From: Amycolatopsis solani
GTDB taxonomy: Bacteria; Actinomycetota; Actinomycetes; Mycobacteriales; Pseudonocardiaceae
DNA length: 64,000 nt
Assembly (NCBI RefSeq): GCF_033441515.1
Contig: NZ_JAWQJT010000004.1
Coordinates: forward strand, 310,001 to 374,000
Direction: 5' to 3'
The notes beneath the pieces were generated by a model that worked only from the letters and a program-made list of their open reading frames with translations, did no database searches and had not been told where the DNA came from. Numbering within the stretch: the first letter of the stretch is position 1; every line of letters starts with the position of its first letter. A program made the translations under genes and the position numbers. Below, piece by piece: positions 1 through 64,000 of the stretch.

Positions 1-23
1 GCACCAGCACCTGGAGTCGAACC

Positions 24-230
24 CTAGATCGCGATCCAACCTTCCTTCCAATATGGAAGCCAATATAAATCAGGTCTAGTCACATAGCTGCGCAATTTTG
101 CGCGATCAGCAGAAGGAATTGCTACCGACGAGTTACTGACCTGCCACGCCACCACTTCTCGGCTTACAAGGTATTCTTTACTAATCTTATCGACGAATTT
201 TCGAAGCGAGTCAGAAGAATTGGCAAATGC
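24..230 (-). pseudogene. 3' fragment of an unidentified gene
   Basis: On the minus strand a reading frame ending with TAG at 24-26 looks like genuine protein for about 65 residues. It has mixed amino-acid use and a stretch reading YLVSREVVAWQV, loosely like the C-terminal part of ImmA/IrrE-type metallopeptidases. It then degenerates into the antisense of the oxidoreductase beyond about position 230. The block is clearly more AT-rich than what follows. I read it as the tail of a gene cut by a recombination event that also removed the start of the next gene. Family assignment is a guess. Confidence 0.3.
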
Positions 231-290
231 TGCACCCGCAACCTCTCGGGCAACAGAAGCGTCAAGGACCCGGACGCCGGAATCGAAGGC

Positions 291-1166
291 TTGACCCTGT
301 CCGACCGCCCGGCCCCGCACGCCGCGGAGAACGACGTCATCGTGCGGGTGCACGCAGCCGGTTTCACGCCCGGCGAGCTGGAGTGGCCAGGTACCTGGAC
401 CGACCGGGCGGGCCGCGATCGGACACCCAGCGTGCCCGGGCACGAGCTGTCGGGCGTCGTCACCGAGCTCGGCTACGGCACCACCGGTCTCACGGTCGGG
501 CAGCGCGTCTTCGGGCTCGCCGACTGGGCCCGCGACGGCTCGCTCGCCGAGTTCACGGCCGTCGAGGCTCGCAACCTCGCGCCACTGCCAGCCGACGTCG
601 ACCACGCCGTCGGCGCCGCGCTGCCGATCTCCGGGTTGACGGCGTGGCAGGCGTTGTTCGACCACGGCCGCCTTCAGGCCGGGCAGACGGTGCTGATCCA
701 CGGCGCGGCAGGCGCAGTCGGCTCGATCGCGGTGCAGCTGGCGAAACGGGCCGGCGCGACGGTGATCGGCACTGGCCGCGCCCGCCACCGCGACGTCGCC
801 CTCGACCTGGGCGCCGCCGCGTTCGTGGACCTGGAAAACGACAAGCTGGAAGACGTCGGCGAAGTCGACGTGGTGCTCTACGTGTTCGGCGAGGAGATCG
901 GCAAGCGATCCGCCGGCCTGGTGCGCGCGGGTGGCACGCTGGTCACCATCGCCGCCCCGCCGGACTTCGAGCCGCGATTCGGACGATCGGTCTTCTTCGT
1001 CGTGGAACCGGACCGGGCCGGCCTCGCCCAGCTCGCCGCGCTCGTCCGCGAAGGCAGCCTGCGCGTACTGATCGGGTCACGCCATTCGCTGGAGGAGACG
1101 CCGAAGGCATTCAGCACCGGACGGCAGGGTGGCGGGAAACCGATCGTCGTGGTCGACGGGTCCTAG
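291..1166 (+). CDS. zinc-independent MDR/quinone oxidoreductase, 5' end probably lost
   Basis: NADP-dependent medium-chain dehydrogenase/reductase of the quinone-oxidoreductase type. It has a GroES-like N-terminal half (VPGHELSGVV), the nucleotide-binding Rossmann motif HGAAGAVGSIAVQLAK around residues 124-140, and no catalytic zinc cysteines. The first usable start is TTG at 291, but the same frame stays open upstream, and from about 261 it reads VKDPDAGIEG. That resembles the first beta strand of this family after its usual MRAVV-type start. The true initiator codons therefore appear to have been replaced at a junction near 230-260. It could be translated from a substitute start or be a dead gene. 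The function (reduction of a quinone or enone with NADPH) is inferred from the family. Confidence 0.75.
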   Translation: MTLSDRPAPHAAENDVIVRVHAAGFTPGELEWPGTWTDRAGRDRTPSVPGHELSGVVTELGYGTTGLTVGQRVFGLADWARDGSLAEFTAVEARNLAPLPADVDHAVGAALPISGLTAWQALFDHGRLQAGQTVLIHGAAGAVGSIAVQLAKRAGATVIGTGRARHRDVALDLGAAAFVDLENDKLEDVGEVDVVLYVFGEEIGKRSAGLVRAGGTLVTIAAPPDFEPRFGRSVFFVVEPDRAGLAQLAALVREGSLRVLIGSRHSLEETPKAFSTGRQGGGKPIVVVDGS

Positions 1167-1731
1167 GCGCAGCCACGGAAGCGCCGACCGGGTCGCCACA
1201 CGTCGCGACCCGGTCCACGGCTGGTGCCAAGGGACTGCGACCTTCACAGGGACGCCGATCCGGTCACCCACAACGAGCTCGTGCGGATCGCGGGACGCAA
1301 CGAGATCAATCCGGACGATACGGGCTCCGCCATGTCGAGCTGAAGGCCATCCGTCAGTTGCGGCCAAGCCCCCCGGTCACGTCGATGCCCGGCGGGATTG
1401 CCGCGAATCCGACTGCGGACGCAGCCAGATTGGTCGGCGTCGATGGACTCCATCGGTCGCCCGGGTGCATCAGCACCCCATCACCATCATCGGACCTACA
1501 GGGGGCCGGCCGAACTACACGGAATTACTGACCGACCCGCTGCCCGGACGACGGCTCAAGCGACTTCGATCCCACGCACACGAGCGCAAATGACGTCACC
1601 AACCTTTACAGCGGTGCCGTGCGGAGGTCGCAGGCCGCGCTGGACCTGGTGTCGGCACCGGCAAGGTCTCGCCTGCACTCGGGCGCCGTCACGAGCCATC
1701 GAGTCGCTCGCGCTGCTTGCCCGTCGGACGG
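1167..1731. other. 565-bp gap with coding debris, no convincing gene
   Basis: No intact gene is supported. On the plus strand about 1251-1343 translates to an enzyme-like scrap (ELVRIAGRNEINPDD) that hits TGA and has no start. The rest gives only arginine-rich shadow frames. This looks like decayed sequence between the oxidoreductase and the convergent marR gene. Confidence 0.4.
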
Positions 1732-2238
1732 TCAGGTGCGACGGCGGGCGGTCGTCTCCAGCACGTCGCCGATGACGCGGAAGGCCCGGGCGATGTCCGC
1801 GCGCTGCCGGCCCGTCAGCGCCTCGACGACTTCCGATTCGAGGGCCAGGCGCCGCGGCATGGCCTGGTCGACAGCGGCCGCGCCGGCGTCGCTGATCGTG
1901 ACGAGGAAGCTCCGTTTGTCCACCGGGTTCGCCGCGCGGACCACCAGGCCCCGGCGTTCCAGTTTCGTCAACGCCTTGCTCAATGCCGCTGCGGACTTTC
2001 CCATGGTCTGGGCCAGCCTGCGGGCGATGACCGGCTCCGGCGCGTGCCTGAGGTGGAACAGGACGTCGAACTCGGCGGAGTTGATCGACGAAGTCTCGAA
2101 GACCGGTTCGAGCAGCAGTTCCAGCATGGCGTGGGCGTGCTTGAGCCCGCCGAAGAGCGCCATCGAAGCCAGGTCGAGGTCCGGACGTTCGGTGCGCCAC
2201 TGGTCCCAGGCGACCGCGACACCCTCGCCGTTGGCCAT
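1732..2238 (-). CDS. MarR-family transcriptional regulator
   Basis: 168-residue winged-helix regulator. The DNA-binding core lies about residues 62-110: EFDVLFHLRHAPEPVIARRLA, then the recognition helix region KSAAALSKALTKLERRGLV and the wing with the typical D-x-R residues (DKRS). MarR proteins bind as dimers to short palindromes and are usually released by phenolic or other small ligands. It starts at ATG 2238. A near-palindrome lies 14 bp upstream of its own start and a perfect copy lies before the divergent esterase, so it very likely represses both itself and that esterase. Confidence 0.9.
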   Translation of the reverse strand: MANGEGVAVAWDQWRTERPDLDLASMALFGGLKHAHAMLELLLEPVFETSSINSAEFDVLFHLRHAPEPVIARRLAQTMGKSAAALSKALTKLERRGLVVRAANPVDKRSFLVTISDAGAAAVDQAMPRRLALESEVVEALTGRQRADIARAFRVIGDVLETTARRRT

Positions 2239-2251
2239 GTTCCCTCACTTC

Positions 2252-2265
2252 GTCAACCGGTGTAC
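2252..2265. promoter_or_regulatory. imperfect MarR-type operator near marR start
   Basis: GTCAACCGGTGTAC at 2252-2265 is an imperfect copy of the perfect palindrome at 2337-2350. It lies 13 bp upstream of the marR ATG, where a bound dimer would block its promoter (autoregulation inferred). Confidence 0.6.
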
Positions 2266-2336
2266 TACGCCTCACCGTATCGCTTGCGAAACGAGGATGC
2301 CCGAGCGTGCCCGCGCAGTCGTGCTACGGTCAGATA

Positions 2337-2350
2337 GTCAACCGGTTGAC
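2337..2350. promoter_or_regulatory. perfect 14-bp palindromic operator
   Basis: GTCAACCGGTTGAC is a perfect inverted repeat, 41 bp upstream of the lipoprotein esterase start. Together with the second copy near the divergent marR gene it is the natural binding site for that MarR protein. Confidence 0.7.
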
Positions 2351-2391
2351 AACCGAGTTCCAAATGGCGCGATCGTCCGTGGAGGCACCGC

Positions 2392-3519
2392 ATGAAATCA
2401 GCTCGACCAAGCTTGGCGACGGTGGCCATCGCGGGCACGCTGGCGCTGACCGCGTGTTCGGATAGCTCGACCACCATGACCGCCACCTCGACCCCGGCAG
2501 CGTGCCCGGTCGGCCCCGGCGTCGGCGGTGGCCCGCCTGCGGGCGCGTCGCTGCCCTCCGGGAAGCTCGTCGTGCCTGTGGACACCAGCACCAGCACCGT
2601 GCTCGACGCGGCCACCGCGCCGCAGATCCGGTGCGGCCGGGTGCAGGTCGACACGAAGACCGACATCGTCTACGCGGCCCCGGCGCTGCCCGACGGCCGG
2701 AACAAGCAGCTGGCAATGGACGTCCAGACGCCGCGGACGCCGGGACCGAAGCCCCTTGTCGTGTACGTGCCCGGCGGCGGGTTCGTGCAGTCGGCCAAGG
2801 AGGGCAACCTCCTGCTGCGCACCTACGCGGCGGAGGCCGGGTACGTGGTGGCGAGCATCCAGTACCGGACCCAGCCCGACGGCGCGACCTACGCCGACAG
2901 CATCGCCGACGTGAAGTCCGCGATCCGCTACCTCGAGGCCCACGCTTCGACCTACGGGATCGCCCCCGGCCAGGTCGGAGTCTGGGGCGACTCGGCGGGC
3001 GGCTACCTGGCGGCGATGGTCGGCGTGACCACCGGCAACCGGAGCTACGACGTCGGCGAGAACCTCGACCAGACCAGTGACGTCCAGGCCATCGTGGACA
3101 AATTCGGCGCTTCCGATCTGTCCCGGCTGGCCTCCGACTTCGACGCGGCTTCCCAGCAGGCGATGGCCGGGATGCTGGCCATCGCGGCTAAGTACGTGAG
3201 CGGGCCGGACAGCTCCCAGTCGCTCGCCGACAACCCGGCCGGCGTGGCCGCGGCGAACCCGGTCACCCATATCAAGGCCGGCGCTCCGCCGTTCGTCCTC
3301 TTCCACGGCAACGCCGACACGCTGATCTCCCCCAGCCAGACTCTCCTGCTGCACAACGCCTTGCGCGCCGCGGGTGTGCCCAGCACGCGCTACGTCGTCG
3401 ACGGCGGCGGCCACGGCGACCTCGCCTTCACCGGGGACACCAAGGCCGCGGCGGTCTGGACCACCACCACGGTCGCCGACCCGCTGATCGGCTTCCTGAA
3501 CGCCACCCTGAGGAAGTGA
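2392..3519 (+). CDS. secreted lipoprotein alpha/beta-hydrolase (esterase)
   Basis: 375 residues. A lipoprotein signal peptide ends in the lipobox LTAC with the lipidated cysteine at residue 22, so the enzyme sits on the outer face of the membrane. A threonine/serine-rich linker follows. The hydrolase domain has the oxyanion stretch VPGGGFVQ, the nucleophile elbow WGDSAGG, an acid in HGNADTLISP and the catalytic His in GGGHGD. This is a BD-FAE/hormone-sensitive-lipase-like carboxylesterase. It is divergent from marR and probably induced when the MarR ligand is present. The terminator at 3550-3579 follows closely. The substrate is unknown. Confidence 0.88.
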   Translation: MKSARPSLATVAIAGTLALTACSDSSTTMTATSTPAACPVGPGVGGGPPAGASLPSGKLVVPVDTSTSTVLDAATAPQIRCGRVQVDTKTDIVYAAPALPDGRNKQLAMDVQTPRTPGPKPLVVYVPGGGFVQSAKEGNLLLRTYAAEAGYVVASIQYRTQPDGATYADSIADVKSAIRYLEAHASTYGIAPGQVGVWGDSAGGYLAAMVGVTTGNRSYDVGENLDQTSDVQAIVDKFGASDLSRLASDFDAASQQAMAGMLAIAAKYVSGPDSSQSLADNPAGVAAANPVTHIKAGAPPFVLFHGNADTLISPSQTLLLHNALRAAGVPSTRYVVDGGGHGDLAFTGDTKAAAVWTTTTVADPLIGFLNATLRK

Positions 3520-3549
3520 ACGCTCGTGACACCGGGCAGCTGACCAGCG

Positions 3550-3579
3550 CCTCGCCGCCCTCCGAGAAGGGCGGCGAGG
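3550..3579. terminator. bidirectional hairpin terminator
   Basis: A 12-bp perfect GC stem (CCTCGCCGCCCT with its complement, loop CCGAGA) is followed by TTTCTTC. It closes the esterase gene and, from the other side, the AraC remnant whose stop lies at 3585. Confidence 0.8.
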
Positions 3580-3584
3580 TTTCT

Positions 3585-3710
3585 TCAGGAGTGGACGTCT
3601 TCGCTGCGGAAGGTGCGCCGGTACGCCTGCGGGGAGACACCCAGTTCGGCGTTGAGGTGCTGGCGCAGCGACGTGGCCGTCGCGAAACCGACATCGGCGG
3701 CAATGAACGG
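3585..3710 (-). pseudogene. C-terminal fragment of an AraC/GlxA-type regulator
   Basis: The minus strand encodes the last 41 residues of an AraC-family regulator: second helix-turn-helix (AADVGFATATSLRQHL), then the signature region ELGVSPQAYRRTF, and stop TGA at 3585-3587. Upstream of about 3710 the homology ends abruptly, so more than 80% of the gene is missing. It lies next to a truncated crcB, which marks this as a deletion scar. Confidence 0.8.
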
Positions 3711-3960
3711 CGGGGCCGGCCGGCAGCGGCAGCAATGGATCGGACAGCACTGCACCGAGGTCGACCCGGCTGCCTACGGCGGGCAAGCCCAGCAGCAGGT
3801 GGGACCGATGGGTGCACAAACCCTCTACGAGTGCCACGCCGGTCCACGGTCACCTGGCTCCCGACGCTGCCGGTACCCGATCCACACTCGGCGTAGCGGC
3901 GGTGGGGCTCGCCGCGCCGGAGCACCGGAAACCGCGGCCCGCCCGCCAACGGTCCCTCCT

Positions 3961-4160
3961 TGACCAGCACGACCACGGCCCTCGTCTTCCTCGGCGCCAT
4001 CGTCGGCCCGCTACCTCACCGACCGGCTCGTGCAGAGGCGCCACGACAGCCTGTTCCCGTGGGGCACCTTCACCGTCGACCTGGCCGGCACCGGGCTCTG
4101 CGGCGTGCTCACCACCTACAGCACGTTCAGCTACGAAACGCTGCGGCTGGTCGACTCTCG
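3961..4160 (+). pseudogene. crcB: broken crcB (fluoride channel) remnant
   Basis: Fragments of CrcB/Fluc can be read. TALVFLGAIVG occurs in one frame. After a frameshift near 4007, RYLTDRLVQRRHDS and FPWGTFTVDLAGTGLCG follow, then LTTYSTFSYETLRLVD. The family has about 120 residues. Here the middle transmembrane region between TFTV and the GTGxCGxLTTYSTF motif has been deleted, and the C-terminal helix is replaced by unrelated sequence. The protein cannot be functional. Its 3' end is antisense to the tail of the neighbouring FAH-family gene. Confidence 0.8.
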
Positions 4161-4994
4161 GCCGGCTCCGGTCCACGGCGGCGTCGCCCGGAAGCGGGTG
4201 CGCAGCTCACCCAGGCCGTCGATGCGACTGGTCAGTACATCGGCCGCGGTGAGGTAACGCGGCGGCGTGCGGCGGTTGCCGACCCCCGCCGGGGTGCCGG
4301 TGAAGATCAGGTCCCCCGGCAGGAGCGGGCACACCGCCGACAGCCGGGCGACCAGCTCCGGGACGCCGAAGATCATGTCCGCGAGCGAGGCCTGCTGGAC
4401 CACCTCGTCGTTGAGCAGGCACGTGATCGCGGCATCGGGGGCGACCTCGGTGACCAGCTTCGGACCGATCGGGCCGAAGCCGGGAAACGACTTGGCCAGC
4501 GAGAACTGCGGCGGCTTCCCGAGCGCCTGGACCCGCCGCTCCGACAGGTCCTGACCCACCGTGTACCCGGCGACGTGGTCGAGCGCGCGTGTCTCGGCGA
4601 TCCGGTGCCCGCCCCGCCCGATCACCGCGACCAGCTCGACTTCCCAGTCGACGCGGTCGCCGGGCAGCTCGATGGTCTCCTGTGGACCGGCGATGCAGGT
4701 CGGGAACTTGGTGAAGACCAACGGGTCGGCCGGTGGCTCGAACCCGGCTTCGGCCGCGTGCGGCGGGTAGTTGAGTGCCACGGCGAAGACCTGGCGGGGC
4801 CGCGGGACCGGCGGGCCCAGCAACGCGGGATCGAAGGGGCTTCCGGCCGGCGCGGACCGCGCCCACGCCGTGAAGGCCGCCCAGTTCTCCAGGACGGCCA
4901 TCGGGTCGGGGCCGAAGCCACCGGCGTCGAAGACGTCCAGTGCCCGGTCGCCGGTGATCAGGACGGCGCGGCCGCCGAGGTTGGCCAGGCGCAT
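4131..4994 (-). CDS. fumarylacetoacetate hydrolase family protein (first copy)
   Basis: 287 residues. FAH-type metal-dependent hydrolase/isomerase of ring-cleavage products. The family core is present: VALNYPPHAAE, FTKFPTCIAGP, the metal-binding acidic cluster DWEVELVAVIGRGG, the DLSERRVQ stretch, FGPIGPKLVT and the terminal FTGTPAGVGNRR. The start ATG 4994 overlaps the stop of the upstream FAH gene (ATGA), so they are translationally coupled. The last 15 residues, beyond the usual end of the family, are antisense to the crcB remnant, so the original stop was probably lost in that rearrangement. It probably cleaves or decarboxylates a 2-oxo dienoate-like intermediate; the exact substrate is unknown. 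Confidence 0.85.
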   Translation of the reverse strand: MRLANLGGRAVLITGDRALDVFDAGGFGPDPMAVLENWAAFTAWARSAPAGSPFDPALLGPPVPRPRQVFAVALNYPPHAAEAGFEPPADPLVFTKFPTCIAGPQETIELPGDRVDWEVELVAVIGRGGHRIAETRALDHVAGYTVGQDLSERRVQALGKPPQFSLAKSFPGFGPIGPKLVTEVAPDAAITCLLNDEVVQQASLADMIFGVPELVARLSAVCPLLPGDLIFTGTPAGVGNRRTPPRYLTAADVLTSRIDGLGELRTRFRATPPWTGAGRESTSRSVS

Positions 4995-5851
4995 CACCGC
5001 GCCCACGGCGTGCCGTACGCGTCTTCCCACGAGACGACCCGGTTGCGCAGCACGCCGAGCTTCTCGATCTCGGCCTCGACGACGTCGCCCGGCTTGAGGT
5101 AGTTCGCGAACGGGTCCTCGGTGCTCGCGGCGACCCCGGCGACCGTGCCGGTCGTGATCAGGTCGCCCGCGCTGTAGACCTGCGGTGAGTGGTACGCGAC
5201 CAGCTCCGGGATCGTGAGAGACATCCGGCCGGTGTTCGACTTCTGTCGCACCTGGCCGTTCACCCGCAGCTCCATGTCCAGGTCGTGCGGGTCGCCGACC
5301 TCGTCGGCGGTGACGATGTACGGGCCGATCGGGCAGAACGTGTCGATCGCCTTGGAAAAGGAGAAGACGCCCGACTCCATCTCACGGCGCTGGATGTCAC
5401 GGGCGGTGATGTCGTTGAAGACCAGGTACCCGGCGATGTGCTCGGCCGCCTGCTCGGCGGTGAAGAACTTGCCGGGCTTCCCGATCACCACGGCCATTTC
5501 CAGCTCGTAGTCCAGCTCGTTCGTCAGGTGCGACGGGTACACGACCGGATCACCGGGTCCGATGATCGCGTCGACGTTCTGGAAGAACACGATGCCCTTG
5601 TTGACCGGGTGCGACCAGTTGACGCGCGCGAGGTCGTCGTGGTGCTCGCGGAAGTTCCCGGCCGTGTGGAAGAACTTCTTCGGCACGATCGGGGCGCGCA
5701 GGCGCACCTCGGACGTGCGGAAGCGGCGCCCGGTCTCGGGCACGCTCCCGCCGCGTTCGAAGAACTCGCGCGCCGAGGCGGTGTCGAGTTCCAGGACGAG
5801 GTCGTCGGCGAGACGGCCGACCAGGCCGTCGTCGAAGGTCACGAGCTTCAC
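4994..5851 (-). CDS. fumarylacetoacetate hydrolase family protein (second copy)
   Basis: 285 residues. A second, non-identical FAH-fold enzyme. An N-terminal beta domain (KLVTFDDGLVGRL) precedes the catalytic domain: FFHTAGNFREHHDD, acidic metal ligands in NELDYELEMAVVIGKPGK, FNDITARDIQRRE, TFCPIGPYIVT and LITTGTVAGVA. It starts with GTG at 5851, whose bases overlap the stop of the preceding gene (GTGA). The gene order CMD-like, FAH, FAH on one transcript suggests successive steps on the same ring-fission product. Two FAH paralogues in series could alternatively form a hetero-oligomer. Confidence 0.87.
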   Translation of the reverse strand: MKLVTFDDGLVGRLADDLVLELDTASAREFFERGGSVPETGRRFRTSEVRLRAPIVPKKFFHTAGNFREHHDDLARVNWSHPVNKGIVFFQNVDAIIGPGDPVVYPSHLTNELDYELEMAVVIGKPGKFFTAEQAAEHIAGYLVFNDITARDIQRREMESGVFSFSKAIDTFCPIGPYIVTADEVGDPHDLDMELRVNGQVRQKSNTGRMSLTIPELVAYHSPQVYSAGDLITTGTVAGVAASTEDPFANYLKPGDVVEAEIEKLGVLRNRVVSWEDAYGTPWAR

Positions 5852-6396
5852 GGCTGCTCCACGGGGACGGTGACTCGGAAGACGCGCAGCTGCAGCGCCA
5901 GCGTCGCGTAGTAGCCCACCAGCGTGGTCAGCTCGACGGCCACGCCGTTGCCAATGGTCGGCACGGTCTCGGCGTAGGTCACGTCGTCGACGTCGCCGTC
6001 CAGCAGAGCCATCACGAACCGCAGGGCCGCCGTCTCCGCGGGATCGAGACCGTCGAGACCGTCGAGGTGGGCCTCGGTGACCCCGGCGGCGCGGGCGGCG
6101 GGCTCGTGCGCGTACCGCTCGAACGCGCAGTCCCAGCGCGCCGCGACGGCCAGGATCGCCAGCTCGCGCACCCGATCGGTCAGCGCGGTTTCGTACCGCA
6201 CGGCCGCGCCCAGCCGCTGCAGCGCCTCGCCGACCGGCGGGGAGAACAGCATGGCGTTGAACGGCCCGGTCAGCGAATCGTCGGCGTCGATGAGCGGGAA
6301 CGGGCCGCCCGTCCGGGGGCCACCGGCGATGGCCTCGTACAGCTCGCGCTGGTCGGCGGACAGGTCGGCCGGGGTCAGCCGGGGCAGTCGTGTCAT
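5848..6396 (-). CDS. carboxymuconolactone decarboxylase family protein
   Basis: 182 residues of the CMD/AhpD-like all-helical fold. RVRELAILAVAARWDCAFERYAHE contains the family helix with Cys and the downstream Glu and His, but not the CxxC of true AhpD peroxidases. Members include gamma-carboxymuconolactone decarboxylase and many enzymes of unknown reaction. It starts with ATG 6396 and is the first gene of the leftward operon with the two FAH genes. The IclR-type palindrome lies 44 bp upstream of the start. Inferred role: ring-cleavage metabolism. Confidence 0.85.
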   Translation of the reverse strand: MTRLPRLTPADLSADQRELYEAIAGGPRTGGPFPLIDADDSLTGPFNAMLFSPPVGEALQRLGAAVRYETALTDRVRELAILAVAARWDCAFERYAHEPAARAAGVTEAHLDGLDGLDPAETAALRFVMALLDGDVDDVTYAETVPTIGNGVAVELTTLVGYYATLALQLRVFRVTVPVEQP

Positions 6397-6439
6397 GCCC
6401 CGATTGCAGCAGCGCGGCCCGCAAGCAAGCGTGGACCTG

Positions 6440-6462
6440 CCATTGAATGGAACGTCCGTTCC
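6440..6462. promoter_or_regulatory. divergent operator: CCATTNAATGG plus GGAACG-CGTTCC palindromes
   Basis: CCATTGAATGG (6440-6450) is an inverted repeat with the same arms as CCATTCAATGG at 12671-12681. Overlapping it, GGAACGTCCGTTCC (6449-6462) is a second palindrome. They sit between the divergent CMD/FAH operon and the SDR operon, where one regulator dimer pair could control both. The likely protein is the IclR regulator encoded at 12686-13462 (inference). Confidence 0.65.
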
Positions 6463-6517
6463 TGATCGGCAGCGGACGCGCTTAGCGTCGCCGTCAGGTC
6501 GAGAGCGAGGAGCGGGA

Positions 6518-7246
6518 GTGGACTGGCTGGGTCTGCGGGGCAAGCGTGCGCTGGTGGCCGGGGCGGGCGGGATCGGCGCCGCGGCCGCCCTCGCGCTGGC
6601 CGATGCCGGAGCCGACGTGGTCGTCGCCGACCGCGACCCCCGGCGGCTCGGCGAACTGGGCCTGCGCACCCTCGAAGCCGACTTGACCGACGCCGACGGC
6701 GCCCGGGACTGCGTCACCCGCGCCGACGAACTGCTCGGCGGCCTCGACGTGTTCGTCCACGCGGTCGGCGTCAACGACCGGCGTCCGGTCCTCGGCACCC
6801 CGGACGACGTCTGGCGCGCGATCACCTCGGTCAACCTCGACAGCGCGTTCTGGACCGGCCGGGCCGCGGGCGAGCTGATGGTCGCCCGCGGGTACGGCCG
6901 GATCGTCTACCTGTCCTCGGTGTCCGGCCTGCTCGCCCACCCGCACCACGCGCCCTACGCGGCCACGAAGGGCGCGGTCAACCAGCTCGCCAGGGTGATG
7001 GCGCGCGAGTGGGCCGCGTCCGGCGTCACGGTCAACGCCGTCGCGCCCGGCTACACCGAGACCGGCCTGACCCACGACCACCTCGAAAAGCCCGGCGTCC
7101 GCGACGGCCTCACCGCGTTGGTGCCCACCGGGCGGCTCGGCACCCCGGCCGACCTGACCGGCCCGATCCTGTTCCTCTGCTCCGGCCAAGCCGCCTTCGT
7201 CACGGGACACGTCCTGTACGCCGACGGCGGCCGCACCCTCGTCTGA
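6518..7246 (+). CDS. short-chain dehydrogenase/reductase
   Basis: 242 residues, classical SDR. The cofactor motif is GAGGIGAAAA near the N-terminus (a variant of TGxxxGIG). DRD after the second strand suggests NAD(H). The active-site Ser is in YLSSVSG, and Tyr and Lys are in YAATKGAVNQ. The C-terminal motif GHVLYADGG is typical. It starts with GTG 6518 after GAGGAG. It is the first gene of the rightward operon and is followed 11 bp later by a second SDR. It probably oxidises or reduces a hydroxyl/keto group in the catabolic pathway. Confidence 0.9.
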   Translation: MDWLGLRGKRALVAGAGGIGAAAALALADAGADVVVADRDPRRLGELGLRTLEADLTDADGARDCVTRADELLGGLDVFVHAVGVNDRRPVLGTPDDVWRAITSVNLDSAFWTGRAAGELMVARGYGRIVYLSSVSGLLAHPHHAPYAATKGAVNQLARVMAREWAASGVTVNAVAPGYTETGLTHDHLEKPGVRDGLTALVPTGRLGTPADLTGPILFLCSGQAAFVTGHVLYADGGRTLV

Positions 7247-7257
7247 AGGAGAACTTC

Positions 7258-8022
7258 GTGCGCTTCACCGGCAAGACCGTCCTCGTCACCGGCGCCGGCA
7301 CCGGGTTCGGCGCCGAGATCGCCGTGCGCGCCGCCGCCGAGGGCGCCGACGTAGCCGTGCACTACCGCGGCTCGCGCGCGGGTGCCGAACGCACCGCGGC
7401 GCGCGTCGAAGAGCTGGGCCGCAAGGCGTTCCTCGTCCAGGCCGACATCTCGGAACACACGCAGATCCGGCGGATGGCCGACGAGGCGTGGAGCCATTTC
7501 GGCCGGGTCGACGTCGCGATCAACAACGTCGGCGACGTCGCCCGCGAACAGATGTCGTGGCGGGACCTCACCGAGGAGTCCGTCGACCACGTCCTGGCCG
7601 TCGACATCAAGGGCACGCTGCTGTGCACGCACGAGTTCGGCGACCGCATGCTGGCCCAGGGCGGCGGCGCGATCGTGAACATCGGCTCGACCGTCGTCGC
7701 CCGGGGCAGCGCCCGTGCCCCGCAGTACGCGGCGGCGAAGGCCGGGATCATCGGCCTGACCAAGTCCTACGCGCACGCTTTCGCCCCCACCGTGCGGGTG
7801 AACGTCTTCGCCCCCGGCTTCATCGAAACCGAAGCCACGCTCGGCCGGGAGGACTGGCGCACCGGCCGCGCGGAGAAGCTGCGCGACGCGACCCCGATGG
7901 GGCGGATCCCGAAACCCGAAGAGCTGGCCGGAGCCGCGTTGTTCCTGGCCACCGCGGACGCCGGGCACATCACCGGCGGTTTCCTGGTCGCCGACGGCGG
8001 TTACACCATGCTGGGGGCATGA
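7258..8022 (+). CDS. short-chain dehydrogenase/reductase
   Basis: 254 residues, classical SDR distinct from its upstream neighbour. TGAGTGFGAEIA forms the cofactor loop, and HYRGSRAGAE after strand 2 points to NADP(H). NNVGD, the active-site Ser in NIGSTVVARGS and YAAAKAGIIGL complete the catalytic set. The C-terminal GGFLVADGGYTM is family-like. The start is GTG 7258 after AAGGAG. Its stop overlaps the start of the amidohydrolase (ATGA), so the two are translationally coupled. Confidence 0.9.
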   Translation: MRFTGKTVLVTGAGTGFGAEIAVRAAAEGADVAVHYRGSRAGAERTAARVEELGRKAFLVQADISEHTQIRRMADEAWSHFGRVDVAINNVGDVAREQMSWRDLTEESVDHVLAVDIKGTLLCTHEFGDRMLAQGGGAIVNIGSTVVARGSARAPQYAAAKAGIIGLTKSYAHAFAPTVRVNVFAPGFIETEATLGREDWRTGRAEKLRDATPMGRIPKPEELAGAALFLATADAGHITGGFLVADGGYTMLGA

Positions 8023-9266
8023 TGACTTCCCGAGTGTTCTTCACGGGCGGCCGCGTCTTCGACGGCAGCGGTTCCCCGGCGGTCCCCGACGACGTCGTCG
8101 TCCGCGGCGACCGGATCGAGCACGTGGGCCCCGGCGCCGAACCGGCGCCGGACGACCGCGTGGTCGACTGCCGAGGAGCGACGGTCATGCCGGGCCTGGT
8201 CGAGTCGCACTGCCACCTGACGTTCCCGTCGGCGGTCGGGCACCTCGACCCGTCGTTCAACCCGCCGGTCGACGTCAGCTTCTTCCACCACCTGCCGACC
8301 CCGGACGAGCACCTCGCGCTCGCCGAACGCAATGCCCGGATCCTCCTCGACCACGGGTTCACCAGCGCCTACTCGGCGGGGTCGTTGACGCCGGTGCCCA
8401 CCGAAGTGCGGCTGCGCGACCGGATCGCCGCCGGGCTGGCGGCCGGGCCGCGGATGCGGGCCGCCTCCTTCGAACGCGACAACAACCCCGTCCGGATGGG
8501 TCCGGACGGGCCCACCCCGCAGGAAACCGGGCCCGACGCCGTCCGCGCGTTCATCCGAGAACAGGCCGAGCTCGGCTTCGACAGCGTGAAGCTGCTGATG
8601 AGCAACGACGACGTCTTCTTCGAGGGCGGCTCGATGGTCACGCAGTACAGCGCGGAGGAGGCGAACGCGGCCGGCGAGCAGGCGCGCGAGTCCGGTGTGT
8701 GGCTCAACTGCCACGCCCAGGCACCCGAGTCGATCAAGCTGGCCGTGCGGGCCGGGTTCCGCTCGATCTACCACTGCTCCTACGCCGACCCCGAAGCCAT
8801 CGACCTGCTGGAGGAGCACAAGGACTCGATCTTCCTCTCCCCCGCCGTCGGCATCATGTGGGCCAACGTCCACGAAGGCGCCGAATTCGGCATCGACGCC
8901 GAGAAGACCGGCTCGGTGAAGTCACTGGCGGCGATGGAGCAGCTCTACCCGGAACTGCGTAAACGCGGTCTGCGGGTGCTGCCCGGCGGCGACTACGGTT
9001 TCCCGAACAACCCCATCGGCCGCAACGCCCGCGACCTGGACCTGTTCGTCCGGCTCTTCGGCTACTCCCCCGCCGAAGCGTTGCGAGCCACCACTTTCCA
9101 CGGCGGCCAGGTGATGGACCTGCCGGTGGGGCTGCTGACCGAGGGCTACCTCGCCGACGTCCTCGTGGTCCGCGGCGACCCGACGTCGGACGTCACGCTG
9201 CTGCAGGACCCGGCCAACCTCGAGGTGATCATGCAGGGCGGCCGCTTCCACAAGGCCGGCGCGTGA
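8019..9266 (+). CDS. amidohydrolase (imidazolonepropionase/prolidase-like)
   Basis: 415 residues of the amidohydrolase superfamily. The beta-sandwich start (FFTGGRVFDGSGSPAVPDD) leads to the metal motif HxH in GLVESHCHLTFPS. A Lys follows in FDSVKLLMSND (possible bridging carbamate), then His ligands in LNCHAQ and YHCSY, and an Asp in PGGDYGFP. The end TEGYLADVLVVRGDP is characteristic. Members hydrolyse cyclic amides, lactones and peptides. Two adjacent ATGs (8019 and 8022) are possible starts; 8019 overlaps the upstream stop. It is in an operon with two SDRs and an esterase, so a lactone or imide intermediate is plausible. Confidence 0.88.
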   Translation: MMTSRVFFTGGRVFDGSGSPAVPDDVVVRGDRIEHVGPGAEPAPDDRVVDCRGATVMPGLVESHCHLTFPSAVGHLDPSFNPPVDVSFFHHLPTPDEHLALAERNARILLDHGFTSAYSAGSLTPVPTEVRLRDRIAAGLAAGPRMRAASFERDNNPVRMGPDGPTPQETGPDAVRAFIREQAELGFDSVKLLMSNDDVFFEGGSMVTQYSAEEANAAGEQARESGVWLNCHAQAPESIKLAVRAGFRSIYHCSYADPEAIDLLEEHKDSIFLSPAVGIMWANVHEGAEFGIDAEKTGSVKSLAAMEQLYPELRKRGLRVLPGGDYGFPNNPIGRNARDLDLFVRLFGYSPAEALRATTFHGGQVMDLPVGLLTEGYLADVLVVRGDPTSDVTLLQDPANLEVIMQGGRFHKAGA

Positions 9267-9961
9267 TCTACCGCGAAGTCCCGGGCTTCCGGCCTCTGGA
9301 GCTGGACGTGTCCGAGCCGGACGACCCGGTCGCGACGATCCTCTCCCTGCACGGCGGCGGCTGGCGGCGCGGGTCCCGGCTGACCCCGCTGCCCGGGTTC
9401 GAGCATCTCACCGAGGAGCTGGTGAACCAGGGCTTCCGGGTCGCCGCGGCCGACTACCGGCTCAGCGGAGAAGCGACCTTCCCCGCGCCGCTGGAGGACG
9501 TGCGGGCCGCCATCGAGTTCGTCCGTGACGAAAAGCCGCTGTTCGTCTGGGGCGAGTCGGCGGGCGCGCACCTCGGCGTGCTCGCGGCCCTCACCGGGTC
9601 TGCAGTGGACGCCGTGGTGGCGTGGTTCCCGCCGACCGACCTGCTCGGCCTGACCGGTGACGTCTCCCGCGAAGCGGCCCTGCTGGGGGCGCCGCCGGAG
9701 TCGGTGCCGGACCTGGCGCGCGCGGCGAGCCCGCTGACGCACGCCCACGCCGGCGCGCCGCCGATCCTGCTGGTGCACGGCGAGGACGACGACCTCGTGC
9801 CCGCCTCGCAGAGCGTCCGGCTCGCGGAAGCCTTGCGCGAGGCGGGCGCGCCGGTCGAGCTGCACCTGGTCCCCGGCGCCCGCCACCGCTGGGCGGGCGC
9901 CGATCCCGCGGCCGTCGTGGCCACGTCGGTCAGGTTCCTGCGGGACGCACCGACTCGATGA
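9263..9961 (+). CDS. alpha/beta-hydrolase (esterase)
   Basis: 232 residues, cytoplasmic, no signal peptide. The oxyanion motif is LHGGGWRRGS, the nucleophile Ser is in VWGESAGAHLG, the acid in HGEDDDLVPASQ and His in GARHRWAG. It belongs to the BD-FAE/esterase-lipase group. The start GTG 9263 overlaps the amidohydrolase stop (GTGA). It is the last gene of the rightward operon. Its 3' end overlaps the convergent esterase by 32 bp, a very tight arrangement with no room for a terminator between them. Confidence 0.87.
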   Translation: MIYREVPGFRPLELDVSEPDDPVATILSLHGGGWRRGSRLTPLPGFEHLTEELVNQGFRVAAADYRLSGEATFPAPLEDVRAAIEFVRDEKPLFVWGESAGAHLGVLAALTGSAVDAVVAWFPPTDLLGLTGDVSREAALLGAPPESVPDLARAASPLTHAHAGAPPILLVHGEDDDLVPASQSVRLAEALREAGAPVELHLVPGARHRWAGADPAAVVATSVRFLRDAPTR

Positions 9962-10865
9962 TCAGGTCCAGCGCCCGCCCCACCTCGTCGATCGCGGGCG
10001 GCAGGTTGAGGAACCCGTGCAGCAACGACGGCACCACGACGTGCCGCACGTCCACCCCGGCTCCGGCCAGCTGCCCGGCGAACACCTGCCCGGAGACACG
10101 CAGGTCGTCGTACTCCGCGGTCAGCACCAGCGTCGGGCACAGGCCCTCCAGCATCGCCAGCCCCGGCATCGCGTAGCCGTCCGCGCGGCTCACCGGCCCG
10201 CCGAGGTAGTTCTCGGTCGTGGCCCGCACCGCGGCCGGCGGGAAGTGCAGGATCGGGGGCACCTCCGTCATCCGGGCGACCAGCGACGCCGGCAGCGACG
10301 GCAACTGCGGGTGCAGCACCGGGTAGACCAGCGCCAGCGCCGCGGGCAGCCAGCCGTCGTCGTCACGCAGGCGCAGCGCCGCGCCGGCCGACAGGTTGCC
10401 GCCCGCGCTCGCGCCGCCCGCACTGATCCGGCCGACACCCAGGTCGCCGGCGTGGTCGCGCACCCACCGCAGGGCCGCGACGACGTCGTCGTGCGGCACC
10501 GGGTAGGAGACCGGCCCCACGGCCAGCCGGTAGTCGACGCTGACCACCACGATCCCGGCGCGGTGGGCGAGTTCACGGGCCACCCGGTCGGCTTCCCGCA
10601 TGTCCAGGTCGCCCATCCGGAACGCGCCGCCGTGCAGCCACACCAGGCACGGCGCGCTCTCCTGATCGCCACTGCGGTAGATCCGCACCGGCACCGGACC
10701 GTGCGGCCCGGGCACCTGCGCGTCCACGGTGGACACTTCGGGGACGACGTCGGGCACCGGCGGCCGCTCGAACTCCGCGAAGGCCGGGTCGGCGAGCAGC
10801 TCGCCGAACGAAGAAAAACCCTCCAGCAGCGGGAACTTGGCCGCCAGCAACGGGTGGACGGGCAT
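9930..10865 (-). CDS. hormone-sensitive-lipase-type alpha/beta-hydrolase
   Basis: 311 residues. The HSL signature WLHGGAFRMGD is present, along with the nucleophile elbow GGASAGGNLSAG, an Asp in TAEYDDLR and the catalytic His in LLHGFLN. A cap region of about 90 residues precedes the core, as in carboxylesterases acting on short acyl or aryl esters. The start ATG 10865 overlaps the stop of the GH3 gene (ATGA). Glycosidase and esterase are therefore co-translated, consistent with sequential removal of a sugar and an acyl group from one substrate. Confidence 0.88.
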   Translation of the reverse strand: MPVHPLLAAKFPLLEGFSSFGELLADPAFAEFERPPVPDVVPEVSTVDAQVPGPHGPVPVRIYRSGDQESAPCLVWLHGGAFRMGDLDMREADRVARELAHRAGIVVVSVDYRLAVGPVSYPVPHDDVVAALRWVRDHAGDLGVGRISAGGASAGGNLSAGAALRLRDDDGWLPAALALVYPVLHPQLPSLPASLVARMTEVPPILHFPPAAVRATTENYLGGPVSRADGYAMPGLAMLEGLCPTLVLTAEYDDLRVSGQVFAGQLAGAGVDVRHVVVPSLLHGFLNLPPAIDEVGRALDLIIESVRPAGT

Positions 10866-12637
10866 CAGACGTGCCTTTCGGGGACGCGGGCGGTGTGCCC
10901 GATCGGGAACAGCGGGTCTGCGGTGCCGCCCGGCCGGTCCTCCGGGTGGGCTTCGACCGCGGTCATCGACGACGGCAGCTCGATCGGCAGCCGTCCCTCG
11001 GCCCGCGCGTGGCCGAAGACGACGTCGAGAACGGCGTCGTCGGCCGCCCCGAAGTCGGCCAGCAGCGCGGCGGCCCGTCCGGCGAGCTCGGGCACGACGG
11101 CGGCCCGGTCGAGGAAGACGTCCACCACGGTCGGCACCGCGTCGGCCAGCGCGAGCAGGTGCTCGCGGCGGTCGTCCGGCAGGTCGAGCCGGCCCTGGTG
11201 GAAGAACGCTTCGGGCAGGCGCGACCGAGGCTCGTACGGGGTGCCGATCCGCACCACCGCGGCATCGGCCTCGGCCACACTGTCCACAACGGACCCGTAG
11301 CGACCGGCCACCCCGGGATCGATCCCTTCGACGTACAGCCGGATCCCGGGCTCGAGCGGCAGTGCCCCGGCGAGCAGGACCATCGACCGGCGTTGCGCCT
11401 CGGCTCCGGCGGCGGCGAAATCGGCCCGGCCCACGGTGGTCACCGCGTGGTCTTCGTCGACATACGGATTTTCGAACAACCCGAGCCGGACCATCAACGC
11501 CAGCACCCGGCCGGCGGACTCGTCGAGCCGCGCCTCCGGCAGCCGGCCCGCCTCGACCAGCCCGACGACGACGTCCGGGCACCACTCGCCGCCGAACTGG
11601 TCGACCCCCGCGTCGAGCAGCCGCAGCACGCGCTCCTCGACGGTCAGGTCCTCGGCGCCCCAGGCACGGGCGGGCCAGACGGAACCGTCCGGCAAGGTCG
11701 CGTCGGTGAGCAGCCCGAAGTCCGTGCACACCAGGCCGTCGAAGCCTTCGTCACGCCGGAGCTGGCCGGCGATGACCTCGCGATCGAAGGCGAACCCGAC
11801 CTCGGCCAGCCCCGGGACACCGACCGGGCGGCCGTAGTACGGCATCACCGCCGCCGCCCCGGCCCGCAGCGCCGGGCGGAACACCGCACGGTGCTCCTCG
11901 TAGCGCCCGTCCGGGTAGACCTGGTCCTTGCCGGACGCGAAGTGGGCATCCTCGCCGCCGGCCTGCGGACCCGCGCCCGGCCAGTGCTTGACCATGGCCG
12001 CGACCGAGTCCGGCCCGAGGTCCGTCCCTTGCAGCCCCTCGACGTAGGCGGCCGCCAGCCGGGCCACGAGCGCCGGGTTCGCGCCGAACGTCCCGGAGGT
12101 GCGGCACCACCGCGGTTCGGTCGCGAGGTCGGCCATCGGGTGCAACGCCAGCCGGATCCCGACCGCGGTGTACTCGGCGCGGACGACCTCGGCGAACGCG
12201 CGGACAGCGGCTTCGTCGGCCAGCGCCCCGAAACCGAGCGGTTCGGGCCAGCGCGAACAGCCGCCCGACGGCACCGACGTCAGCGGGTTCTCGTTCGCCG
12301 AGTGCCGCGGATCGGACGACACCAGCACCGGGATCCCCAGCCGGCTGCCCGCCGCGAGTCCCTGGACGTCGTTGTGCCAGCGGGCAAGAGGCCCCGCCGA
12401 GACCGGCGCCATCAGCGACAGGCAGCGGACGTGCCGGTGCCGCACGACTTCCGTCGTCGGTGCGGTGGGCAACGGCCCGGCCGATGCCTCGACGAACCCG
12501 CCGTCGGGCGTCACGGCGACCGGGGCATGGAAGAGCAGCCCGGCCTTCTCCGGCACGGTCATCCGGCCGAGCAGGTCATGGACGCGCTCCCCGGGCGGCC
12601 GTCCCGGGTCCTGGTAGGGATGCATGCGGCCGATCAT
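10865..12637 (-). CDS. glycoside hydrolase family 3 (beta-glucosidase-like)
   Basis: 590 residues. The GH3 N-terminal barrel contains the substrate-binding KHWPGAG and GEDAHF motifs and the nucleophile region GLVCTDFGLLTD, where the Asp is the expected nucleophile. A GH3 C-terminal domain follows (RRSMVLL, then VDVFLDRAAVVPEL). There is no signal peptide, so the substrate must be taken up first, presumably by the nearby MFS permease. Start ATG 12637; an in-frame ATG at 12625 is equally possible and neither has a strong ribosome site. A 17-bp palindrome lies 30 bp upstream. Confidence 0.87.
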   Translation of the reverse strand: MIGRMHPYQDPGRPPGERVHDLLGRMTVPEKAGLLFHAPVAVTPDGGFVEASAGPLPTAPTTEVVRHRHVRCLSLMAPVSAGPLARWHNDVQGLAAGSRLGIPVLVSSDPRHSANENPLTSVPSGGCSRWPEPLGFGALADEAAVRAFAEVVRAEYTAVGIRLALHPMADLATEPRWCRTSGTFGANPALVARLAAAYVEGLQGTDLGPDSVAAMVKHWPGAGPQAGGEDAHFASGKDQVYPDGRYEEHRAVFRPALRAGAAAVMPYYGRPVGVPGLAEVGFAFDREVIAGQLRRDEGFDGLVCTDFGLLTDATLPDGSVWPARAWGAEDLTVEERVLRLLDAGVDQFGGEWCPDVVVGLVEAGRLPEARLDESAGRVLALMVRLGLFENPYVDEDHAVTTVGRADFAAAGAEAQRRSMVLLAGALPLEPGIRLYVEGIDPGVAGRYGSVVDSVAEADAAVVRIGTPYEPRSRLPEAFFHQGRLDLPDDRREHLLALADAVPTVVDVFLDRAAVVPELAGRAAALLADFGAADDAVLDVVFGHARAEGRLPIELPSSMTAVEAHPEDRPGGTADPLFPIGHTARVPERHV

Positions 12638-12667
12638 GACCGGCGGCCGGCGGCGAACCCCATCGGC

Positions 12668-12684
12668 GTGCCATTCAATGGCAC
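12668..12684. promoter_or_regulatory. 17-bp perfect palindrome, probable IclR operator
   Basis: GTGCCATTCAATGGCAC is a perfect inverted repeat around a central C. It fills the 48-bp gap between the iclR stop and the GH3 start. Its core CCATTNAATGG recurs at 6440-6450, and a half-match (CCATTGGTTGG) lies at 13450-13460 within the iclR start region. Confidence 0.75.
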
Positions 12685-12685
12685 A

Positions 12686-13462
12686 TCAGCGCGCGCCCAG
12701 CTCCCGGGAGATGCCCCGTGCCGCCGTCTGCACGGCCAAGCCCAGGTGCCGCGGCCGGGCGACCCGCTTGGGCACGAGCACGCCGAGGACGCCGGCCAGG
12801 CCTTCGTCGCGCCCGAAGATCGGCGCGGCCACCGACACGATCGACTCCGTCTCGTCCTGGCGGCGGAAGATCGCCAGCCGCTCCCGCCGGACCTCGGCCA
12901 GGGTGCGGCGCAGCTTGTCGGCCGGGATCAGCCGGTGGTCCGGCTCGCCGTAGACCGGCTTGGCGAGCAGCTCCTCCTGGAGCTCCCGGGGCGCGAACGC
13001 CAGCAGCGCCAGGCCGACGCCGGTGGAGTGCAGCGGAAGCCGCCCGCCGGTGCGGTAGTCGACCGGCGCCGCCTGGTGCCCGGACAGCCGTTCCACCAGC
13101 AGGGCCTGCATGCCGTCGCGGACAGCCAGCTGGACGTGCTGGTGGGTGACCTCGGCCAGGTCGTTCATGAACGGCAACGCGACCTGCCGCAGCCCGTGCC
13201 CGCGCGGGGCGAGCGTCGCCACCTCCAGCAGGCGCAGGCCGACGCAGAACCGGCCGGCGTCGTCACGCTCGAGGGCGCCCCACTCCCGTAACCGGTTCGC
13301 CAGCCGCAGCGCCGAGCTCGGCGGCATTTCACAGCGGCGGCTCAGCTCGGCCAGCGACAGCGTGCGGTGTTCGGCGTCGAACGCGGCCAGCAGCGCCAGC
13401 GCGCGGTCGACCACCGGCTCCCCGTGCGGCGGGCGACGGCCCCGCTTTCCATTGGTTGGCAC
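12686..13462 (-). CDS. IclR-family transcriptional regulator
   Basis: 258 residues. The N-terminal winged helix is VVDRALALLAAF, then LAELSRRCEMPPSSALRLANRL. The IclR effector domain follows, with HVQLAVRDGMQALLVERL, LPLHSTGVGLALLAF and SIVSVAAPIFGRDEG. It starts with GTG 13462 (an in-frame upstream ATG is absent). It is divergent from the MFS gene across a 66-bp gap that contains a GATGACC/GGTCATC inverted repeat. Matching palindromes at 6440 and 12668 suggest that it regulates the whole catabolic cluster, as IclR proteins for aromatic acids do. Confidence 0.9.
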   Translation of the reverse strand: MPTNGKRGRRPPHGEPVVDRALALLAAFDAEHRTLSLAELSRRCEMPPSSALRLANRLREWGALERDDAGRFCVGLRLLEVATLAPRGHGLRQVALPFMNDLAEVTHQHVQLAVRDGMQALLVERLSGHQAAPVDYRTGGRLPLHSTGVGLALLAFAPRELQEELLAKPVYGEPDHRLIPADKLRRTLAEVRRERLAIFRRQDETESIVSVAAPIFGRDEGLAGVLGVLVPKRVARPRHLGLAVQTAARGISRELGAR

Positions 13463-13528
13463 AGCCGATGACCGTACCCGAAGTCGCTGGTCATCCTTCC
13501 GGGCAACCGTGGCGAAAGGTGCCCAACG

Positions 13529-14794
13529 ATGAGTGCTTCCCTCGAAACCACCCCGGCCAGACCGGGCTCGGCGCTCCCCCGCCGGGGCTTCCTGCTCTTC
13601 CTCGGCCTCGCGTCGGTCGGCGCCGCGATGGCCAACCTCGTCCCCGCCGTCCTGACCCTCTCGCTGAAGGCCACCGAGCTCGACGCGGCCCGCGCGACCA
13701 CCATCGTCTCGGTCGTCGCCGGAGTCGGGGCGCTGGCGTCGCTGGTCGCGTTCCCGCTCCTGGGCCGCCTCAGCGACCGCACGACCAGCCGGCTGGGCCG
13801 GCGCCGGCCATTCCTCCTGCTCGGCGCGGCGCTGTTCGCCGTCGGCGCCCTCGTCATGCTCGTCGCCGGCAGCACCCTGGTGCTGACCCTGTCCGCGGTA
13901 GCCACGTTCGCCGGGTTCAGCTCGGTGACCGTGGCCTGCACCGCCGTGCTCGCCGACCAGCTCGAGCCGCACCGGCGCGGGCCCGCCTCCGCCGTGCTCG
14001 GACTGAGCTTGCCCCTCGGCGCGGTGATCGGCCTCTTCGGCGCGCAGCTGGTGGCCCCGAACCTCGCCGCGATGATCCTCCTGCCCGCCGCCGCAGCGAT
14101 CGCGGGCACGCTCCTGCTCTTCGCGTTCCTGAGGGACACGCCGATCTCGGAGCGTCCGCCGTTCGACACCCGCGAGCTGCTGCGCACGTTCTGGGTGAAC
14201 CCCCGCCGCCGCCCCGACTTCGCGTGGGCCTGGGCCAGCCGCCTGCTGGTCTTCCTCGGCGTCGCGGCGATCCAGGCGTACCAGACCTTCTACCTCATCC
14301 TGGTGCTGCACTTCCCGCCCGAGCAGGTGGCGAGCGCGGTGTTCCTGTCCACTTTGGTCTTGACCGCCGCGGCCACGCTGTTCGCGCCGCTCGCGGGCAA
14401 GCTGTCCGACCGGCTCCGCCGCCGCAAGCCGTTCGTGATCGCCGCCGCGCTGATCTTCGCCGCCGGGCTGCTGCTGGCCGCGTTCGCCCACTCCTACCCG
14501 GCGTTCCTGGTCGCGGTCGGCGTGGTCGGCCTCGGCCAGGGCGTCTACCTGGCGGTCGACATCGCGCTCGTCACCGAGCTCGTCCCCGACCCGGCGAACC
14601 CGGCGAAGGACCTCGGTCTGATGAACATCGCCAACACCCTGCCCACCTCGCTGGTGCCCGCGGTGGCCCCCGCGGTCCTCGCGATCGGTGCGACGCCGGA
14701 GGCCCCCCAGAACTTCGCGGCGCTCTTCGTGTTCGGCGCGGTGGCCGGGCTGCTCGGCGCGGTGCTGATCCTGCCGATCCGCAAGGTCGCCTGA
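13529..14794 (+). CDS. MFS transporter
   Basis: 421 residues with 12 predicted membrane helices. The motif A-like loop LGRLSDRTTSRLGRRRPFLLLG lies between TM2 and TM3, and an equivalent half-motif GKLSDRLRRRKPFVIA between TM8 and TM9. Together these match the glycoside/SLC45-like branch of the major facilitator superfamily more than drug exporters. It probably imports the glycoside or ester consumed by the cluster. Its stop overlaps the start of the DUF3237 gene (TGATG). Confidence 0.87.
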   Translation: MSASLETTPARPGSALPRRGFLLFLGLASVGAAMANLVPAVLTLSLKATELDAARATTIVSVVAGVGALASLVAFPLLGRLSDRTTSRLGRRRPFLLLGAALFAVGALVMLVAGSTLVLTLSAVATFAGFSSVTVACTAVLADQLEPHRRGPASAVLGLSLPLGAVIGLFGAQLVAPNLAAMILLPAAAAIAGTLLLFAFLRDTPISERPPFDTRELLRTFWVNPRRRPDFAWAWASRLLVFLGVAAIQAYQTFYLILVLHFPPEQVASAVFLSTLVLTAAATLFAPLAGKLSDRLRRRKPFVIAAALIFAAGLLLAAFAHSYPAFLVAVGVVGLGQGVYLAVDIALVTELVPDPANPAKDLGLMNIANTLPTSLVPAVAPAVLAIGATPEAPQNFAALFVFGAVAGLLGAVLILPIRKVA

Positions 14795-15255
14795 TGCGGT
14801 TCGCCCCGCCCGGCCTGGAGGCGCTCGCGACGGTCGCCGTCAACCTGGCACCCCCGCTGGACTTCGGCCCGGGCCCCGACAGCCACCACCGCACGGTGCC
14901 GATCACCGGCGGCACCCTCGACGGTCCGGCGCTGTCCGGCCGCGTCCGGCCCGGCGGGGCGGACTGGCAACGCGTCCTGCCCGACGGCACCGTGTTCGTC
15001 GAGGCCCGCTACACCCTCGAACTTTCCTCCGCACTCGTGGGGCTGACCAGCACCGGCGTCCGCACCGGGCCGCCCGGGGTGCTCGCGGCGCTGGCTCGCG
15101 GGGAGGACGTCGACCCCGCGGACTACTACTTCCGGCTCGTGCTGCGCGCCACCACGGCCGATCCGCGGTACCAGTGGCTCGCCACCAGCGTCCTGCTCGG
15201 CCGGGCCGAGCGGACCGCCCACCAAGTCCGTTACGACCTCTACCGCCTGCTCTGA
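14794..15255 (+). CDS. DUF3237 family protein
   Basis: 153 residues of the DUF3237 family: FAPPGLEALATVAVNLAPP at the start, GGTLDGPALSGRV, the conserved W in GGADWQRVLPDG, ALVGLTSTGVRTGPP and DYYFRLVLRATTADPRYQWL. It is a small beta-barrel protein commonly found beside aromatic or phenolic catabolism genes. The biochemical role is not established. It is translationally coupled to the MFS gene and 12 bp upstream of the exported esterase. Confidence 0.85.
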   Translation: MRFAPPGLEALATVAVNLAPPLDFGPGPDSHHRTVPITGGTLDGPALSGRVRPGGADWQRVLPDGTVFVEARYTLELSSALVGLTSTGVRTGPPGVLAALARGEDVDPADYYFRLVLRATTADPRYQWLATSVLLGRAERTAHQVRYDLYRLL

Positions 15256-15267
15256 ACCGGAGGCTCC

Positions 15268-16377
15268 GTGTCCGCCATTTCCCGCCGCACCGTCCTGGCC
15301 GCCGGCGCGGCCGCACCCCTGCTGCTCCACTCAGCCCCGGCCGCCGGAGCGGCCACCCGCAGTCCGGTCGTCCATCCCGACCGCACGGTGACGTTCCGGC
15401 TGAGCGCACCCACCGCCACCACGGTCACCGTCCGCGGCGGATGGGGCCGCTCGTTCGACTACACCGAACAAGCCCTCACCCGTGGTCGCGACGGCGTCTG
15501 GCAGCTCACCACCGGCCCACTGGCGCCGAGCTACTACCAGTACAGCTTCTTCGTCGACGGCGTCGAGACGAAGGACCCGGCCAACCCCACGGCGGTGCAC
15601 TCCAGCCCCGCGCTGTCGCTGTTCCTCCTGCCCGGTCCCGGCACCGAATTCCTCACCGAAAACCACGTCCCGCACGGCCGGGTCGCCCGCCTGACCTACG
15701 CCAGCGCCGTCACCGGCACCCGCCGGGAAGCCACGGTGTGGACCCCACCCGGCCACCACGGCGTGCTCCCGACGTTCTACCTCCTGCACGGCGGGGGCGG
15801 CGATCACCTCGACTGGGTCGAGCCCGGCCGCGCCCCGGTCATCCTCGACAACCTCCTCGCCGCGAGGCGCATCCGCCCCATGGTGGTCGTGTTCGCGGAC
15901 GGCAATGTTCCCGGCGCCACCGGTCTTCCCGGTGACGACAGCTTTCCCGCCGAGCTGATCGACAACCTCGTGCCCGCGGTCGAGCGCGCGTACCGCGTCC
16001 GGCGCGACCCCGGCGGCCGGGCGCTGGCCGGGCTGTCCCTCGGCGGGTTGCAGACGTGGAACGTGCTCCTCGGCCACCCCGGCCTCTTCGGTTCGATCGG
16101 CGACTTCAGCTCCGGCTACTTCCCCGACGTGCTCGAGGCCCTCACCACCCAGCACCCCGATCTGCTGCGCGACCACCGGATCAACGCCGGTACGAGGCTG
16201 CACCACATCTACTGCGGCAACCCCGACGACATCGCCCACGCCAACAACGTCGCCACCCGCGCGATGTTCGACACCTACGGAATCCGTTACCGGTACTCGC
16301 AATTCGCCGCCGGCGCCCACACGTGGCAGACCTGGCGGGACAACCTGCACGACTTCGCGCCACAGCTCTTCCGGTGA
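15268..16377 (+). CDS. Tat-exported esterase with N-terminal Ig-like domain (feruloyl-esterase-like)
   Basis: 369 residues. The twin-arginine signal (SRRTVLAAGAAAP) ends at about residue 28. An E-set/CBM48-like domain (TVTFRLSAPTATTVTVRGGW) precedes an esterase-D/feruloyl-esterase alpha/beta-hydrolase domain. The nucleophile is in LAGLSLGGLQTW, the motif FYLLHGGGGD precedes it, and the catalytic His is in GAHTWQTWRDNL. Such enzymes release hydroxycinnamic or acetyl groups from plant cell-wall polymers. As the only exported enzyme of the cluster it would act first, outside the cell. The start GTG 15268 follows CCGGAGG. Confidence 0.85.
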   Translation: MSAISRRTVLAAGAAAPLLLHSAPAAGAATRSPVVHPDRTVTFRLSAPTATTVTVRGGWGRSFDYTEQALTRGRDGVWQLTTGPLAPSYYQYSFFVDGVETKDPANPTAVHSSPALSLFLLPGPGTEFLTENHVPHGRVARLTYASAVTGTRREATVWTPPGHHGVLPTFYLLHGGGGDHLDWVEPGRAPVILDNLLAARRIRPMVVVFADGNVPGATGLPGDDSFPAELIDNLVPAVERAYRVRRDPGGRALAGLSLGGLQTWNVLLGHPGLFGSIGDFSSGYFPDVLEALTTQHPDLLRDHRINAGTRLHHIYCGNPDDIAHANNVATRAMFDTYGIRYRYSQFAAGAHTWQTWRDNLHDFAPQLFR

Positions 16378-16784
16378 GCCACCGGTTCGTTCGGGCAGCG
16401 GTGCGAGTTCGCCGACGTGCCGTAGCCGACACGCTAAGCGGAGAGCGACCTCGGCGGACCCGTGTATGGGCGCTTGGTGCACCACGCTCGATCAGGCCCA
16501 GGCCGGATTCGACCAGCTCGCCGCCAAGCTCGACGGCGGCCGCCGCACCCGCGAAGGCGAGCCCACCACCGTCGGTGGGCTCGCCGCCGGCGAAGGGCTG
16601 CGCCCGGCTCCGCCGGTCGCGTTCCCGGCCGAGTCCGACCTCACCCGCACCGCCGGCGGCGCCACAGTCGTGGTCCACCACCAGCCCGTGTCATGCAGGC
16701 GGGCCCGGTCATCGAGGGGGGGAGGTAACGACCGGGCCCGCGCGCAGAACATACCGAGGTCTAGACGATTAATGCGTAACTCGG
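16378..16784. other. intergenic region with a doubtful short ORF
   Basis: No recognised gene. A frame from ATG 16466 gives a mildly protein-like stretch (TLDQAQAGFDQLAAKLDGG) before turning into low-complexity sequence. It has no good ribosome site. The AT-richer end, about 16745-16784 with CTAGACGATTAATGCG, is the probable outer edge of the IS982 remnant. Confidence 0.35.
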
Positions 16785-17172
16785 TCAGTGGTCGTAGGCG
16801 GTCAGGGACCGGGTGATGGGCTGGCCGGTGGCGCGGTTGTGCCAGATGGCGGCGGTGAGGGCCAGGAGGCGTTGGGCGATGCGGACGCCGACACCCTCGA
16901 CGGTGCGCCCACCGTGCTGTTCCAGGTTCAGCTGGCCTTTGAGAGTGTCGTTGACCGACTCGATGAGCTGGCGGATGGACTTGAGCAGCGGCTCACCGGG
17001 ATGGGGCCGGCGGTTGCGGTAGGACGGCCGGATCAGCCGGACCCCGCGTTCGGTGAGGTAGTGGTCCAGTTCGCGGGAGACGTAACCTTTGTCGGCGATG
17101 ATCAACAACCCTGGGCGGTCGGTGAGCAGGCGGGGTTCGTGGTCACAGATCGCCATGAGCACCTGCCGCTCG
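16785..17172 (-). mobile_element. IS982-family transposase remnant (C-terminal half)
   Basis: The minus-strand frame, stop TGA at 16785-16787, encodes the C-terminal half of an IS982-like DDE transposase: DERQVLMAICDHEP, LLIIADKGYVS containing a catalytic Asp, RPSYRNRRPHPGEP, then IESVNDTLKGQLNLEQHGGRT containing the final Glu, and a terminal LALTAAIWHN. The N-terminal half is missing. Beyond about 17172 the sequence is the tail of a DUF5753 gene on the other strand. The element therefore inserted into or recombined with that gene and is itself truncated and inactive. Confidence 0.85.
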
Positions 17173-18201
17173 TCGACCGACGACACCGCCCTGCGCGCCT
17201 GCCCCGCCCCCGCACGCGCACGGCAGCTCGACCTGCTCGAGGAGCTGTCGGGCCACCCGGACATCACCATCCACCTCGTGCCCGCCGACCGGTGCCCCAC
17301 CGGCCTGAACACCCCGTTCACCCTCTACCACCTCGACGACACCGCCATCGCCGTCGCCCTCCACCACCAGCACGCCGGCACCTACACCTCCGCCCGCAGC
17401 ATCCTGGCCCGCTACGCCGCCACCACGACCTGGCTCGCCGCCAACACCCGCGATCCCGTCGCCACCACCGCCGCGCTGGCACGCCCCGATCAGCATCCGC
17501 CACCACCGCCGTCGTCATCCTGCGGCGAGCTCGGCGAGCTCGGCGAGGGCTGCTCACGCTGTGGCGACAGCCTCCCCGCGACCGGCGACCTGGCCGACGA
17601 CGTCGCGGGCCACGCCCCGGCGGCTCCATCGATACCCCCGGGCACCGTCAGCCAGCACACCGGACGACCCACCCGCACCCCGGCGGCCATCGGTATCGGT
17701 CTCCAGCTCCGCCGGGCCCGCGAAACCCGCGGGCTGAGCCTGCGTGCCTTCGCCCGCAGGCTCAGCATCCCTGCCTCCCGCCTCTGGGAGCTCGAACTCG
17801 CCCGCACCCTGCCGGACCCGGTCCCCACCGCGTTCATCCTCGGCGCGCTTGGCGCCGACTACGCCACCACCCGCCGCGTCGTCATCCAGGCCCAGCACGC
17901 CGCTGCACCCGAGTTCGTCGACATCGACCACCGCGATCACGCCGCCATCGCCTGGCGCTACGAACACCGCGCCGACCGCGTCACCGTCTGGGCGCCCACC
18001 CTCATCCCCGACCTGCTACGCACCCCCAGCCACGATCTTGCGCTGATCACCCGCCCGCTCGCCGACACCGACCTCAACGACGCCCGCGCCGAAGCCCTGC
18101 CCCAGCGCCGCACCGACCTCGACGGCTCGCGCCGCCACTACACCTTCCTTATCGGCGACACCGCGCTGGACACTTGCCCCGCATCACAGCGCCAGGAATA
18201 G
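17173..18201 (+). pseudogene. HTH/DUF5753 regulator, truncated at 5' end and ended by an in-frame TAG
   Basis: From about 17179 the frame gives the second half of a DUF5753 effector domain (ITIHLVPADRCPTGLN, then PFTLYHLDDTAIAVALHHQHA). The start was lost to the IS982 fragment. A new XRE helix-turn-helix follows at about 17690-17850 (LQLRRARETRGLSLRAFARR), then a second DUF5753 domain that stops at TAG 18199-18201. The same frame continues immediately with LAHLRSLARQRNITIRIVP, the expected continuation of the domain. The stop is best explained as a CAG to TAG change. Scr1-type regulators of this class normally pair with DUF397 partners; none is seen here. Confidence 0.75.
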
Positions 18202-19263
18202 CTCGCTCACCTGCGGTCCCTGGCCCGACAGCGCAACATCACCATCCGGATCGTGCCCGCCGCCCACTGCCCACCCGGCCTGATCGGCCCCTTCACCCTC
18301 TACCAGAGCACCACACACCCGATCGCGACGGCGAGCCATCACCACGGCGCCAGCACCTACATCACCGGCCCCGCCACCCTCGCACGCACCCGCCAGCTCG
18401 CCCGGAAGCTGAGCAAACTCGGCACCAGCACGATCCCCGACACCCTCGACCAGTCCGCCCCTCCGGCGCCACACCCTGGGGCCGGCCAGACGCCACTGCC
18501 GGGACCGGACCTCCCTCACCCCAGCCCGGACCGAGCGCCATCGGGTTCGGCGACACAACACCGAGTCCCAGCCCCGCCGGGCGCGCCCGTGTCGCCGCCA
18601 GCGGTTGCGTCGGTGGTGCCGGATGCCGGGCCCGGCGAGCCGATCCTCGGAGACCACCTTCGGCGACTGCGCACCGAGCGACACCTCTCGCGTCGCCGGC
18701 TGGCCACCGCGGCCGGTATTCCGGCATCCCGCATCGAGAGACTGGAGCGCCAGCAGGCCCGGTGGACGTCGCTGTCGGACACCGCGGCCGTGGCCGACGC
18801 CCTCGCCATACCCCGCGCCGACCTCGCAGTGTCGCTGCTGCACGACTACCAGATCCACTACAGGCAGCCACCCAAACGGCTCTACGACATGCTCATGACT
18901 CCGATCGACGCCCTGGCAACCCAGCCCTTCGGCGACTGGATCAGGACCGAACGTCACGCACGCGGGCTCACCGTCACCGACCTGCACTACCTGTCGCTAC
19001 TGCCACAAGACACGATCCGGGAGATCGAAAACAACGATCTCCCGGATTTCGTCGCCCCCATCGTCGCGCTCGCGGACGCCTTCAGCATGTCCCGGTCGGC
19101 GCTGATCATCGCCGCCGTCGCCAGCGTCCCGCCGCGCCCGCACCTCGACCAGCCGCCGGAGACACCACACCGATCAAGCCGTGTCGTGCCCGGCGACGCC
19201 GCGGGAGCCCAGGAACCCGACGCGCAGTCCACGGTGGATTGGAGTGCTCCGAGGTCCCCATGA
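18202..19263 (+). pseudogene. continuation of the interrupted multi-HTH regulator
   Basis: In frame after the TAG come the remaining half of the DUF5753 domain (LIGPFTLYQSTTHPIATASHHHG) and a Pro-rich linker. Two more helix-turn-helix units follow: ILGDHLRRLRTERHLSRRRL at about 18650-18840 and FGDWIRTERHARGLTVTDL at about 18930-19120. Independent initiation is possible at ATG 18253 but would start inside the domain. Three HTH units with two effector domains in one frame is unusual and suggests fusion of tandem genes. Stop TGA at 19261-19263 overlaps the next gene's ATG. Confidence 0.65.
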
Positions 19264-19898
19264 CACGGGGTGACGCCGCAGACCTGCGTTTCCGGTACGA
19301 GACCGGCGCTACCCTCGAAGAACTCGCCGCGGACACCGGCCACAGTTACCGATGCGTACGCGAAACCCTGCTGGCTGCCAGGGTCACCCTGCGACCGGCG
19401 AGACGACACGTCCCGCCGTGCCCGCCGGGCATGGTCGCCATGTACGAGAACGGCGCTTCCATCCGCCAGGTCGCACAGCGATACAGGCTCAGCTACAACC
19501 GGGCACGCAACCTGCTCCTGTACGCCGGAGTAATCCTGCGGCCACAAGGTCAAGCCAGAGGAGGCCGTTGGGCGCCATTCTGCGAAGAGCAGAAAAGCGT
19601 GCAGACGAGCAGCCGGCTACGTCGAGAACTTGGCTACCCTCGATGCCCGACGGAATTTATTTGGTGCAACCTTCGCAAATATACTATCTCCAAGACCACG
19701 CGCAAGAAACCAACAGGCAACCACTTTGATCATCCAACTCGCCCGCAACCTGCATTCGAGTCAGAAAACAGTCATTGTTCGGTGAACCAATCGCCAATGG
19801 ACTTCCATGCAAATTCGTCGCGCCATGCGACCTCCCCTTTGCTCCAGGCAAATAGTGCATCGACCACTTTTGCGCGCGAATCCGTGTGCGTCTGGTAA
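19260..19898 (+). CDS. small helix-turn-helix protein, 3' end probably displaced
   Basis: It starts at ATG 19260, overlapping the previous stop. Residues 1-100 contain two similar HTH units: RYETGATLEELAADTGHSYR with ETLLAARVTLRPARR, then YENGASIRQVAQRYRLSYN with NLLLYAGVILRPQGQ. Actinobacterial proteins of this kind are about 90-110 residues. Here the frame runs on to 19898 through sequence that, beyond about 19770, is merely antisense to the immunity gene. The authentic stop was therefore probably lost near 19560-19620. A remnant of the same family lies at 44.1 kb. Confidence 0.6.
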   Translation: MTRGDAADLRFRYETGATLEELAADTGHSYRCVRETLLAARVTLRPARRHVPPCPPGMVAMYENGASIRQVAQRYRLSYNRARNLLLYAGVILRPQGQARGGRWAPFCEEQKSVQTSSRLRRELGYPRCPTEFIWCNLRKYTISKTTRKKPTGNHFDHPTRPQPAFESENSHCSVNQSPMDFHANSSRHATSPLLQANSASTTFARESVCVW

Positions 19899-20116
19899 TG
19901 CTCCGCAGGGCTTCCAGCCCGGTACTCGAGTTGATAGTCGCCCTCTGACCGATGGCGCACCTGAATATAATGCACATTCGCGCCAGCTTCATTTTCGTGC
20001 TCAAGGATGACGTGCTCGTCAATGAGAAGCGCATCAACAAACACGCCGATATTCAACTTGGTCAAGTTGTGGATCGTCATGCCACCAAATGTTCGCATGA
20101 CCACATCAGCCGCCAT
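19772..20116 (-). CDS. probable immunity protein of the polymorphic toxin
   Basis: 114 residues, AT-richer than its neighbours, start ATG 20116 after a strong GGAGG. It lies 57 bp downstream of the toxin gene on the same strand, the usual immunity position. The sequence alternates strands and helices (HVILEHENEAGANVHYIQV, YQLEYRAGSPAEHYQTHTDS) and ends with conserved-looking Trp residues (FAWKSIGDWFTEQ). No signal peptide, so it acts in the cytoplasm, where it would bind the nuclease tip. I do not recognise the family; the role rests on position and size. Confidence 0.7.
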   Translation of the reverse strand: MAADVVMRTFGGMTIHNLTKLNIGVFVDALLIDEHVILEHENEAGANVHYIQVRHRSEGDYQLEYRAGSPAEHYQTHTDSRAKVVDALFAWSKGEVAWRDEFAWKSIGDWFTEQ

Positions 20117-20173
20117 CGTAACCTCCACCCGTGATGCTGCCGCCTTGCAAGGCGGTACCGGCAAGATCCTACC

Positions 20174-23100
20174 TCACCGGTTGATTTGTACAACATCAAC
20201 GATATCGAACCCCGAAGCCTGACCGACACCCTTGGCCGTATTACCGGACTGCACCCAAGCGTCGAACATTTTTTGATCGCGACTCGGAACTGCGGAGCCA
20301 CTTTTTACCTCGATGCCGATGTACTTTCCATTTCCAATGTCGAGAGCGCCATCATAGACGCGTATCTGAACGCCATTTCCAACGCAGTAAACGCGCCCCC
20401 GCACGACGTTGTACCCGCGGGATTGAAACTCGTCCCAGACGGCTTTTTCAACATCGGCGCCAACGTTTGCCCCGGTTGTACCAGCCCATTTTCCGTCGGC
20501 CGTACGAATTGAACCGTCGTCGTATCGGTAGAGGCCGTTACCAAGGTCTTCAATGCAGCGTGCACCATTGTGCACCAGAAGGGCGACTGACCCGGCGACC
20601 ACATAGAATGTATGAATGTTGGCGATGGTGAGATTGTACGTTCTCGCATGCGCGGCGTGGCGACGCAGATTTGCGATCGTCGCGCGACCCTCGCCTGGCA
20701 TGTCGAGTTGTTGGCCACGATGAAGATCGGCGGCAGCCGTCCACGCGCGCGTTGTGGAGTTCCAGAACAGGTGGTGAGCCGTGGCAGTAATCGTCTCCGA
20801 CGATGAGCGAGTGGAGATCGTAACGTCGATGAAGTCTGAATCGTCGTCCGTGACATGAACGGCCTCGACTGCGTGCGACTGGACCTTCGCATCGCCCGGC
20901 GAACCGTTGAGGACTTCTTCGCCAGGCTTGACGTCCTCGATGGACTTGGTGGTCCGGTCGGCCATCAATACCTGCGTACCGGCAACGAAGCTGTTCGGTA
21001 GGCAAGCGATCGGGTTTTCGGAGAGCTTGTTGGCGAATTCTGTCAGCTGCTTCTGTCGCGCTGTCGCCTCGGTTGCGAGTTCTGCGGCTTGGCCCAGTTC
21101 GGCGTTGGCTTCGGCGCCGATGACGTCGAGGAAGCTGCGGCCGCCGGCCGTGACGTCGGCCATACCGGCGAGTGTCTCGAGGCCGTCGATCGCGCCGAGG
21201 TCGGCTGACGCCCCGCGCAGCAGAGCCAGAACGTCGCAGACGCCCTCGCAGGCGGCGGTGAGCAGACTGATGCCGATGAAGACGAAGATGTCGTCGACCG
21301 GGTCGGCTCCGCTGTTGGTCAGGGCTTGGTCGGGGTAGCGGGCCTGGAAGTTGGGGTTGAGCAGGTTGTGCGGGTCGAGGCAGAGGTTGGTTTTGAGGCT
21401 GCCTTGGGGGTTGAGCTGGCGGCAGAGGTCCTGCAGGTGATGCAGGATCCGGTCCTTATCGGCCTGGGTTCCGGTGATCAGGAGGATGCAGTCTTCGGTG
21501 CTGTAGCCAGCTAACGAAGATGCGGTTCGCATGGCGGGCTGGCACGATTGCTTGCGCTGTTCGATGACCTGTTGTTTCTCGGTCTCGACCTTCTTTGCGA
21601 CCGCATCCCAAGCGGTGTGTGCGGCGTCGGCCGCTTCTTTGGCGCTCTTGCCGGCGCTAAGGGCGTCGTTGTAGGCATTGTGCGCGGAGGTCGCCGCGTC
21701 CCGCGCGTAGCCCGCGGCATCCACGGCGGATTTGGCGGCCCAGGCCGCGGAGCGGCCGGCCTTGTCAGCGGCGACGGTCGCGGTCGCCGCGGCTGCGGCG
21801 GCGGTGTTCGCCGAGGCCTGGGCTTGCTGGGCGGAGCCGGCGGCGCGGTTGGCGGCGTCTTGGGCCTGGTTGGCGGCGTCGGCGGCTTGAGCGGCTGCGG
21901 TGGCGGCTTGGTCGGCGTAGTGCGCTGCCTCGTCGGCGGCATTGCGGGCCCGCGCGGCAGCGGCCTGGGCTTCGTTGGCGTCGTGGGTGGCGGTGGCCGC
22001 GGCGCTGGCAGCCTGGGCGAGGAGGCTGTCGACGGCGGCGTTGTGGGCGGCGGTGTTCTGGTCGCGGCGGGCAGCGGTGAACTGGCCGACGGTCAGGAAT
22101 TCGTGCGCCAGCGTGGGTGGTCCGTCCAGCGCGGCCTGGGCGCCGGCGACGACCTCGCGGGACCCGGCGGCGCGGGCGGCGGACTGGACCTGGGCTACCT
22201 TGACCTGGTCGTCGATCTGCAGGGCGACGTATTGGCCGGTGTCGATGAAGTCCCGCAAGGCCTTGTCGGTTCCGGCGTCCAGCGCGTTCTGGCCGTGCTG
22301 GACGACCACGGTGCGACCGGCTGTCCTGGCGGCGGACATGATCTGGCTGACTTGCAGGGTGTCGTCCTGCAGCCGGCCCGGGTAGTCACGGCTGCGCAGG
22401 AAGTTTCGCACGTCGACGTCCGAGCCGGCCAGCGCGGCGGCCGCAGCCGTTTTGAAGCCGGCCGTTCCGGCATCGGCGAGCTGGGCGAGGATGACGCGGT
22501 CGTCCTGTCCTGCGGCCGCGGTGAGGCCGGTGGTGATGAAGTCGATGGCTTCGTCGTCGCTGGCGGCGATCGCGGTGAGCGACGCCGCCTTGACCCAGCT
22601 ACCACCGGTGTCGGCCAGCTTCAGGGCGACTTTGCGCGCATCACTGATGACGGTGGCGCGAGCGGTACCTGAGGTGGTCGCTTCGGCGATCAGGTGGTTG
22701 GTGTCCGCGTCCCAGGTGCTGGCCTGGTCCAGGTCCCATCGTGGCGGAACCGTCCGGGTTGCGTACGCGGCCGCGGCGGCCTGGGCCGCGTCGTCGGCTT
22801 GCTGCCCGGCCAGCGCGATCCGGTCGTCGTCGGCTTTGCGTGCCACCTGGGCGATCTGTGATGCCTGCTGGGCTGCCGTGACCGCGGTGTTCGCCGCTGC
22901 TGTCGCGGCGTTGGCGTGGTCGGTTGCCTTCTGAGCCGCTTCCGCCGCATTCCCCGCGAAGACCGCCGCTGCGGCGGCGGCGTTGGCGGCCGCCGTCGCG
23001 TTGGCCGCAGCGGCATCCGCGGCGTCCGCAGCCTGACCGGCAGCGGTACCGGCCTGGTCGGCCCACGACTGACTGGCCTGAGCCGCCGCGACGGCGTGCG

Positions 23101-24457
23101 CAGCCTGGGCCCGCGCCCTGGCCGCTGCGGCCTGCGCTTGCCGGGCGTCGGCGCCGGCGGCCGCGGAGGCGTTCGCCGCATCGGTGGCCGCCTGTGCGGC
23201 TGTGCGTGACTGATTTGCCGCATCCGTCGCCGCTTGCCCGGCGATCTTGGCCTGTTGCGATGCCGTGCGGGCGGATCGTGCGGCATTCGCGGCTGTCGTC
23301 GCGCTCACAGCGGCATCGCGGGCGGTCTGGGCTGCCGCGTTGGCATCCGCTGCTTTGGTCTTGTCGCCCAGCGCCGCCGCAGCCGCGTCGTAAGCGTGGG
23401 AGGCGGCCTTGCCGGCTTGGGAGGCGGCGGTCGCGGCACGCGACGCGGCGACCGCAGCGGTGTGCGCGGCAGCCGTGGCGGCATTGGCCGCACCGATCGC
23501 CCGGCGCGCGGTGATCGCAGCCTGATCGGCGGCGTAGGCGGCCCGGTTCGCGGCGTCCGTTGCCTCACTGGCGTTTCCCTGCGCCGCCGCGGCCGCGTCC
23601 TTCGCTTCCTGGGCGGCCTTCTGCGCGGCAGCGGCCTCGGTAACGGCCCGGTCCGATTCGTCCTTCGCCTGCTGGGTCTGAGCCGCTGCCTGCTCAGAAG
23701 CAGCTTTGGCCGTGGCCACGAGCTGGGTGATCGACGCGGTTTCCGCGTCCCGTGCCTGGGCGACCGGCAGATCGATGAGCAGGAACTGGTTCAGCGCATC
23801 GAGGGTCCCCGCATCCAGCGCCTGCTGACCCACCCGCTTCACCTCGGGGCCACCGGCGGACCTCGCGCGGCTGACCTTCACGGTCTGGTCGATCCCGAAC
23901 GGGACCTGCCACCCGGAATCGAGGAACGTCTTCAGCGCGTCCTCGGTACCGGCGTCGAGTGCCTTCTGGCCGGCTTTTCTCACCTCTGCGCCACCGGCCG
24001 ACATGATCTGGCTGACGCGGATGCTGAGGTCGATCCCGTGCGGTGTTTCCCAGCCGGTGTCCAGGAACGCAGTCAGCGCGTCGTCGGTGCCCGCGTCCAA
24101 GGCTTGCTGGCCGGCCGACCGGGTCGCCACGCCACCGGCCGACATCATCCGGCTGACCTGGACTGTGCGGTCGATTGAGGCGTCGGGGTCTTTCAGGGTG
24201 GTCAAGAACCGGGTTACGTCTGCGTCCGTTCCGGTCAAGGCTGCAGCGGCATCCCGCCGGGTCGCCGGACCACCGAACTGCCACAACCGCAGCACCTTTG
24301 CTCGGTCCGAGTCGGGGGTGGCGTTCGTCGTGACTGCTGCGCTCGCTGTCTTCGGCTCGGCCGCGACGGCCGGGGGTGCGGCGATCGCATTGGCGGTCAG
24401 CGCTGCGGTCAGCACAATTGTCAGGGCAGCACGAAACCCGGGTCTTGCCGCACGCAT
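20174..24457 (-). CDS. secreted polymorphic toxin: ALF repeats, Ala-rich coiled coil, Hint, PD-(D/E)xK nuclease
   Basis: 1427 residues. The start ATG 24457 (after GGGGGAACT) gives a Sec signal peptide ending near AVA at about residue 32; the longer frame to 24535 is not needed. ALF-type repeats (SAGGxxxxxxGQxALDAGT) occupy about residues 50-250 and recur about 600-850, interleaved with very long Ala/Gln-rich coiled-coil segments. A Hint autoprotease lies at about 1152-1298: it begins CLPNSFVAGTQVLMADRTTK and ends LLVHN. The last 129 residues form the toxin tip with D1373, then E1383 and K1385 (GIEVKSG), a PD-(D/E)xK nuclease signature. The Hint domain would release this tip. The immunity gene follows directly. 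Confidence 0.88.
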   Translation of the reverse strand: MRAARPGFRAALTIVLTAALTANAIAAPPAVAAEPKTASAAVTTNATPDSDRAKVLRLWQFGGPATRRDAAAALTGTDADVTRFLTTLKDPDASIDRTVQVSRMMSAGGVATRSAGQQALDAGTDDALTAFLDTGWETPHGIDLSIRVSQIMSAGGAEVRKAGQKALDAGTEDALKTFLDSGWQVPFGIDQTVKVSRARSAGGPEVKRVGQQALDAGTLDALNQFLLIDLPVAQARDAETASITQLVATAKAASEQAAAQTQQAKDESDRAVTEAAAAQKAAQEAKDAAAAAQGNASEATDAANRAAYAADQAAITARRAIGAANAATAAAHTAAVAASRAATAASQAGKAASHAYDAAAAALGDKTKAADANAAAQTARDAAVSATTAANAARSARTASQQAKIAGQAATDAANQSRTAAQAATDAANASAAAGADARQAQAAAARARAQAAHAVAAAQASQSWADQAGTAAGQAADAADAAAANATAAANAAAAAAVFAGNAAEAAQKATDHANAATAAANTAVTAAQQASQIAQVARKADDDRIALAGQQADDAAQAAAAAYATRTVPPRWDLDQASTWDADTNHLIAEATTSGTARATVISDARKVALKLADTGGSWVKAASLTAIAASDDEAIDFITTGLTAAAGQDDRVILAQLADAGTAGFKTAAAAALAGSDVDVRNFLRSRDYPGRLQDDTLQVSQIMSAARTAGRTVVVQHGQNALDAGTDKALRDFIDTGQYVALQIDDQVKVAQVQSAARAAGSREVVAGAQAALDGPPTLAHEFLTVGQFTAARRDQNTAAHNAAVDSLLAQAASAAATATHDANEAQAAAARARNAADEAAHYADQAATAAAQAADAANQAQDAANRAAGSAQQAQASANTAAAAAATATVAADKAGRSAAWAAKSAVDAAGYARDAATSAHNAYNDALSAGKSAKEAADAAHTAWDAVAKKVETEKQQVIEQRKQSCQPAMRTASSLAGYSTEDCILLITGTQADKDRILHHLQDLCRQLNPQGSLKTNLCLDPHNLLNPNFQARYPDQALTNSGADPVDDIFVFIGISLLTAACEGVCDVLALLRGASADLGAIDGLETLAGMADVTAGGRSFLDVIGAEANAELGQAAELATEATARQKQLTEFANKLSENPIACLPNSFVAGTQVLMADRTTKSIEDVKPGEEVLNGSPGDAKVQSHAVEAVHVTDDDSDFIDVTISTRSSSETITATAHHLFWNSTTRAWTAAADLHRGQQLDMPGEGRATIANLRRHAAHARTYNLTIANIHTFYVVAGSVALLVHNGARCIEDLGNGLYRYDDGSIRTADGKWAGTTGANVGADVEKAVWDEFQSRGYNVVRGRVYCVGNGVQIRVYDGALDIGNGKYIGIEVKSGSAVPSRDQKMFDAWVQSGNTAKGVGQASGFDIVDVVQINR

Positions 24458-24685
24458 CTGAGTTCCCCCTCGATCGACCGGCGCGACAATTTCACCCCGA
24501 TGCAAATCGCGCACAAGAACATCTACCGGGTGCACCGAAAACCGTCAACCGCCGTTGAGTCGTGATCGGGATCACACTGCCCTTTCCTGGAGGGGCTGCT
24601 TAACCTCGCCCTGCCCGCCAGTGTTTCGGCACTGCAATCCACATTGGGCGATATGTCGGAATCTTAGGTTCTTGAAGGGGGAGTC

Positions 24686-25216
24686 ATGCGCCGGTTGAAC
24701 CGGACATTTCTCGGCACGGTGATAGCGGCGGTCGCCGCTACCACCGTGAGCATCATCGTCGCCCCGTCCGGCGGAACGGCCTCCGCGGCGGACGAGCAGC
24801 CATCCGCGGTGGAGGACTACGCCTACCCGGGAGCGGATGCCATCCTGGCCAATGACCACGTGCAGCTGATCAGCGGCGATGGCCACATTCTCTACAAGCC
24901 CTGCCCCGCAACGGAGGCGCCAGGGCTGATCATCGTGCGCAGCAGCGACGCGATCGGCTCGCTCGGCAACGGCAGGATCTGCTTCGAGGTCACCGCCGCT
25001 GCCGGGCATCTGACGCTGAAAATCCCGAACGTCTACGCCGTCCGCGGCGACGGCACCACCACGACCGCCGGCCACAAGCTCACAGCCGAACTGACCACCG
25101 GCGCCGGTGTGCACACGACGGTGGACGTCGATCCGAATTCCGACACGGAAGTCGGGATCGCCACCACGCCGCCCGGTGACCCGACCGCACTGCTGCAATT
25201 GGACGCATCCCGTTAA
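24686..25216 (+). CDS. secreted protein of unknown function
   Basis: 176 residues. Sec signal peptide (Arg-rich start, hydrophobic core TVIAAVAATTVSIIV, cleavage near ASA at about residue 35). The mature part is beta-rich with two cysteines (YKPCPATEAP and GRICFEVTA), probably disulfide-bonded. No family recognised. The start ATG 24686 follows GAAGGGGGAG. It is 66 bp upstream of the FG-GAP protein in the same direction, so possibly co-transcribed. Confidence 0.7.
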   Translation: MRRLNRTFLGTVIAAVAATTVSIIVAPSGGTASAADEQPSAVEDYAYPGADAILANDHVQLISGDGHILYKPCPATEAPGLIIVRSSDAIGSLGNGRICFEVTAAAGHLTLKIPNVYAVRGDGTTTTAGHKLTAELTTGAGVHTTVDVDPNSDTEVGIATTPPGDPTALLQLDASR

Positions 25217-25282
25217 CGCGGCACAACACGTTTTCGCAGCCGACAGCACATCACTCTTCGTTTTTCGAAAGCAGGAACTCCC

Positions 25283-27232
25283 GTGCACAAACTGAGAACG
25301 CTCGCACTCGTACCCCTCGCCGGCCTCGCAACCGGCATCCTGACCGCGTCCCCGGCCGAAGCGATCTCCAACGCCGCTGGTGCCGCAGACGGCGTCTACG
25401 CGTTCACCGCGAAACTGTCGAACGAGACCGCGGCCTGCACCGGCGCGCTGGTCGCACCGCAGTGGATCATCACCTCGGCGGGCTGTTTCCCGCAGAACCC
25501 GCAAGGCGGCGCACCCGCCAAGCCAACCACAGTAACCGTCGGCCGCACGAAACTCGGCAGCACCGGCGGTCATGTCGCCACGGTCACCAGCCTGGTAGCC
25601 CGGTCCGATCGCGGCACGATGCTCGCGCGCCTCGACACCCCGATCACCGACATCGCCCCGGTGTCGCTCGGCACCGCAGCTCCTGCAACGGGCTACGTGC
25701 TGCGCGTCGCCGGCTACGGCCGCACCACTTCCACGTGGGCTCCGGACCAGCTGCAGACGGGCGCGTTCACCGTAGCCTCGACCGGCTCCACGCAGCTGAC
25801 GCTGACCGGGGACCAGGGCGCCGATGCCTGTAAAGGGGACGCCGGTGGCCCGGTCTTCCGCGAAGACGCCGGCCGCACCAGCCTCGCGGGTGTGGTGACG
25901 ACGACCTGGGGACACGGCTGCCTCGTGACGACCGAGACCCGGCAGGGCACCACCGCGGACCGCACCGACGACCTCGTCGACTGGATCCGCCAGCAGGTTC
26001 TCGCACCGTCGGCCAAGGCCGTCGGTCACTCGATCACCGTCAGCTGGAATGCCCTGGCCGCGCAGGACAGCGCCTCCTACCGCGTGTACAGCTCGACCAC
26101 CACCCCCGTCCCGATCGACGCCGCGCACCTGGCCGGGACGACTCAGACCACGACGCTGACCCAAACGTCGGTCCCAGCCAAGCAAACCCGCTACTACCAG
26201 GTCATCGCCGCGACAGCGGACGGGCGAACCACACCAGCATCCACCGTCGCGTCGGCCTCCACGCCGCTCGCCATCCCGGTCGACTTCACCGGCGACGGCA
26301 AAGCCGACATCGCTACCTTCACCCGCGGTGCAGCCGGTCACGTCTACGTCGCGGGTTCGGACGGGACGAAGTTCGTCGGCAACAGCGTGCTATGGCACGA
26401 CCGGTTCTCCATCGGCACCGAAATCCCGCTGTCCGGAGACTTCAACGGAGATGGCAAAGCCGACGTCGCGACCTTCGCCCGGGGGACCAGCGGCGACGTC
26501 TACGTCGCCCTCTCCGACGGCACGAAGTTCAACGGCAACGGCGTGCTCTGGCACGACTACTTCGGCATCGGTGACGAGCTACCGGCCGTCGGCGACTTCA
26601 ACGGCGACGGCAAGGACGACATCGCCGTCTTCAAGCGAGGCAGCACCGGCGACGTCATCGTCGCCCTCTCCGACGGAACCAAGTTCGGCACCCCCACCCT
26701 GTGGCACGACTTCTTCGGCATCAACGACGAACTGCCCGCAGTCGGCGATTTCAACGGCGACGGCAAAGACGACATCGTCGTCTTCACCCGCAGCACCACC
26801 GGCGACGTCTACATCGCTACTTCCGACGGCACCAAGTTCAACGGCACCAGCGTGAAGTGGCACGACAACTTCGCCTTCAACAGCGAAATTCCCTCCATCG
26901 GCGACTTCAACGGCGACGGCAAGGACGACCTGGTCGTCTTCACTCGCGGCTCCGCCTCCGACGCCTTCGTCGCCACCTCCGACGGCACCAAATTCGTCGG
27001 CACCAGCGCCAAATGGCACGACCACTTCGCGGCAGGCGACGAAATACCCGCGGTCGGCGACTTCACCGGCGACGGCAAAGACGACATCGCCACCTTCACC
27101 CGCAGCACCACCGGCGACGTCTACGTCGCCACCTCCGACGGCACCAAATTCGTCGGAGACAGCATCAAATGGCACGACAACTTCGCCTTCAACAGCGAGG
27201 TCCCAGCCCCACGAGCCATCACCATCCTGTAG
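25283..27232 (+). CDS. secreted trypsin-fold pseudoprotease with FnIII and six FG-GAP repeats
   Basis: 649 residues. Signal peptide to about residue 27. Residues 30-235 have the trypsin fold, with CTGALVAPQWIIT, disulfide cysteines and a GHGCL region. The catalytic His position is Gly67 (TSAGCF instead of AAHC), the Ser position is Ala187 (GDAGGP instead of GDSGGP), and the usual Asp is absent from the RGTMLARL strand. It should not be proteolytic. An FnIII-like domain (about 245-325) is followed by six repeats of about 52 residues with calcium-loop motif DFNGDGKDD and the recurring SDGTKF and WHD. A secreted binding protein or inhibitor scaffold is more likely than an enzyme. Start GTG 25283. 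Confidence 0.85.
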   Translation: MHKLRTLALVPLAGLATGILTASPAEAISNAAGAADGVYAFTAKLSNETAACTGALVAPQWIITSAGCFPQNPQGGAPAKPTTVTVGRTKLGSTGGHVATVTSLVARSDRGTMLARLDTPITDIAPVSLGTAAPATGYVLRVAGYGRTTSTWAPDQLQTGAFTVASTGSTQLTLTGDQGADACKGDAGGPVFREDAGRTSLAGVVTTTWGHGCLVTTETRQGTTADRTDDLVDWIRQQVLAPSAKAVGHSITVSWNALAAQDSASYRVYSSTTTPVPIDAAHLAGTTQTTTLTQTSVPAKQTRYYQVIAATADGRTTPASTVASASTPLAIPVDFTGDGKADIATFTRGAAGHVYVAGSDGTKFVGNSVLWHDRFSIGTEIPLSGDFNGDGKADVATFARGTSGDVYVALSDGTKFNGNGVLWHDYFGIGDELPAVGDFNGDGKDDIAVFKRGSTGDVIVALSDGTKFGTPTLWHDFFGINDELPAVGDFNGDGKDDIVVFTRSTTGDVYIATSDGTKFNGTSVKWHDNFAFNSEIPSIGDFNGDGKDDLVVFTRGSASDAFVATSDGTKFVGTSAKWHDHFAAGDEIPAVGDFTGDGKDDIATFTRSTTGDVYVATSDGTKFVGDSIKWHDNFAFNSEVPAPRAITIL

Positions 27233-27242
27233 AAACCCGACG

Positions 27243-27274
27243 GGCCCGGGCCGGAAAGTTTCCCGGCCCGGGCC
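27243..27274 (+). terminator. strong hairpin terminator
   Basis: A 12-bp perfect stem GGCCCGGGCCGG with its complement and loop AAAGTTTC, directly after the FG-GAP gene. There is no U-run, as is common in actinomycetes. Confidence 0.75.
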
Positions 27275-27337
27275 TCTGCCGCGTCCTCTTGCTGTTACGT
27301 CCGACGCAGTCCGTGCCGGAAGTGCCTGGCGGGCGGC

Positions 27338-27754
27338 TCAGCGGTTGAGGAGCGTGTAGATCCGCTGCGCGCCCTCGGCCACTTTGGCCATCGCGAGCGG
27401 TCCGGTGATCTCATGAGAGGTGAGGCTTACCCGGACCATCGTGCGGCCGACGTGGAAGTAGACCGTGGCACCGCCGGCGCGAACACCCTCGGCATCCTGC
27501 TGCAGCAACACACCAGCGGCACAGCCCTCGATAAAGAACTTGAGCACCTCGCCGAACGAGTCGCCACGCAGCCGCGCACCCACTCCTGACCCACCGCAGG
27601 CCGCGGCGTCCTGCTCAAGGCACGAAAGCTGGCCGCCGCGGCCTTCCGGTCCTCGAGGGAGCGGCATCGTGTGGCACGTGATCCGAGGATCCGGCGGCCT
27701 CGGCTCGACGCCATCGCCGAGCTGGTCCACCGCCACGCCGATGACGTGCCGCAT
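27338..27754 (-). CDS. hypothetical protein, weakly supported
   Basis: 138-residue frame. The C-terminal 75 residues look protein-like (FGEVLKFFIEGCAAGVLLQQ and VYFHVGRTMVRVSLTSHE, ending AEGAQRIYTLLNR), while the N-terminal part is Pro/Arg-rich and may be out of frame. No good ribosome site is seen for the longest start; a later in-frame ATG (MPLPRGPEG) could be used. It may be a decayed gene. No family recognised. Confidence 0.4.
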   Translation of the reverse strand: MRHVIGVAVDQLGDGVEPRPPDPRITCHTMPLPRGPEGRGGQLSCLEQDAAACGGSGVGARLRGDSFGEVLKFFIEGCAAGVLLQQDAEGVRAGGATVYFHVGRTMVRVSLTSHEITGPLAMAKVAEGAQRIYTLLNR

Positions 27755-27806
27755 GGTGGCACACGGACGAGACGACGGAACCGCACGTTGAGCGACATTG
27801 AAATCC

Positions 27807-28418
27807 TCAGCGAGGATTTGTCTGCCAAGTGGTGACCCGGGCGCTGATCATGATGATCAGCGCAGCGGCCGCGACCTGAGCGACAGCCGCCACGGTGTCG
27901 AGGTCGCGCGCGGTCACCGTGTCCTCGGTGAGGCGGCCGCCGATCGTGGACAGCACCTGGCTCGTAAGGAAGGCGGCCCACCACCAGGAGACCAGCTCAG
28001 CGCCAGGCGTCGGGAACAGCCGCCCCGCACCACGCGGCCGCTGGGGGTTGCTCGCGTTCCAGATGTCCCGGACGACCATCTGCGGGAACCAGAAGCTGAC
28101 GACCGGCACGATCCAGCCGAGCACCGCCCAGACGGGCGAGTGCCGGTGCGGGGCGGGTTCGATCACCTCGGCATTGGCGCGGGCGAGCCACAGCCATCGC
28201 ACGAAGACGATCCCGGTGACGACCTGGATCCCCAGGGAGGTCCAGCCCACGACCAGCCACACGGAGACGGGGAAGGCACCCCACTCGCCCGCGACGTCCG
28301 CGACGCCGACCGCGGTGGTCACGATGATCAGGATCGCGGACGCGCTCTGCCACCCGGCGAGCGCCCTCACCCGCGGCATCGGTCTCTGCGGAACGGGCGC
28401 GGAGAATTGTGGCTGCAT
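27807..28418 (-). CDS. DUF4328 membrane protein
   Basis: 203 residues with about five to six hydrophobic helices: ASAILIIVTTAVGVADVAG, WLVVGWTSLGIQVVTGIVF, WAVLGWIVPVVSFWFPQ and the C-terminal VAQVAAAALIIMISARVT. The segment VPVVSFWFPQMVVRDIW followed by N is the DUF4328 hallmark. Cytoplasmic-membrane protein, function unknown. The start ATG 28418 is preceded by GGGGGGACCT; the longer frame upstream is not conserved-looking. Confidence 0.82.
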   Translation of the reverse strand: MQPQFSAPVPQRPMPRVRALAGWQSASAILIIVTTAVGVADVAGEWGAFPVSVWLVVGWTSLGIQVVTGIVFVRWLWLARANAEVIEPAPHRHSPVWAVLGWIVPVVSFWFPQMVVRDIWNASNPQRPRGAGRLFPTPGAELVSWWWAAFLTSQVLSTIGGRLTEDTVTARDLDTVAAVAQVAAAALIIMISARVTTWQTNPR

Positions 28419-28609
28419 AGGTCCCCCCAGTCCAGTGCGTGAATCACGAAGAAAAGCAAGTGCGGCCCCGTGTGTCAAGAGGCCCTCACCGGTGCCCCCC
28501 GCCCCGTCGGTGCCAAGCCGAAGACGGCGGTGGTGCCTCGGATCATGTCGCATGGCCGTTGCCGAGGTTAATTGCGCCCGGCCTCGGCCTGCGCCGGAAG
28601 CCTGCGCTA

Positions 28610-28800
28610 CATGCAACTGCCGTTGTGGACTATCGCCGCTCCGGAGCCGACCACGGTCACGATGACGCGGTTGTCAGTGATCACCGAACTGCCGAGGCCC
28701 CTGGCCTGCGGGCTGGTGAGCAGGGTGTCGGCGAGTTCGGCGCTTTCCCCGACTCTGGGTGACCCGCTCCCTCGGCGGTGGCAAGCACCAATCGCGCAGT
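28610..28800 (-). pseudogene. short coding remnant
   Basis: On the minus strand a frame ending at TAG 28611-28613 reads coherent protein (LADTLLTSPQARGLGSSVIT, then DNRVIVTVVGSGAAIV) for about 55 residues but has no start or upstream continuation. It is probably the tail of a lost gene between the DUF4328 gene and the NB-ARC remnant. Confidence 0.35.
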
Positions 28801-28869
28801 GTCCGAGACGATCATCGGCTCGATCGGCCAGGCATCGAGCATGCCGACACGGTGCCGGTCAACTCCCCA

Positions 28870-29430
28870 TCACCCCTTCACCGGATTCGTAGCTACGTTG
28901 CGCCGCAGATCGCCCAGAGCCCGCCGGGCGATCGGCCGTCGCTGTGCGGATCGGTCCCCGTGAACCAGGCGAACGCCGGCGGTGCGCACGCGCGAGTTCA
29001 GACGCCAGCCTCGCCGCAGAGCACGGGCCGGTGCACCGCCGGCGCTCCGCCTGGTGAGCCGTGGCCATCCACCCGCGACCCCGCCGCCCGACGGCGCCAA
29101 CACCGAAAGGGCGATCCACATGTCCAAAGAAACGGTTTTGCCGACGCCGCCCAGCCCCGACACCACACCGGTATGCACCTGCTGCTGGCCGGTCAGCACC
29201 GCGGCGTTGCCGCTCTCCAACGCTTGCACCAGCAGGTGCGTCGTCCCCACACGATCCTGGAATGCCGCGGCCAGCTATGGTGCCACCCCGCCCGGTGCGG
29301 CAAGGACACCACCGAGTGGAACTGCTGGTGCACATGCACGCTGCCCTTGACGACACCGACCTGGACCAGACTCCCGGACACGTCGCCGGCAACGCGGTTC
29401 GACGTATCACCGTCGGATGGCACGACGCGG
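28870..29430 (-). pseudogene. decayed NB-ARC/STAND ATPase gene
   Basis: Two minus-strand frames together give pieces of a STAND ATPase. One has the linker SGSLVQVGVVKGSVHVHQQF that in actinobacteria precedes the ATPase. The other has AAVLTGQQQVHTGVVSGLGG followed by VGKT, a Walker A (GGVGKT). The frame changes between them (about 29250) and no sensor or repeat region follows, so the gene is frameshifted and truncated. It is one of several conflict-type ATPase relatives in this window. Confidence 0.6.
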
Positions 29431-29720
29431 CGGGGACTCACCCATCCAGTATCCCGACACCGCCGCCCAACGAGCGCAGGAACCGACATGCCAATCCGAA
29501 TGGGGAAATATCGACTGTGTGACTCGTAAGCATTCCGGCCCTGGTCCACTCCATAGCTGCAGTTGGGTCGACGGCACAGCCGGGTCAGGCACTCGCCGAG
29601 GTCCGAATGCCAGCGGCTACAGGCTCCCCCACGCGACGGTGCATCGCAATCCAACCCCGACGCCCCTGGCGCTCGATCGAGCTGCACATCGCTACCGCGT
29701 TGAGCCGGTACGGTCGCGAG

Positions 29721-30161
29721 ATGATCTGCCTCCGCAAGTTCCGCAGAGCGTGCCACGAAGCGGCCCGCCGCACCGGCGGCCAGATCGTCGAGTTCCGAAT
29801 CGCCGACGGTGTTACGCCGAACTTCCACCAGGGTGTCCTCGAGTACGGCGGCCACCGCCTGTCGATCGTGTGCACGAGGGACCGGACCGAGCCGGTCGTG
29901 GCGATTGCCGAACCACGGGCTATCGATGAGACAGTGGTCGCCGCAGGGCCGCTGACGTTCGTCGACGCTCCTGAACTGGTCGCCGTGCTGGCGGAATTCC
30001 CGGCGCTCCGGGTGCTGACGCCCGCCGATCTGGCCGGGCCGTTCGACGCGCGGACGTGGCCGGGGTATGACCCGGCCGACCTGAAGTACTGGGCTCCCGC
30101 CGATTGGGCGAGGTGCTCTTCAACTACTGGGACTGACTGGAGCCCATGCTCTGCGGCATGA
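29721..30161 (+). CDS. conserved hypothetical protein with C-terminal frameshift
   Basis: From ATG 29721 the frame gives about 130 coherent residues (MICLRKFRRACHEAARRTGG, then FRIADGVTPNFHQGVLEYGG, HRLSIVCTRDRTEPVVAIAE and LAEFPALRVLTPADLAGPF). Near 30107 the meaning jumps frame: the +1 frame reads EVLFNYWD followed by TGA at 30134-30136, a sensible ending. The annotated frame instead runs to 30161. One G missing from the run GATTGGGCGAGG explains this. Family unknown; small and cytoplasmic. Confidence 0.6.
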   Translation: MICLRKFRRACHEAARRTGGQIVEFRIADGVTPNFHQGVLEYGGHRLSIVCTRDRTEPVVAIAEPRAIDETVVAAGPLTFVDAPELVAVLAEFPALRVLTPADLAGPFDARTWPGYDPADLKYWAPADWARCSSTTGTDWSPCSAA

Positions 30162-31104
30162 GAGTGCGTTGGCGGCTAATACGCTCGGCGGTGGCCGCAG
30201 CAGCCTGCTCGGTTGAGCGACCGCAGTGATCAATGGCCCGGATCCGAAGACACGGTGACTGGCGGGGGCCACGCGCGACCGGCGATAGTGGCCGTGTCGA
30301 TGCGGTGGTGCGGGACGACGGCGGATCGGGGTACCTTGCCGGGGGCGATCAGCCATTCGTCCGCCGAGGACGCGACAGTCAGGTCGCCGACGTCGAACCT
30401 GAGGACGACTCCGCCGACGGATGGCTTCGTCGAGGAATCTCAGATCGAGACGGGCATCATGGAGACGGGCACGGCCGCTCCCCGGGTGCGCGACTCGCAA
30501 CGAAAGATGACGCCGCGCCAACGTGGCCCGTAGCAGACACACCCAACTCGACAGTAATCGTTGTCGTCACTCACTCTCCTAAGGCAGGTGTCAGGGGCTC
30601 GAATTCTGTCTTGACCTCAAAGACAGGTTCAACAGCAGCCTCATCTGCGAAGATTCGAATTCGACTCGCACACGCGCGTGTTTCACAAACATCACACCAA
30701 CGAACGTTCGTAAATTCTCACGTCGATTGATGCGTTTCCATCTCCCCGGCTTGCCCTAACACGAGGAGACATGCTCGTTGCGTCGAGCCTGCATGCGATC
30801 CTCCCGGCCGAGCCAGGCGCTGGAGAGGCGACGGGGACGGGGTGCAGGCCGAGCGACAGTCGACCATTCCTGTAACAAGAACGACCGATGTCCTCCACTT
30901 TTGCACACGCTGAGATCCGCGACGACGGGCCCGGAGGCCTAGACAGCTCGTGGCTAGGCCTTCCGGGGAACGGTCGTTGACCTTTCGGAAGCCCATAGTT
31001 AACGTAAACTTGCCCTTGTTGGAACTTTTCACTCATAGTTGCCTACGGGTTGACACTTCAGATCCAGTCTGAGTTGCTCACGAGCAAGAGGGGACTCGTC
31101 CAAA
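30162..31104. other. 943-bp region without an intact gene
   Basis: On the minus strand about 30230-30450 a frame interrupted by stops still reads protein-like (VGGVVLRFDVGDLTVASSAD), a likely gene relic. From 30540 the DNA is AT-richer and non-coding in appearance, and carries the promoter region of the secreted protein starting at 31105. Confidence 0.4.
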
Positions 31105-31914
31105 GTGCGCAGACCAAAACTCCTGCGAAGACTGTCGGTCGCGGTTTTCGCAACAGTGATCGCCGCGACATCCACAATCACTGGCATGGCCAGCGCTTCG
31201 ATTCGAAATTCGGAGCAACACGCCGCTGCGTTGCCTCGCCACATCCTCGACCCGAAGACTTGCGCTCTTCCTGTGCCCGAACGCACAGGCATATGGCTGT
31301 GTCCGGCAGCGAAGAAGGTTCTGCCGAGCAAATTCGAGGAGGCCAAGTCCAGCCCGCAGGACCCGCCGGTCTACAGAGACCGATACTGCTGGCCAGGTGA
31401 CCAGGTCCACGGCTCGGCATGCTGGACAGTCCTCAATGACTTCGAAGGCTACTTCGAAATGTGGAGCGATTTCGGCACCGCCGACGAGGTCTACGGCCAA
31501 GTGTCCTACGCCGCTGAGTACGCACTGGTAGGCAGCCTGGTGAATGTGAGGCCGGTAACCTACAATGCTACTTTCGACACCCAGGGGGTGACGTTCGAGG
31601 GTAACACCCTCGACGCATGCGGCGGCCAAACAGGAAGCGCGATCCCGAACGCCTACGGGTTTAGTCACGTCGGCACAGTACCAGCGAACACCTCGACATT
31701 CTGGAACCCCAACGGCTACACGAACTACAACGGCGAGCACGACTGCAAGTCGATCGAGATTCAGTGGAGCTTCATATTTCCCGAATACCCCGACACAACA
31801 TACTACCTCTACGCCAAGAGCCCCGTGATGTGGAGCCTCGACGACGACCCTCTGTACCGGTTCCACAACACTCAACCAAACGATCTCCCAGCTGACTTCT
31901 TCGGCGGCCGGTGA
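31105..31914 (+). CDS. secreted protein of unknown function
   Basis: 269 residues, start GTG 31105. The signal peptide has an Arg/Lys-rich start, a hydrophobic core LSVAVFATVIAATSTITGM, and cleavage near ASA at about residue 32. The mature protein is rich in aromatic residues and contains about eight cysteines, for example CALPVPERTGIWLC, YCWPGDQVHGSACW and DACGG, suggesting a disulfide-stabilised extracellular protein. No catalytic motif or family recognised. The lower GC content than surrounding genes suggests recent acquisition. Confidence 0.7.
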   Translation: MRRPKLLRRLSVAVFATVIAATSTITGMASASIRNSEQHAAALPRHILDPKTCALPVPERTGIWLCPAAKKVLPSKFEEAKSSPQDPPVYRDRYCWPGDQVHGSACWTVLNDFEGYFEMWSDFGTADEVYGQVSYAAEYALVGSLVNVRPVTYNATFDTQGVTFEGNTLDACGGQTGSAIPNAYGFSHVGTVPANTSTFWNPNGYTNYNGEHDCKSIEIQWSFIFPEYPDTTYYLYAKSPVMWSLDDDPLYRFHNTQPNDLPADFFGGR

Positions 31915-31977
31915 AGCTTCGACTCTTGAATCGCCGAGATTCGTTCCTCCGGCGTGATCGTCGCTATACTCAGCGAG

Positions 31978-32328
31978 ATGAGCGACGAGCGAAAGCCTGG
32001 TCACCTACACCTGACGGAGACCTCGGAAGACATCATGGCGCCAGTCCGGCGGCAGCTGCCGCCGGACTGGCGCCAACGTCAGGAAGAGACCCTGAAACAG
32101 CTCAAGCCGGAGCAGGGCACCGGCCGAGTGACTTTGATAGCGCCGGGACATCGACGCCCGTGGTCTGCCGCCTGGAGCAAAGGACCCGACGTTGAGCCAG
32201 GTGAGTATCTCGACGCTGAGACTTTTCGCGAGGTCGTCGAGTGGGCCTTTGCAAGGACAGCTGAGGTCTACCTTCGCGAGCGCACGGGCGACCTGACCCG
32301 ACTCGCACCCCCTGGCGTCCTGCCCTGA
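31978..32328 (+). CDS. hypothetical protein
   Basis: 116 residues, hydrophilic, start ATG 31978 (MSDERKPGHLHLTETSEDI). TATACT at 31965-31970 ends 7 bp before the ATG with no ribosome site, so the mRNA may be leaderless. The middle is Lys/Gln/Arg-rich, and the C-terminal part (DAETFREVVEWAFARTAEVY) looks helical. No family recognised. It is 63 bp after the secreted protein gene, possibly a separate transcript. Confidence 0.55.
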   Translation: MSDERKPGHLHLTETSEDIMAPVRRQLPPDWRQRQEETLKQLKPEQGTGRVTLIAPGHRRPWSAAWSKGPDVEPGEYLDAETFREVVEWAFARTAEVYLRERTGDLTRLAPPGVLP

Positions 32329-33123
32329 TCGCCGGCTCGGTTTGCAGGCTTGACGCGAATGCAGACCCCGGACCTTTGGAGCTTGTGGTGTCCGCGAGCT
32401 GCACACTCGTTCCGGAGACCGAGTGGTCGCGCGACGCCGAGCACTTCGGTTGACGTCGCCAAGGTCGGGATGCCGGAGGACCCCCGCTGGTGCGCCGAAC
32501 CGGACGCCACGGTCGAGGACGACCCCACCTGGAACGGCGCCCACCGTGCCTACCTCGTCGTCCCGCCCGCGGCGACCTTTCATTCAGCCATGACGATCAC
32601 CGAGAAAGGACTGCCCGATCCGGCACCTCGCCGGATGGCAGCTCCTCATCCAAGTCACTCCGACCAACGCGATCGCCGACATCGGCCACCCACGGCTTGC
32701 GATGACAACAATCAACGCGACTACGGTTGAATCCGCGGACAGACCTACGTGCGAGCCTGTTCCTGCAGCCTGGTCCGAATCTCCTGGTGAACTGTAAGCG
32801 ACGTCGCGACCGCCGTCTCGACGGACGCGACCAAGCCGTACCGAATTTCTTCCCATCGGCACTTAGCTCCCGCGGCAGACAGCATCGTGCTCCGCCTCCA
32901 GAGGAGCACCACCGGTCACAGCCTTGTCTGGTGTCCCGACGAATACCCTTGCCCGCAGCCAATAGAGGTTGAGCCGCTCCGCAGCGACGCAGCAACATGA
33001 GTTGTCGCGTTGAGCCCAGAATTTGGCGCGGCGTTGACGGTCCGGCCCACCGCGCGGCATCCTGGTATTACTCATCCGCTTGGATGGTCGAGGCCCTCCC
33101 CCATCAGTACACGTGGAGGCTTC
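32329..33123. other. 795-bp region with gene debris
   Basis: Around 32460-32580 the plus strand reads GMPEDPRWCAEPDATVEDDP and further plausible residues, but there is no start, ribosome site or downstream continuation. The rest gives only shadow frames. Probably eroded mobile-element DNA. Confidence 0.35.
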
Positions 33124-33678
33124 GTGTCCAAACTGCCGAACGAGCCCGACCTCCCAGCCGTGCGCGACACGTCGACCCGAAAGTCGCCGAACGACTGCTC
33201 TCCGACGCCGGGCAAGGTCCGGTTCACGGACCGGATCGTCGAGACCCTCGCAATGCCCCCACTGCTGCGATCAGGCCCTCAGGTAGCACCGTTGCCTGTC
33301 CCTGAGCTTGAGCCGCTTGTTGACTCTGCAGCAGCGGGCTTTGCCCTGGTGCGGGTCGACGCCTCAGGAGCTATCGCGTCGAAGTCGGTCGTGGCACTCC
33401 TGGGATGGTCGAGAGCTACGCCTATCAGCTACGACGTCCGCTCTGGCCTGATCGTGACGTGTGCGAATTCCGGCGCCCGACACCGAGTGCCGGCGAAGCT
33501 GAACCTGGTTCTGCCGGCACAGATTCGTGCTCGATGTCGTGTCCGTGCCGAGGGCCAGGTCCTCCTCGCGGCACTGATCGAGCACGAACTGCTGGTCATC
33601 TATCCCCAGCGGCGCCTCTACGACATGGTCATCACCTATCACGCCAGCCTCCAGCCCGAGCCTGCCTCGTTTCGCTGA
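33124..33678 (+). CDS. AbrB/SpoVT-like domain protein of an integrase module
   Basis: 184 residues; the start GTG 33124 is supported by GGAGG seven bases upstream. The C-terminal 110 residues resemble the protein encoded at 34745-35212: VRVDASGAIASKSVVALLGW, GLIVTCANSGARHRVPAKLN, LVLPAQIRARCRV, VLLAALIEHELLVIYP. This is a swapped-hairpin AbrB-like layout. Such proteins occur beside tyrosine integrases in actinobacterial elements. The N-terminal 70 residues look disordered. Probably a DNA-binding accessory factor (inference). Confidence 0.65.
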   Translation: MSKLPNEPDLPAVRDTSTRKSPNDCSPTPGKVRFTDRIVETLAMPPLLRSGPQVAPLPVPELEPLVDSAAAGFALVRVDASGAIASKSVVALLGWSRATPISYDVRSGLIVTCANSGARHRVPAKLNLVLPAQIRARCRVRAEGQVLLAALIEHELLVIYPQRRLYDMVITYHASLQPEPASFR

Positions 33679-33757
33679 CGGCACCCGACCCCGCCCAACC
33701 GGGTTGCGGGAGTGTTCGCGCCACACGAGGGCAGCGCGAACACCCCCGCAGTACTGC

Positions 33758-34748
33758 TCAGGTTACGGTGTCGAGTGCGAGTGGGTGTGGCTCGCCGGTG
33801 AGGGCGGACAGGGCAGCGGCGACTTCAGTGATATCGGCCTTGATGTAGGTGGTAGTGCTGGAATCGCTGCCGCTCTCGGCGTGGCCGGCGTAGGCGACAC
33901 TGATGCCGAAGCGGCGTTCGACCCATTTCAGGCTGGTGTGGCGGAGCCAGTGCACGGATACGCCCATGGCCCGGGCCCAGTCGAGAGTATTCTGGACGCG
34001 GTTTGAAGATGTAGTCGTAGCGGCGGCCGGTGATCGGTATGCCGCTGGCGTAACGCAGCAGCTGTGACGTATCAGTGTCAGCGAGACGGGCTGCCAGCGT
34101 TCGGTCTCGCCCTTCTCGCGCAGCAGGATCAGGCACTGCTTTCGTCGAGGTCGCGGGGCCGTAGGGCCAGTGCGCCGCCGCGTCGGCAGGCGGTCTCGAC
34201 GTGCAGGCGGCAGATGAGCGCGTCGAGTTCCGGGTCGTTGCCGGTGCTGGCCACGACGTCGGAGAGCTCGATGAGTCGGTCGTTGGCCAGGCCGCGGCGG
34301 GTGGAGGGGTTGCGGCGTGGTTTGGTGACCCGGATGGCCGGGTTGTTGCGGTCGTCGATGCGTTGGTCGTTGACCAGGTGCTTGTAGAGGCAGCGGACGG
34401 CGGCGATGAAGTTCTCGGCCGCGTTGCGTCCGCCGCGGGAGTTGCGCCGGACCCGGGCGGTGCGGCGGACGATCTCGGCCTGGGTCTTGATCTCGCTGGC
34501 GGTAATGGTGTCCATCCGGCGGCCATCCCAGGCGGCTTCGGCTTTCTTCCAGTAGGAGCCGTACGAAGCGGCGGTGCTGGGCGAGACGAGCCCGGCAACG
34601 ACGGGGATCCATTCGGTGATCGTCGGGACGGGCTTACGGTCGCCGTTTTCGGCCGGTCGTTGAGGAGGTCAGCGGGGTTGACGCCCAGGCGGGACAGCAG
34701 CAGGCGGGCGGCTTCGAGGTCGGCGAGATTCGTGGTGATGTCGGTCAT
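33758..34748 (-). pseudogene. tyrosine recombinase (integrase), broken by several frameshifts
   Basis: The start ATG 34748 (MTDITTNLADLEAARLLLSR) is coupled to the AbrB-like gene by ATGA. A core-binding domain follows in another frame (ITASEIKTQAEIVRRTARVR; NFIAAVRCLYKHLVNDQRID). All catalytic boxes can be found: Arg I in ETACRRGGALALRPRDLD, the HxxR box in VHWLRHTSLKW, the Gly-His box in YAGHAESGS and the nucleophile Tyr in TTTYIKADIT. However, the frame changes near 34660, 34140, 34070 and 34010. The enzyme is therefore inactivated and marks the edge of a dead integrated element. Confidence 0.8.
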
Positions 34749-35212
34749 TGGTCCGCCTCCCCAGCGGCAAGGGTGGTGTGGAAGTCGCGCAGCATCGCGT
34801 GCACCACGTGCTCGGGATGCACGACGAGGACGTCCTGAGCCAGGTCGGCCACGAGCAGGACCCGGCTGCCAGCAAGGACCCGGCAACCGTGCCGGACCTG
34901 GGCGGGCAGCACAACATAGGGTTTGGTGGTCATCCGGAAGACGCCATCGCTGCGGCGGCAGATCACCGCGGACGAGCTGACCTGCGTGATCAGCAAACGG
35001 TCACCGGGTTTCCAATCCAGGACGTTCACGATGCCGCGGTCTTGGATCCGGCCTGAGGCATCCAGCAGCGCGGTGGAGAATCGCCGCTGCCCGGCGGTGG
35101 CCAGGTCCGGCAGCGCCGGTATCGGCAGCGGTACGAGGGTTCCGGCTCGTACAGGAGCGGGTTCGGGGCCGGCCGTGCGAGGCTGGAGCGCGAGCGGCGG
35201 GATGCCGGTCAT
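34745..35212 (-). CDS. AbrB/SpoVT-like domain protein upstream of integrase
   Basis: 155 residues, start ATG 35212 after GGGGAGGTG. The C-terminal domain (ALLDASGRIQDRGIVNVLDW; GDRLLITQVSSSAVICRRSD; YVVLPAQVRHGCRVLAGSRV; VLLVADLAQDVLVVHPEHVV) parallels the protein at 33124-33678. It overlaps the integrase start by four bases. It was presumably a regulator or architectural partner of the now broken integrase. Having two related copies on either side of the integrase is notable. Confidence 0.7.
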   Translation of the reverse strand: MTGIPPLALQPRTAGPEPAPVRAGTLVPLPIPALPDLATAGQRRFSTALLDASGRIQDRGIVNVLDWKPGDRLLITQVSSSAVICRRSDGVFRMTTKPYVVLPAQVRHGCRVLAGSRVLLVADLAQDVLVVHPEHVVHAMLRDFHTTLAAGEADQ

Positions 35213-35843
35213 GACGCACCTCCCCGACAACGGTCGCGCGGGGAGGGCACGGTCAAGATCAGCGTAGCTGAGGTTGACCGAGGCTGAACGCCAGAAAGAC
35301 CCGCTGTGGCGGGCCTGTTACTCTGCGGTGCGGGAGATATCCCGTGTTTTTGTGTCCGAGGACGATCTTGCTCACTATCTACACGCATGTCCATCGGTTA
35401 ACCTTGAGCAGCAGGCCAGCATCGCCTTCGGGAAACATTCGCATATAACACCATAATTTGGATCCCACTTCTCAAGATGAATGCGCACGACCCGCTTATC
35501 TATTGGTCACTAGTTTCCAATAGAACACAAGGTGTGATATTTTCTTTCTGCCGATTGCCCGGCGGCCGCGAGTTGACTTCGCCCACCCTTGCGACATCAC
35601 GGAGCGACCTCTCACCCCGCCGTAAAGGGTTCAGACGCGACCGCCCGCACGCCGAACGTCAGGTTTCAATTGAGCAACGACACGGAGTCGAACTTTGCCC
35701 CGCGTAACGTGCAGTTGTACAACACCGACTTACAACTCATCCATACGGAAGGCGTCAAGTCTTGGACATGCGATTACCGGTCATCCAAGACTACGGCATG
35801 GCCAAGAAGCCCACTGGGCGCGCAGACGGGACGGTGTGCTGAA
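35213..35843. other. 631-bp AT-rich region upstream of the island
   Basis: No convincing gene. The composition drops sharply (35380-35570 is rich in A and T), marking the left side of the low-GC island. It should contain the promoter for the three-gene operon starting near 35844. A longer frame from 35589 joins that operon's first gene but its first 85 codons do not look like protein. Confidence 0.5.
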
Positions 35844-36209
35844 TTGCGCAAGACGGTCTTTGAAGTAGGAGCAGCGGCCGCGGCAGGGATCATCACTTAC
35901 ATAGTATCGACCGCTATCGGCACACTCAATTCGTTCGCACGCTGGGGCCTAGTAATACTAATCGCCGCGACAGTCTTCGCGCTGACCTGGTTAATGGCGC
36001 GAAAAGAATCCAAAAGCCACCCAGGCGACCCCAACGAGGACAACGGAATTCAAATCGGCAATCGTGTCTCCACAGAAGGCGACCTCCTGATCGACAAGAT
36101 CGACGTCGCCCCAGGCGACGCGAATATCGCCGTCGGCAACGACGTGAATTCCAAGGGCAAGGCAACCCTCTCTCGTATCACAGTCGGCCGCAAAAGGTCA
36201 AAAAAGTGA
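35844..36209 (+). CDS. two-helix membrane protein with GN-type beta repeats
   Basis: 121 residues from the chosen TTG 35844 (weak ribosome site; a start at 35589 is possible but unlikely). Two transmembrane helices (VGAAAAAGIITYIVSTAIGT and ARWGLVILIAATVFALTWLM) are followed by a cytoplasmic tail with two beta-type repeats: IQIGNRVSTEGDLLIDKI and IAVGNDVNSKGKATLSRITV. Its stop overlaps the GTG of the next gene. I do not recognise the family. The shared IGN motif with the next gene's product suggests that the two proteins assemble, placing the system at the membrane. Confidence 0.65.
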   Translation: MRKTVFEVGAAAAAGIITYIVSTAIGTLNSFARWGLVILIAATVFALTWLMARKESKSHPGDPNEDNGIQIGNRVSTEGDLLIDKIDVAPGDANIAVGNDVNSKGKATLSRITVGRKRSKK

Positions 36210-37060
36210 CAAGCTTTTCATCTCATCGTCTAGATTGGCGCTCACAGTTCGAATCCCTCGAGCCATACCTGGCAGGCAGGGGCGGCGTCGTCCACGTTCA
36301 CGCGGCCGGCACAAACGCGCCGAAGCGCGCGTTTGTAAAGGCCATCCGCGCTGAATTAAGAACGAGGAAGTCGCCATATGAACAATTGGCGCTACTCGTG
36401 TCCCCGGAGGATGCCGGCACACACTATGTCCCCGACATAGTCCGACAATGCTTCAACGGATTCAAATTGACAGCACCGACCGTCGATAGATCAACGAGTA
36501 CTCCGATCACAATCGGCAACAGCGCCGAGGTCGGCCACGACTTCACTATAAACAACGTCAGCATAACATCGGAAATAGATCCGTACGACACTTCTGCGCG
36601 TGATTACCACAATATTCGATCACTGTGCTCAGAACTGAAAAGTGCGCTGAAAACACGGCGATTTACCTTGATTTTCGTCGATACGCATACGTGGGATAAA
36701 ATCGACCTCGACATTCTCGAACAGCGCCTCTGGACTGGAGCATTGGCCGAACTGGTGAATCACGGCCTGCTCGTGATCGACATATTTGATCCATACTTAA
36801 TGGAAGAGCGATCTTCCTTTTGGCCACCTGATCCTTCACAGGTACTGCAACTTCCCGAGCAGTTCACCGGCACGGCGTACGCGCACGCAGAAGAGGACCT
36901 CATAGCGATCGCACTCGAAGCCTCATGGAGCAAGACAGCCGAAGAGGCCCGAGGCTACGCCAAGGGCCTGCTTGAGACTTCCTCCAGCATTCAAGACGTA
37001 TACGCTAGGCTAGGTCTGGCAGTTGCGCGAAAAGGGGTCAGCAGTGCCTCACCGAGATGA
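36206..37060 (+). CDS. STAND-like protein without Walker A (possible iSTAND)
   Basis: 284 residues, GTG 36206 overlapping the previous stop. The N-terminal strand VVHVHAAGTNAPKRAFVKAI sits where a P-loop would be but has no GxxxxGK[ST]. TLIFVDTHTWD and GLLVIDIFDP look like the Walker B and sensor strands of a NACHT/STAND ATPase. A central insert, ITIGNSAEVGHDFTINNVSI, matches the beta repeats of the neighbour. A nucleotide-independent scaffold (inactive STAND) in a conflict system is my best reading; this is inference from layout only. It overlaps the TPR gene by 17 bp. Confidence 0.6.
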   Translation: MTSFSSHRLDWRSQFESLEPYLAGRGGVVHVHAAGTNAPKRAFVKAIRAELRTRKSPYEQLALLVSPEDAGTHYVPDIVRQCFNGFKLTAPTVDRSTSTPITIGNSAEVGHDFTINNVSITSEIDPYDTSARDYHNIRSLCSELKSALKTRRFTLIFVDTHTWDKIDLDILEQRLWTGALAELVNHGLLVIDIFDPYLMEERSSFWPPDPSQVLQLPEQFTGTAYAHAEEDLIAIALEASWSKTAEEARGYAKGLLETSSSIQDVYARLGLAVARKGVSSASPR

Positions 37061-38696
37061 TTATGAACCCAGCGACGTAGCCATCTTACTCCGCGAAGAC
37101 TCGGAGATAGAACGAGCACTAATCGCGCTGTCCGCTGCCGAGAGTCTTACCGATGACCTTGCCGTGTATCTGCTCGAAGCAGCCGCCGTCGAAGACCCAA
37201 GAGCGTTGGTCCGCGGCCTGCGGCTCTGCGATTTTGTAGCCGACCGAAACAACGAGTGGAATCTCACGTTACGGGCACGGAGCCACCTGCTAGCCCGACT
37301 TCTCGAGGACACAGATCTGGCACAAGAAATGCACCGACGCTTGCGGGACCTTTCTCACTCCCGCGAATCACGGAGCGAATTTTCAGGACTGCCCGTCTAT
37401 CTGACTGAAGCGACTGGGCGGGCCTACCACTCGGCTGCCTTGAACCCACAGGATGGCCTAGAAATCTATAGCGAGCTGGGCTTATCTTCATCAGCTCCAC
37501 GTGGACAGCAGTGGCTTGGAATGCACTTGGCTAGGGAGCAGCAGGAGTTCGGGGTGCTCCCTAGGTTGTCGATCGAGGTGGACTTCCTACAAGGAATGGT
37601 GCTCTACCGAGAAGGGAAGACCTCGCAAGCCGAGCCGCTCTTGCGATCTGTGGCCGCGACAGAGGGCGATCGCATCGAGATCGCCGTCGCCCTTCACATC
37701 GTAGGACGGATCGAAGCTCGACAACGGAAATTGCCGGCTGCGGAGGCTAAGCTGCGACGCAGCGTCGCAATCGGTGAGCGTATTGCGAACGACCACCACC
37801 GCGCTCAGGTACTTCATACCCTCGGCCAGCTCATCGGCCGAGACCGTCAGCGAAGCGGCGAAGCCGAGAACCTCCTCCGCCAAAGCCTCGAGTTACTGCG
37901 CCGACTCGCGGACACCTCAGGCCAAGCGCAAGTCCTACATACCCTCGGCCAGCTCATCGGCCGAGACCGCCAGCGAAGCGATGAAGCCGAGAGCCTCCTC
38001 CGCCAGAGCCTCGACACCGAACGTCGACTCGCGGACACGGCTGGCCAGGCTCAGGTACTTCATACCCTCGGCCAGCTCATCGGCCGAGACCGCCAGCGAA
38101 GCGATGAAGCCGAGAACCTCCTCCGCCAAAGCCTCAATTTCCGGGGTCTCGCGGACACGGCCGGCCAGGCTAAGGTACTTCATACCCTCGGCCAGCTCAT
38201 CGGCCGAGACCGCCAGCGAAGCGGCGAAGCCGAGAACCTCCTCCGCCAAAGCCTCGAGTTACTGCGCCGACTCGCGGACACCTCAGGCCAAGCGCAAGTC
38301 CTACATACCCTCGGCCAGCTCATCGGCCGAGACCGCCAGCGAAGCGATGAAGCCGAGAACCTCCTCCGCCAAAGCCTCAATTTCCGGGGTCTCGCGGACA
38401 CGGCCGGCCAGGCTCGGGTACTTTATACCCTCGGCCAGCTCATCGGCCGAGACCGCCAGCGAAGCGGCGAAGCCGAGAACCTCCTCCGCCAAAGCCTCGC
38501 CATCGGCGAACAAACCAGCAACAAACGTCACCAGGCTCAAATTTTGTACTCGCTGGGCAGGTTGTTAGAATCGGACGTGCAGGACGAGGCGCTCAACCTG
38601 TTTCAACGCAGCCTTGCGCTAAATCGCGATATCGGCGACACGTTCCACGCTGAACGCCTCGAAAAGCAAATAGCGATTTTGCGAAGGAAAATCTGA
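37044..38696 (+). CDS. TPR protein with six near-identical repeats
   Basis: 550 residues. The start GTG 37044 follows GGGG; an in-frame ATG at 37023 lies inside the upstream gene. The N-terminal helical region (about 1-185) has no recognised motif. From about residue 190 come tetratricopeptide repeats, of which six copies at about 254-493 read AQVLHTLGQLIGRDRQRSGE then AENLLRQSLELLRRLADTSG with very few changes. Two copies lack one codon (SLNFRGLADTAG). TPR arrays bind protein ligands. Near identity at DNA level indicates recent tandem duplication and possible copy-number variation. It probably acts as sensor or adaptor of the operon. Confidence 0.8.
   Translation: MPHRDDYEPSDVAILLREDSEIERALIALSAAESLTDDLAVYLLEAAAVEDPRALVRGLRLCDFVADRNNEWNLTLRARSHLLARLLEDTDLAQEMHRRLRDLSHSRESRSEFSGLPVYLTEATGRAYHSAALNPQDGLEIYSELGLSSSAPRGQQWLGMHLAREQQEFGVLPRLSIEVDFLQGMVLYREGKTSQAEPLLRSVAATEGDRIEIAVALHIVGRIEARQRKLPAAEAKLRRSVAIGERIANDHHRAQVLHTLGQLIGRDRQRSGEAENLLRQSLELLRRLADTSGQAQVLHTLGQLIGRDRQRSDEAESLLRQSLDTERRLADTAGQAQVLHTLGQLIGRDRQRSDEAENLLRQSLNFRGLADTAGQAKVLHTLGQLIGRDRQRSGEAENLLRQSLELLRRLADTSGQAQVLHTLGQLIGRDRQRSDEAENLLRQSLNFRGLADTAGQARVLYTLGQLIGRDRQRSGEAENLLRQSLAIGEQTSNKRHQAQILYSLGRLLESDVQDEALNLFQRSLALNRDIGDTFHAERLEKQIAILRRKI
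37804..38520 (+). repeat. six tandem 117/120-bp repeats inside the TPR gene
   Basis: The units start at about 37804, 37924, 38044, 38164, 38284 and 38404. Each contains the invariant block ACCCTCGGCCAGCTCATCGG. Three unit types differ at the block after CGAAGC (GGCGAA or GATGAA) and at the end (GAGTTACTGCGCCGA or AATTTCCGGGGT). The order of types repeats, which suggests that a two-unit block was itself duplicated. All length changes keep the reading frame. Confidence 0.9.
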
Positions 38697-38948
38697 ACTC
38701 GTTTCATCTATAGATGCTTCGATTCACTGCGCCGACCGGACCAACGACATCTCCGTGACGATCCTCAAGAAGGCAGCCACCGATCGACCAGGATGTTGAC
38801 GCTGCGCCAAGCGACTGCACGCCGCCAGGTACACGGCCAGGCGTGACGCTCGACGAAGTCGTTACGCGGGCCGCCCTGGCGGGGCGGGGCGGGACGTTTG
38901 CCCCACTCTTCGATAGGTCGCTACCTCGGTTGTTGCCCGTACCGCTTG

Positions 38949-39070
38949 CCGTCACGGCCGATGTGACGGCGTGACGGCTCGCGGGACGGGTTGTGACGGC
39001 TAATTTCGGGAGATTTTTCGTGACACTCTGCTACGCTCGACCGCGTCGGTGTCACGAAATATGTCACGGA
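38949..39070. promoter_or_regulatory. cluster of GTGACGG-type sites and an 11-bp inverted repeat
   Basis: CCGTCACGG (38949), TGTGACGGC (38962), GTGACGGC (38971), TTGTGACGGC (38991) and TGTCACGG (39062) occur with a perfect inverted repeat TTTCGTGACAC (39016-39026) / GTGTCACGAAA (39049-39059). The arms flank the likely promoter of the gene starting at 39089. This is the layout of an autoregulated operator or of iterons for a Rep/partition protein. Further copies lie at 44431-44510. Confidence 0.65.
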
Positions 39071-39088
39071 AGAAATTGGAGGTGCAAC

Positions 39089-39745
39089 ATGACCGGTCCG
39101 GTCTGCGCAGGTTGCGGCAAGACGTTGTCCCGTCCTAGCGGACGCGGCCGTCCAGCGACCTACCATGGCCCCGCGTGCCGCCAGCGCGCCCGCCGTGCCC
39201 GGCTTGCCACCGATCCCAGTCGCGCCGACCTGCTGGATTTACTCGACCGAGCTGGACGCGCCGTAGCCGCCGCGCGCCGCGCCGCGATGTCCGGCGCCGA
39301 CCCCAACGCCGCGCTCGCCGAGTTGGCCGTCGTCGTCGAGTTGGCCAAAACGGGTTGCGCGACCGACGCTGGCCCTGCATCTCGCACCAAGGCCGAACAC
39401 CTGTCCGCGCAAGCGGAGAAGCTGACAGCTGTCACGCAATCCGTCACGGAACCTGTCGTAACGGGAGCACGTCCGGTGACGCGCGAAGACATGATCGATG
39501 TGGACACAGTTCGGGTCGAGCGTGGCGAGGACTTCGAGGCTTTGGGCGGGTATCGCGTGCTGGCCGGTGACTCGGTCTTACTTGGCTACCTCGCACGCGA
39601 CAGGCGACGCCGCTGGGAAGCAAGGACAGCAGCCACGTCACTCACAGTCCCCGGCGGACCCTGGCGCACCCGGCAAGATGCGCTCGTCGGTCTGCTGCTC
39701 AATGGCGGCATCCGCACCACGGGGGCGCCGAGCCGCCGCGCTTAG
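39089..39745 (+). CDS. zinc-ribbon DNA-binding-like protein
   Basis: 218 residues, start ATG 39089 after GGAGGTG. The N-terminal CAGCGKTLSRPSGRGRPATY is followed by HGPACRQRARRAR, a short CxxC-H-C zinc-binding knuckle with a basic tail. An Ala-rich helical middle follows, and a C-terminal region DTVRVERGEDFEALGGYRVL then AGDSVLLGYLARDRRRRWEA. Proteins of this sort are common on actinobacterial mobile elements; their role is not established. The strong GTGACGG operator cluster directly upstream suggests tight (auto)regulation, and this protein could be the binder. Confidence 0.65.
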   Translation: MTGPVCAGCGKTLSRPSGRGRPATYHGPACRQRARRARLATDPSRADLLDLLDRAGRAVAAARRAAMSGADPNAALAELAVVVELAKTGCATDAGPASRTKAEHLSAQAEKLTAVTQSVTEPVVTGARPVTREDMIDVDTVRVERGEDFEALGGYRVLAGDSVLLGYLARDRRRRWEARTAATSLTVPGGPWRTRQDALVGLLLNGGIRTTGAPSRRA

Positions 39746-40303
39746 CAAACTCGCACGTCAGCGGAGATCAGGCGGTGCATTGGTCACGGGCAGGACCGGT
39801 TGACCACGCGGGTATCGCCTTGCCTATCGCGCCGCGCCCGCGACAGCGGAGACACGTCCCGACCGGCTGCGGCGGCGGGGGTGTCCCTTGACACCCCGGC
39901 ATGCTGCGAACAGCACCGCTCACGGCGATCACTTTGAGCGGGCACCGGAAGCCGTGGTGTTGCGTCGGGTCCGACTGATAAGGATTCGTCGCGTCCGGTG
40001 GTTTGCGGCGACATAGCGAGGAGCCGTCCGACCTTGGTCTCACGGGGCCGGACGGCTCGACTCTGGTTGCTCATGCCGGCCGCAGGTGGATCGTTGCAGC
40101 GAAAGAAGACCGCTCCCACCTTGGATTCCGCATGTCCCGGGCAGGAACCGGCCCGAGAGAGCGGTGACTTTCACGGTCGCATGAGGGTGCCGACACGACA
40201 TGGGAACGAGTGTTCGATACTCTCTCGAACCAGGGCTCAGCAACCTGAACCCGCGGGCGAGTTCGTCCCCGTGATCGACGAACGTACTGAAGGCTTAACT
40301 TGC
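39746..40303. other. 558-bp gap, no gene seen
   Basis: Only shadow frames, with no start/ribosome-site combination and no recognisable protein on either strand. It presumably carries the promoter of the 40304 operon. A frame entering the 40304 gene from 39998 is arginine-rich and not protein-like before the ATG. Confidence 0.5.
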
Positions 40304-41218
40304 ATGAGAATTAACATCGAAGAACACGCACAGGGATTCCTTGAGCACCTCGGCGAAAGCGATGACGCCGACGTCTCCACCTACCTAGCCGCACACCAAA
40401 TCGACATACAGGCCGGCTCCATGCTGGTAGACTATCTTGTCGACCGAGGCTGGGCCAAGGATCACTCGACCTTCGGCGAGGTGGACTGCGCACTAACCGG
40501 CAGCGGCCTGGCTGTCGCACAACGACTGCGGACCGAACGACGAAGCCCAGCCCATCGCCTAAGCAACTTACGGGCTCGCATGCTGACCTGGCTTGAGCAT
40601 AACCGCGGCACACAAGACTGGAGTGACTTCGCAGCCAGCGAAGCCGCTCGTTTCGGCGATGCAGATTTCACATGGGCTGAGATCGAACGCGAGGCCGCCT
40701 ACCTGTACGGGCACAGGCTAATCACGGCCGCAACTATTGATCAGGCTGAAGACGGTACTATATCCCCAGCCATCAGTGCCGAAGGCCGAGACTGTTTGAT
40801 TCATTTCGAAGGCGACGTGAACCAGTATCTCAACCGTAGCGCGCGTCCCTCTGCGCAGCACACGACCCACAACACTACGACAATCACGATGGCTGACAGC
40901 GTCGGAAACATTACCAATGCAAGCTCCCATGTCATGCAGAACGCGATTTCAGGACTGGACACCACGAAGGTGCTTGAGTTCGCTGGCGCTGTCCGCCAGA
41001 CCCTGCCAGTTCTCGGACTAGACGACGACGCCCAGCGGACCGTGGACGGCCAGGCCGAAGAATTGCATAACGAAGCCAACTCTGCCGCACCCAACCGCGG
41101 CAAGATGCGACAACTCCTCGACGGAATCCTAGAAGCACTAGGATCGGCCGGAGCAACAGTCGCCCAGAAAATGGTGCTAGCCGCAGGCAACGAAGCAATT
41201 CAGGCCATCAACGGTTGA
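40304..41218 (+). CDS. winged-helix-like protein heading the nuclease/CHAT operon
   Basis: 304 residues, ATG 40304. Two winged-helix-like modules appear in the N-terminal half (SMLVDYLVDRGWAKDHSTFG with ALTGSGLAVAQRL; IEREAAYLYGHRLITAATID with ISAEGRDCLIHFEG). A Thr/Asn-rich beta linker (TTTITMADSVGNITNASS) follows, then a helical C-terminal domain (RQTLPVLGLDDDAQRTVDGQ; MRQLLDGILEALGSAG). No family recognised with certainty. The layout fits a sensor or repressor that couples to partners through the linker. It lies 43 bp upstream of the nuclease gene on the same strand. Confidence 0.65.
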   Translation: MRINIEEHAQGFLEHLGESDDADVSTYLAAHQIDIQAGSMLVDYLVDRGWAKDHSTFGEVDCALTGSGLAVAQRLRTERRSPAHRLSNLRARMLTWLEHNRGTQDWSDFAASEAARFGDADFTWAEIEREAAYLYGHRLITAATIDQAEDGTISPAISAEGRDCLIHFEGDVNQYLNRSARPSAQHTTHNTTTITMADSVGNITNASSHVMQNAISGLDTTKVLEFAGAVRQTLPVLGLDDDAQRTVDGQAEELHNEANSAAPNRGKMRQLLDGILEALGSAGATVAQKMVLAAGNEAIQAING

Positions 41219-41261
41219 AACATCCAATACCCCAGGAACAATAAGCGAGCGAGTAACCAAA

Positions 41262-41783
41262 TTGGGAAAATTAGCACGATCCAACCCACTCTGGCGAAGA
41301 TATGAGATATCGATCCAAGAATTACTCTCTGCCCTCGATCCTTCCGCATCGGTTCTCCACGATGCAAAGGTCCCAGGGCGACTCAGCCAGATTGCTCGCC
41401 AAGTCGACGTTTGGGCCACAGGACTTGTAATTGGACAACGAATTTCTGTTGCAGTCGAATGCAAGTTGCGTCAACGGCCGGTCGACGTAAATATTGTTGA
41501 CGGATTCATCGGAAAGCTGTTAGACATTGGCGCAGATCGAGGATTGATTTACTCATCCTCCGGGTTTAGCGATGGGGCAAATATGCGAGCATATGCCAGC
41601 AGAAACCCGAGCATCCTGACAGTTTCTCTGGAGACCCCTCAGATCGTTAAGGATTTGCATGGCGCTCCCGGCTATCCCGCAGATCTTTTAGTACAGGATG
41701 TTCCGCCACATTGGATCGAAGAACTCGACGCGGAGAGCTTTCGCGAATTTCTTACAACTGGAGATTCTCCAAAATTAAACTGA
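41262..41783 (+). CDS. Mrr-like PD-(D/E)xK restriction endonuclease
   Basis: 173 residues, start TTG 41262. Restriction-endonuclease fold with D49 in RQVDVWATG and E66-x-K68 in VAVECKLRQRP. PVDVNIVDGFIGKLLDIGAD and RGLIYSSSGFSDGANMRAYA, the Mrr-type Gln-less continuation, follow. All three catalytic residues are present, so it is expected to cut DNA. A small stand-alone nuclease between a putative sensor and a CHAT protease is the arrangement of a conditional effector. The GC content is well below that of the chromosome. Confidence 0.8.
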   Translation: MGKLARSNPLWRRYEISIQELLSALDPSASVLHDAKVPGRLSQIARQVDVWATGLVIGQRISVAVECKLRQRPVDVNIVDGFIGKLLDIGADRGLIYSSSGFSDGANMRAYASRNPSILTVSLETPQIVKDLHGAPGYPADLLVQDVPPHWIEELDAESFREFLTTGDSPKLN

Positions 41784-41827
41784 AACAAGTCTGGCAACGG
41801 ACGAAACTGGACGGAAGGCGGCAACCA

Positions 41828-44002
41828 GTGAACAGCGAGCGAGTTAATATTCACCCGTTCTCGCCTTTGTACATCGTCTTGTTTTCAGCAGACGATCTGA
41901 TCGATTCTGACGCCGACGTCTTTCTAAGTCATCAATATGAGGAAACGGCATCAATTACGGTACCGCACGGACTTTCCGTCGATCTGTCAACCGCCCTCCC
42001 GGCACTCTGGTACTGCTTGCATCTACCGAACACCTTCAGCACTCTAGCAGATTTACCGTTTCCCGCATTTCACGTCAGCAGAGAGCTACACCTGGATCAT
42101 CAGATATGGTTCGCCCCTACCGTAGCGTTTGATGAGGCATGGTTCGGACGGGCTCGCGACTACGCGATACCAGTACTGATCATATGCCCGGATCAAGAAC
42201 TAGAAGAAGTCCAATCACGGGCATCCGCTTTAGGGCTTGATATATCAATTCTGACATTCTCTGATCTTACCAATCAGAACCTCGCACGCATGTGGAAGAA
42301 GATTCACAACGATTTCGGTCATGAAATTGAATATCTTGGCCGAGAGATTGAACTAACAAATCGACTTGATACAGCGGGGACAACCCTGCCATATCAATGG
42401 CTCGCAAGACAGATGGGCGCCCAACGTCGCATTGAACCAGAGACGGACATTCATGAGGCAATCCACGAGCTTCTATACATGCACTTGGTACTCTCCGCCT
42501 TGAGCAACCTTGAGCGCCAAGGCTTAGGCACAGAAGAAGCCAACGCGGCCATGCCAGCAACTTTGATGTCTGAGCACAGAAGTATGAAGGTCCCATTCGT
42601 CTTGGGTTGGCCTGGAGTTCCCGCCGCCTATGCACGTCGCGCCTACAGTCCCGCGTTGCGTCGCAGAATCAAGAGTTTCCCTGCGACTGATAGCGATGAC
42701 ACTTGGGGCCTTGATATGGCTACAAGACGTGACGACCTCGTGGAACGATCCGCAATAGAGTTTCTTGTTACCCATAGAGCCATTGCGCGGAATGGCATCG
42801 GGATAGTGCTGCCCAGCGTTCCACAGGAGGCATTCACTATCCTCGCACAGCTTGAGCGACATTGGATCGACAATCCAGACGGTCCGACCGTTTGGAAATT
42901 CCTCAAGAGACTTAATGCGGCAACTGCGTCGATCTGGACAGAGGCACTACAGACCGCAATCATGCGAGCAAGCATGCTTACCACATTCTCGAATTTTCCA
43001 ATTGGACTGTTGACGATGCCTGGAGATTCTTCTCCAGTTTCCACAAGGGCAACAATCGCTTATAGGCCAGTATTACCTTTGGGTCGGGCGATCCAAAATG
43101 AACTCCAATATGTTCCCGGATATAATATGAGCACTACCGTTCGAGTGGTAGTACTAGAGTGTATCCCTCGTGATGATGTCGTCGGACAGATGTCAAGAGT
43201 TGCATGGCAAGACGCGAAAGAAAACCTCATGTCCGGGCAGCAGAATCTACAGCTAGATCTCGTTGAGATTGAGAATACTGCAGAATTCCGCAGCGCCGTC
43301 GATCGAACTAGACCAGATGTTCTGATCGTGAGCGCACACGGGTACTATGATCCTGCTTCAAACGTGGCAGGCCTCGTTGTCGGCAATGAGCTAGCCCTTG
43401 GTCCAGGACTTGGTCCGCTTCCGCCAGTTGTAATTCTGAGCGCGTGTCACGTGACACCAAAGGGAGCCGGAGCGGTAAACGTTGCCGACATGCTCATTCG
43501 GGAGGGAGCTAGGGCGATCTTGGGGACACTAGTGCCCGTGGACGTTACTCATAATTCTGTCATCACAACGCGTTTGCTTATTTATATCGCAGAGTCACTG
43601 GCAAATAGGGAACCACACACAACGTTGCTCGACGCCTGGAAACACGTGCAATCGTCGAACGCCATCAACGACATAGTGAACAGCGGAAGCAGGCTTCGAG
43701 AATGGCTCCTTAGTAGAGAGGCCGGGGAACCCTCAGTGCTGGAGGAGTTCATGCTCTCCAGGTCAATGGGCAGGCTACGCGCCGGATCGATATATGAGGA
43801 CACAGAGCAGATTCTGGTCGAAATGGCAGATGAGCGAGGCATGGGCGCGAAAGTTAGACAGTGGCTTCGCAAGCCCGGATATCTACCTGAATCGTTGTTC
43901 TACATTTTTTCGGGAAGCCCGGAAAGAATTTACATCGACTCTGGATGGATTGGCATCTCCAGCCTTGCCGAAGATGCCCCTGACTTACGGCCAGAGAAAT
44001 AG
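41828..44002 (+). CDS. CHAT-domain caspase-like protease
   Basis: 724 residues from GTG 41828 (GGAAGG upstream); an in-frame ATG at 41711 lies within the nuclease gene. The N-terminal 450 residues form an unrecognised region (PFSPLYIVLFSADDLIDSDA; HELLYMHLVLSALSNLERQG). The C-terminal CHAT protease domain has catalytic His504 in DVLIVSAHGYYD and Cys540 in VVILSACHVTPKGAG. The family motif NVADMLIREGARAILGTLVP follows. CHAT proteases cleave partner proteins in defence and cell-death systems. It lies 44 bp after the nuclease gene, so proteolytic activation of the nuclease or the sensor is an attractive hypothesis. Confidence 0.85.
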   Translation: MNSERVNIHPFSPLYIVLFSADDLIDSDADVFLSHQYEETASITVPHGLSVDLSTALPALWYCLHLPNTFSTLADLPFPAFHVSRELHLDHQIWFAPTVAFDEAWFGRARDYAIPVLIICPDQELEEVQSRASALGLDISILTFSDLTNQNLARMWKKIHNDFGHEIEYLGREIELTNRLDTAGTTLPYQWLARQMGAQRRIEPETDIHEAIHELLYMHLVLSALSNLERQGLGTEEANAAMPATLMSEHRSMKVPFVLGWPGVPAAYARRAYSPALRRRIKSFPATDSDDTWGLDMATRRDDLVERSAIEFLVTHRAIARNGIGIVLPSVPQEAFTILAQLERHWIDNPDGPTVWKFLKRLNAATASIWTEALQTAIMRASMLTTFSNFPIGLLTMPGDSSPVSTRATIAYRPVLPLGRAIQNELQYVPGYNMSTTVRVVVLECIPRDDVVGQMSRVAWQDAKENLMSGQQNLQLDLVEIENTAEFRSAVDRTRPDVLIVSAHGYYDPASNVAGLVVGNELALGPGLGPLPPVVILSACHVTPKGAGAVNVADMLIREGARAILGTLVPVDVTHNSVITTRLLIYIAESLANREPHTTLLDAWKHVQSSNAINDIVNSGSRLREWLLSREAGEPSVLEEFMLSRSMGRLRAGSIYEDTEQILVEMADERGMGAKVRQWLRKPGYLPESLFYIFSGSPERIYIDSGWIGISSLAEDAPDLRPEK

Positions 44003-44561
44003 TCGAAATTATATGTAAATTCGCTTCGGTGCAATATTCGGCACGTTGCCCGTATCTCCTGCCCACGTCCCAGGGCTACCAGCCGGGATGACGCCGCGTG
44101 GGCGCAGCTGCATCCCGGCACCCTGGAGCAAACGGTAGATCTTGCCGTAGGAGACGCCGTTCAGCTGAGTCGTCGTCGGCGTTGCCAGCTGTCCGACGGC
44201 CGCTCACAGGTTCGTTGCTCATTCGACTGTCTCCCGGAATCCAAGCCAAAGCACCGGCAGGCAGTCGCCGGTCTTGTCGCTACCTGATCGAATCCGAAGT
44301 CTGATGCAGACGCAGCCCCATCGCCGTGAGCCGCTTCGATTCGATATGCGTCTGGCAGAGGCCGCAGACGTACTGGAGACGATCGGCCGTCACATGCCCT
44401 CCCGAGCACTTGTCATGCCGTCCTGATCTGGCGTGACGGCGCAAAGACCCGTCGACCTGCGAGAACTGCGCTGGGGACGGCTGTGACGGCCGCCTGAACG
44501 TCCGTCACGCTTGGCCTCTATGGGGCTCGCAGGCCAGAGTCCGAGACTTGGCGCGTGCCTG
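44003..44561. other. gap with an HTH remnant and three GTGACGG sites
   Basis: On the minus strand about 44055-44185 encodes QLNGVSYGKIYRLLQGAGMQ then LRPRGV, a fragment of the same small HTH family as the protein at 19260, without a start. At 44431-44440, 44481-44490 and 44501-44510 the sites GTGACGGC, GTGACGGC and CCGTCACGC repeat the motif found upstream of 39089. Otherwise no gene is seen. Confidence 0.55.
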
Positions 44562-44918
44562 TCACTCGCCGGCGTCGCCCCGAGGGCAGCGCATGGTCGG
44601 GAGGAGTTTGACCGCAGCGAATGTGACCCGGCTTAGCGCGCCGACGTGCTCGGCGAACCTATCCCCGCCGAGAGGCGTCAACCGGAGCTTCTTACGGCCC
44701 CCTTGCGTGCGGAACTCCAGGTATCCCGCCGCCTGCAGGTACTCGACATGCGTCGTGAAGGATCGTTCACCAAGCTGCAGGGCGCTCTGAACAGCGATGT
44801 CGTCGCTCCACTCGCCGTCAGCAAGGAGGCACGCAATGAACAGCCGGACTGGCATGAGCAGCAGCGGATCGAGCTCCTGCTGAAACGTCGGCAGAACGGC
44901 TCGTACGGGTGGCGTCAC
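44562..44918 (-). CDS. winged-helix regulator
   Basis: 118 residues, start GTG 44918 overlapping the previous stop. Single winged-helix domain: LLMPVRLFIACLLADGEWSD, then SALQLGERSFTTHVEYLQAA and GYLEFRTQGGRKKLRLTPLG. This is the layout of the PadR/MarR-like DNA-binding family (PF13601-type). It is the last gene of a leftward three-gene operon at the left side of the integrative element. It probably represses transfer or accessory genes. Confidence 0.75.
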   Translation of the reverse strand: MTPPVRAVLPTFQQELDPLLLMPVRLFIACLLADGEWSDDIAVQSALQLGERSFTTHVEYLQAAGYLEFRTQGGRKKLRLTPLGGDRFAEHVGALSRVTFAAVKLLPTMRCPRGDAGE

Positions 44919-45157
44919 GACTCCGCCGCCGGAAGTTCGCTGGTGGGGCCCGGTGAGCGCTGGAGGCAAACCAAGCACGGCATCCCGAGCGGACGTTCCA
45001 GCAGTTCCAGTTCGCCGGGGCCGAACGTGGCGTCGCAGTACGCCGTCAAGCGCTCCGGCATTGCGGCGTCAGCCGGCAGCGGGACCAGGTGGACCACGCG
45101 GCGACTCTCACCCACCGTGCCAGGTAGCGGGCGCGCGATGATCAGCCGGGTCGTCAT
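44915..45157 (-). CDS. small conserved element protein
   Basis: 80 residues, start ATG 45157 and overlaps with both neighbours (ATGA and GTGA junctions). TRLIIARPLPGTVGESRRVV then HLVPLPADAAMPERLTAYCD, followed by PCLVCLQRSP with a CxxC. Small cysteine-containing proteins of this type occur in actinomycete integrative elements. Function unknown. Confidence 0.6.
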   Translation of the reverse strand: MTTRLIIARPLPGTVGESRRVVHLVPLPADAAMPERLTAYCDATFGPGELELLERPLGMPCLVCLQRSPGPTSELPAAES

Positions 45158-45609
45158 CGCTCGCTCCGCCGCTCGTGGCGTCCGGCGAAGACGGGCGCGA
45201 TCGGGGCGCTACCCGCCCCCGCCGGAGTCTGGAACCCGCGAGCGCGAGAGGCTCGGGCGCTCTGCGAGTGGGCCTGTTCAGGCACGTTGACCTGCGGGAC
45301 GTGCTGGAAGAGGCGACGCCAGCGCGACGGCTTGCGGTGCCGCGGTGGGTGAAGGCGTCGTTCGACGGCCGGCAGCGTCCTCCGAGCTGCCAGGAACGCG
45401 CGGCAGCGGGCGCACGGCCGGCCGGGCGCGACGAGCATCGACGTTGGCAGCACGACGTGCCCGCACAGCCCCTCGTATCGGCCGAGCGCGTCGCGCCAGC
45501 CTCGGGAGAACTCCTCGTCGGTCACCGCGTGGTCGCGGCCGTCGATGTCGCTCCTGTGCCAGCTCACGTACAGCCCAGCGGCCCTCCCCTGCCGTACTAC
45601 GTCGCTCAC
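45154..45609 (-). CDS. conserved element protein with CxxC
   Basis: 151 residues, start GTG 45609. The first 80 residues look conserved (GLYVSWHRSDIDGRDHAVTD; EFSRGWRDALGRYEGLCGHV; CARC zinc-type pair). The C-terminal 70 are basic and low-complexity. It is the first gene of the leftward operon, divergent from the 45754 regulator over a 144-bp AT-rich promoter region. Function unknown; its context is the regulation of the integrative element. Confidence 0.6.
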   Translation of the reverse strand: MSDVVRQGRAAGLYVSWHRSDIDGRDHAVTDEEFSRGWRDALGRYEGLCGHVVLPTSMLVAPGRPCARCRAFLAARRTLPAVERRLHPPRHRKPSRWRRLFQHVPQVNVPEQAHSQSARASRARGFQTPAGAGSAPIAPVFAGRHERRSER

Positions 45610-45650
45610 GTGCCCCTCCGCTACCTACCGGCTGACCAGCCCCTACGGGC

Positions 45651-45672
45651 TATAAGATCTGAAATCAGCCTG
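45651..45672. promoter_or_regulatory. AAATCAGC site in the divergent promoter
   Basis: TCTGAAATCAGCCTGAATT around 45658-45676 sits between the divergent genes at 45609 and 45754. The core AAATCAGC (45662-45669) recurs twice at 49293-49325 in the other divergent promoter of this element. Confidence 0.5.
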
Positions 45673-45753
45673 AATTGTGCGCTCATATAGGCGCCAGGTC
45701 ACGCGGACGACTTAGCGAGGACATATCGCGAGTGGCACGTCAGGAGGGCGGAG

Positions 45754-46923
45754 ATGGCAGCCGAGGATGGGACCGACGAGCTGCCGCGCACCGTTCTAGA
45801 GCTGAAGCTCCGAGAGCGGAGTCAGACGCTCGCCGAGTTCGTCGAGGATGCCGAGCGCTTCGCGCGCACGTTCGGCGAGACCGGCACGCTCAGCGTGCGG
45901 CACCTCCAGCGCCTGATCTCGGGACGCAAGCCGGACGGGTCTCCGGTCGGGCGTCCGCGGCCGGCCACTGCCCGCCTGCTCGAACGGATGCTTAGCGTCC
46001 CGATTGACGACCTGCTGTCGTCACCGGACGCCGTCCGCGGGCCGGTCGAGGCGGCTGAAGAGGAGTTGCGGCAGCGGCTCAGCGCTGCCCGACGCGTGAA
46101 CGCCGACGTCCTGGCCTTGCTTCAGGACCAGTTGAGTGCGGTGCGCCGTCTTGACCGGCAGCTGGGTGCCTCGACGGCGCACGAAGAGGTGTCCACAAAG
46201 GTCCGGCAGATCACGCGCCTGCGCTCGCACAGCTTGACTCCGGGGGTTCGGAGCCAGCTCGGAGCCCTACTCGCCGAGTTCGGCACGCTCGCCGGCTGGC
46301 AGCAGCTCGACATGGGGTTCGTCGGCGACTCCTGGCAGTTCTACGAGCGAGCCAAAGCGGCCGCCCGCGAGTCCGGTGACGCGGCGTTCGAGGTGCACAC
46401 GGCCGCTGAACAAGCTTTCGTGCTGATCGACGTCGAGGAGACAGCATCAGCCGTCGAGCTGCTGCAGGCCACCGAGCGGCGGGCCCAGCGCGTCGCTGGC
46501 CGCCTGCTGAGGTCGTGGCTCGCTGCCGCATACGGCGAAGCCCTCGCAGCGGACGGGCAGCGCTCGGCGAGCATGCGTGCCTTCGACCGCGCCGCGGGGT
46601 TGTTGCCAGCCGATGTGTCCGCGGTGGACGGTCCTTACGTCGTGCTCGATCCAGTTCATCTGGCGCGCTGGCGTGGACACGCGCTCGCCCGGGTCGGTGA
46701 GCCGGACGCCGTTGACGTGCTCTCCACAGCGTTGAGCCGTCTCGATCCGACGTTCACCCGCGCGGAGACGGGTTTGCGAGTGGACCTGGCGACGGCGTTC
46801 TTTGCGATGGGTGAGCACGTTGAGGGACGCGCGCACGCTCAGCGTGCTCGGACTTTGGCCGTCGAAATCGGTTCTGTCCGGCAGCAACGTCGGATCACGC
46901 GGCTCGTCGGGCCGGCGAACTGA
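45754..46923 (+). CDS. HTH-TPR regulator of the integrative element
   Basis: 389 residues, start ATG 45754 after AGGAGGGCGGAG. The N-terminal region (LRERSQTLAEFVEDAERFAR; LSVRHLQRLISGRKPDGSP) looks like a divergent XRE-type DNA-binding domain. The rest is helical and TPR-like (LAGWQQLDMGFVGDSWQFYE; AAEQAFVLIDVEETASAVEL), closely paralleling the protein at 47500-48633 in its repeat part. Such proteins resemble peptide- or ligand-responsive quorum-type regulators (RRNPP-like architecture, inference) and may control excision or transfer. Confidence 0.75.
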   Translation: MAAEDGTDELPRTVLELKLRERSQTLAEFVEDAERFARTFGETGTLSVRHLQRLISGRKPDGSPVGRPRPATARLLERMLSVPIDDLLSSPDAVRGPVEAAEEELRQRLSAARRVNADVLALLQDQLSAVRRLDRQLGASTAHEEVSTKVRQITRLRSHSLTPGVRSQLGALLAEFGTLAGWQQLDMGFVGDSWQFYERAKAAARESGDAAFEVHTAAEQAFVLIDVEETASAVELLQATERRAQRVAGRLLRSWLAAAYGEALAADGQRSASMRAFDRAAGLLPADVSAVDGPYVVLDPVHLARWRGHALARVGEPDAVDVLSTALSRLDPTFTRAETGLRVDLATAFFAMGEHVEGRAHAQRARTLAVEIGSVRQQRRITRLVGPAN

Positions 46924-46965
46924 AGGGCGGTACGAGCGGCAGCCGCCGGCCCGTAGGCTCGCGGC

Positions 46966-47514
46966 GTGGCTGACGAACATGGGTCGTGGAAGACATTCGG
47001 TGAACGGCTGGTCTACGACAACAAGTGGGTCAAGGTCGGGCTGACCGACGTCGAGGCGCCGAACGGCGAACGCTGGGACTACCACGTAGTGCACCTGGCC
47101 AGGATCGCCATAGCGCTGATCGTGAACGACCAGGATGAGGCGCTGATGCTGTGGCGCTACCGCTTCGCCACCGAGCAGTGGGGTTACGAGCTGCTGGGCG
47201 GCATGGTCGACGACGGCGACGACTCAGCCGGCACCGCCGCTCGCGAGGCGGCCGAGGAGTCCGGCTGGCAGCCCGTGGGCGAGCCCGAGCACCTGGTGAG
47301 CTTCGAGCCGCTTCCCGGGCAGGTCACGGCGCCGGTCGACGTGTACCTGTGGCGTCAGGCCGAGCACATCGGCGACCCGACCGACACCGAAGAGGTCGGC
47401 CGCGTGGAGTGGGTGCCATTGTCGCGGGTCAACGAGCTTGCGCAGCGTCAGGAACTGCTCGGCTCCGGCACGCTGGTGTCGCTGCTCTACTACCTCAACT
47501 CACGCCGGGCGTGA
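46966..47514 (+). CDS. Nudix hydrolase, possible Pif-like immunity factor
   Basis: 182 residues, start GTG 46966. Nudix box GGMVDDGDDSAGTAAREAAE then ESGW, matching Gx5Ex7REUxEExGU except that the early Glu is Asp. Flanking strands (RIAIALIVNDQDEALMLWRY; PVDVYLWRQAEHIGDP) resemble ADP-ribose pyrophosphatases. In the Streptomyces element pSAM2 a Nudix protein (Pif) blocks redundant transfer between element-carrying cells. The position here between two TPR regulators of a pSAM2-like element makes an analogous role plausible. It overlaps the convergent regulator by 15 bp. Confidence 0.82.
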   Translation: MADEHGSWKTFGERLVYDNKWVKVGLTDVEAPNGERWDYHVVHLARIAIALIVNDQDEALMLWRYRFATEQWGYELLGGMVDDGDDSAGTAAREAAEESGWQPVGEPEHLVSFEPLPGQVTAPVDVYLWRQAEHIGDPTDTEEVGRVEWVPLSRVNELAQRQELLGSGTLVSLLYYLNSRRA

Positions 47515-48633
47515 ACCGGGCAGTACGAGCCGTTCGAGGCGGCGGCGCAATCGCACGGAACCAACCTGGGAGATGACCCGCCGGGCCTGCAGCGCGTAGG
47601 TCCTGGCGGCCTCCCGGTCGCCCGCCGCGCTGTACGCGTGGGCGAGATCCACGTACACCGCGGCTCCGGCCCGGACGAACGACGTCGATCCGATGCCCTC
47701 GACAACGCGCTCGAGGTGCTCAATCGCTTCCGGCGCGCCGAGGTGGACCAGGGCGTTTCCGCGCCAACGGTCGAGGTGGCTGCCACCGAGGAAGACGAAC
47801 GGCAGCTCCGGGTGCACGACTTCGTTCGGCAAGAGCGTGTCGGCTTCGTCGAACGAGCGAAGGGCGTCATCCCGCTGGCCGGCGATCGCGTGGCCCTCCC
47901 CTTCGGCGGCAGCGAGCCAGGCTCGCAGCAGCTCAGGAGCATGTTCACCGATCGACCGCGCTTCCGCGAACAGCGCGAGTGCATCGTCGACGTTGCCCAC
48001 GTCGATGAGGACGAACGCCTGTTCAGCAGTAGCGTGCGCGAGCAAGGCTGCAGAGCCGGACTCCATCGCGGCGTACTTCGCGCGTTCGTAGTGCGTCCAC
48101 GCCTGGTCGAGCGCGCCGATGTCGAGCGAGTTCCAGCCGGCCAGCGTCGATGCCTCGACCAGCACGCTGGCCAGCGGAGCGCGGTCGCGGCGCAAGATCG
48201 TGTGCCTGAGCAGGGCCTCTACCTCGGCGATCTGACCACGGAGCCGTTCGAGCCGCGCCGCGGACCCGAACCGGCGGTCGGCGTGGCGGACGCTGATCAC
48301 CTCTTCGCGGAACAGCTCGATCGTCTGCTCGTCCACCCTGCGGGCGATGATCAGCCGCTCGGCGAGTTCGTCGCCGGACGGACCGCCGAAGTCTCCCGAC
48401 GGGAATCCGAGGTCGTCGTCGGTCCGGCCGTAGATCTCGCGCAAGACCGCCCGCATCGGGGGTTCGGGCATCACGTGCCCGTTCTCCCATCGGGAGATGT
48501 CCGTCTTTCGGCTCGGAACCGAACGCTCTGGCAGTCCGTGAGCTGCAGCGCGGGCGTTGATGGCTCGCGCGAGCTTTTCCTGACTCCAGCCGAGCGCATT
48601 GCGCGCCGCCTGCAGCGCGGTTGTCGAGGTCAT
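47500..48633 (-). CDS. XRE-TPR transcriptional regulator
   Basis: 377 residues; ATG 48633 chosen (ALQAARNALGWSQEKLARAI begins a canonical XRE helix-turn-helix; the longer frame upstream is not conserved). DISRWENGHVMPEP forms the end of the HTH. The C-terminal 250 residues are TPR-like and paralogous to those at 45754-46923: LAGWNSLDIGALDQAWTHYE; ATAEQAFVLIDVGNVDDALA. Two paralogous regulators facing each other around a Nudix gene suggest a switch module for the element's life cycle. Confidence 0.82.
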   Translation of the reverse strand: MTSTTALQAARNALGWSQEKLARAINARAAAHGLPERSVPSRKTDISRWENGHVMPEPPMRAVLREIYGRTDDDLGFPSGDFGGPSGDELAERLIIARRVDEQTIELFREEVISVRHADRRFGSAARLERLRGQIAEVEALLRHTILRRDRAPLASVLVEASTLAGWNSLDIGALDQAWTHYERAKYAAMESGSAALLAHATAEQAFVLIDVGNVDDALALFAEARSIGEHAPELLRAWLAAAEGEGHAIAGQRDDALRSFDEADTLLPNEVVHPELPFVFLGGSHLDRWRGNALVHLGAPEAIEHLERVVEGIGSTSFVRAGAAVYVDLAHAYSAAGDREAARTYALQARRVISQVGSVRLRRRLERLVLPGSRPA

Positions 48634-48807
48634 GACCTGACCGCCAGATAAGTGCGCTGACCTGCGCAGGTAACAAGAGATAACACCGGGTTTGTCATCC
48701 GCTGCCAGCTCCCGACCAACGCGGAAATGCCGTTTCTTAGAGGCATGACATACGACGAGAAACACCGGTGGGCCGCCGAGTCGGCCGCCCACCGAAAGGG
48801 ATTCGCG

Positions 48808-49182
48808 CTAGCCGCGGGACGTCCCATTGCGGCGAAGCAACTCGGTGAGATCGGCCAGGTGCTCGGTGATCTGAGTCAGCCGCTGCTCGATGACAGCGAG
48901 ACGCGCCGACACGGCGTCTTCCATGTTCTCGCGGGGCTGCCCCAGCGTCGGCGGGATGCGGCCGTGCAGGACGGCGAGCAGGTGTTGCGGGTGCAGCCCG
49001 AGCGCCACGGCCAGCGCTTCGAGCGTCCGGTCGCTGCGCTTGCGCTCGACGGTGTGGTTCTGGATTTCGCGGACGATCGCCTGGGAGACCTGCGAGCGCT
49101 CGGCAAGCTCGCGCTGTTTCCATCCGAGCTCGTTCACGCGCTCGTTGATGGCCTTCGCGACCGCCGCCCAGTCTTCCGACAC
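48808..49182 (-). CDS. XRE-family repressor
   Basis: 124 residues, start ATG 49182. N-terminal HTH (INERVNELGWKQRELAERSQ; VSQAIVREIQNHTVERKRSD; TLEALAVALGLHPQHLLAVL), then a helical tail with heptad-like pattern (RLAVIEQRLTQITEHLADLT) for dimerisation. It is divergent from the excisionase/transfer operon. By position it corresponds to KorSA-type repressors that hold such elements silent. The intergenic AAATCAGC repeats are its likely operators. Confidence 0.82.
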   Translation of the reverse strand: MSEDWAAVAKAINERVNELGWKQRELAERSQVSQAIVREIQNHTVERKRSDRTLEALAVALGLHPQHLLAVLHGRIPPTLGQPRENMEDAVSARLAVIEQRLTQITEHLADLTELLRRNGTSRG

Positions 49183-49292
49183 CTATTCCTCCGTGGTCCG
49201 CCTCAGCGCCGACATTAGCGCTTGACGGATTCGACTGCGCCGAGATCCACCCCGCGTCGCGCATTCGGGCCATTCTCATGTCTTCGTTCGCC

Positions 49293-49325
49293 TAAATCAG
49301 CTCAAATTTTACGCTTAAATCAGCG
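49293..49325. promoter_or_regulatory. paired TAAATCAGC operator repeats
   Basis: TAAATCAGCT (49293-49302) and TAAATCAGCG (49316-49325) are direct repeats spaced 23 bp apart (two helical turns), just upstream of the xis-like gene and opposite the XRE repressor. An ACGCTTAAATCAGCGT inverted arrangement surrounds the second copy (49311-49326). Confidence 0.6.
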
Positions 49326-49347
49326 TAACGACTTTAGGGACTTCCCA

Positions 49348-49542
49348 ATGCAGAAGAAAATGCCCAACGCCGGTGGTCCGGCGTTCTACTCGCCGGCCGA
49401 AGCTGCCTGGCTTCTCGGCGTCGACCTCAACTTGATCCATCGCGCTATCCGGGTCGGCGAGCTGCGCGCAGTGCGGCGCCCCTCCCGGCTCGTCATTCCG
49501 GCCGCCGAGCTGCGGCGGGCGCTCGGCGGTGGTGCGCGATGA
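49348..49542 (+). CDS. xis: excisionase-like HTH protein
   Basis: 64 residues, start ATG 49348 (upstream frame is not needed). Single MerR/Xis-type HTH: FYSPAEAAWLLGVDLNLIHR then AIRVGELRAVRRPSRLVIPA. It is the first gene of the rightward operon leading to the translocase and the serine recombinase. Small proteins of this type act as recombination directionality factors or activators. The next gene starts 4 bp before its stop. Confidence 0.8.
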   Translation: MQKKMPNAGGPAFYSPAEAAWLLGVDLNLIHRAIRVGELRAVRRPSRLVIPAAELRRALGGGAR

Positions 49543-49871
49543 GCGATCACGACTACGCGGCGATCGCTGCCCGCCTCGACCGATACGCCGCTGTGCCCGA
49601 CGACGTGCTGACGAACGTCGTGGCCAGGGACGGCCTGTGCTTCTGGGCGTTCGAGCGGGCCGAACTGCCGGAGCTGACCGGAGATGATCCGCCGGATAGG
49701 GAGCTGGCTGCTCGGCTCTGCGCCGGCTGCCCGGTGATCGATGAGTGCCTTGAACTCGACCTGCGTACCGCCGGGCCGGACACGCTCGGCGTGTGGGGTG
49801 CGCTGCCGGACATCGACCGGCGCGCCCTGCACCCCGTCTGGCTGCGGCGACGTGGAGGTGAGGCTCGATGA
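49539..49871 (+). CDS. WhiB-family iron-sulfur protein
   Basis: 110 residues. WhiB domain: first Cys in DGLCFWAFERAEL, then CAGCPVIDECLEL (CxxCxxxxxC), giving the four [4Fe-4S] ligands. The GVWGALPDIDRR beta-turn motif follows. WhiB proteins are redox-sensitive partners of sigma factor sigA or hrdB. Having one inside the element's transfer operon suggests that it links excision or transfer to host development. ATGA overlaps at both ends. Confidence 0.85.
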   Translation: MSDHDYAAIAARLDRYAAVPDDVLTNVVARDGLCFWAFERAELPELTGDDPPDRELAARLCAGCPVIDECLELDLRTAGPDTLGVWGALPDIDRRALHPVWLRRRGGEAR

Positions 49872-50197
49872 CGCTCACCCTCTCGCCTACGCAGGTTCTC
49901 GCGGGCGTCGCGGTGCTGTTTGCTCTGTTCACGGTATGGCGGTTCGGCGCACGCAAGGCGCGCCGTGCCGCCGAGACCGCGCGGGCCGGTGCCCGAGTGG
50001 TTTCGCTCGCCGGGCGGGTGCTGTTCACGGGCTCGGCGTTCGTCGGCGTTCAGTGGCTCGTGATCACGCACCCAGGGAACCCGACGCTGCTGCTCGTAGT
50101 GCTCGGCGCGCCAGACCTGGTCGCGGCCTACGTCCTGACTCGCGCTCTCACCGTGACGTCGCTGGACACCACGCGCCGGGGCGGTGGTCGCCGATGA
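49868..50197 (+). CDS. small membrane protein (spd-like)
   Basis: 109 residues with two or three membrane helices (VLAGVAVLFALFTVWRFGAR; LFTGSAFVGVQWLVITH; LLLVVLGAPDLVAAYVLTRA) separated by a basic loop. Size and position before the DUF2637 and FtsK genes match the spread (Spd) proteins of pSAM2-like elements, which help plasmid DNA move between mycelial compartments. Inference from context. Confidence 0.65.
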   Translation: MTLTLSPTQVLAGVAVLFALFTVWRFGARKARRAAETARAGARVVSLAGRVLFTGSAFVGVQWLVITHPGNPTLLLVVLGAPDLVAAYVLTRALTVTSLDTTRRGGGRR

Positions 50198-50919
50198 GCG
50201 AGCAGCTTCCCCGCGCTCAGCAGCTCGCCAAGGATGCTGCCGAAGCGGCCGACGTCCGGCGCTGGCGAACCCACCCGGACGTGGTCGCGCTCCAGGTCGA
50301 GCGAATCCGCACTCAGGTCGACCGGCTGTGCTGGGCCGGGATCATCCTCGGTCTGGCGTTCACGACGGCCAACGTGCAGTGGTTCGCCGCCGCAGGAGCT
50401 GCCTTCGGGTCGCTGCCCTGGCTGACAGCGTGGCTGCTGGACCCGACCGTGTGCCTGGTGCTGCTCGCGATCCTGCGAGCCGAACAGGTGACCGCCCGGT
50501 ACCAGGTCCACACCGGACGGTGGGTCCGAGCGGCGAAGTGGCTCACGCTGGCAGCTACGTACGTCATGAACACCTGGTCGTCGTGGGCGGCCGGGTCGCC
50601 GGCCGGCGTAGTCCTGCACTCGGTGCCGCCGATGGTCGTGTTCGTCGCGGCCGAGGCCGTCACCGACCTGCGCGACAAACTCACCGACGCCGTTCAGGCG
50701 GCACACGTGAACGCCGCGAACGTTCATGAACTGCCCGCGCCTACCCGTGAACGGCCTACGCGGCGGCTGTTCGCCGACTACCTCGCCGAGGCGCGTCAAG
50801 CGTGGACGCCCGACGTGAAAGTGACGCCGGCATGGGTTCGGGAAGTCACCGGGTGCTCGCGCGGGTTGTCGTCTCGGCTGGCCACCGCGCTTGCGGATGA
50901 GGTGCATCATGACCGCTGA
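50194..50919 (+). CDS. DUF2637-like membrane protein (spdB-type)
   Basis: 241 residues, ATG 50194 overlapping the previous stop. Four membrane helices (CWAGIILGLAFTTANVQWFA; WLLDPTVCLVLLAILRAEQV; LTLAATYVMNTWSSWAAGS; VVLHSVPPMVVFVAAEAVTD) with the LDPT motif of the DUF2637/Spd family. A cytoplasmic C-terminal domain resembling a winged helix (FADYLAEARQAWTPDVKVTP; CSRGLSSRLATALADE) follows. Probable role: intramycelial spread together with the translocase. Confidence 0.75.
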   Translation: MSEQLPRAQQLAKDAAEAADVRRWRTHPDVVALQVERIRTQVDRLCWAGIILGLAFTTANVQWFAAAGAAFGSLPWLTAWLLDPTVCLVLLAILRAEQVTARYQVHTGRWVRAAKWLTLAATYVMNTWSSWAAGSPAGVVLHSVPPMVVFVAAEAVTDLRDKLTDAVQAAHVNAANVHELPAPTRERPTRRLFADYLAEARQAWTPDVKVTPAWVREVTGCSRGLSSRLATALADEVHHDR

Positions 50920-53080
50920 ATCGGATGCCGAGGTCAACGGCAGCGCCAGGCTCGCACGGGTGGCTTCGGGGGACGTCGAGCACGTCGGCCCGGTGCTCGA
51001 CGGCGAGCTGATCGACGACACCCTGCCTCAGCCGCGCGCCCGGACTGTCCGACGTCGGTTCGCTCGGTGGTGGAAGCACTCGCCGCGCGTGCCGTTGTGG
51101 CTCAAGAGCAAGCCGCAAGCGATCCAGGCTGCGAAGGATGCCGTCGTCTGTGTGGTCAAGTCGCCGGTCCGGTACGTCGGCGCGGTCGTCCGCGGGATCG
51201 TGGTCGGTGTCCGGTCGTGGCGCGGGTGGGTCAAGGTCAACGACTACCGGACGGCTGCCGAGGAGTCGGAGAAGCTTGCCGACAAGTTCACAGAGATTCG
51301 TGAACTCACCTTGTTCCGCTGGAAGGTCACCGGCGCCGTGGTCGCCTTCGCGGCGTTGGTGGTCGCCGTGGTAAATCTGCTGTACGGCGCCGATCCGCTG
51401 TGGATCGGCGGTGCTGCCGCGTCGCTGGCGCTCGCGATCCTGGGCCGCCGCAAGGACGGCAGTCCGGGACGGAAGCCCGCGCTCGCGGGGCCACGCACGC
51501 TGACGTGGACGATGGACCCGCAGGTTCTCGTGCACGCGTACCGAGACGCGAAGCTGATCGGGAAAGATGAGACGCTTCGCTTGGTCGAGCGGGCGACGCG
51601 CGTTGGCGACGGATGGGCTGTCACGGTGGACTTGCCGGCCACGCGCAAGGCCGCGGACGTCGTCAAGAACCGGGATGCGCTGGCGTCCGCGCTCGCGGTC
51701 GACGAAGTTCAGCTCATCGTCGAGCGCGTGCGCGGCAACGGCGGGCACGCTGGGCGGATCTCGATGTGGGTCGCTGATGAGGACCCGTATGCCCGGCCGC
51801 CTCTCCAGACGCCGTTGCTCGGCGTGACGCGTTGGGACGCGTGGCGGGCGGTCCCATTCGGACGCGATGCACGAGACCGGCGGATCGACCTTCCACTCGT
51901 GTGGACGTCGTCGCTGATCGGCGCGATTCCTCGGCAGGGTAAGACGTTCGCTGCTCGACTCGCGGCGAGCGGGCTCATCTTGGACGCGTGGGTGCGACTC
52001 TACGTGGCGGATTTCAAGGCCGGAAAGGACTGGATCGCGGCCTCGCAGGTTGCCCACCGCTTCATGGCGGGTGACGAACCCGAGCACGTCCTGGCCCTCA
52101 TCGACTGGCTCGTCGAGCTGGTCGCCGAGGTCCAGGGCAGGTACCGGCGAATGCGGGATCTCGATGACATCGTGTGCCCGGAGTCGAAGGTGACGCCGGA
52201 GATGTCGCGGGACAAGGCCCTGAACATGCCGGTCACGGCGATCTTCATCGATGAGGTTCAGGTACCGCTCGAAGACCGCACGCCCGTTGACGTCCAAGGA
52301 AAGAAGCTTGCTGCGGGCGAGTACGTCGGCGAACTGCTGACGTGGCTCGCAAAGAAGGGGCCGGCAGCCGGGATCGTGCTTGTCCTGGCCACGCAACGAC
52401 CAGACTCGAAAACTATCCCGTCCGGGCTCCGCGCGGTGCTCGGGTCGCGGTTCGCACTCCGGGTGATGGACTGGCGCGACTCCAACATCGTGCTCGGCGA
52501 GCAGATGAACACGCGCGGATTCGACTCCTCGCGGTTGCTTGCCTCGCACAAGGGCGTCGGTGTCCTCCGTCCGGACGGCGACACGGCGGCCGGAGCCGAT
52601 GTTCTAGCAATGACGGTCCGGACGTACTACATGCCGAACGAGGACTGGCAGACCATCTGCCAGCAAGGCCGCGCGTTGCGGGAAGCCGCGGGAACCCTCA
52701 CCGGGCACGCGGCCGGACAGGACACGATGCCGACGCTCGATCATGCGGCCGTGGCGCACGCACTCGGCGCGGGCACGGCCGCGCCGCTGGCCGAGCTGCC
52801 CGAACCGCTGGCGTCGCTCGTCACCTACCTGGGTGACGACCTCGGGCCTGACGGTCGCGACTTCGTGCCGACGGCCGAGCTGCTGGAGGCGTTGGACGCT
52901 GACCGGCGGACGTTCTCCCAGCAGATGAGCGAGGTGGAGTGCCGGCCAACGCGTGACCGCGTGACCAGCGAAGACGGCGAGACGCGGCAGGTGCGCGGCT
53001 ACCTGACCGCTGATATCCGCCGAGCTGTCCAGCGTGTACGAGACGGCGGCGAACCCGCCGGGGCCGGTGATCCGTCATGA
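50909..53080 (+). CDS. traSA: FtsK/SpoIIIE-type conjugative DNA translocase
   Basis: 723 residues, start ATG 50909 (ATG 50891 would lie deeper in the upstream gene). Two N-terminal membrane helices around 130-180 (VTGAVVAFAALVVAVVNLLY; WIGGAAASLALAILG). The motor domain has Walker A GAIPRQGKTFA (about 338-346), Walker B VTAIFIDEVQV and VLVLATQRPDSKTIP. A C-terminal winged-helix-like region (FVPTAELLEALDADRRTFSQ) probably recognises the clt locus. TraSA/TraB-type pumps move double-stranded DNA between hyphae, so conjugation by this element needs no relaxase. Confidence 0.88.
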   Translation: MTAESDAEVNGSARLARVASGDVEHVGPVLDGELIDDTLPQPRARTVRRRFARWWKHSPRVPLWLKSKPQAIQAAKDAVVCVVKSPVRYVGAVVRGIVVGVRSWRGWVKVNDYRTAAEESEKLADKFTEIRELTLFRWKVTGAVVAFAALVVAVVNLLYGADPLWIGGAAASLALAILGRRKDGSPGRKPALAGPRTLTWTMDPQVLVHAYRDAKLIGKDETLRLVERATRVGDGWAVTVDLPATRKAADVVKNRDALASALAVDEVQLIVERVRGNGGHAGRISMWVADEDPYARPPLQTPLLGVTRWDAWRAVPFGRDARDRRIDLPLVWTSSLIGAIPRQGKTFAARLAASGLILDAWVRLYVADFKAGKDWIAASQVAHRFMAGDEPEHVLALIDWLVELVAEVQGRYRRMRDLDDIVCPESKVTPEMSRDKALNMPVTAIFIDEVQVPLEDRTPVDVQGKKLAAGEYVGELLTWLAKKGPAAGIVLVLATQRPDSKTIPSGLRAVLGSRFALRVMDWRDSNIVLGEQMNTRGFDSSRLLASHKGVGVLRPDGDTAAGADVLAMTVRTYYMPNEDWQTICQQGRALREAAGTLTGHAAGQDTMPTLDHAAVAHALGAGTAAPLAELPEPLASLVTYLGDDLGPDGRDFVPTAELLEALDADRRTFSQQMSEVECRPTRDRVTSEDGETRQVRGYLTADIRRAVQRVRDGGEPAGAGDPS

Positions 53081-53238
53081 GTGCACGGGTGGAAGGTCAG
53101 GCGTATCGGGTTATCCTACCTGCGGGATTGCCAGATTTGACGCCGGCGGCTGCGCGTGCGCTGCTGGCCGTGCTGATCGAACTGACCGAGGTGCCGGTGC
53201 TCGACGGACCGGCAAGGGAGGCGACCGATGCCCGCTGA
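53077..53238 (+). CDS. 53-residue element protein
   Basis: ATG 53077 overlaps the translocase stop (ATGA), and the stop at 53236-53238 overlaps the recombinase start by 11 bp. The product reads MSARVEGQAYRVILPAGLPD then LTPAAARALLAVLIELTEV. It is a small acidic-neutral protein with one helix, fully embedded in the operon, so translated by coupling. Function unknown. Confidence 0.65.
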   Translation: MSARVEGQAYRVILPAGLPDLTPAAARALLAVLIELTEVPVLDGPAREATDAR

Positions 53239-54976
53239 AATCAGCGACCCGTGGTCGAAATTAGACGAAATCCTTGGGCTGGAGGTCGCCGAGCCCGTGG
53301 ACGAAGGGATCGGCGCCTTGGCCGTCTACGGGCGGTGCTCGACGGAGGACAACCAAGACCCGGAGACCTCGCGCGGCTGGCAGTTCGGAAACGCGCGGAA
53401 GTTCGTCGAGCCGCTGGGCGGCCGGATCGTGGCCGAGTTTTTCGACATCGGGCAGTCGCGTTCTGTGCCGTGGGACCGGCGAACCGAGGCGTCGCAGTTG
53501 CTGGCCGCACTGAAGAATCCGCGTCGTGGCTGGAATGCCTTGGTCGTAGGTGAAGGTACCCGGTGTTGGTTCGGGAATCAGTTCTCGCTCATCGCGCCGC
53601 GGTTCGCTGCCTACGGCGTGGACCTCTGGGTCCCGGAACTGGGAGGGAAGTTCGATCCGCGGAACCCGTCACACAAGATGCTGATGAGCGTGCTCGGCGG
53701 CATGAGCGAATCGGAACGGCAGCACGTTCAGGCTCGCGTGCGGGCCGCAATGGACGCGCAGGTAGTCAACGAAGGACGCCACCAGGGCGGCCGGGCGCCG
53801 TACGGGTACGTCGTCGTAGACGGCGGACCGCATCCGAACCCGCGAAAGGCAGCAGAGGGATTCCGGTTGCGTCTGCTCGCCCTCGACGAGTCGGCCGCCG
53901 AGGTCGTCCGCCGCATCTTCGCCGAATACCTCGCCGGCAATGGAGACCGGGCGATTGCGAACGGGCTGAATCGCGACGGCATCCCCTGCCCGTCGGCGCG
54001 GCGGCCGGACCAGAACCGGCACCGCCTTGCCGATGGCTGGCAGGGCAGCACGGTGCGGTCGATTCTGGAGAACCCGCGTTACACAGGGTTCGCGTTCTTC
54101 GGGCGTTGGGCGCGGCAGGAAATGCTGCTTGATCCTGACGACGTCGCGGCCGGAAACGTCGTCCGGTTCCGTCGCGCCAAGCCGGATCGGGTGGTTCGCT
54201 CCCGTAAGCCTGCACATCCCGAGATCGTGTCTGTCCAGGACTTCACGCAAACGCAGTTGATGCGGCGAGCCAAAGCGGCGGGTGGTCTGCGGACCGCGCG
54301 TAAGACCGAGCGCGCAGGACGAACGGTCAAGCACGCGTACCTGTTCCGTGGGCTTATTCGGTGTACTGCCTGCGGACGGAAGATGGAAGGCAGCCCGCGG
54401 AAGCACGGCATGTACTACCGCTGCCCGGCCCGGACGCTCACGCCAGGTTCGCCAGCCTTGCTCACGCATCCGCCGACGATCTATCTCAAGGAAGAGCCGC
54501 TGCGGGACGCTTTGAACGAGTGGATCGGCGGCCTGTTCGACCGGCAGAACATCGCACGGACCGTCGAGCAACTGGTCCAAGCTCAGCCGACACCGAAGAC
54601 GGCGGATGATGGCGCCGCACGGAAGCTACTGGAGGATGCGGAAGCGAGGCTGCAGCGGTTCCAGAACGCCATCTCCGCGGGCGTGGACCCGTCAGCAGTC
54701 GTCGAGGGCATCAACCGGGCGCAAGCCGATCGTGCGGCCGCTCAGGCGGAACTGATGGCGGCCAACGAACCTGCCGGGCTCGGCGAGGCTGAGGTCTACG
54801 CGATGATCGACTCGCTCGGCAACATCGGAGCGGCGCTGGCCGACGGCCAGCCGGGCCGGCTGGCTCAGCTCTACCGGGACTTGCGGCTTGACCTGCGGTT
54901 CGACCACGAAAAAGAGACCGTCGATGTGACGGCCTCTCCGCGGGTGAATAATGCGTGTGTCCGAGGGGGGACTTGA
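53228..54976 (+). CDS. int: large serine recombinase (integrase)
   Basis: 582 residues. Resolvase catalytic domain with nucleophile Ser38 in YGRCSTEDNQDPETSR, catalytic Arg residues in SRSVPWDRRTEA and in LGGMSESERQHVQARVRAAM. A recombinase domain follows (GGRAPYGYVVVDGG; AEVVRRIFAEYLAGNGDRAI; LENPRYTGFAFFGRWAR), then a zinc ribbon (CTACGRKMEGSPRKHGMYYR, then C) and a C-terminal coiled coil. The catalytic Ser is about 25 residues deeper than usual because of an N-terminal extension. Its last six codons overlap the 3' end of tRNA-Leu on the other strand, which therefore probably is the attachment site. Confidence 0.9.
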   Translation: MPAEISDPWSKLDEILGLEVAEPVDEGIGALAVYGRCSTEDNQDPETSRGWQFGNARKFVEPLGGRIVAEFFDIGQSRSVPWDRRTEASQLLAALKNPRRGWNALVVGEGTRCWFGNQFSLIAPRFAAYGVDLWVPELGGKFDPRNPSHKMLMSVLGGMSESERQHVQARVRAAMDAQVVNEGRHQGGRAPYGYVVVDGGPHPNPRKAAEGFRLRLLALDESAAEVVRRIFAEYLAGNGDRAIANGLNRDGIPCPSARRPDQNRHRLADGWQGSTVRSILENPRYTGFAFFGRWARQEMLLDPDDVAAGNVVRFRRAKPDRVVRSRKPAHPEIVSVQDFTQTQLMRRAKAAGGLRTARKTERAGRTVKHAYLFRGLIRCTACGRKMEGSPRKHGMYYRCPARTLTPGSPALLTHPPTIYLKEEPLRDALNEWIGGLFDRQNIARTVEQLVQAQPTPKTADDGAARKLLEDAEARLQRFQNAISAGVDPSAVVEGINRAQADRAAAQAELMAANEPAGLGEAEVYAMIDSLGNIGAALADGQPGRLAQLYRDLRLDLRFDHEKETVDVTASPRVNNACVRGGT

Positions 54977-55041
54977 ACCCCCACGCCCGTTAAGGGCACT
55001 AGCACCTCAAGCTAGCGCGTCTGCCATTCCGCCACTCGGAC
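54958..55041 (-). tRNA. tRNA-Leu (anticodon GAG)
   Basis: The reverse strand begins GTCCGAGTGGCGGAATGGCA and ends with CTCGGAC plus discriminator A. The acceptor stem GTCCGAG/CTCGGAC is perfect. The anticodon arm is CTAGC-TTGAGGT-GCTAG, with anticodon GAG. A long variable arm (TGCCCTTAACGGGCG) is typical for leucine tRNAs. The T arm is GGGGG-TTCAAGT-CCCCC. CCA is not encoded. The serine recombinase gene ends inside it. Confidence 0.95.
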
Positions 55042-55132
55042 CTGCTGAAGAAAGAGTATACGGCCACCCCGCCCCCTCGTTCAGGGGGGTGCACATCCAC
55101 CGCCACTCCCCCTCTGGCAAGATCACCAGGTT

Positions 55133-56815
55133 TCACGACACCTGCATCGATTCAGCGCGCTGGCCCAGGGCGAACATCAGCAGCGGCTCCTCGTACCGGT
55201 ACCGGTCGGCCCCGAACGGCTCCAGCAAGTGGGCGTCCACCAGGGACTCCAGCAGCACCGCCGTATCCGGCAACGGCAGGTTCAACGCCGAGGCCGCCGC
55301 CGGGATCGAGATCGGGGTTGGGGAGGCCAGCAGGCTGAACGCCCTTGCCTGGGCCGGGGTCAGGCCGGCCAGCACCGACTCGTACGGCTTCTCGATCGCC
55401 CAGCACTCCGGGGGTGTCACCGGGGCTCCGGGGGCCGGGCGGCCCAGTCGCACCAATGCCTCCGGGATCGACCACGCCGGGCGGGCGGCCAGTCTTGCTC
55501 CCACCGCCTGGATCACCTGGGGGAAGCCCGCCGTCCGGGCCGCCAGTTTGCGGGACGCTGCTGGGTCCTGGGCGACACGCGCAGGGCCGATCAAGCGCGA
55601 GAGCAGGGACAACGACTCCTCCGTACCCAAGCCGCCCAGTTTGGTCCAGTGGGCGTGGGACAGGCCGTACAGGCGACGGCGGGCTGTGATGAGCACCGCG
55701 GGGCCTGCTGGGCCTGGGATGAGGGGGTTGAGCTCCTCCTCGCCTCGCGCGTCGTCCAGGACCACCAAAATCCGCAGACCTGTTGTCCTCGCTCGCCACA
55801 GGGCCGCGCGCTCGCTGGACGACGGCGGCATCGCCTTCACGCCGATGCCGCGCAGCAGCTCCGCCAACGGATCCGGGGATGCCGACAGGTCCACGAACAG
55901 GCGGCCGTCCGGGAAGTCGGCTGCCACCTGGTGGGCCGCGTGGACCGCCAACGTCGTCTTGCCGATCGCGGCCAGGCCCTCGATGCCGAGGACCGGGACC
56001 GAGGACGGTGACGGCTTCAGGGCCTCGATCAGCGTCGCGAGCTCCGACGTGCGGCCGGTGAACTCCGGGAGTTGCGGGGGCAGCTGGGATGGGCCGGGGA
56101 GCTGGACCGCCGTCAGCGAAGGGTCCGCCGCCAGGATGCGGCGCTGCATCTCCTTCAGCTGCGGCCCGGGGTACAGGCCCAGCTCCGACTCCAGGAGCTG
56201 CTGCGTGCGCGTGAACACCGCCAGCGCCTCCGCCTGGCGACCCGCGCGGTACAGCGCCAGCATCTGCAGCTCGCGGGGGCGCTCGCGCAACGGCTGCTCC
56301 GCTATGAGATCAGCCAGGTCCGCTGCCGCCTCCGCGTGCCTGCCCTCGGCGATGTCCGCTGCCGCCAGGTCTTCGCGGGCCGTCAGGCGCAGCTCTGCCA
56401 GGCGGACGCGCTCCGCTTCCGCGTAGTCGCCGTTCAGGCCGGACAGCGGGGTTCCTTGCCAGAGGGCCAAAGCCTCGCGCAAGGCCGACGCCGGTGCGCC
56501 CGCGCGGGCGGACGCCAGCAAGCGCTGGAACTCCTTCGAATCCAGGGCCGGCGCGCGGAGTGCGTAGCCGCCGGCTGAGGACTCGATCGGGACTCCCGCG
56601 TGGCGCAGGCGGGACACGTAGGAGCGGACCATGCCGATCGCCGCGCGGGGCTCGGCGCCGCTCCAGAGGGCCGAGACCAGCTGGGATGGGGACAACGGGG
56701 TTCCATCCTGCAAGAGCAGTACCGCCAGGGCCGCCCGTTGCTGGGGTGGGCCCAGCTCGATCTCGACGTCGTCCTGCCACGCTCGGACCGGGCCCAGCAG
56801 CTCGTAGCGCATCAC
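55133..56815 (-). CDS. SARP/AfsR-type regulator with NB-ARC domain
   Basis: 560 residues. The winged-helix SARP DNA-binding domain is about 1-95 (YELLGPVRAWQDDVEIELGP; QRAALAVLLLQDG; GMVRSYVSRLRHAGVPIE), the bacterial transcriptional activation domain about 95-240 (EALALWQGTPLSGLNGDYAE; RPRELQMLALYRAGRQAEAL). An NB-ARC ATPase follows with a degenerate Walker A GLAAIGKTT and Walker B LRILVVLDDARG. No long TPR tail is present, so it is shorter than AfsR. SARPs activate secondary-metabolite clusters by binding heptamer repeats. Start ATG 56815 or 56812. It is the first chromosomal gene right of the element. Confidence 0.88.
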   Translation of the reverse strand: MMRYELLGPVRAWQDDVEIELGPPQQRAALAVLLLQDGTPLSPSQLVSALWSGAEPRAAIGMVRSYVSRLRHAGVPIESSAGGYALRAPALDSKEFQRLLASARAGAPASALREALALWQGTPLSGLNGDYAEAERVRLAELRLTAREDLAAADIAEGRHAEAAADLADLIAEQPLRERPRELQMLALYRAGRQAEALAVFTRTQQLLESELGLYPGPQLKEMQRRILAADPSLTAVQLPGPSQLPPQLPEFTGRTSELATLIEALKPSPSSVPVLGIEGLAAIGKTTLAVHAAHQVAADFPDGRLFVDLSASPDPLAELLRGIGVKAMPPSSSERAALWRARTTGLRILVVLDDARGEEELNPLIPGPAGPAVLITARRRLYGLSHAHWTKLGGLGTEESLSLLSRLIGPARVAQDPAASRKLAARTAGFPQVIQAVGARLAARPAWSIPEALVRLGRPAPGAPVTPPECWAIEKPYESVLAGLTPAQARAFSLLASPTPISIPAAASALNLPLPDTAVLLESLVDAHLLEPFGADRYRYEEPLLMFALGQRAESMQVS

Positions 56816-56851
56816 GCCGGGTGAACCCGTGGCGACGGAACGGTATTCCCG

Positions 56852-57871
56852 TCAGGCCGCGCGCGACGGCGTCCGCAGGGCCGGGACCACCTCCGCGCCC
56901 AGCAGGTCGATCTGGTCCAGCGCCGCCGCGTGGGGCAGGCCCATGCCGTCGATGTTGAACAGCTGACGCCGATAATCCCCGAAGTCCTCGCGGAAGCGCA
57001 TGGTCCGGTCGATGACCTGCTGCGGGCTGCCCACGGCCAGGGGTGTCTGGGCCATCGTCTCCTCGAGCGACGGACCGTGGCCGTAGATCGGCGAGTGGTC
57101 GAAGTACGGGCGGAACTCCGCGATCGCGTCCTGGGAGCGGCGGCGCATGAACACCTGGCCGCCGAGGCCGACGATCGCCCGCTCGGCCGGGCCGTGGCCG
57201 TGGTGCTCGAAGCGCTCGCGGTAGAACGAGACCATCCGCTTGGTGTGGTCGACCGGCCAGAAGATGTTGTTGTGGAAGAAACCGTCGCCGTAGAACGCGG
57301 CCTGCTCGGCGATCTGCGGACTCCGGATCGACCCGTGCCAGACGAACGGCGGGACACCGTCGAGCGGGCGCGGGGTCGACGTGAAGCCCTGCAACGGCGT
57401 CCGGAACCGCCCCGACCAGTCCACCACCTCCTCGCGCCACAGCCGCCGCAGCAGCGCGTAGTTCTCCACGGCCAGTGCGATGCCGTCGCGGATGTCCTTG
57501 CCGAACCACGGGTACACCGGGCCGGTGTTGCCGCGGCCGAGCATCAGGTCGAGGCGCCCGTCGGCGAGGTGCTGCAGCATCGCGTAGTCCTCGGCGATCT
57601 TGACCGGGTCGTTCGTGGTGATCAGCGTCGTCGACGTCGACAGCTTGATCCGGCTGGTGCGCGCCGCGATGAAGCCGAGCAGCGTGGTCGGCGACGACGG
57701 CACGAACGGCGGGTTGTGGTGCTCCCCCGTCGCGTAGACGTCGAGGCCGGCTTCCTCGGCGCGGACGGCCAGCTCGACCATCCGCTTGATCCGCTCGTGC
57801 TCGGTCGGCGCGCGGCCGGTCGCGGGGTCGGGGGCGATGTCCCCGACCCCGAAGATCCCGAACTCCATCAC
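56852..57871 (-). CDS. LLM-class flavin-dependent oxidoreductase
   Basis: 339 residues, bacterial-luciferase-like TIM barrel. EFGIFGVGDIAPDPATGRAP at the start, AEEAGLDVYATGEHHNPPFV, LSTSTTLITTNDPVKIAEDY, GRLDLMLGRGNTGPVYPWFG and a C-terminal NIDGMGLPHAAALDQIDLLG are all typical of the CE1758/Nemy group of FMN-dependent monooxygenases. Start ATG 57871 overlaps the stop of the NmrA gene (ATGA), so the two form a redox operon of unknown substrate. Confidence 0.88.
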   Translation of the reverse strand: MMEFGIFGVGDIAPDPATGRAPTEHERIKRMVELAVRAEEAGLDVYATGEHHNPPFVPSSPTTLLGFIAARTSRIKLSTSTTLITTNDPVKIAEDYAMLQHLADGRLDLMLGRGNTGPVYPWFGKDIRDGIALAVENYALLRRLWREEVVDWSGRFRTPLQGFTSTPRPLDGVPPFVWHGSIRSPQIAEQAAFYGDGFFHNNIFWPVDHTKRMVSFYRERFEHHGHGPAERAIVGLGGQVFMRRRSQDAIAEFRPYFDHSPIYGHGPSLEETMAQTPLAVGSPQQVIDRTMRFREDFGDYRRQLFNIDGMGLPHAAALDQIDLLGAEVVPALRTPSRAA

Positions 57872-58812
57872 AGCTCTCCGAAGGCGTCGCGGTGGCCGGC
57901 GAGCCAGGTCGCGAAGTCCTGCAGCCGCGGGTTCAGCCGCCGCACCGCCTCGGGGTCGCGGGCGCCGGCGAACACGTTCTCGTGCTCGGCGTAGTAGAAG
58001 AACATGTTCGCCAGGTCGTCGGCGCCCGGAGCGCCCGAAGCCCGCAGGTCTTCGACGGCCATCGGCCGGTAGGCCACGTCGGTGCCGAGCTGCTTCGCGA
58101 ACGCCGCCGCGTACTCCTCGCCGGTCAGGTTCTCGCCGGAGATGCTGATCGTCTCCCCCGCGAGCTCCGGGCCGCGGGCGAAGACGCCGAACGCCGTCCG
58201 GCCGATGTCCTCGGCCGCGATGCCCGGCAGCCGGCCGCCGGCCATCGGCAGGTGCAGCGCGACGACGCCGTCGGGGTCGCGGACCGGCCGGAAGAAGTCC
58301 GTGAAGGCCTCGAAGTAGAACGTCGTCGAGAGGAACGTCGTGGGCACGCCCGCTTCGACGAAGAACGCTTCGGCCTCGGCCTTGCTGTCGAAGTGCGGGA
58401 CCTTGTACCGCCCGTGCAGCGTCGGCGTGCGGTCCTCGTCACGCAGGTGCGGCCGGGTGTCGGGCAGGGTCGACCAGATCACGTGCCGCAGCCCGGACGC
58501 CTTCGCGGCCGCGGCCATCGCGCGGGCCTGCTGCTGTTCGCGCTCCACGGAGTTGTACTCCCAGAACGCGGTGACGAGGTAAGCCCCGTACGCGCCTTCG
58601 AACGCCTTCACCAGGTTCGCTTCGTCGTCGAGATCGGCGGCGACGACTTCGGCTCCGCGCGCGGCGAGCGCCCGTGCGGCGTCGGAGTCCGGGTTGCGGG
58701 TGAGCGCGCGCAGCGCGAACCGCTGCTCCGGGTCGTCGAGGATGGCGCGGGCCAGGCCGCCACCCTGCTGCCCGGTCGCGCCGACGACGGCGATGATCTT
58801 CTTCCCGGTCAT
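57868..58812 (-). CDS. NmrA/HSCARG-like NAD(P)-binding protein
   Basis: 314 residues, atypical SDR. The NAD(P)-binding loop is AVVGATGQQGGGLARAIL (GATGxxGxG), with ADLDDEANLVKAFEGAYGAY and VIWSTLPDTRPH. It lacks the SDR YxxxK pair, as in NmrA/HSCARG redox sensors. The start ATG 58812 follows AGGAGG. It precedes and is coupled to the LLM flavoenzyme. It could act as a reductase of a quinone-like substrate or as a redox-sensing regulator. Confidence 0.88.
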   Translation of the reverse strand: MTGKKIIAVVGATGQQGGGLARAILDDPEQRFALRALTRNPDSDAARALAARGAEVVAADLDDEANLVKAFEGAYGAYLVTAFWEYNSVEREQQQARAMAAAAKASGLRHVIWSTLPDTRPHLRDEDRTPTLHGRYKVPHFDSKAEAEAFFVEAGVPTTFLSTTFYFEAFTDFFRPVRDPDGVVALHLPMAGGRLPGIAAEDIGRTAFGVFARGPELAGETISISGENLTGEEYAAAFAKQLGTDVAYRPMAVEDLRASGAPGADDLANMFFYYAEHENVFAGARDPEAVRRLNPRLQDFATWLAGHRDAFGEL

Positions 58813-58969
58813 CGGAAACCTCCTGGGATCCCGGCCGGCTGATCCGGCCACGACCCCAGGGAACTCTCCCGGCGTCACCGTCTCGTGCACGCGGCGTGCA
58901 CGCGGTTTACAAGGCCGCCGCGGCTTCCTAGGATTCGCCGGTCGGGCCGCAGAACGGGAGGTTCCGGGT

Positions 58970-59731
58970 ATGGCGCGCGCCGGCCGTCGGCGGGACGAGG
59001 AGATCTCGGTCGCCGAGCTGCTCCGGGAGACCGGGGCGACGCCGCGCTCCCTCGGCGAGGCGCCCGATGCCTCGACCGTCCGCGAGGAAGACACCGGGGA
59101 CGGCTACCGCGAACGCCTCGAGCAGCGAGCGCGCGAGGCCGCGGCGCACCAGCAGCGGGCCGGGCGGCGGATCCGGTGGATCTCCGCGCTCGCCGGGGCC
59201 GTGGTGGTGCTCGGCAGCCTGGTGCTCATCGCGGTGACGTCCGAAAGCTCCCCCGGCCGGCAGGCGGCGACGGCACCGGACGCGCTCTCCCCCGCGACGA
59301 CGACCCCGCGCTCCACCCCACCGAAGCCCACGCCGACGCCGATCCCCACCGTGCTCCGGCAGACGGCGTCCGCCACCACGACGCCGCCGTCCACGTCCGA
59401 AACCGCCCGGCCCGTGCTGTGCACCGTGCGCTACTCCGTGCGCGACCAGTGGAACGACGGCTTCACCGCCGACGTCTCCATCAGCAACAAGGGCGAGACC
59501 CGTTCGCCGTGGCAGCTCAGCTGGACCTTCACCGCGGGCCAGCGGGTCACCCACAGCTGGGACGGCGACTTCGGGCAGGACGGCGACCGGGTCACGATCA
59601 CCGCCGCGTCCTACAACGCCACCCTCGCCCCGGGCGCGACCGTCGGCTTCGGCTTCAACGGCGCTTCCGGCCGCGGCAACCCGGCGCCCACCGCGTTCAG
59701 CCTCAACGGTTCTCCCTGCTCGACGACCTGA
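58970..59731 (+). CDS. membrane-anchored CBM2 (cellulose/chitin-binding) protein
   Basis: 253 residues, ATG 58970. A cytoplasmic N-terminal segment of about 75 residues (VAELLRETGATPRSLGEAPD) leads to one transmembrane helix (WISALAGAVVVLGSLVLIAV). A Pro/Thr linker (PPKPTPTPIPT) and a C-terminal family 2 carbohydrate-binding module follow (CTVRYSVRDQWNDGFTADVS, WQLSWTFTAGQRVTHSWDGD), with conserved Trp residues and the disulfide Cys pair. No catalytic domain is present. It may tether the cell to polysaccharide. Its last 29 bp overlap the convergent P450 gene. Confidence 0.85.
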   Translation: MARAGRRRDEEISVAELLRETGATPRSLGEAPDASTVREEDTGDGYRERLEQRAREAAAHQQRAGRRIRWISALAGAVVVLGSLVLIAVTSESSPGRQAATAPDALSPATTTPRSTPPKPTPTPIPTVLRQTASATTTPPSTSETARPVLCTVRYSVRDQWNDGFTADVSISNKGETRSPWQLSWTFTAGQRVTHSWDGDFGQDGDRVTITAASYNATLAPGATVGFGFNGASGRGNPAPTAFSLNGSPCSTT

Positions 59732-60755
59732 CGACCGGCACGTCGGCCAGCTCCAGCAGGCCGTCGAGCTCGACGCGGGCCCGGGTCCGGCGCGGATCCG
59801 GCACCAGGCCTTCGGCGCGGACGACGTCGAGCAGCCTGCTCGCCAGCGGCAGCACCAGGTGCCGGCCCCAGCAGCGTTCGTTCGCGTGCCCGAACGGCAG
59901 GTAGCCGGGGTGGCTGTCCGGGTCGAGCGCGGCCCAGCGCCGGGGCCGGAACTCGGCCGGAGCTTCCCAGAGCGCCGGTGACCGGTGGCTCAGCAGCGGC
60001 AGCAGCAGGATGTCGTCGCCGGCCCCGATCCGCGGGTCGACCTCCGTGAACTCGGGCGAGCGGACGCGCAGGATGTTCCACGACGGCGGCAGCAGCCGCA
60101 GCGCCTCGTGGATGACGTGCTCGTTCGGGACGTCGTCGTCGAACGGCGCACCCAGCCAGATCGCGTTGGTGACCAGTGCCGCCACCGTGAAGCAGATCGG
60201 CGCGGCGACGCGGCGGTAGAGGTACATCCGGAACCGCCGCTCGGCGAGGTCTTCGGCGGCGACGACCTGCCGGGCGAGCGTGGACAGCCGCGTACCGGGG
60301 GCCGGCGGGCGGGCCAGCGCGGCGCCGGCGGTGACGGCCGACCACGTCAGTTTCGGCGTCAGCTCCAGGCGGCGGTCGACGAGCACGCGGAAGCGGCGGG
60401 TTTCGGGCCCGAAGACGAAGCGCCGCAGGTAGTCGTGCGGGACGGCCGGCCAGGTGCCGGTGAGATCGGGGCGGTCGGCGGGGCGCTTGAGCGCCGCCCG
60501 GACGTCCGCGCCCAGCGCCTGCATCAGCGCGGCGGACTCGGTGCGCGTGACGCGGCGGCCCAGCACCGGCTTGAACGTGGGCCGTTCCTCGGCGTTGGCC
60601 GGGCGGGCCCGGAGCACCCGGTCCATCGTTTCCGGGTCCGCGATCCCGATCGTGTCCGGCTCGAGCCGGAAGACACCGTCGCCGGTGTGCGCGGTGAGCA
60701 GTTGTTCGAGACGAGGGGCGAAGACGACCGTGCGGGACGCGCGGGCGATGACCAC
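59703..60755 (-). CDS. cytochrome P450 of a RiPP (atropopeptide-like) locus
   Basis: 350 residues, shorter than the usual 400. The ExxR pair is in HEALRLLPPSW, and the heme loop is FGHANERCWGRH with the thiolate ligand Cys295. The I-helix region around ICFTVAALVTNAIW lacks the normal acid/alcohol pair, as seen in P450s that cross-link aromatic peptides. Start GTG 60755 after GGAGGAG. It lies 57 bp downstream of a 25-residue aromatic-tailed precursor, separated by a hairpin. No other enzyme is in the operon, so this P450 is expected to form all C-C/C-N links of the product. Confidence 0.85.
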   Translation of the reverse strand: MVIARASRTVVFAPRLEQLLTAHTGDGVFRLEPDTIGIADPETMDRVLRARPANAEERPTFKPVLGRRVTRTESAALMQALGADVRAALKRPADRPDLTGTWPAVPHDYLRRFVFGPETRRFRVLVDRRLELTPKLTWSAVTAGAALARPPAPGTRLSTLARQVVAAEDLAERRFRMYLYRRVAAPICFTVAALVTNAIWLGAPFDDDVPNEHVIHEALRLLPPSWNILRVRSPEFTEVDPRIGAGDDILLLPLLSHRSPALWEAPAEFRPRRWAALDPDSHPGYLPFGHANERCWGRHLVLPLASRLLDVVRAEGLVPDPRRTRARVELDGLLELADVPVVRSSSRENR

Positions 60756-60779
60756 GTTCCGGGGCTCCTCCGGGAAAGG

Positions 60780-60806
60780 GGCCGGTCCCGGTGACCGGGA
60801 CCGGCC
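60780..60806 (-). terminator. attenuating hairpin between precursor and P450
   Basis: GGCCGGTCCCGGT and its exact complement (13 bp, one-base centre) lie between the precursor stop and the P450 ribosome site. Without a U-run it probably works as a partial terminator or mRNA stabiliser, giving more precursor than enzyme. Confidence 0.65.
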
Positions 60807-60812
60807 GGGTGA

Positions 60813-60890
60813 TCAGATCCAGCCGTACCAGGCGTAAGCCTTCAGGCTTTTCTTGGGAAGCGCTTTCTTGACCAGCCGGACGAGCTTCAC
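60813..60890 (-). CDS. RiPP precursor peptide, atropopeptide/tryptorubin-like
   Basis: 25-residue peptide, start GTG 60890 seven bases after GGAGGA, stop TGA 60813-60815. It is missed by ordinary gene calls because of its size. The basic leader (residues 1-19) ends KKSLKAY, and the C-terminus is AWYGWI. Known atropopeptides such as tryptorubin A arise from similar tiny precursors with an aromatic hexapeptide core (AWYIWY in tryptorubin A) processed by one P450 encoded next door. Here position 4 is Gly and the last residue is Ile, so the product would be new. The core boundary is inferred. Confidence 0.85.
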   Translation of the reverse strand: MKLVRLVKKALPKKSLKAYAWYGWI

Positions 60891-61023
60891 CGGATTCCTC
60901 CCTAGTTCGGTTCCAGGACCGTGATCGACACTAGACAGCGCTGGATCGGTTCCGCATCAAGCACTACACGTTCGGCCCAGATCTTTCGGCGGAAAAAGGG
61001 CGCGAAGAAAAATGCGTGTTAAA

Positions 61024-61914
61024 TCAGCTGAGCACTTCGCGCATGAATGTCACAAGCCAGTGCTGGGCCGGGCTGCGCGCGTGCGTGTGCCGCGTGTACA
61101 CCGAAACCTGCGCCGGCTCGACGTCCAGCGGGAGGTCGAACAGGCGGACGCGGTGCTCGGCCGCGAACACCTCCGCCACCAGCCGCGGGACCATCGCCAC
61201 CAGCTCGCCGTCCTGGACGAGGTAGGGCAACGGGGCGAAGCGGGTCACCTCCAGCACCACCCGGTCCAGGAGCCCGCACGCCTCCAGCGCCCGGCGGGGA
61301 CCGTCGTGGCCGGTCGGGCCGAACACCGTCACGTGCCGTTCGGCCGCCAGCTGGTCGAAGGTGACCTCCGCGCCGAGCCGCGAGTGATCGGCCGCGACCA
61401 TCCCCAGGTAGCCCTCGGAGAACAGCGGGAGCCGCGCCACGCGCTGGGAGCTGATCAGCGGGGAGGCGATGAACGCGTCGATTTCGCCGCGGCCGAGCTG
61501 GTCCGCGGCGCCTTCGACGTCGAGGGGGCGGACGGTCAGCGTCACACCGGGCGCGCGCGAGGGCAGCGCGGCCATCAGCTTCGGCAGCAGCGAGATCTCC
61601 CCCAGGTCCGACAGGCAGAGCGTGAACGCGGCCCGCGCGGTCGCCGGGTCGAACGACCAGGCGCCGCTGACCGCCGTTTCGATCCCGGACAGCGCGCTGT
61701 GCAGCGGCTCGTAGAGCGCGCGGGCGGTCGTCGTGGGCACCAGGGCGCTGCCGCTGCGGCGGAACAGCTCGTCGGAGAACCGGCGCCGCAGCTTCTGCAG
61801 GCTGTAGCTGATCGTCGGCTGCGTGACGTGCAGCGATTCGGCCGTCGCGGTCACGCTGCGAGTCTCGTAGAGCAGCACGAACGTCCGGACCAGGTTGAGG
61901 TCGAAGTCGCGCAT
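61024..61914 (-). CDS. LysR-family transcriptional regulator
   Basis: 296 residues from ATG 61914 (in-frame ATGs at 61917 and 61926 are alternatives). N-terminal winged helix: LNLVRTFVLLYETRSVTATA, then ESLHVTQPTISYSLQKLRRR. The periplasmic-binding-like effector domain follows (FTLCLSDLGEISLLPKLMAA; EIDAFIASPLISSQRVARLP). It is divergent from the benzoylformate decarboxylase gene across a short, AT-rich promoter (61927-62014) and should activate it in response to an aromatic acid such as mandelate or benzoylformate. Confidence 0.88.
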   Translation of the reverse strand: MRDFDLNLVRTFVLLYETRSVTATAESLHVTQPTISYSLQKLRRRFSDELFRRSGSALVPTTTARALYEPLHSALSGIETAVSGAWSFDPATARAAFTLCLSDLGEISLLPKLMAALPSRAPGVTLTVRPLDVEGAADQLGRGEIDAFIASPLISSQRVARLPLFSEGYLGMVAADHSRLGAEVTFDQLAAERHVTVFGPTGHDGPRRALEACGLLDRVVLEVTRFAPLPYLVQDGELVAMVPRLVAEVFAAEHRVRLFDLPLDVEPAQVSVYTRHTHARSPAQHWLVTFMREVLS

Positions 61915-62014
61915 CATCGATCCCATCTATGAAGTCACCCGACAACATTTATTGGAGCACAGCCCGGTCGGCTCTTTAGGGTCTGGTCCAACCCGCCCGA
62001 GGAGGACCCGCGCC

Positions 62015-63589
62015 ATGCCCACCGCCCGCCGGCTCGCCCACGAGTTCCTGGACCGCCGTGGCCTGACCACGGTCTTCGGCAACCCCGGCTCCAACGAGCT
62101 GCCCTTCCTCGCCGAGCTGCCGGACCACTTCCGGTACGTGCTCGGCCTGCACGAAGGCGCCGTCGTCGGGATGGCCGACGGCTACGCCCAGGCGACCGGC
62201 CGCCCGGTGCTGGTCAACCTGCACGCGGCCGCCGGCTCGGGCAACGCGATGGGCGCGCTGACCAACGCCGTCTACTCGCGCTCGCCGCTGGTGCTGACCG
62301 CGGGCCAGCAGGTCCGCTCCGCCATCGGGCTGGAGGCGATGCTCGCCAACGTCGAGGCCACGCAGCTGATGCGGCCGCTGGTCGGCTGGGCCGGCGAGCC
62401 GAGCTGCGCGGAAGACGTCCCGCGCTCGCTCGCGCAGGCGGTGTTCGAGGCCGAGCTGCACCGGCGCCCGACCTACCTCTCGGTCCCCTACGACGACTGG
62501 GCCGCCGAACTGCCCGCGAACGCCGCCGTGACGCTGGACCGCAACGTCCAAAGAGGACTCGCGCCCAGCGGGGCCCAGCTCGACGAGCTCGCGGCGGCGC
62601 TGGCCGGGGCGAAGAACCCCGCACTCGTGCTCGGTGGTGACCTCGACGCCACCGGCCTGTTCGACCGGGCCGTGGCACTGGCCGAGCACCTCGGGCTGCC
62701 GACCTGGGTGGCGCCGTCGCCGCACCGGCTGCCCTTCCCGAACCGGCACCCGCTGTTCCGCGGCGTGCTGCCCGCCGGCATCGCGCCGATCTCGGCCGCG
62801 TTCACCGGGCACGACCTCGTGCTGGTGCTCGGCGCGCCGGTGTTCCGCTACCACCAGCACGTGCCCGGCGCGTACCTGCCGGAGGGCACGCGGCTGATCC
62901 AGGTGACCGACGACTTCGGCGCCGCCGCCCGCGCCCCGATGGGCGAGGCACTGGTGGCGGATCCGGCGCCGGTGCTCGAGGCGCTGCTGGCGAAGGTGCC
63001 CGCCCGGCCCTCCGCGGGCGAATTCGTGCCGGCCCCGGAGCCCAAGACCGGCGAGAAGGCCCTGCACCCGGAACAGGTCTTCGCCGCGCTGCGCGAGACC
63101 CAGTCCGACGACACCCGGTACGTCGTCGAGTCGACGTCGACGAACTCGGCGTGGTGGCGGCAGATGGACCTGCGCCGCGAGGGGTCGTACTTCTTCCCGG
63201 CCGCCGGCGGGCTCGGGTTCGGCCTGCCCGCCGCGGTCGGCGTCGCCATGGGCAGCCCGGACCGCCCGGTCGTCGGCGTCATCGGCGACGGCTCGGCGAA
63301 CTACGGCATCACGGCGTTGTGGAGCGCGGCGCACTACCGCGTCCCGGTCACCTTCGTGATCCTGCGCAACGGCGTCTACGGCGCACTGCAGTGGTTCGGC
63401 GAGGTGCTCGGGACGCCGGACGTGCCCGGCACCGAGATCCCCGGCCTCGACTTCGCCGCGATCGCCGCCGGCTACGGCGTCCCCGCCACCACCGTCACCG
63501 ACCTCGGCGACCTGCACGACCAGCTCAAGTCGACCCCGGACGGCCCGCGGCTGATCCAGGTCGACACCGAACCGACCACACCGGAGTGA
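62015..63589 (+). CDS. mdlC: benzoylformate decarboxylase (ThDP-dependent)
   Basis: 524 residues, ATG 62015 after GAGGAGGA. Converts benzoylformate to benzaldehyde and CO2. The residues known from the Pseudomonas putida enzyme are at matching positions: Ser26 (NPGSNELP), Glu47 (GLHEGAVVG), His70 (VNLHAAAGSG) and His280 (FRYHQHVPG, the His281 equivalent). The ThDP/Mg motif is GDGSANYGITALWSAAHYRV. Length matches the family. Directly downstream is an aldehyde dehydrogenase, completing mandelate-pathway conversion of benzoylformate to benzoate. Confidence 0.92.
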   Translation: MPTARRLAHEFLDRRGLTTVFGNPGSNELPFLAELPDHFRYVLGLHEGAVVGMADGYAQATGRPVLVNLHAAAGSGNAMGALTNAVYSRSPLVLTAGQQVRSAIGLEAMLANVEATQLMRPLVGWAGEPSCAEDVPRSLAQAVFEAELHRRPTYLSVPYDDWAAELPANAAVTLDRNVQRGLAPSGAQLDELAAALAGAKNPALVLGGDLDATGLFDRAVALAEHLGLPTWVAPSPHRLPFPNRHPLFRGVLPAGIAPISAAFTGHDLVLVLGAPVFRYHQHVPGAYLPEGTRLIQVTDDFGAAARAPMGEALVADPAPVLEALLAKVPARPSAGEFVPAPEPKTGEKALHPEQVFAALRETQSDDTRYVVESTSTNSAWWRQMDLRREGSYFFPAAGGLGFGLPAAVGVAMGSPDRPVVGVIGDGSANYGITALWSAAHYRVPVTFVILRNGVYGALQWFGEVLGTPDVPGTEIPGLDFAAIAAGYGVPATTVTDLGDLHDQLKSTPDGPRLIQVDTEPTTPE

Positions 63590-63591
63590 TC

Positions 63592-64000
63592 ATGACCTTG
63601 CTCGACGACGAATTCTCGCAGGGAAGCGGCGGGACCCACCGGGTCGTCGAACCGGCCACCGGGGAGACCCTGGGCGGCGTGGGCATCGCCACGCCGGCCG
63701 ACGTCGCGGAAGCCGCCACCGCGGCAGCGGCGGCCCAGCGCGACTGGGCGCGGCGCAAGCCCGCCGAACGCGCCGCCGTGCTGCGCCGGGCCGGCGAGCT
63801 GTGGGAGGCGCACGCCGCCGAGGTGCAGGACTGGATCGTCCGCGAAGCCGGTTCGACGCGGCCGAAAGCCGCGATCGAGACGGAAATGGCGGCCGGGATC
63901 TGCTTCGAAGCCGCGGCCCTGCCGACGCACCCGCTCGGCGAGGTGCTGAGCACCGGCGAGCCCCGCTGGTCGCTGGCGCGGCGCCAGCCCTGCGGTGTGG
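63592..64000 (+). CDS. aldehyde dehydrogenase (benzaldehyde dehydrogenase), cut by window end
   Basis: First 136 residues only. ATG 63592 is 2 bp after the decarboxylase stop. N-terminal ALDH features: VVEPATGETLGGVGIATPAD, AAQRDWARRKPAERAAVLRR and EAGSTRPKAAIETEM. The sequence ends just before the NAD-binding region. In this context it should oxidise benzaldehyde from the upstream enzyme to benzoate. The catalytic Cys and Glu lie outside the window. Confidence 0.88.
   Translation, partial: MTLLDDEFSQGSGGTHRVVEPATGETLGGVGIATPADVAEAATAAAAAQRDWARRKPAERAAVLRRAGELWEAHAAEVQDWIVREAGSTRPKAAIETEMAAGICFEAAALPTHPLGEVLSTGEPRWSLARRQPCGV

Follow-up and report, generated by a model that had tools for sequence, protein, structure and literature searches.

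The window, a stretch of 64,000 nucleotides of Amycolatopsis solani DNA, carries a two-gene cassette on its minus strand, to which all coordinates of the cassette refer. The precursor gene (60813..60890) starts with GTG at 60890, comprises 25 codons followed by TGA at 60813-60815 and encodes VKLVRLVKKALPKKSLKAYAWYGWI. Its strong ribosome-binding site, GGGAGGA (60896..60902), is situated 5 nt upstream of the GTG; nearly all loci tabulated have a site of the GGAGG type ahead of the precursor, that of one close relative (L003) being GGGAGA. Residues 14-17 (60840..60851) are KSLK, the published recognition motif of atropopeptide leaders. The core AWYGWI occupies residues 20-25 (60816..60833), where Trp21 and Trp24 form the xWxxWx pair and Tyr22 is the third expected cross-link partner. 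The genes are separated by a hairpin of 27 nt with a perfect 12-bp stem and a 3-nt loop (60780..60806), which could be an attenuator or a stabiliser of the mRNA 3' end. The second ribosome-binding site, GGAGGAG (60765..60771), is located 3' of the hairpin; both sites were read from the sequence. It serves a gene (59703..60755) for a cytochrome P450 of 350 aa, the presumed cross-linking enzyme. The preliminary description of this DNA gave the coordinates, the sequence, the ribosome-binding site, the hairpin and the P450, and all of them are present as it had them.

The Pfam p450 match of this enzyme (5e-12) is confined to residues 213-300. Glu217 and Arg220 of the K-helix ExxR motif (60096..60107), as well as Cys295 in PFGHANERCWG (59871..59873), which is presumably the haem ligand, are invariant in a 40-sequence alignment composed of the window P450 and 39 others chosen among 120 listed of 395 matches. 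The best match of the P450 (91% identity) belongs to Amycolatopsis sp. NPDC049159. An AlphaFold2 model built with the same 40 rows has a pLDDT of 87.5 and a pTM of 0.88. The 50 Foldseek matches listed from the PDB are all P450s of varied functions (TM to the query 0.48-0.64), P450Blt (8u2m) appearing among them at rank 23. The predicted structure confirms the P450 fold and says little about specificity.

The precursor scores 40.9 bits (E 1.8e-10) with NF038372.1, the NCBIfam model for RiPP precursors of the tryptorubin family, whose curated cut-off is 33 bits. The genome of 10.28 Mb contains no second match to this model at E <= 0.001, and the cut-off is also passed by all five precursors of relatives tried, SvaA of the varsorubin locus included. 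Atropopeptides are defined by a P450, a KSLK leader and Trp at core position 2 (PMC11450843), and all three are found here. The class-defining P450 was judged by its pairing with the precursor and by its position in the clade of SvaB, the trp P450 WP_007820080.1 being outside the comparison. AWYGWI has the xWxxWx pattern (Trp at core positions 2 and 5) of the bitryptide subfamily. Biarylitides are specified by a five-residue precursor and an 18-bp gene (PMC13417212), and the precursor described here has 25 codons. Judged from its sequence, the locus is an atropopeptide-type RiPP locus with one precursor and one P450. The tryptorubin-type assignment of the preliminary description is upheld by searches of both genes against known families, the precursor passing NF038372.1 and the P450 grouping with SvaB.

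A homology scan with the P450 gave 87 confirmed matches, the best 80 of which represent 79 distinct loci (L002-L080). In all 79 an atropopeptide precursor is located 5' of the P450. By motif, 77 of these precursors are of the KSLK type and end in xWxxW(x); the remaining two, L032 and L069, were assigned by eye and have diverged leader motifs (NLK and SFKR) and the cores AWYIWY and AWYHWY. In Xanthomonas cucurbitae (L061) the P450 beside a SWYIWY precursor is broken after about 99 residues, and an in-frame stop is likely there since the tblastn alignment continues unbroken to query residue 343.

For the P450 tree, 101 loci with both genes were taken, 8 duplicates and L061 with its broken frame were removed, and L105 and L106 were added. 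The resulting tree of 94 rows is of the quick kind, and its flagged long branches include L020 and L088. The window P450 belongs to a clade of 37 rows (SH-aLRT 99), of which 35 have the core AWYGW(I/V), while the others have AWYNWI (L088) and SWYQWL (L020). Named loci of this clade come from Amycolatopsis, Umezawaea, Streptomyces, Kitasatospora and Nocardia. To our knowledge, SvaB is the only characterised P450 in it. L020 is the published varsorubin locus, its contig (NZ_JOBF01000044.1), positions and core matching those of PMC11450843. SvaB groups with L018 (SH-aLRT 97), nested among the AWYGW rows of the tree; nesting as a claim was dropped, as the AU test allows SvaB outside these rows (p 0.27). 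The same test does reject a tree in which all 35 AWYGW rows form one group and both exceptions fall outside it (p 0.013).

The core changes little within this clade. Three core changes over 5.79 branch-length units are counted in the 37 rows versus 22 over 11.61 units in the 56 others, and two versus 18 at position 4; these are raw parsimony counts on one tree without the outgroup, for loci gathered by similarity to the window P450, and no significance is attached to them. In 20 Amycolatopsis loci the uncorrected pN/pS is 0.16 for the precursor and 0.18 for its leader, and the core is without any change, so far as sequence comparison goes a sign that the precursor is under purifying selection in this genus. 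Over the 35 AWYGW rows the values are 0.30 for the precursor and 0.03 for the core. The AWYGWI core thus appears nearly frozen across a P450 clade and unusually conserved. All 20 Amycolatopsis loci agree at every one of the six core codons (60816-60833 in the window), most adjacent codons varying, and this identity might reflect codon bias or a constraint at the RNA level.

Among 80 genomes from the genus, 25 (the window's own counted) match NF038372.1, 24 of them above the cut-off; none of 14 control genomes does. The five positive congeneric genomes that do not have AWYGWI contain AWYQWI, AWYNWI, AWYIWW, AWYLWI and one interrupted copy. In the family, 21 genomes out of 390 have the exact core pattern: 20 of the 80 in the genus (own counted) and one from another genus. 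Among 394 genomes sampled from the class it occurs in the window's own only. The precursor, whose absence from close relatives was to count against the preliminary description, thus recurs within the genus. The word new, if a previously unrecognised type is meant, is not supported: a curated NCBI model exists, more than 650 atropopeptide clusters have been published (PMC11450843), and the core itself is repeated among congeneric genomes. Searchable literature, with figures, supplements and most subscription papers outside it, yielded no product of AWYGWI, and there was no atropopeptide title among the matches listed for shorter core strings. The core may well already stand in the published AtropoFinder lists, because supplements and figures lay outside the literature search. 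The locus is one more member of a known and already mined family; what it adds, of moderate interest, is the near-frozen core and a family-wide hairpin.

Conservation of this kind also bears on whether the cassette is functional. A silent or decaying locus yielding no product is highly improbable, as precursor, ribosome-binding site, hairpin and P450 are all intact and the precursor is constrained within the genus. Two observations point the other way. A simple scan found no sigma-70-like promoter, about none being expected in such a region anyway, and in the congeneric genome G018 (L104, about 1500-1575) TGA takes the place of the core Trp2 codon in the precursor, while the P450 frame that follows looks intact. 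The locus of G018 may be naturally interrupted, or its sequence may contain an error.

According to the AlphaFold-based family model (PMC11450843), the leader helix attaches to the P450 with KSLK as its anchor, the core undergoes oxidative cross-linking within the active site, and a host protease releases it. For the locus described here, the leader helix would dock on the P450 surface and KSLK would thread the core into the active site, where Trp2, Tyr3 and Trp5 would be coupled oxidatively by the one P450. The hexapeptide would then be freed by an unlinked host protease, and Ala trimming would give the pentapeptide. No peptidase family was detected by Pfam in the seven neighbouring ORFs scanned, as the preliminary description had observed, and the characterised atropopeptide clusters are likewise described without a peptidase, a host protease being invoked (PMC11450843).

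In varsorubin B1 (core SWYQWL) the bonds are C-C between Trp2 and Trp5, C-N between Trp2 and Tyr3, and C-N between Trp5 and a backbone amide, Leu6 being unlinked (PMC11450843). AWYGWI retains Trp2, Tyr3 and Trp5, and therefore a product of the varsorubin/tryptorubin type is likely by analogy. The likeliest pattern would be C-C Trp2-Trp5, C-N Trp2-Tyr3 and a pyrroloindoline C-N bond from Trp5 to the backbone (-4 H); a single Trp2-Trp5 bond (-2 H) could be the alternative outcome. The preliminary description expected Ile6 to alter the cross-linking through loss of a reacting Tyr. This expectation does not fit varsorubin B1, where residue 6 takes no part, and among the published examples compared laurentirubin is the only one with a cross-linked C-terminal Tyr, for which a second P450 is responsible (PMC11450843). 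One P450 can also produce different bond sets from one core, as in varsorubins B1 and B2a (PMC11450843), so the bond pattern given for AWYGWI is a guess.

A monocyclic product with a C-N Trp2-Trp5 link, of the bitryptide, scabrirubin or cihunamide type and perhaps trimmed to WYGW, would also fit the xWxxWx core. ScaB makes C-N rings across Trp-x-x-Trp, as shown by NMR on WYIW, WYIWY and WYQWL, and its action on the varsorubin core yields a single C-N bond between the Trp residues (PMC12352619); cihunamide B carries a Trp N1-Trp C7' bond. Such a product is nevertheless unlikely. The window P450 shares a clade with SvaB, an enzyme whose own products contain a C-C Trp-Trp bond according to NMR (PMC11450843), and is 62.5% identical to SvaB versus 55.9% to an Embleya P450 (scabrirubin core TWFIWYS). 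The tree is silent on nearness to the Embleya P450 because that row is the outgroup. As for position 4, occupied by Gln in varsorubin, ScaB tolerates nine of ten substitutions and also takes WEGYISY, a natural core whose residue there is Gly (PMC12352619); an effect of Gly4 on the outcome is possible.

For the varsorubin/tryptorubin-type product, the computed [M+H]+ values are 791.351 (-4H) and 793.367 (-2H) for AWYGWI, and 720.314 (-4H) and 722.330 (-2H) for WYGWI. The formula of Q is that of A and G combined, so that linear AWYGWI happens to be an isomer of WYQWL, the varsorubin peptide, and the expected m/z of 791.351 and 793.367 coincide with varsorubins B1 and B2. Because of this isomerism, mass alone cannot prove an AWYGWI product, and LC-MS could misassign it.

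The hairpin region of the window folds better than most shuffled sequences (z -2.8; 2 of 200 shuffles are equally good), and its stem score is reached by none of 60 shuffles. Stems were scanned across the family in 93 non-duplicate loci, from the precursor stop to the first aligned P450 residue (a region of 50 nt or more, truncated at 110 nt), with 60 dinucleotide shuffles each. The median z is 4.5, z exceeds 3 in 79 of 93 loci, and in 71 no shuffle reaches the stem. All 37 loci of the AWYGW clade have z of 3.1 or more; the 14 loci not above 3 are L021, L022, L025, L026, L031, L034, L046, L051, L061, L066, L067, L075, L077 and L079. The hairpin is common across atropopeptide loci. A stem score of at least 30 is found in 80 of 93 atropopeptide gaps. 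Other gaps of 50-110 nt, taken from loci L002-L080 except L061 with genes called by a rough GC-frame method, attain this score in 9 of 96 cases between tandem genes, 26 of 52 between convergent genes and 0 of 37 between divergent genes.

Comparison of the 20 Amycolatopsis hairpins (17 distinct) aligned with MAFFT suggests some compensatory changes in the stem. Both partners differ at two of the 12 pairs, giving 9 such cells, with C-G replaced by U-A at one pair in 8 of 17 sequences; the number of such cells is reached by 0 of 500 shuffles and that of such pairs by 16 of 500. Seven pairs never vary, and further pair types are no more numerous than in shuffles (470 of 500 reach them). When the partner is slid by one column, pairing falls from 99% to 56-65%. 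When the hairpins are aligned more crudely, by their apex, 13 cells with changes on both sides are counted among 9 distinct Amycolatopsis rows and 125 among 26 distinct rows from the whole clade. Neither count is reached by any of 500 shuffles, but for the whole clade the number of pairs with such changes is reached by 410 of 500. Both alignments favour pairing because the stem was chosen in each sequence beforehand.

By analogy, the hairpin is probably a transcription attenuator, or else protects the upstream mRNA; either effect would leave the precursor in excess over the P450. A search for hairpins after precursor genes found a precedent in cinnamycin biosynthesis: in Streptomyces, the inverted repeat that separates cinA from cinM is an attenuator according to nuclease S1 protection and presumably sets stoichiometry (PMC5408092). 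It is somewhat unlikely that the hairpin functions instead as a stabiliser of the mRNA 3' end, or acts on P450 translation, rather than as an attenuator. The precedent found is an attenuator, and the strength of the hairpin resembles that of convergent and not of tandem gaps. On the other side, a canonical intrinsic terminator combines a GC-rich hairpin with a U-tract, and here the hairpin stands without one (0 sites in a terminator scan). In addition, insertion of a ribosome-binding site upstream of svaB raised the yield 100-fold (PMC11450843), so translation of the P450 can limit the pathway. Rfam gave no match above the gathering score at the hairpin, only a sub-threshold sul1 match within the P450 gene. 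Hairpins, terminators, inverted repeats and intergenic elements go unmentioned in the main texts of PMC11450843 and PMC12352619, the two atropopeptide papers examined for them.

As a whole, the minimal atropopeptide operon as proposed, with leader-guided cross-linking of AWYGWI by one P450 and a probable attenuator between the genes, is the best explanation, with a probability of about 0.8. A broader reading, in which the AWYGWI loci are a distinct subfamily whose product is fixed across Amycolatopsis, Streptomyces, Kitasatospora, Umezawaea and Nocardia by one specific conserved partner (for example, a signal), with a family-wide covarying attenuator setting the precursor:P450 ratio, is speculative and rather doubtful. 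The near-frozen core hints at a constrained function. The two-gene cassette is a concrete and cheap target with a core for which no product was found in print, and the hairpin offers a handle on the precursor-to-enzyme ratio and on yield.

The genes around the cassette were treated as chromosome context and not as a cluster, since homologues of the LysR, TPP-enzyme, CBM2 and NmrA neighbours are near the P450 in only 4 of 79 loci; their candidature as pathway genes was dropped. The four loci keeping this neighbourhood (L002, L003, L004 and L078) are all close Amycolatopsis relatives. The CBM2 gene (58970-59731), for a cellulose-binding-domain protein, is convergent with the P450 gene, and the 3' ends of the two ORFs overlap by 29 bases (59703-59731). 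About 5 kb from the locus, a large serine recombinase with Resolvase, Recombinase and Zn-ribbon domains is encoded at 53228-54976, a possible remnant of an integrated element.

Among known systems, cinnamycin belongs to another RiPP class; the cinA-cinM inverted repeat resembles the hairpin in standing after a RiPP precursor and before a modifying enzyme in an actinomycete, its attenuator function resting on S1 mapping there and being proposed here by likeness (PMC5408092). Tryptorubin A and the NF038372 family share with the locus the precursor size, the KSLK leader, the AWY.W core, the single P450 and no peptidase found alongside. The tryptorubin core AWYIWY differs from AWYGWI, which has Gly at position 4 and Ile at position 6, and the window P450 is in a different subclade from the sampled AWYIWY loci. 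Locus L105 of S. clavuligerus has the core AWYIWW as opposed to AWYGWI; it is situated on the large linear plasmid pF1D18A, whose incomplete gene table does not include the precursor gene. A match was present in 70 records; 20 of these are listed, and 16 of the listed ones come from S. clavuligerus. Clavorubin, we assume, originates from S. clavuligerus, and Amycolatopsis G079, by our guess A. xylanica, has the same AWYIWW core. We infer that AWYIWW is the core of both clavorubin and amyxirubin, and the notion that amyxirubin has the AWYGWI core was set aside on the strength of these two genomes. Clavorubin and amyxirubin are atropopeptides like the product expected here, amyxirubin also coming from Amycolatopsis (PMC11450843). 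The varsorubin (sva) locus of Streptomyces varsoviensis likewise has two genes, a KSLK leader and an aliphatic C-terminal core residue (PMC11450843), with SWYQWL in place of AWYGWI, a P450 of the same clade as that of the window, and a hairpin between its genes.
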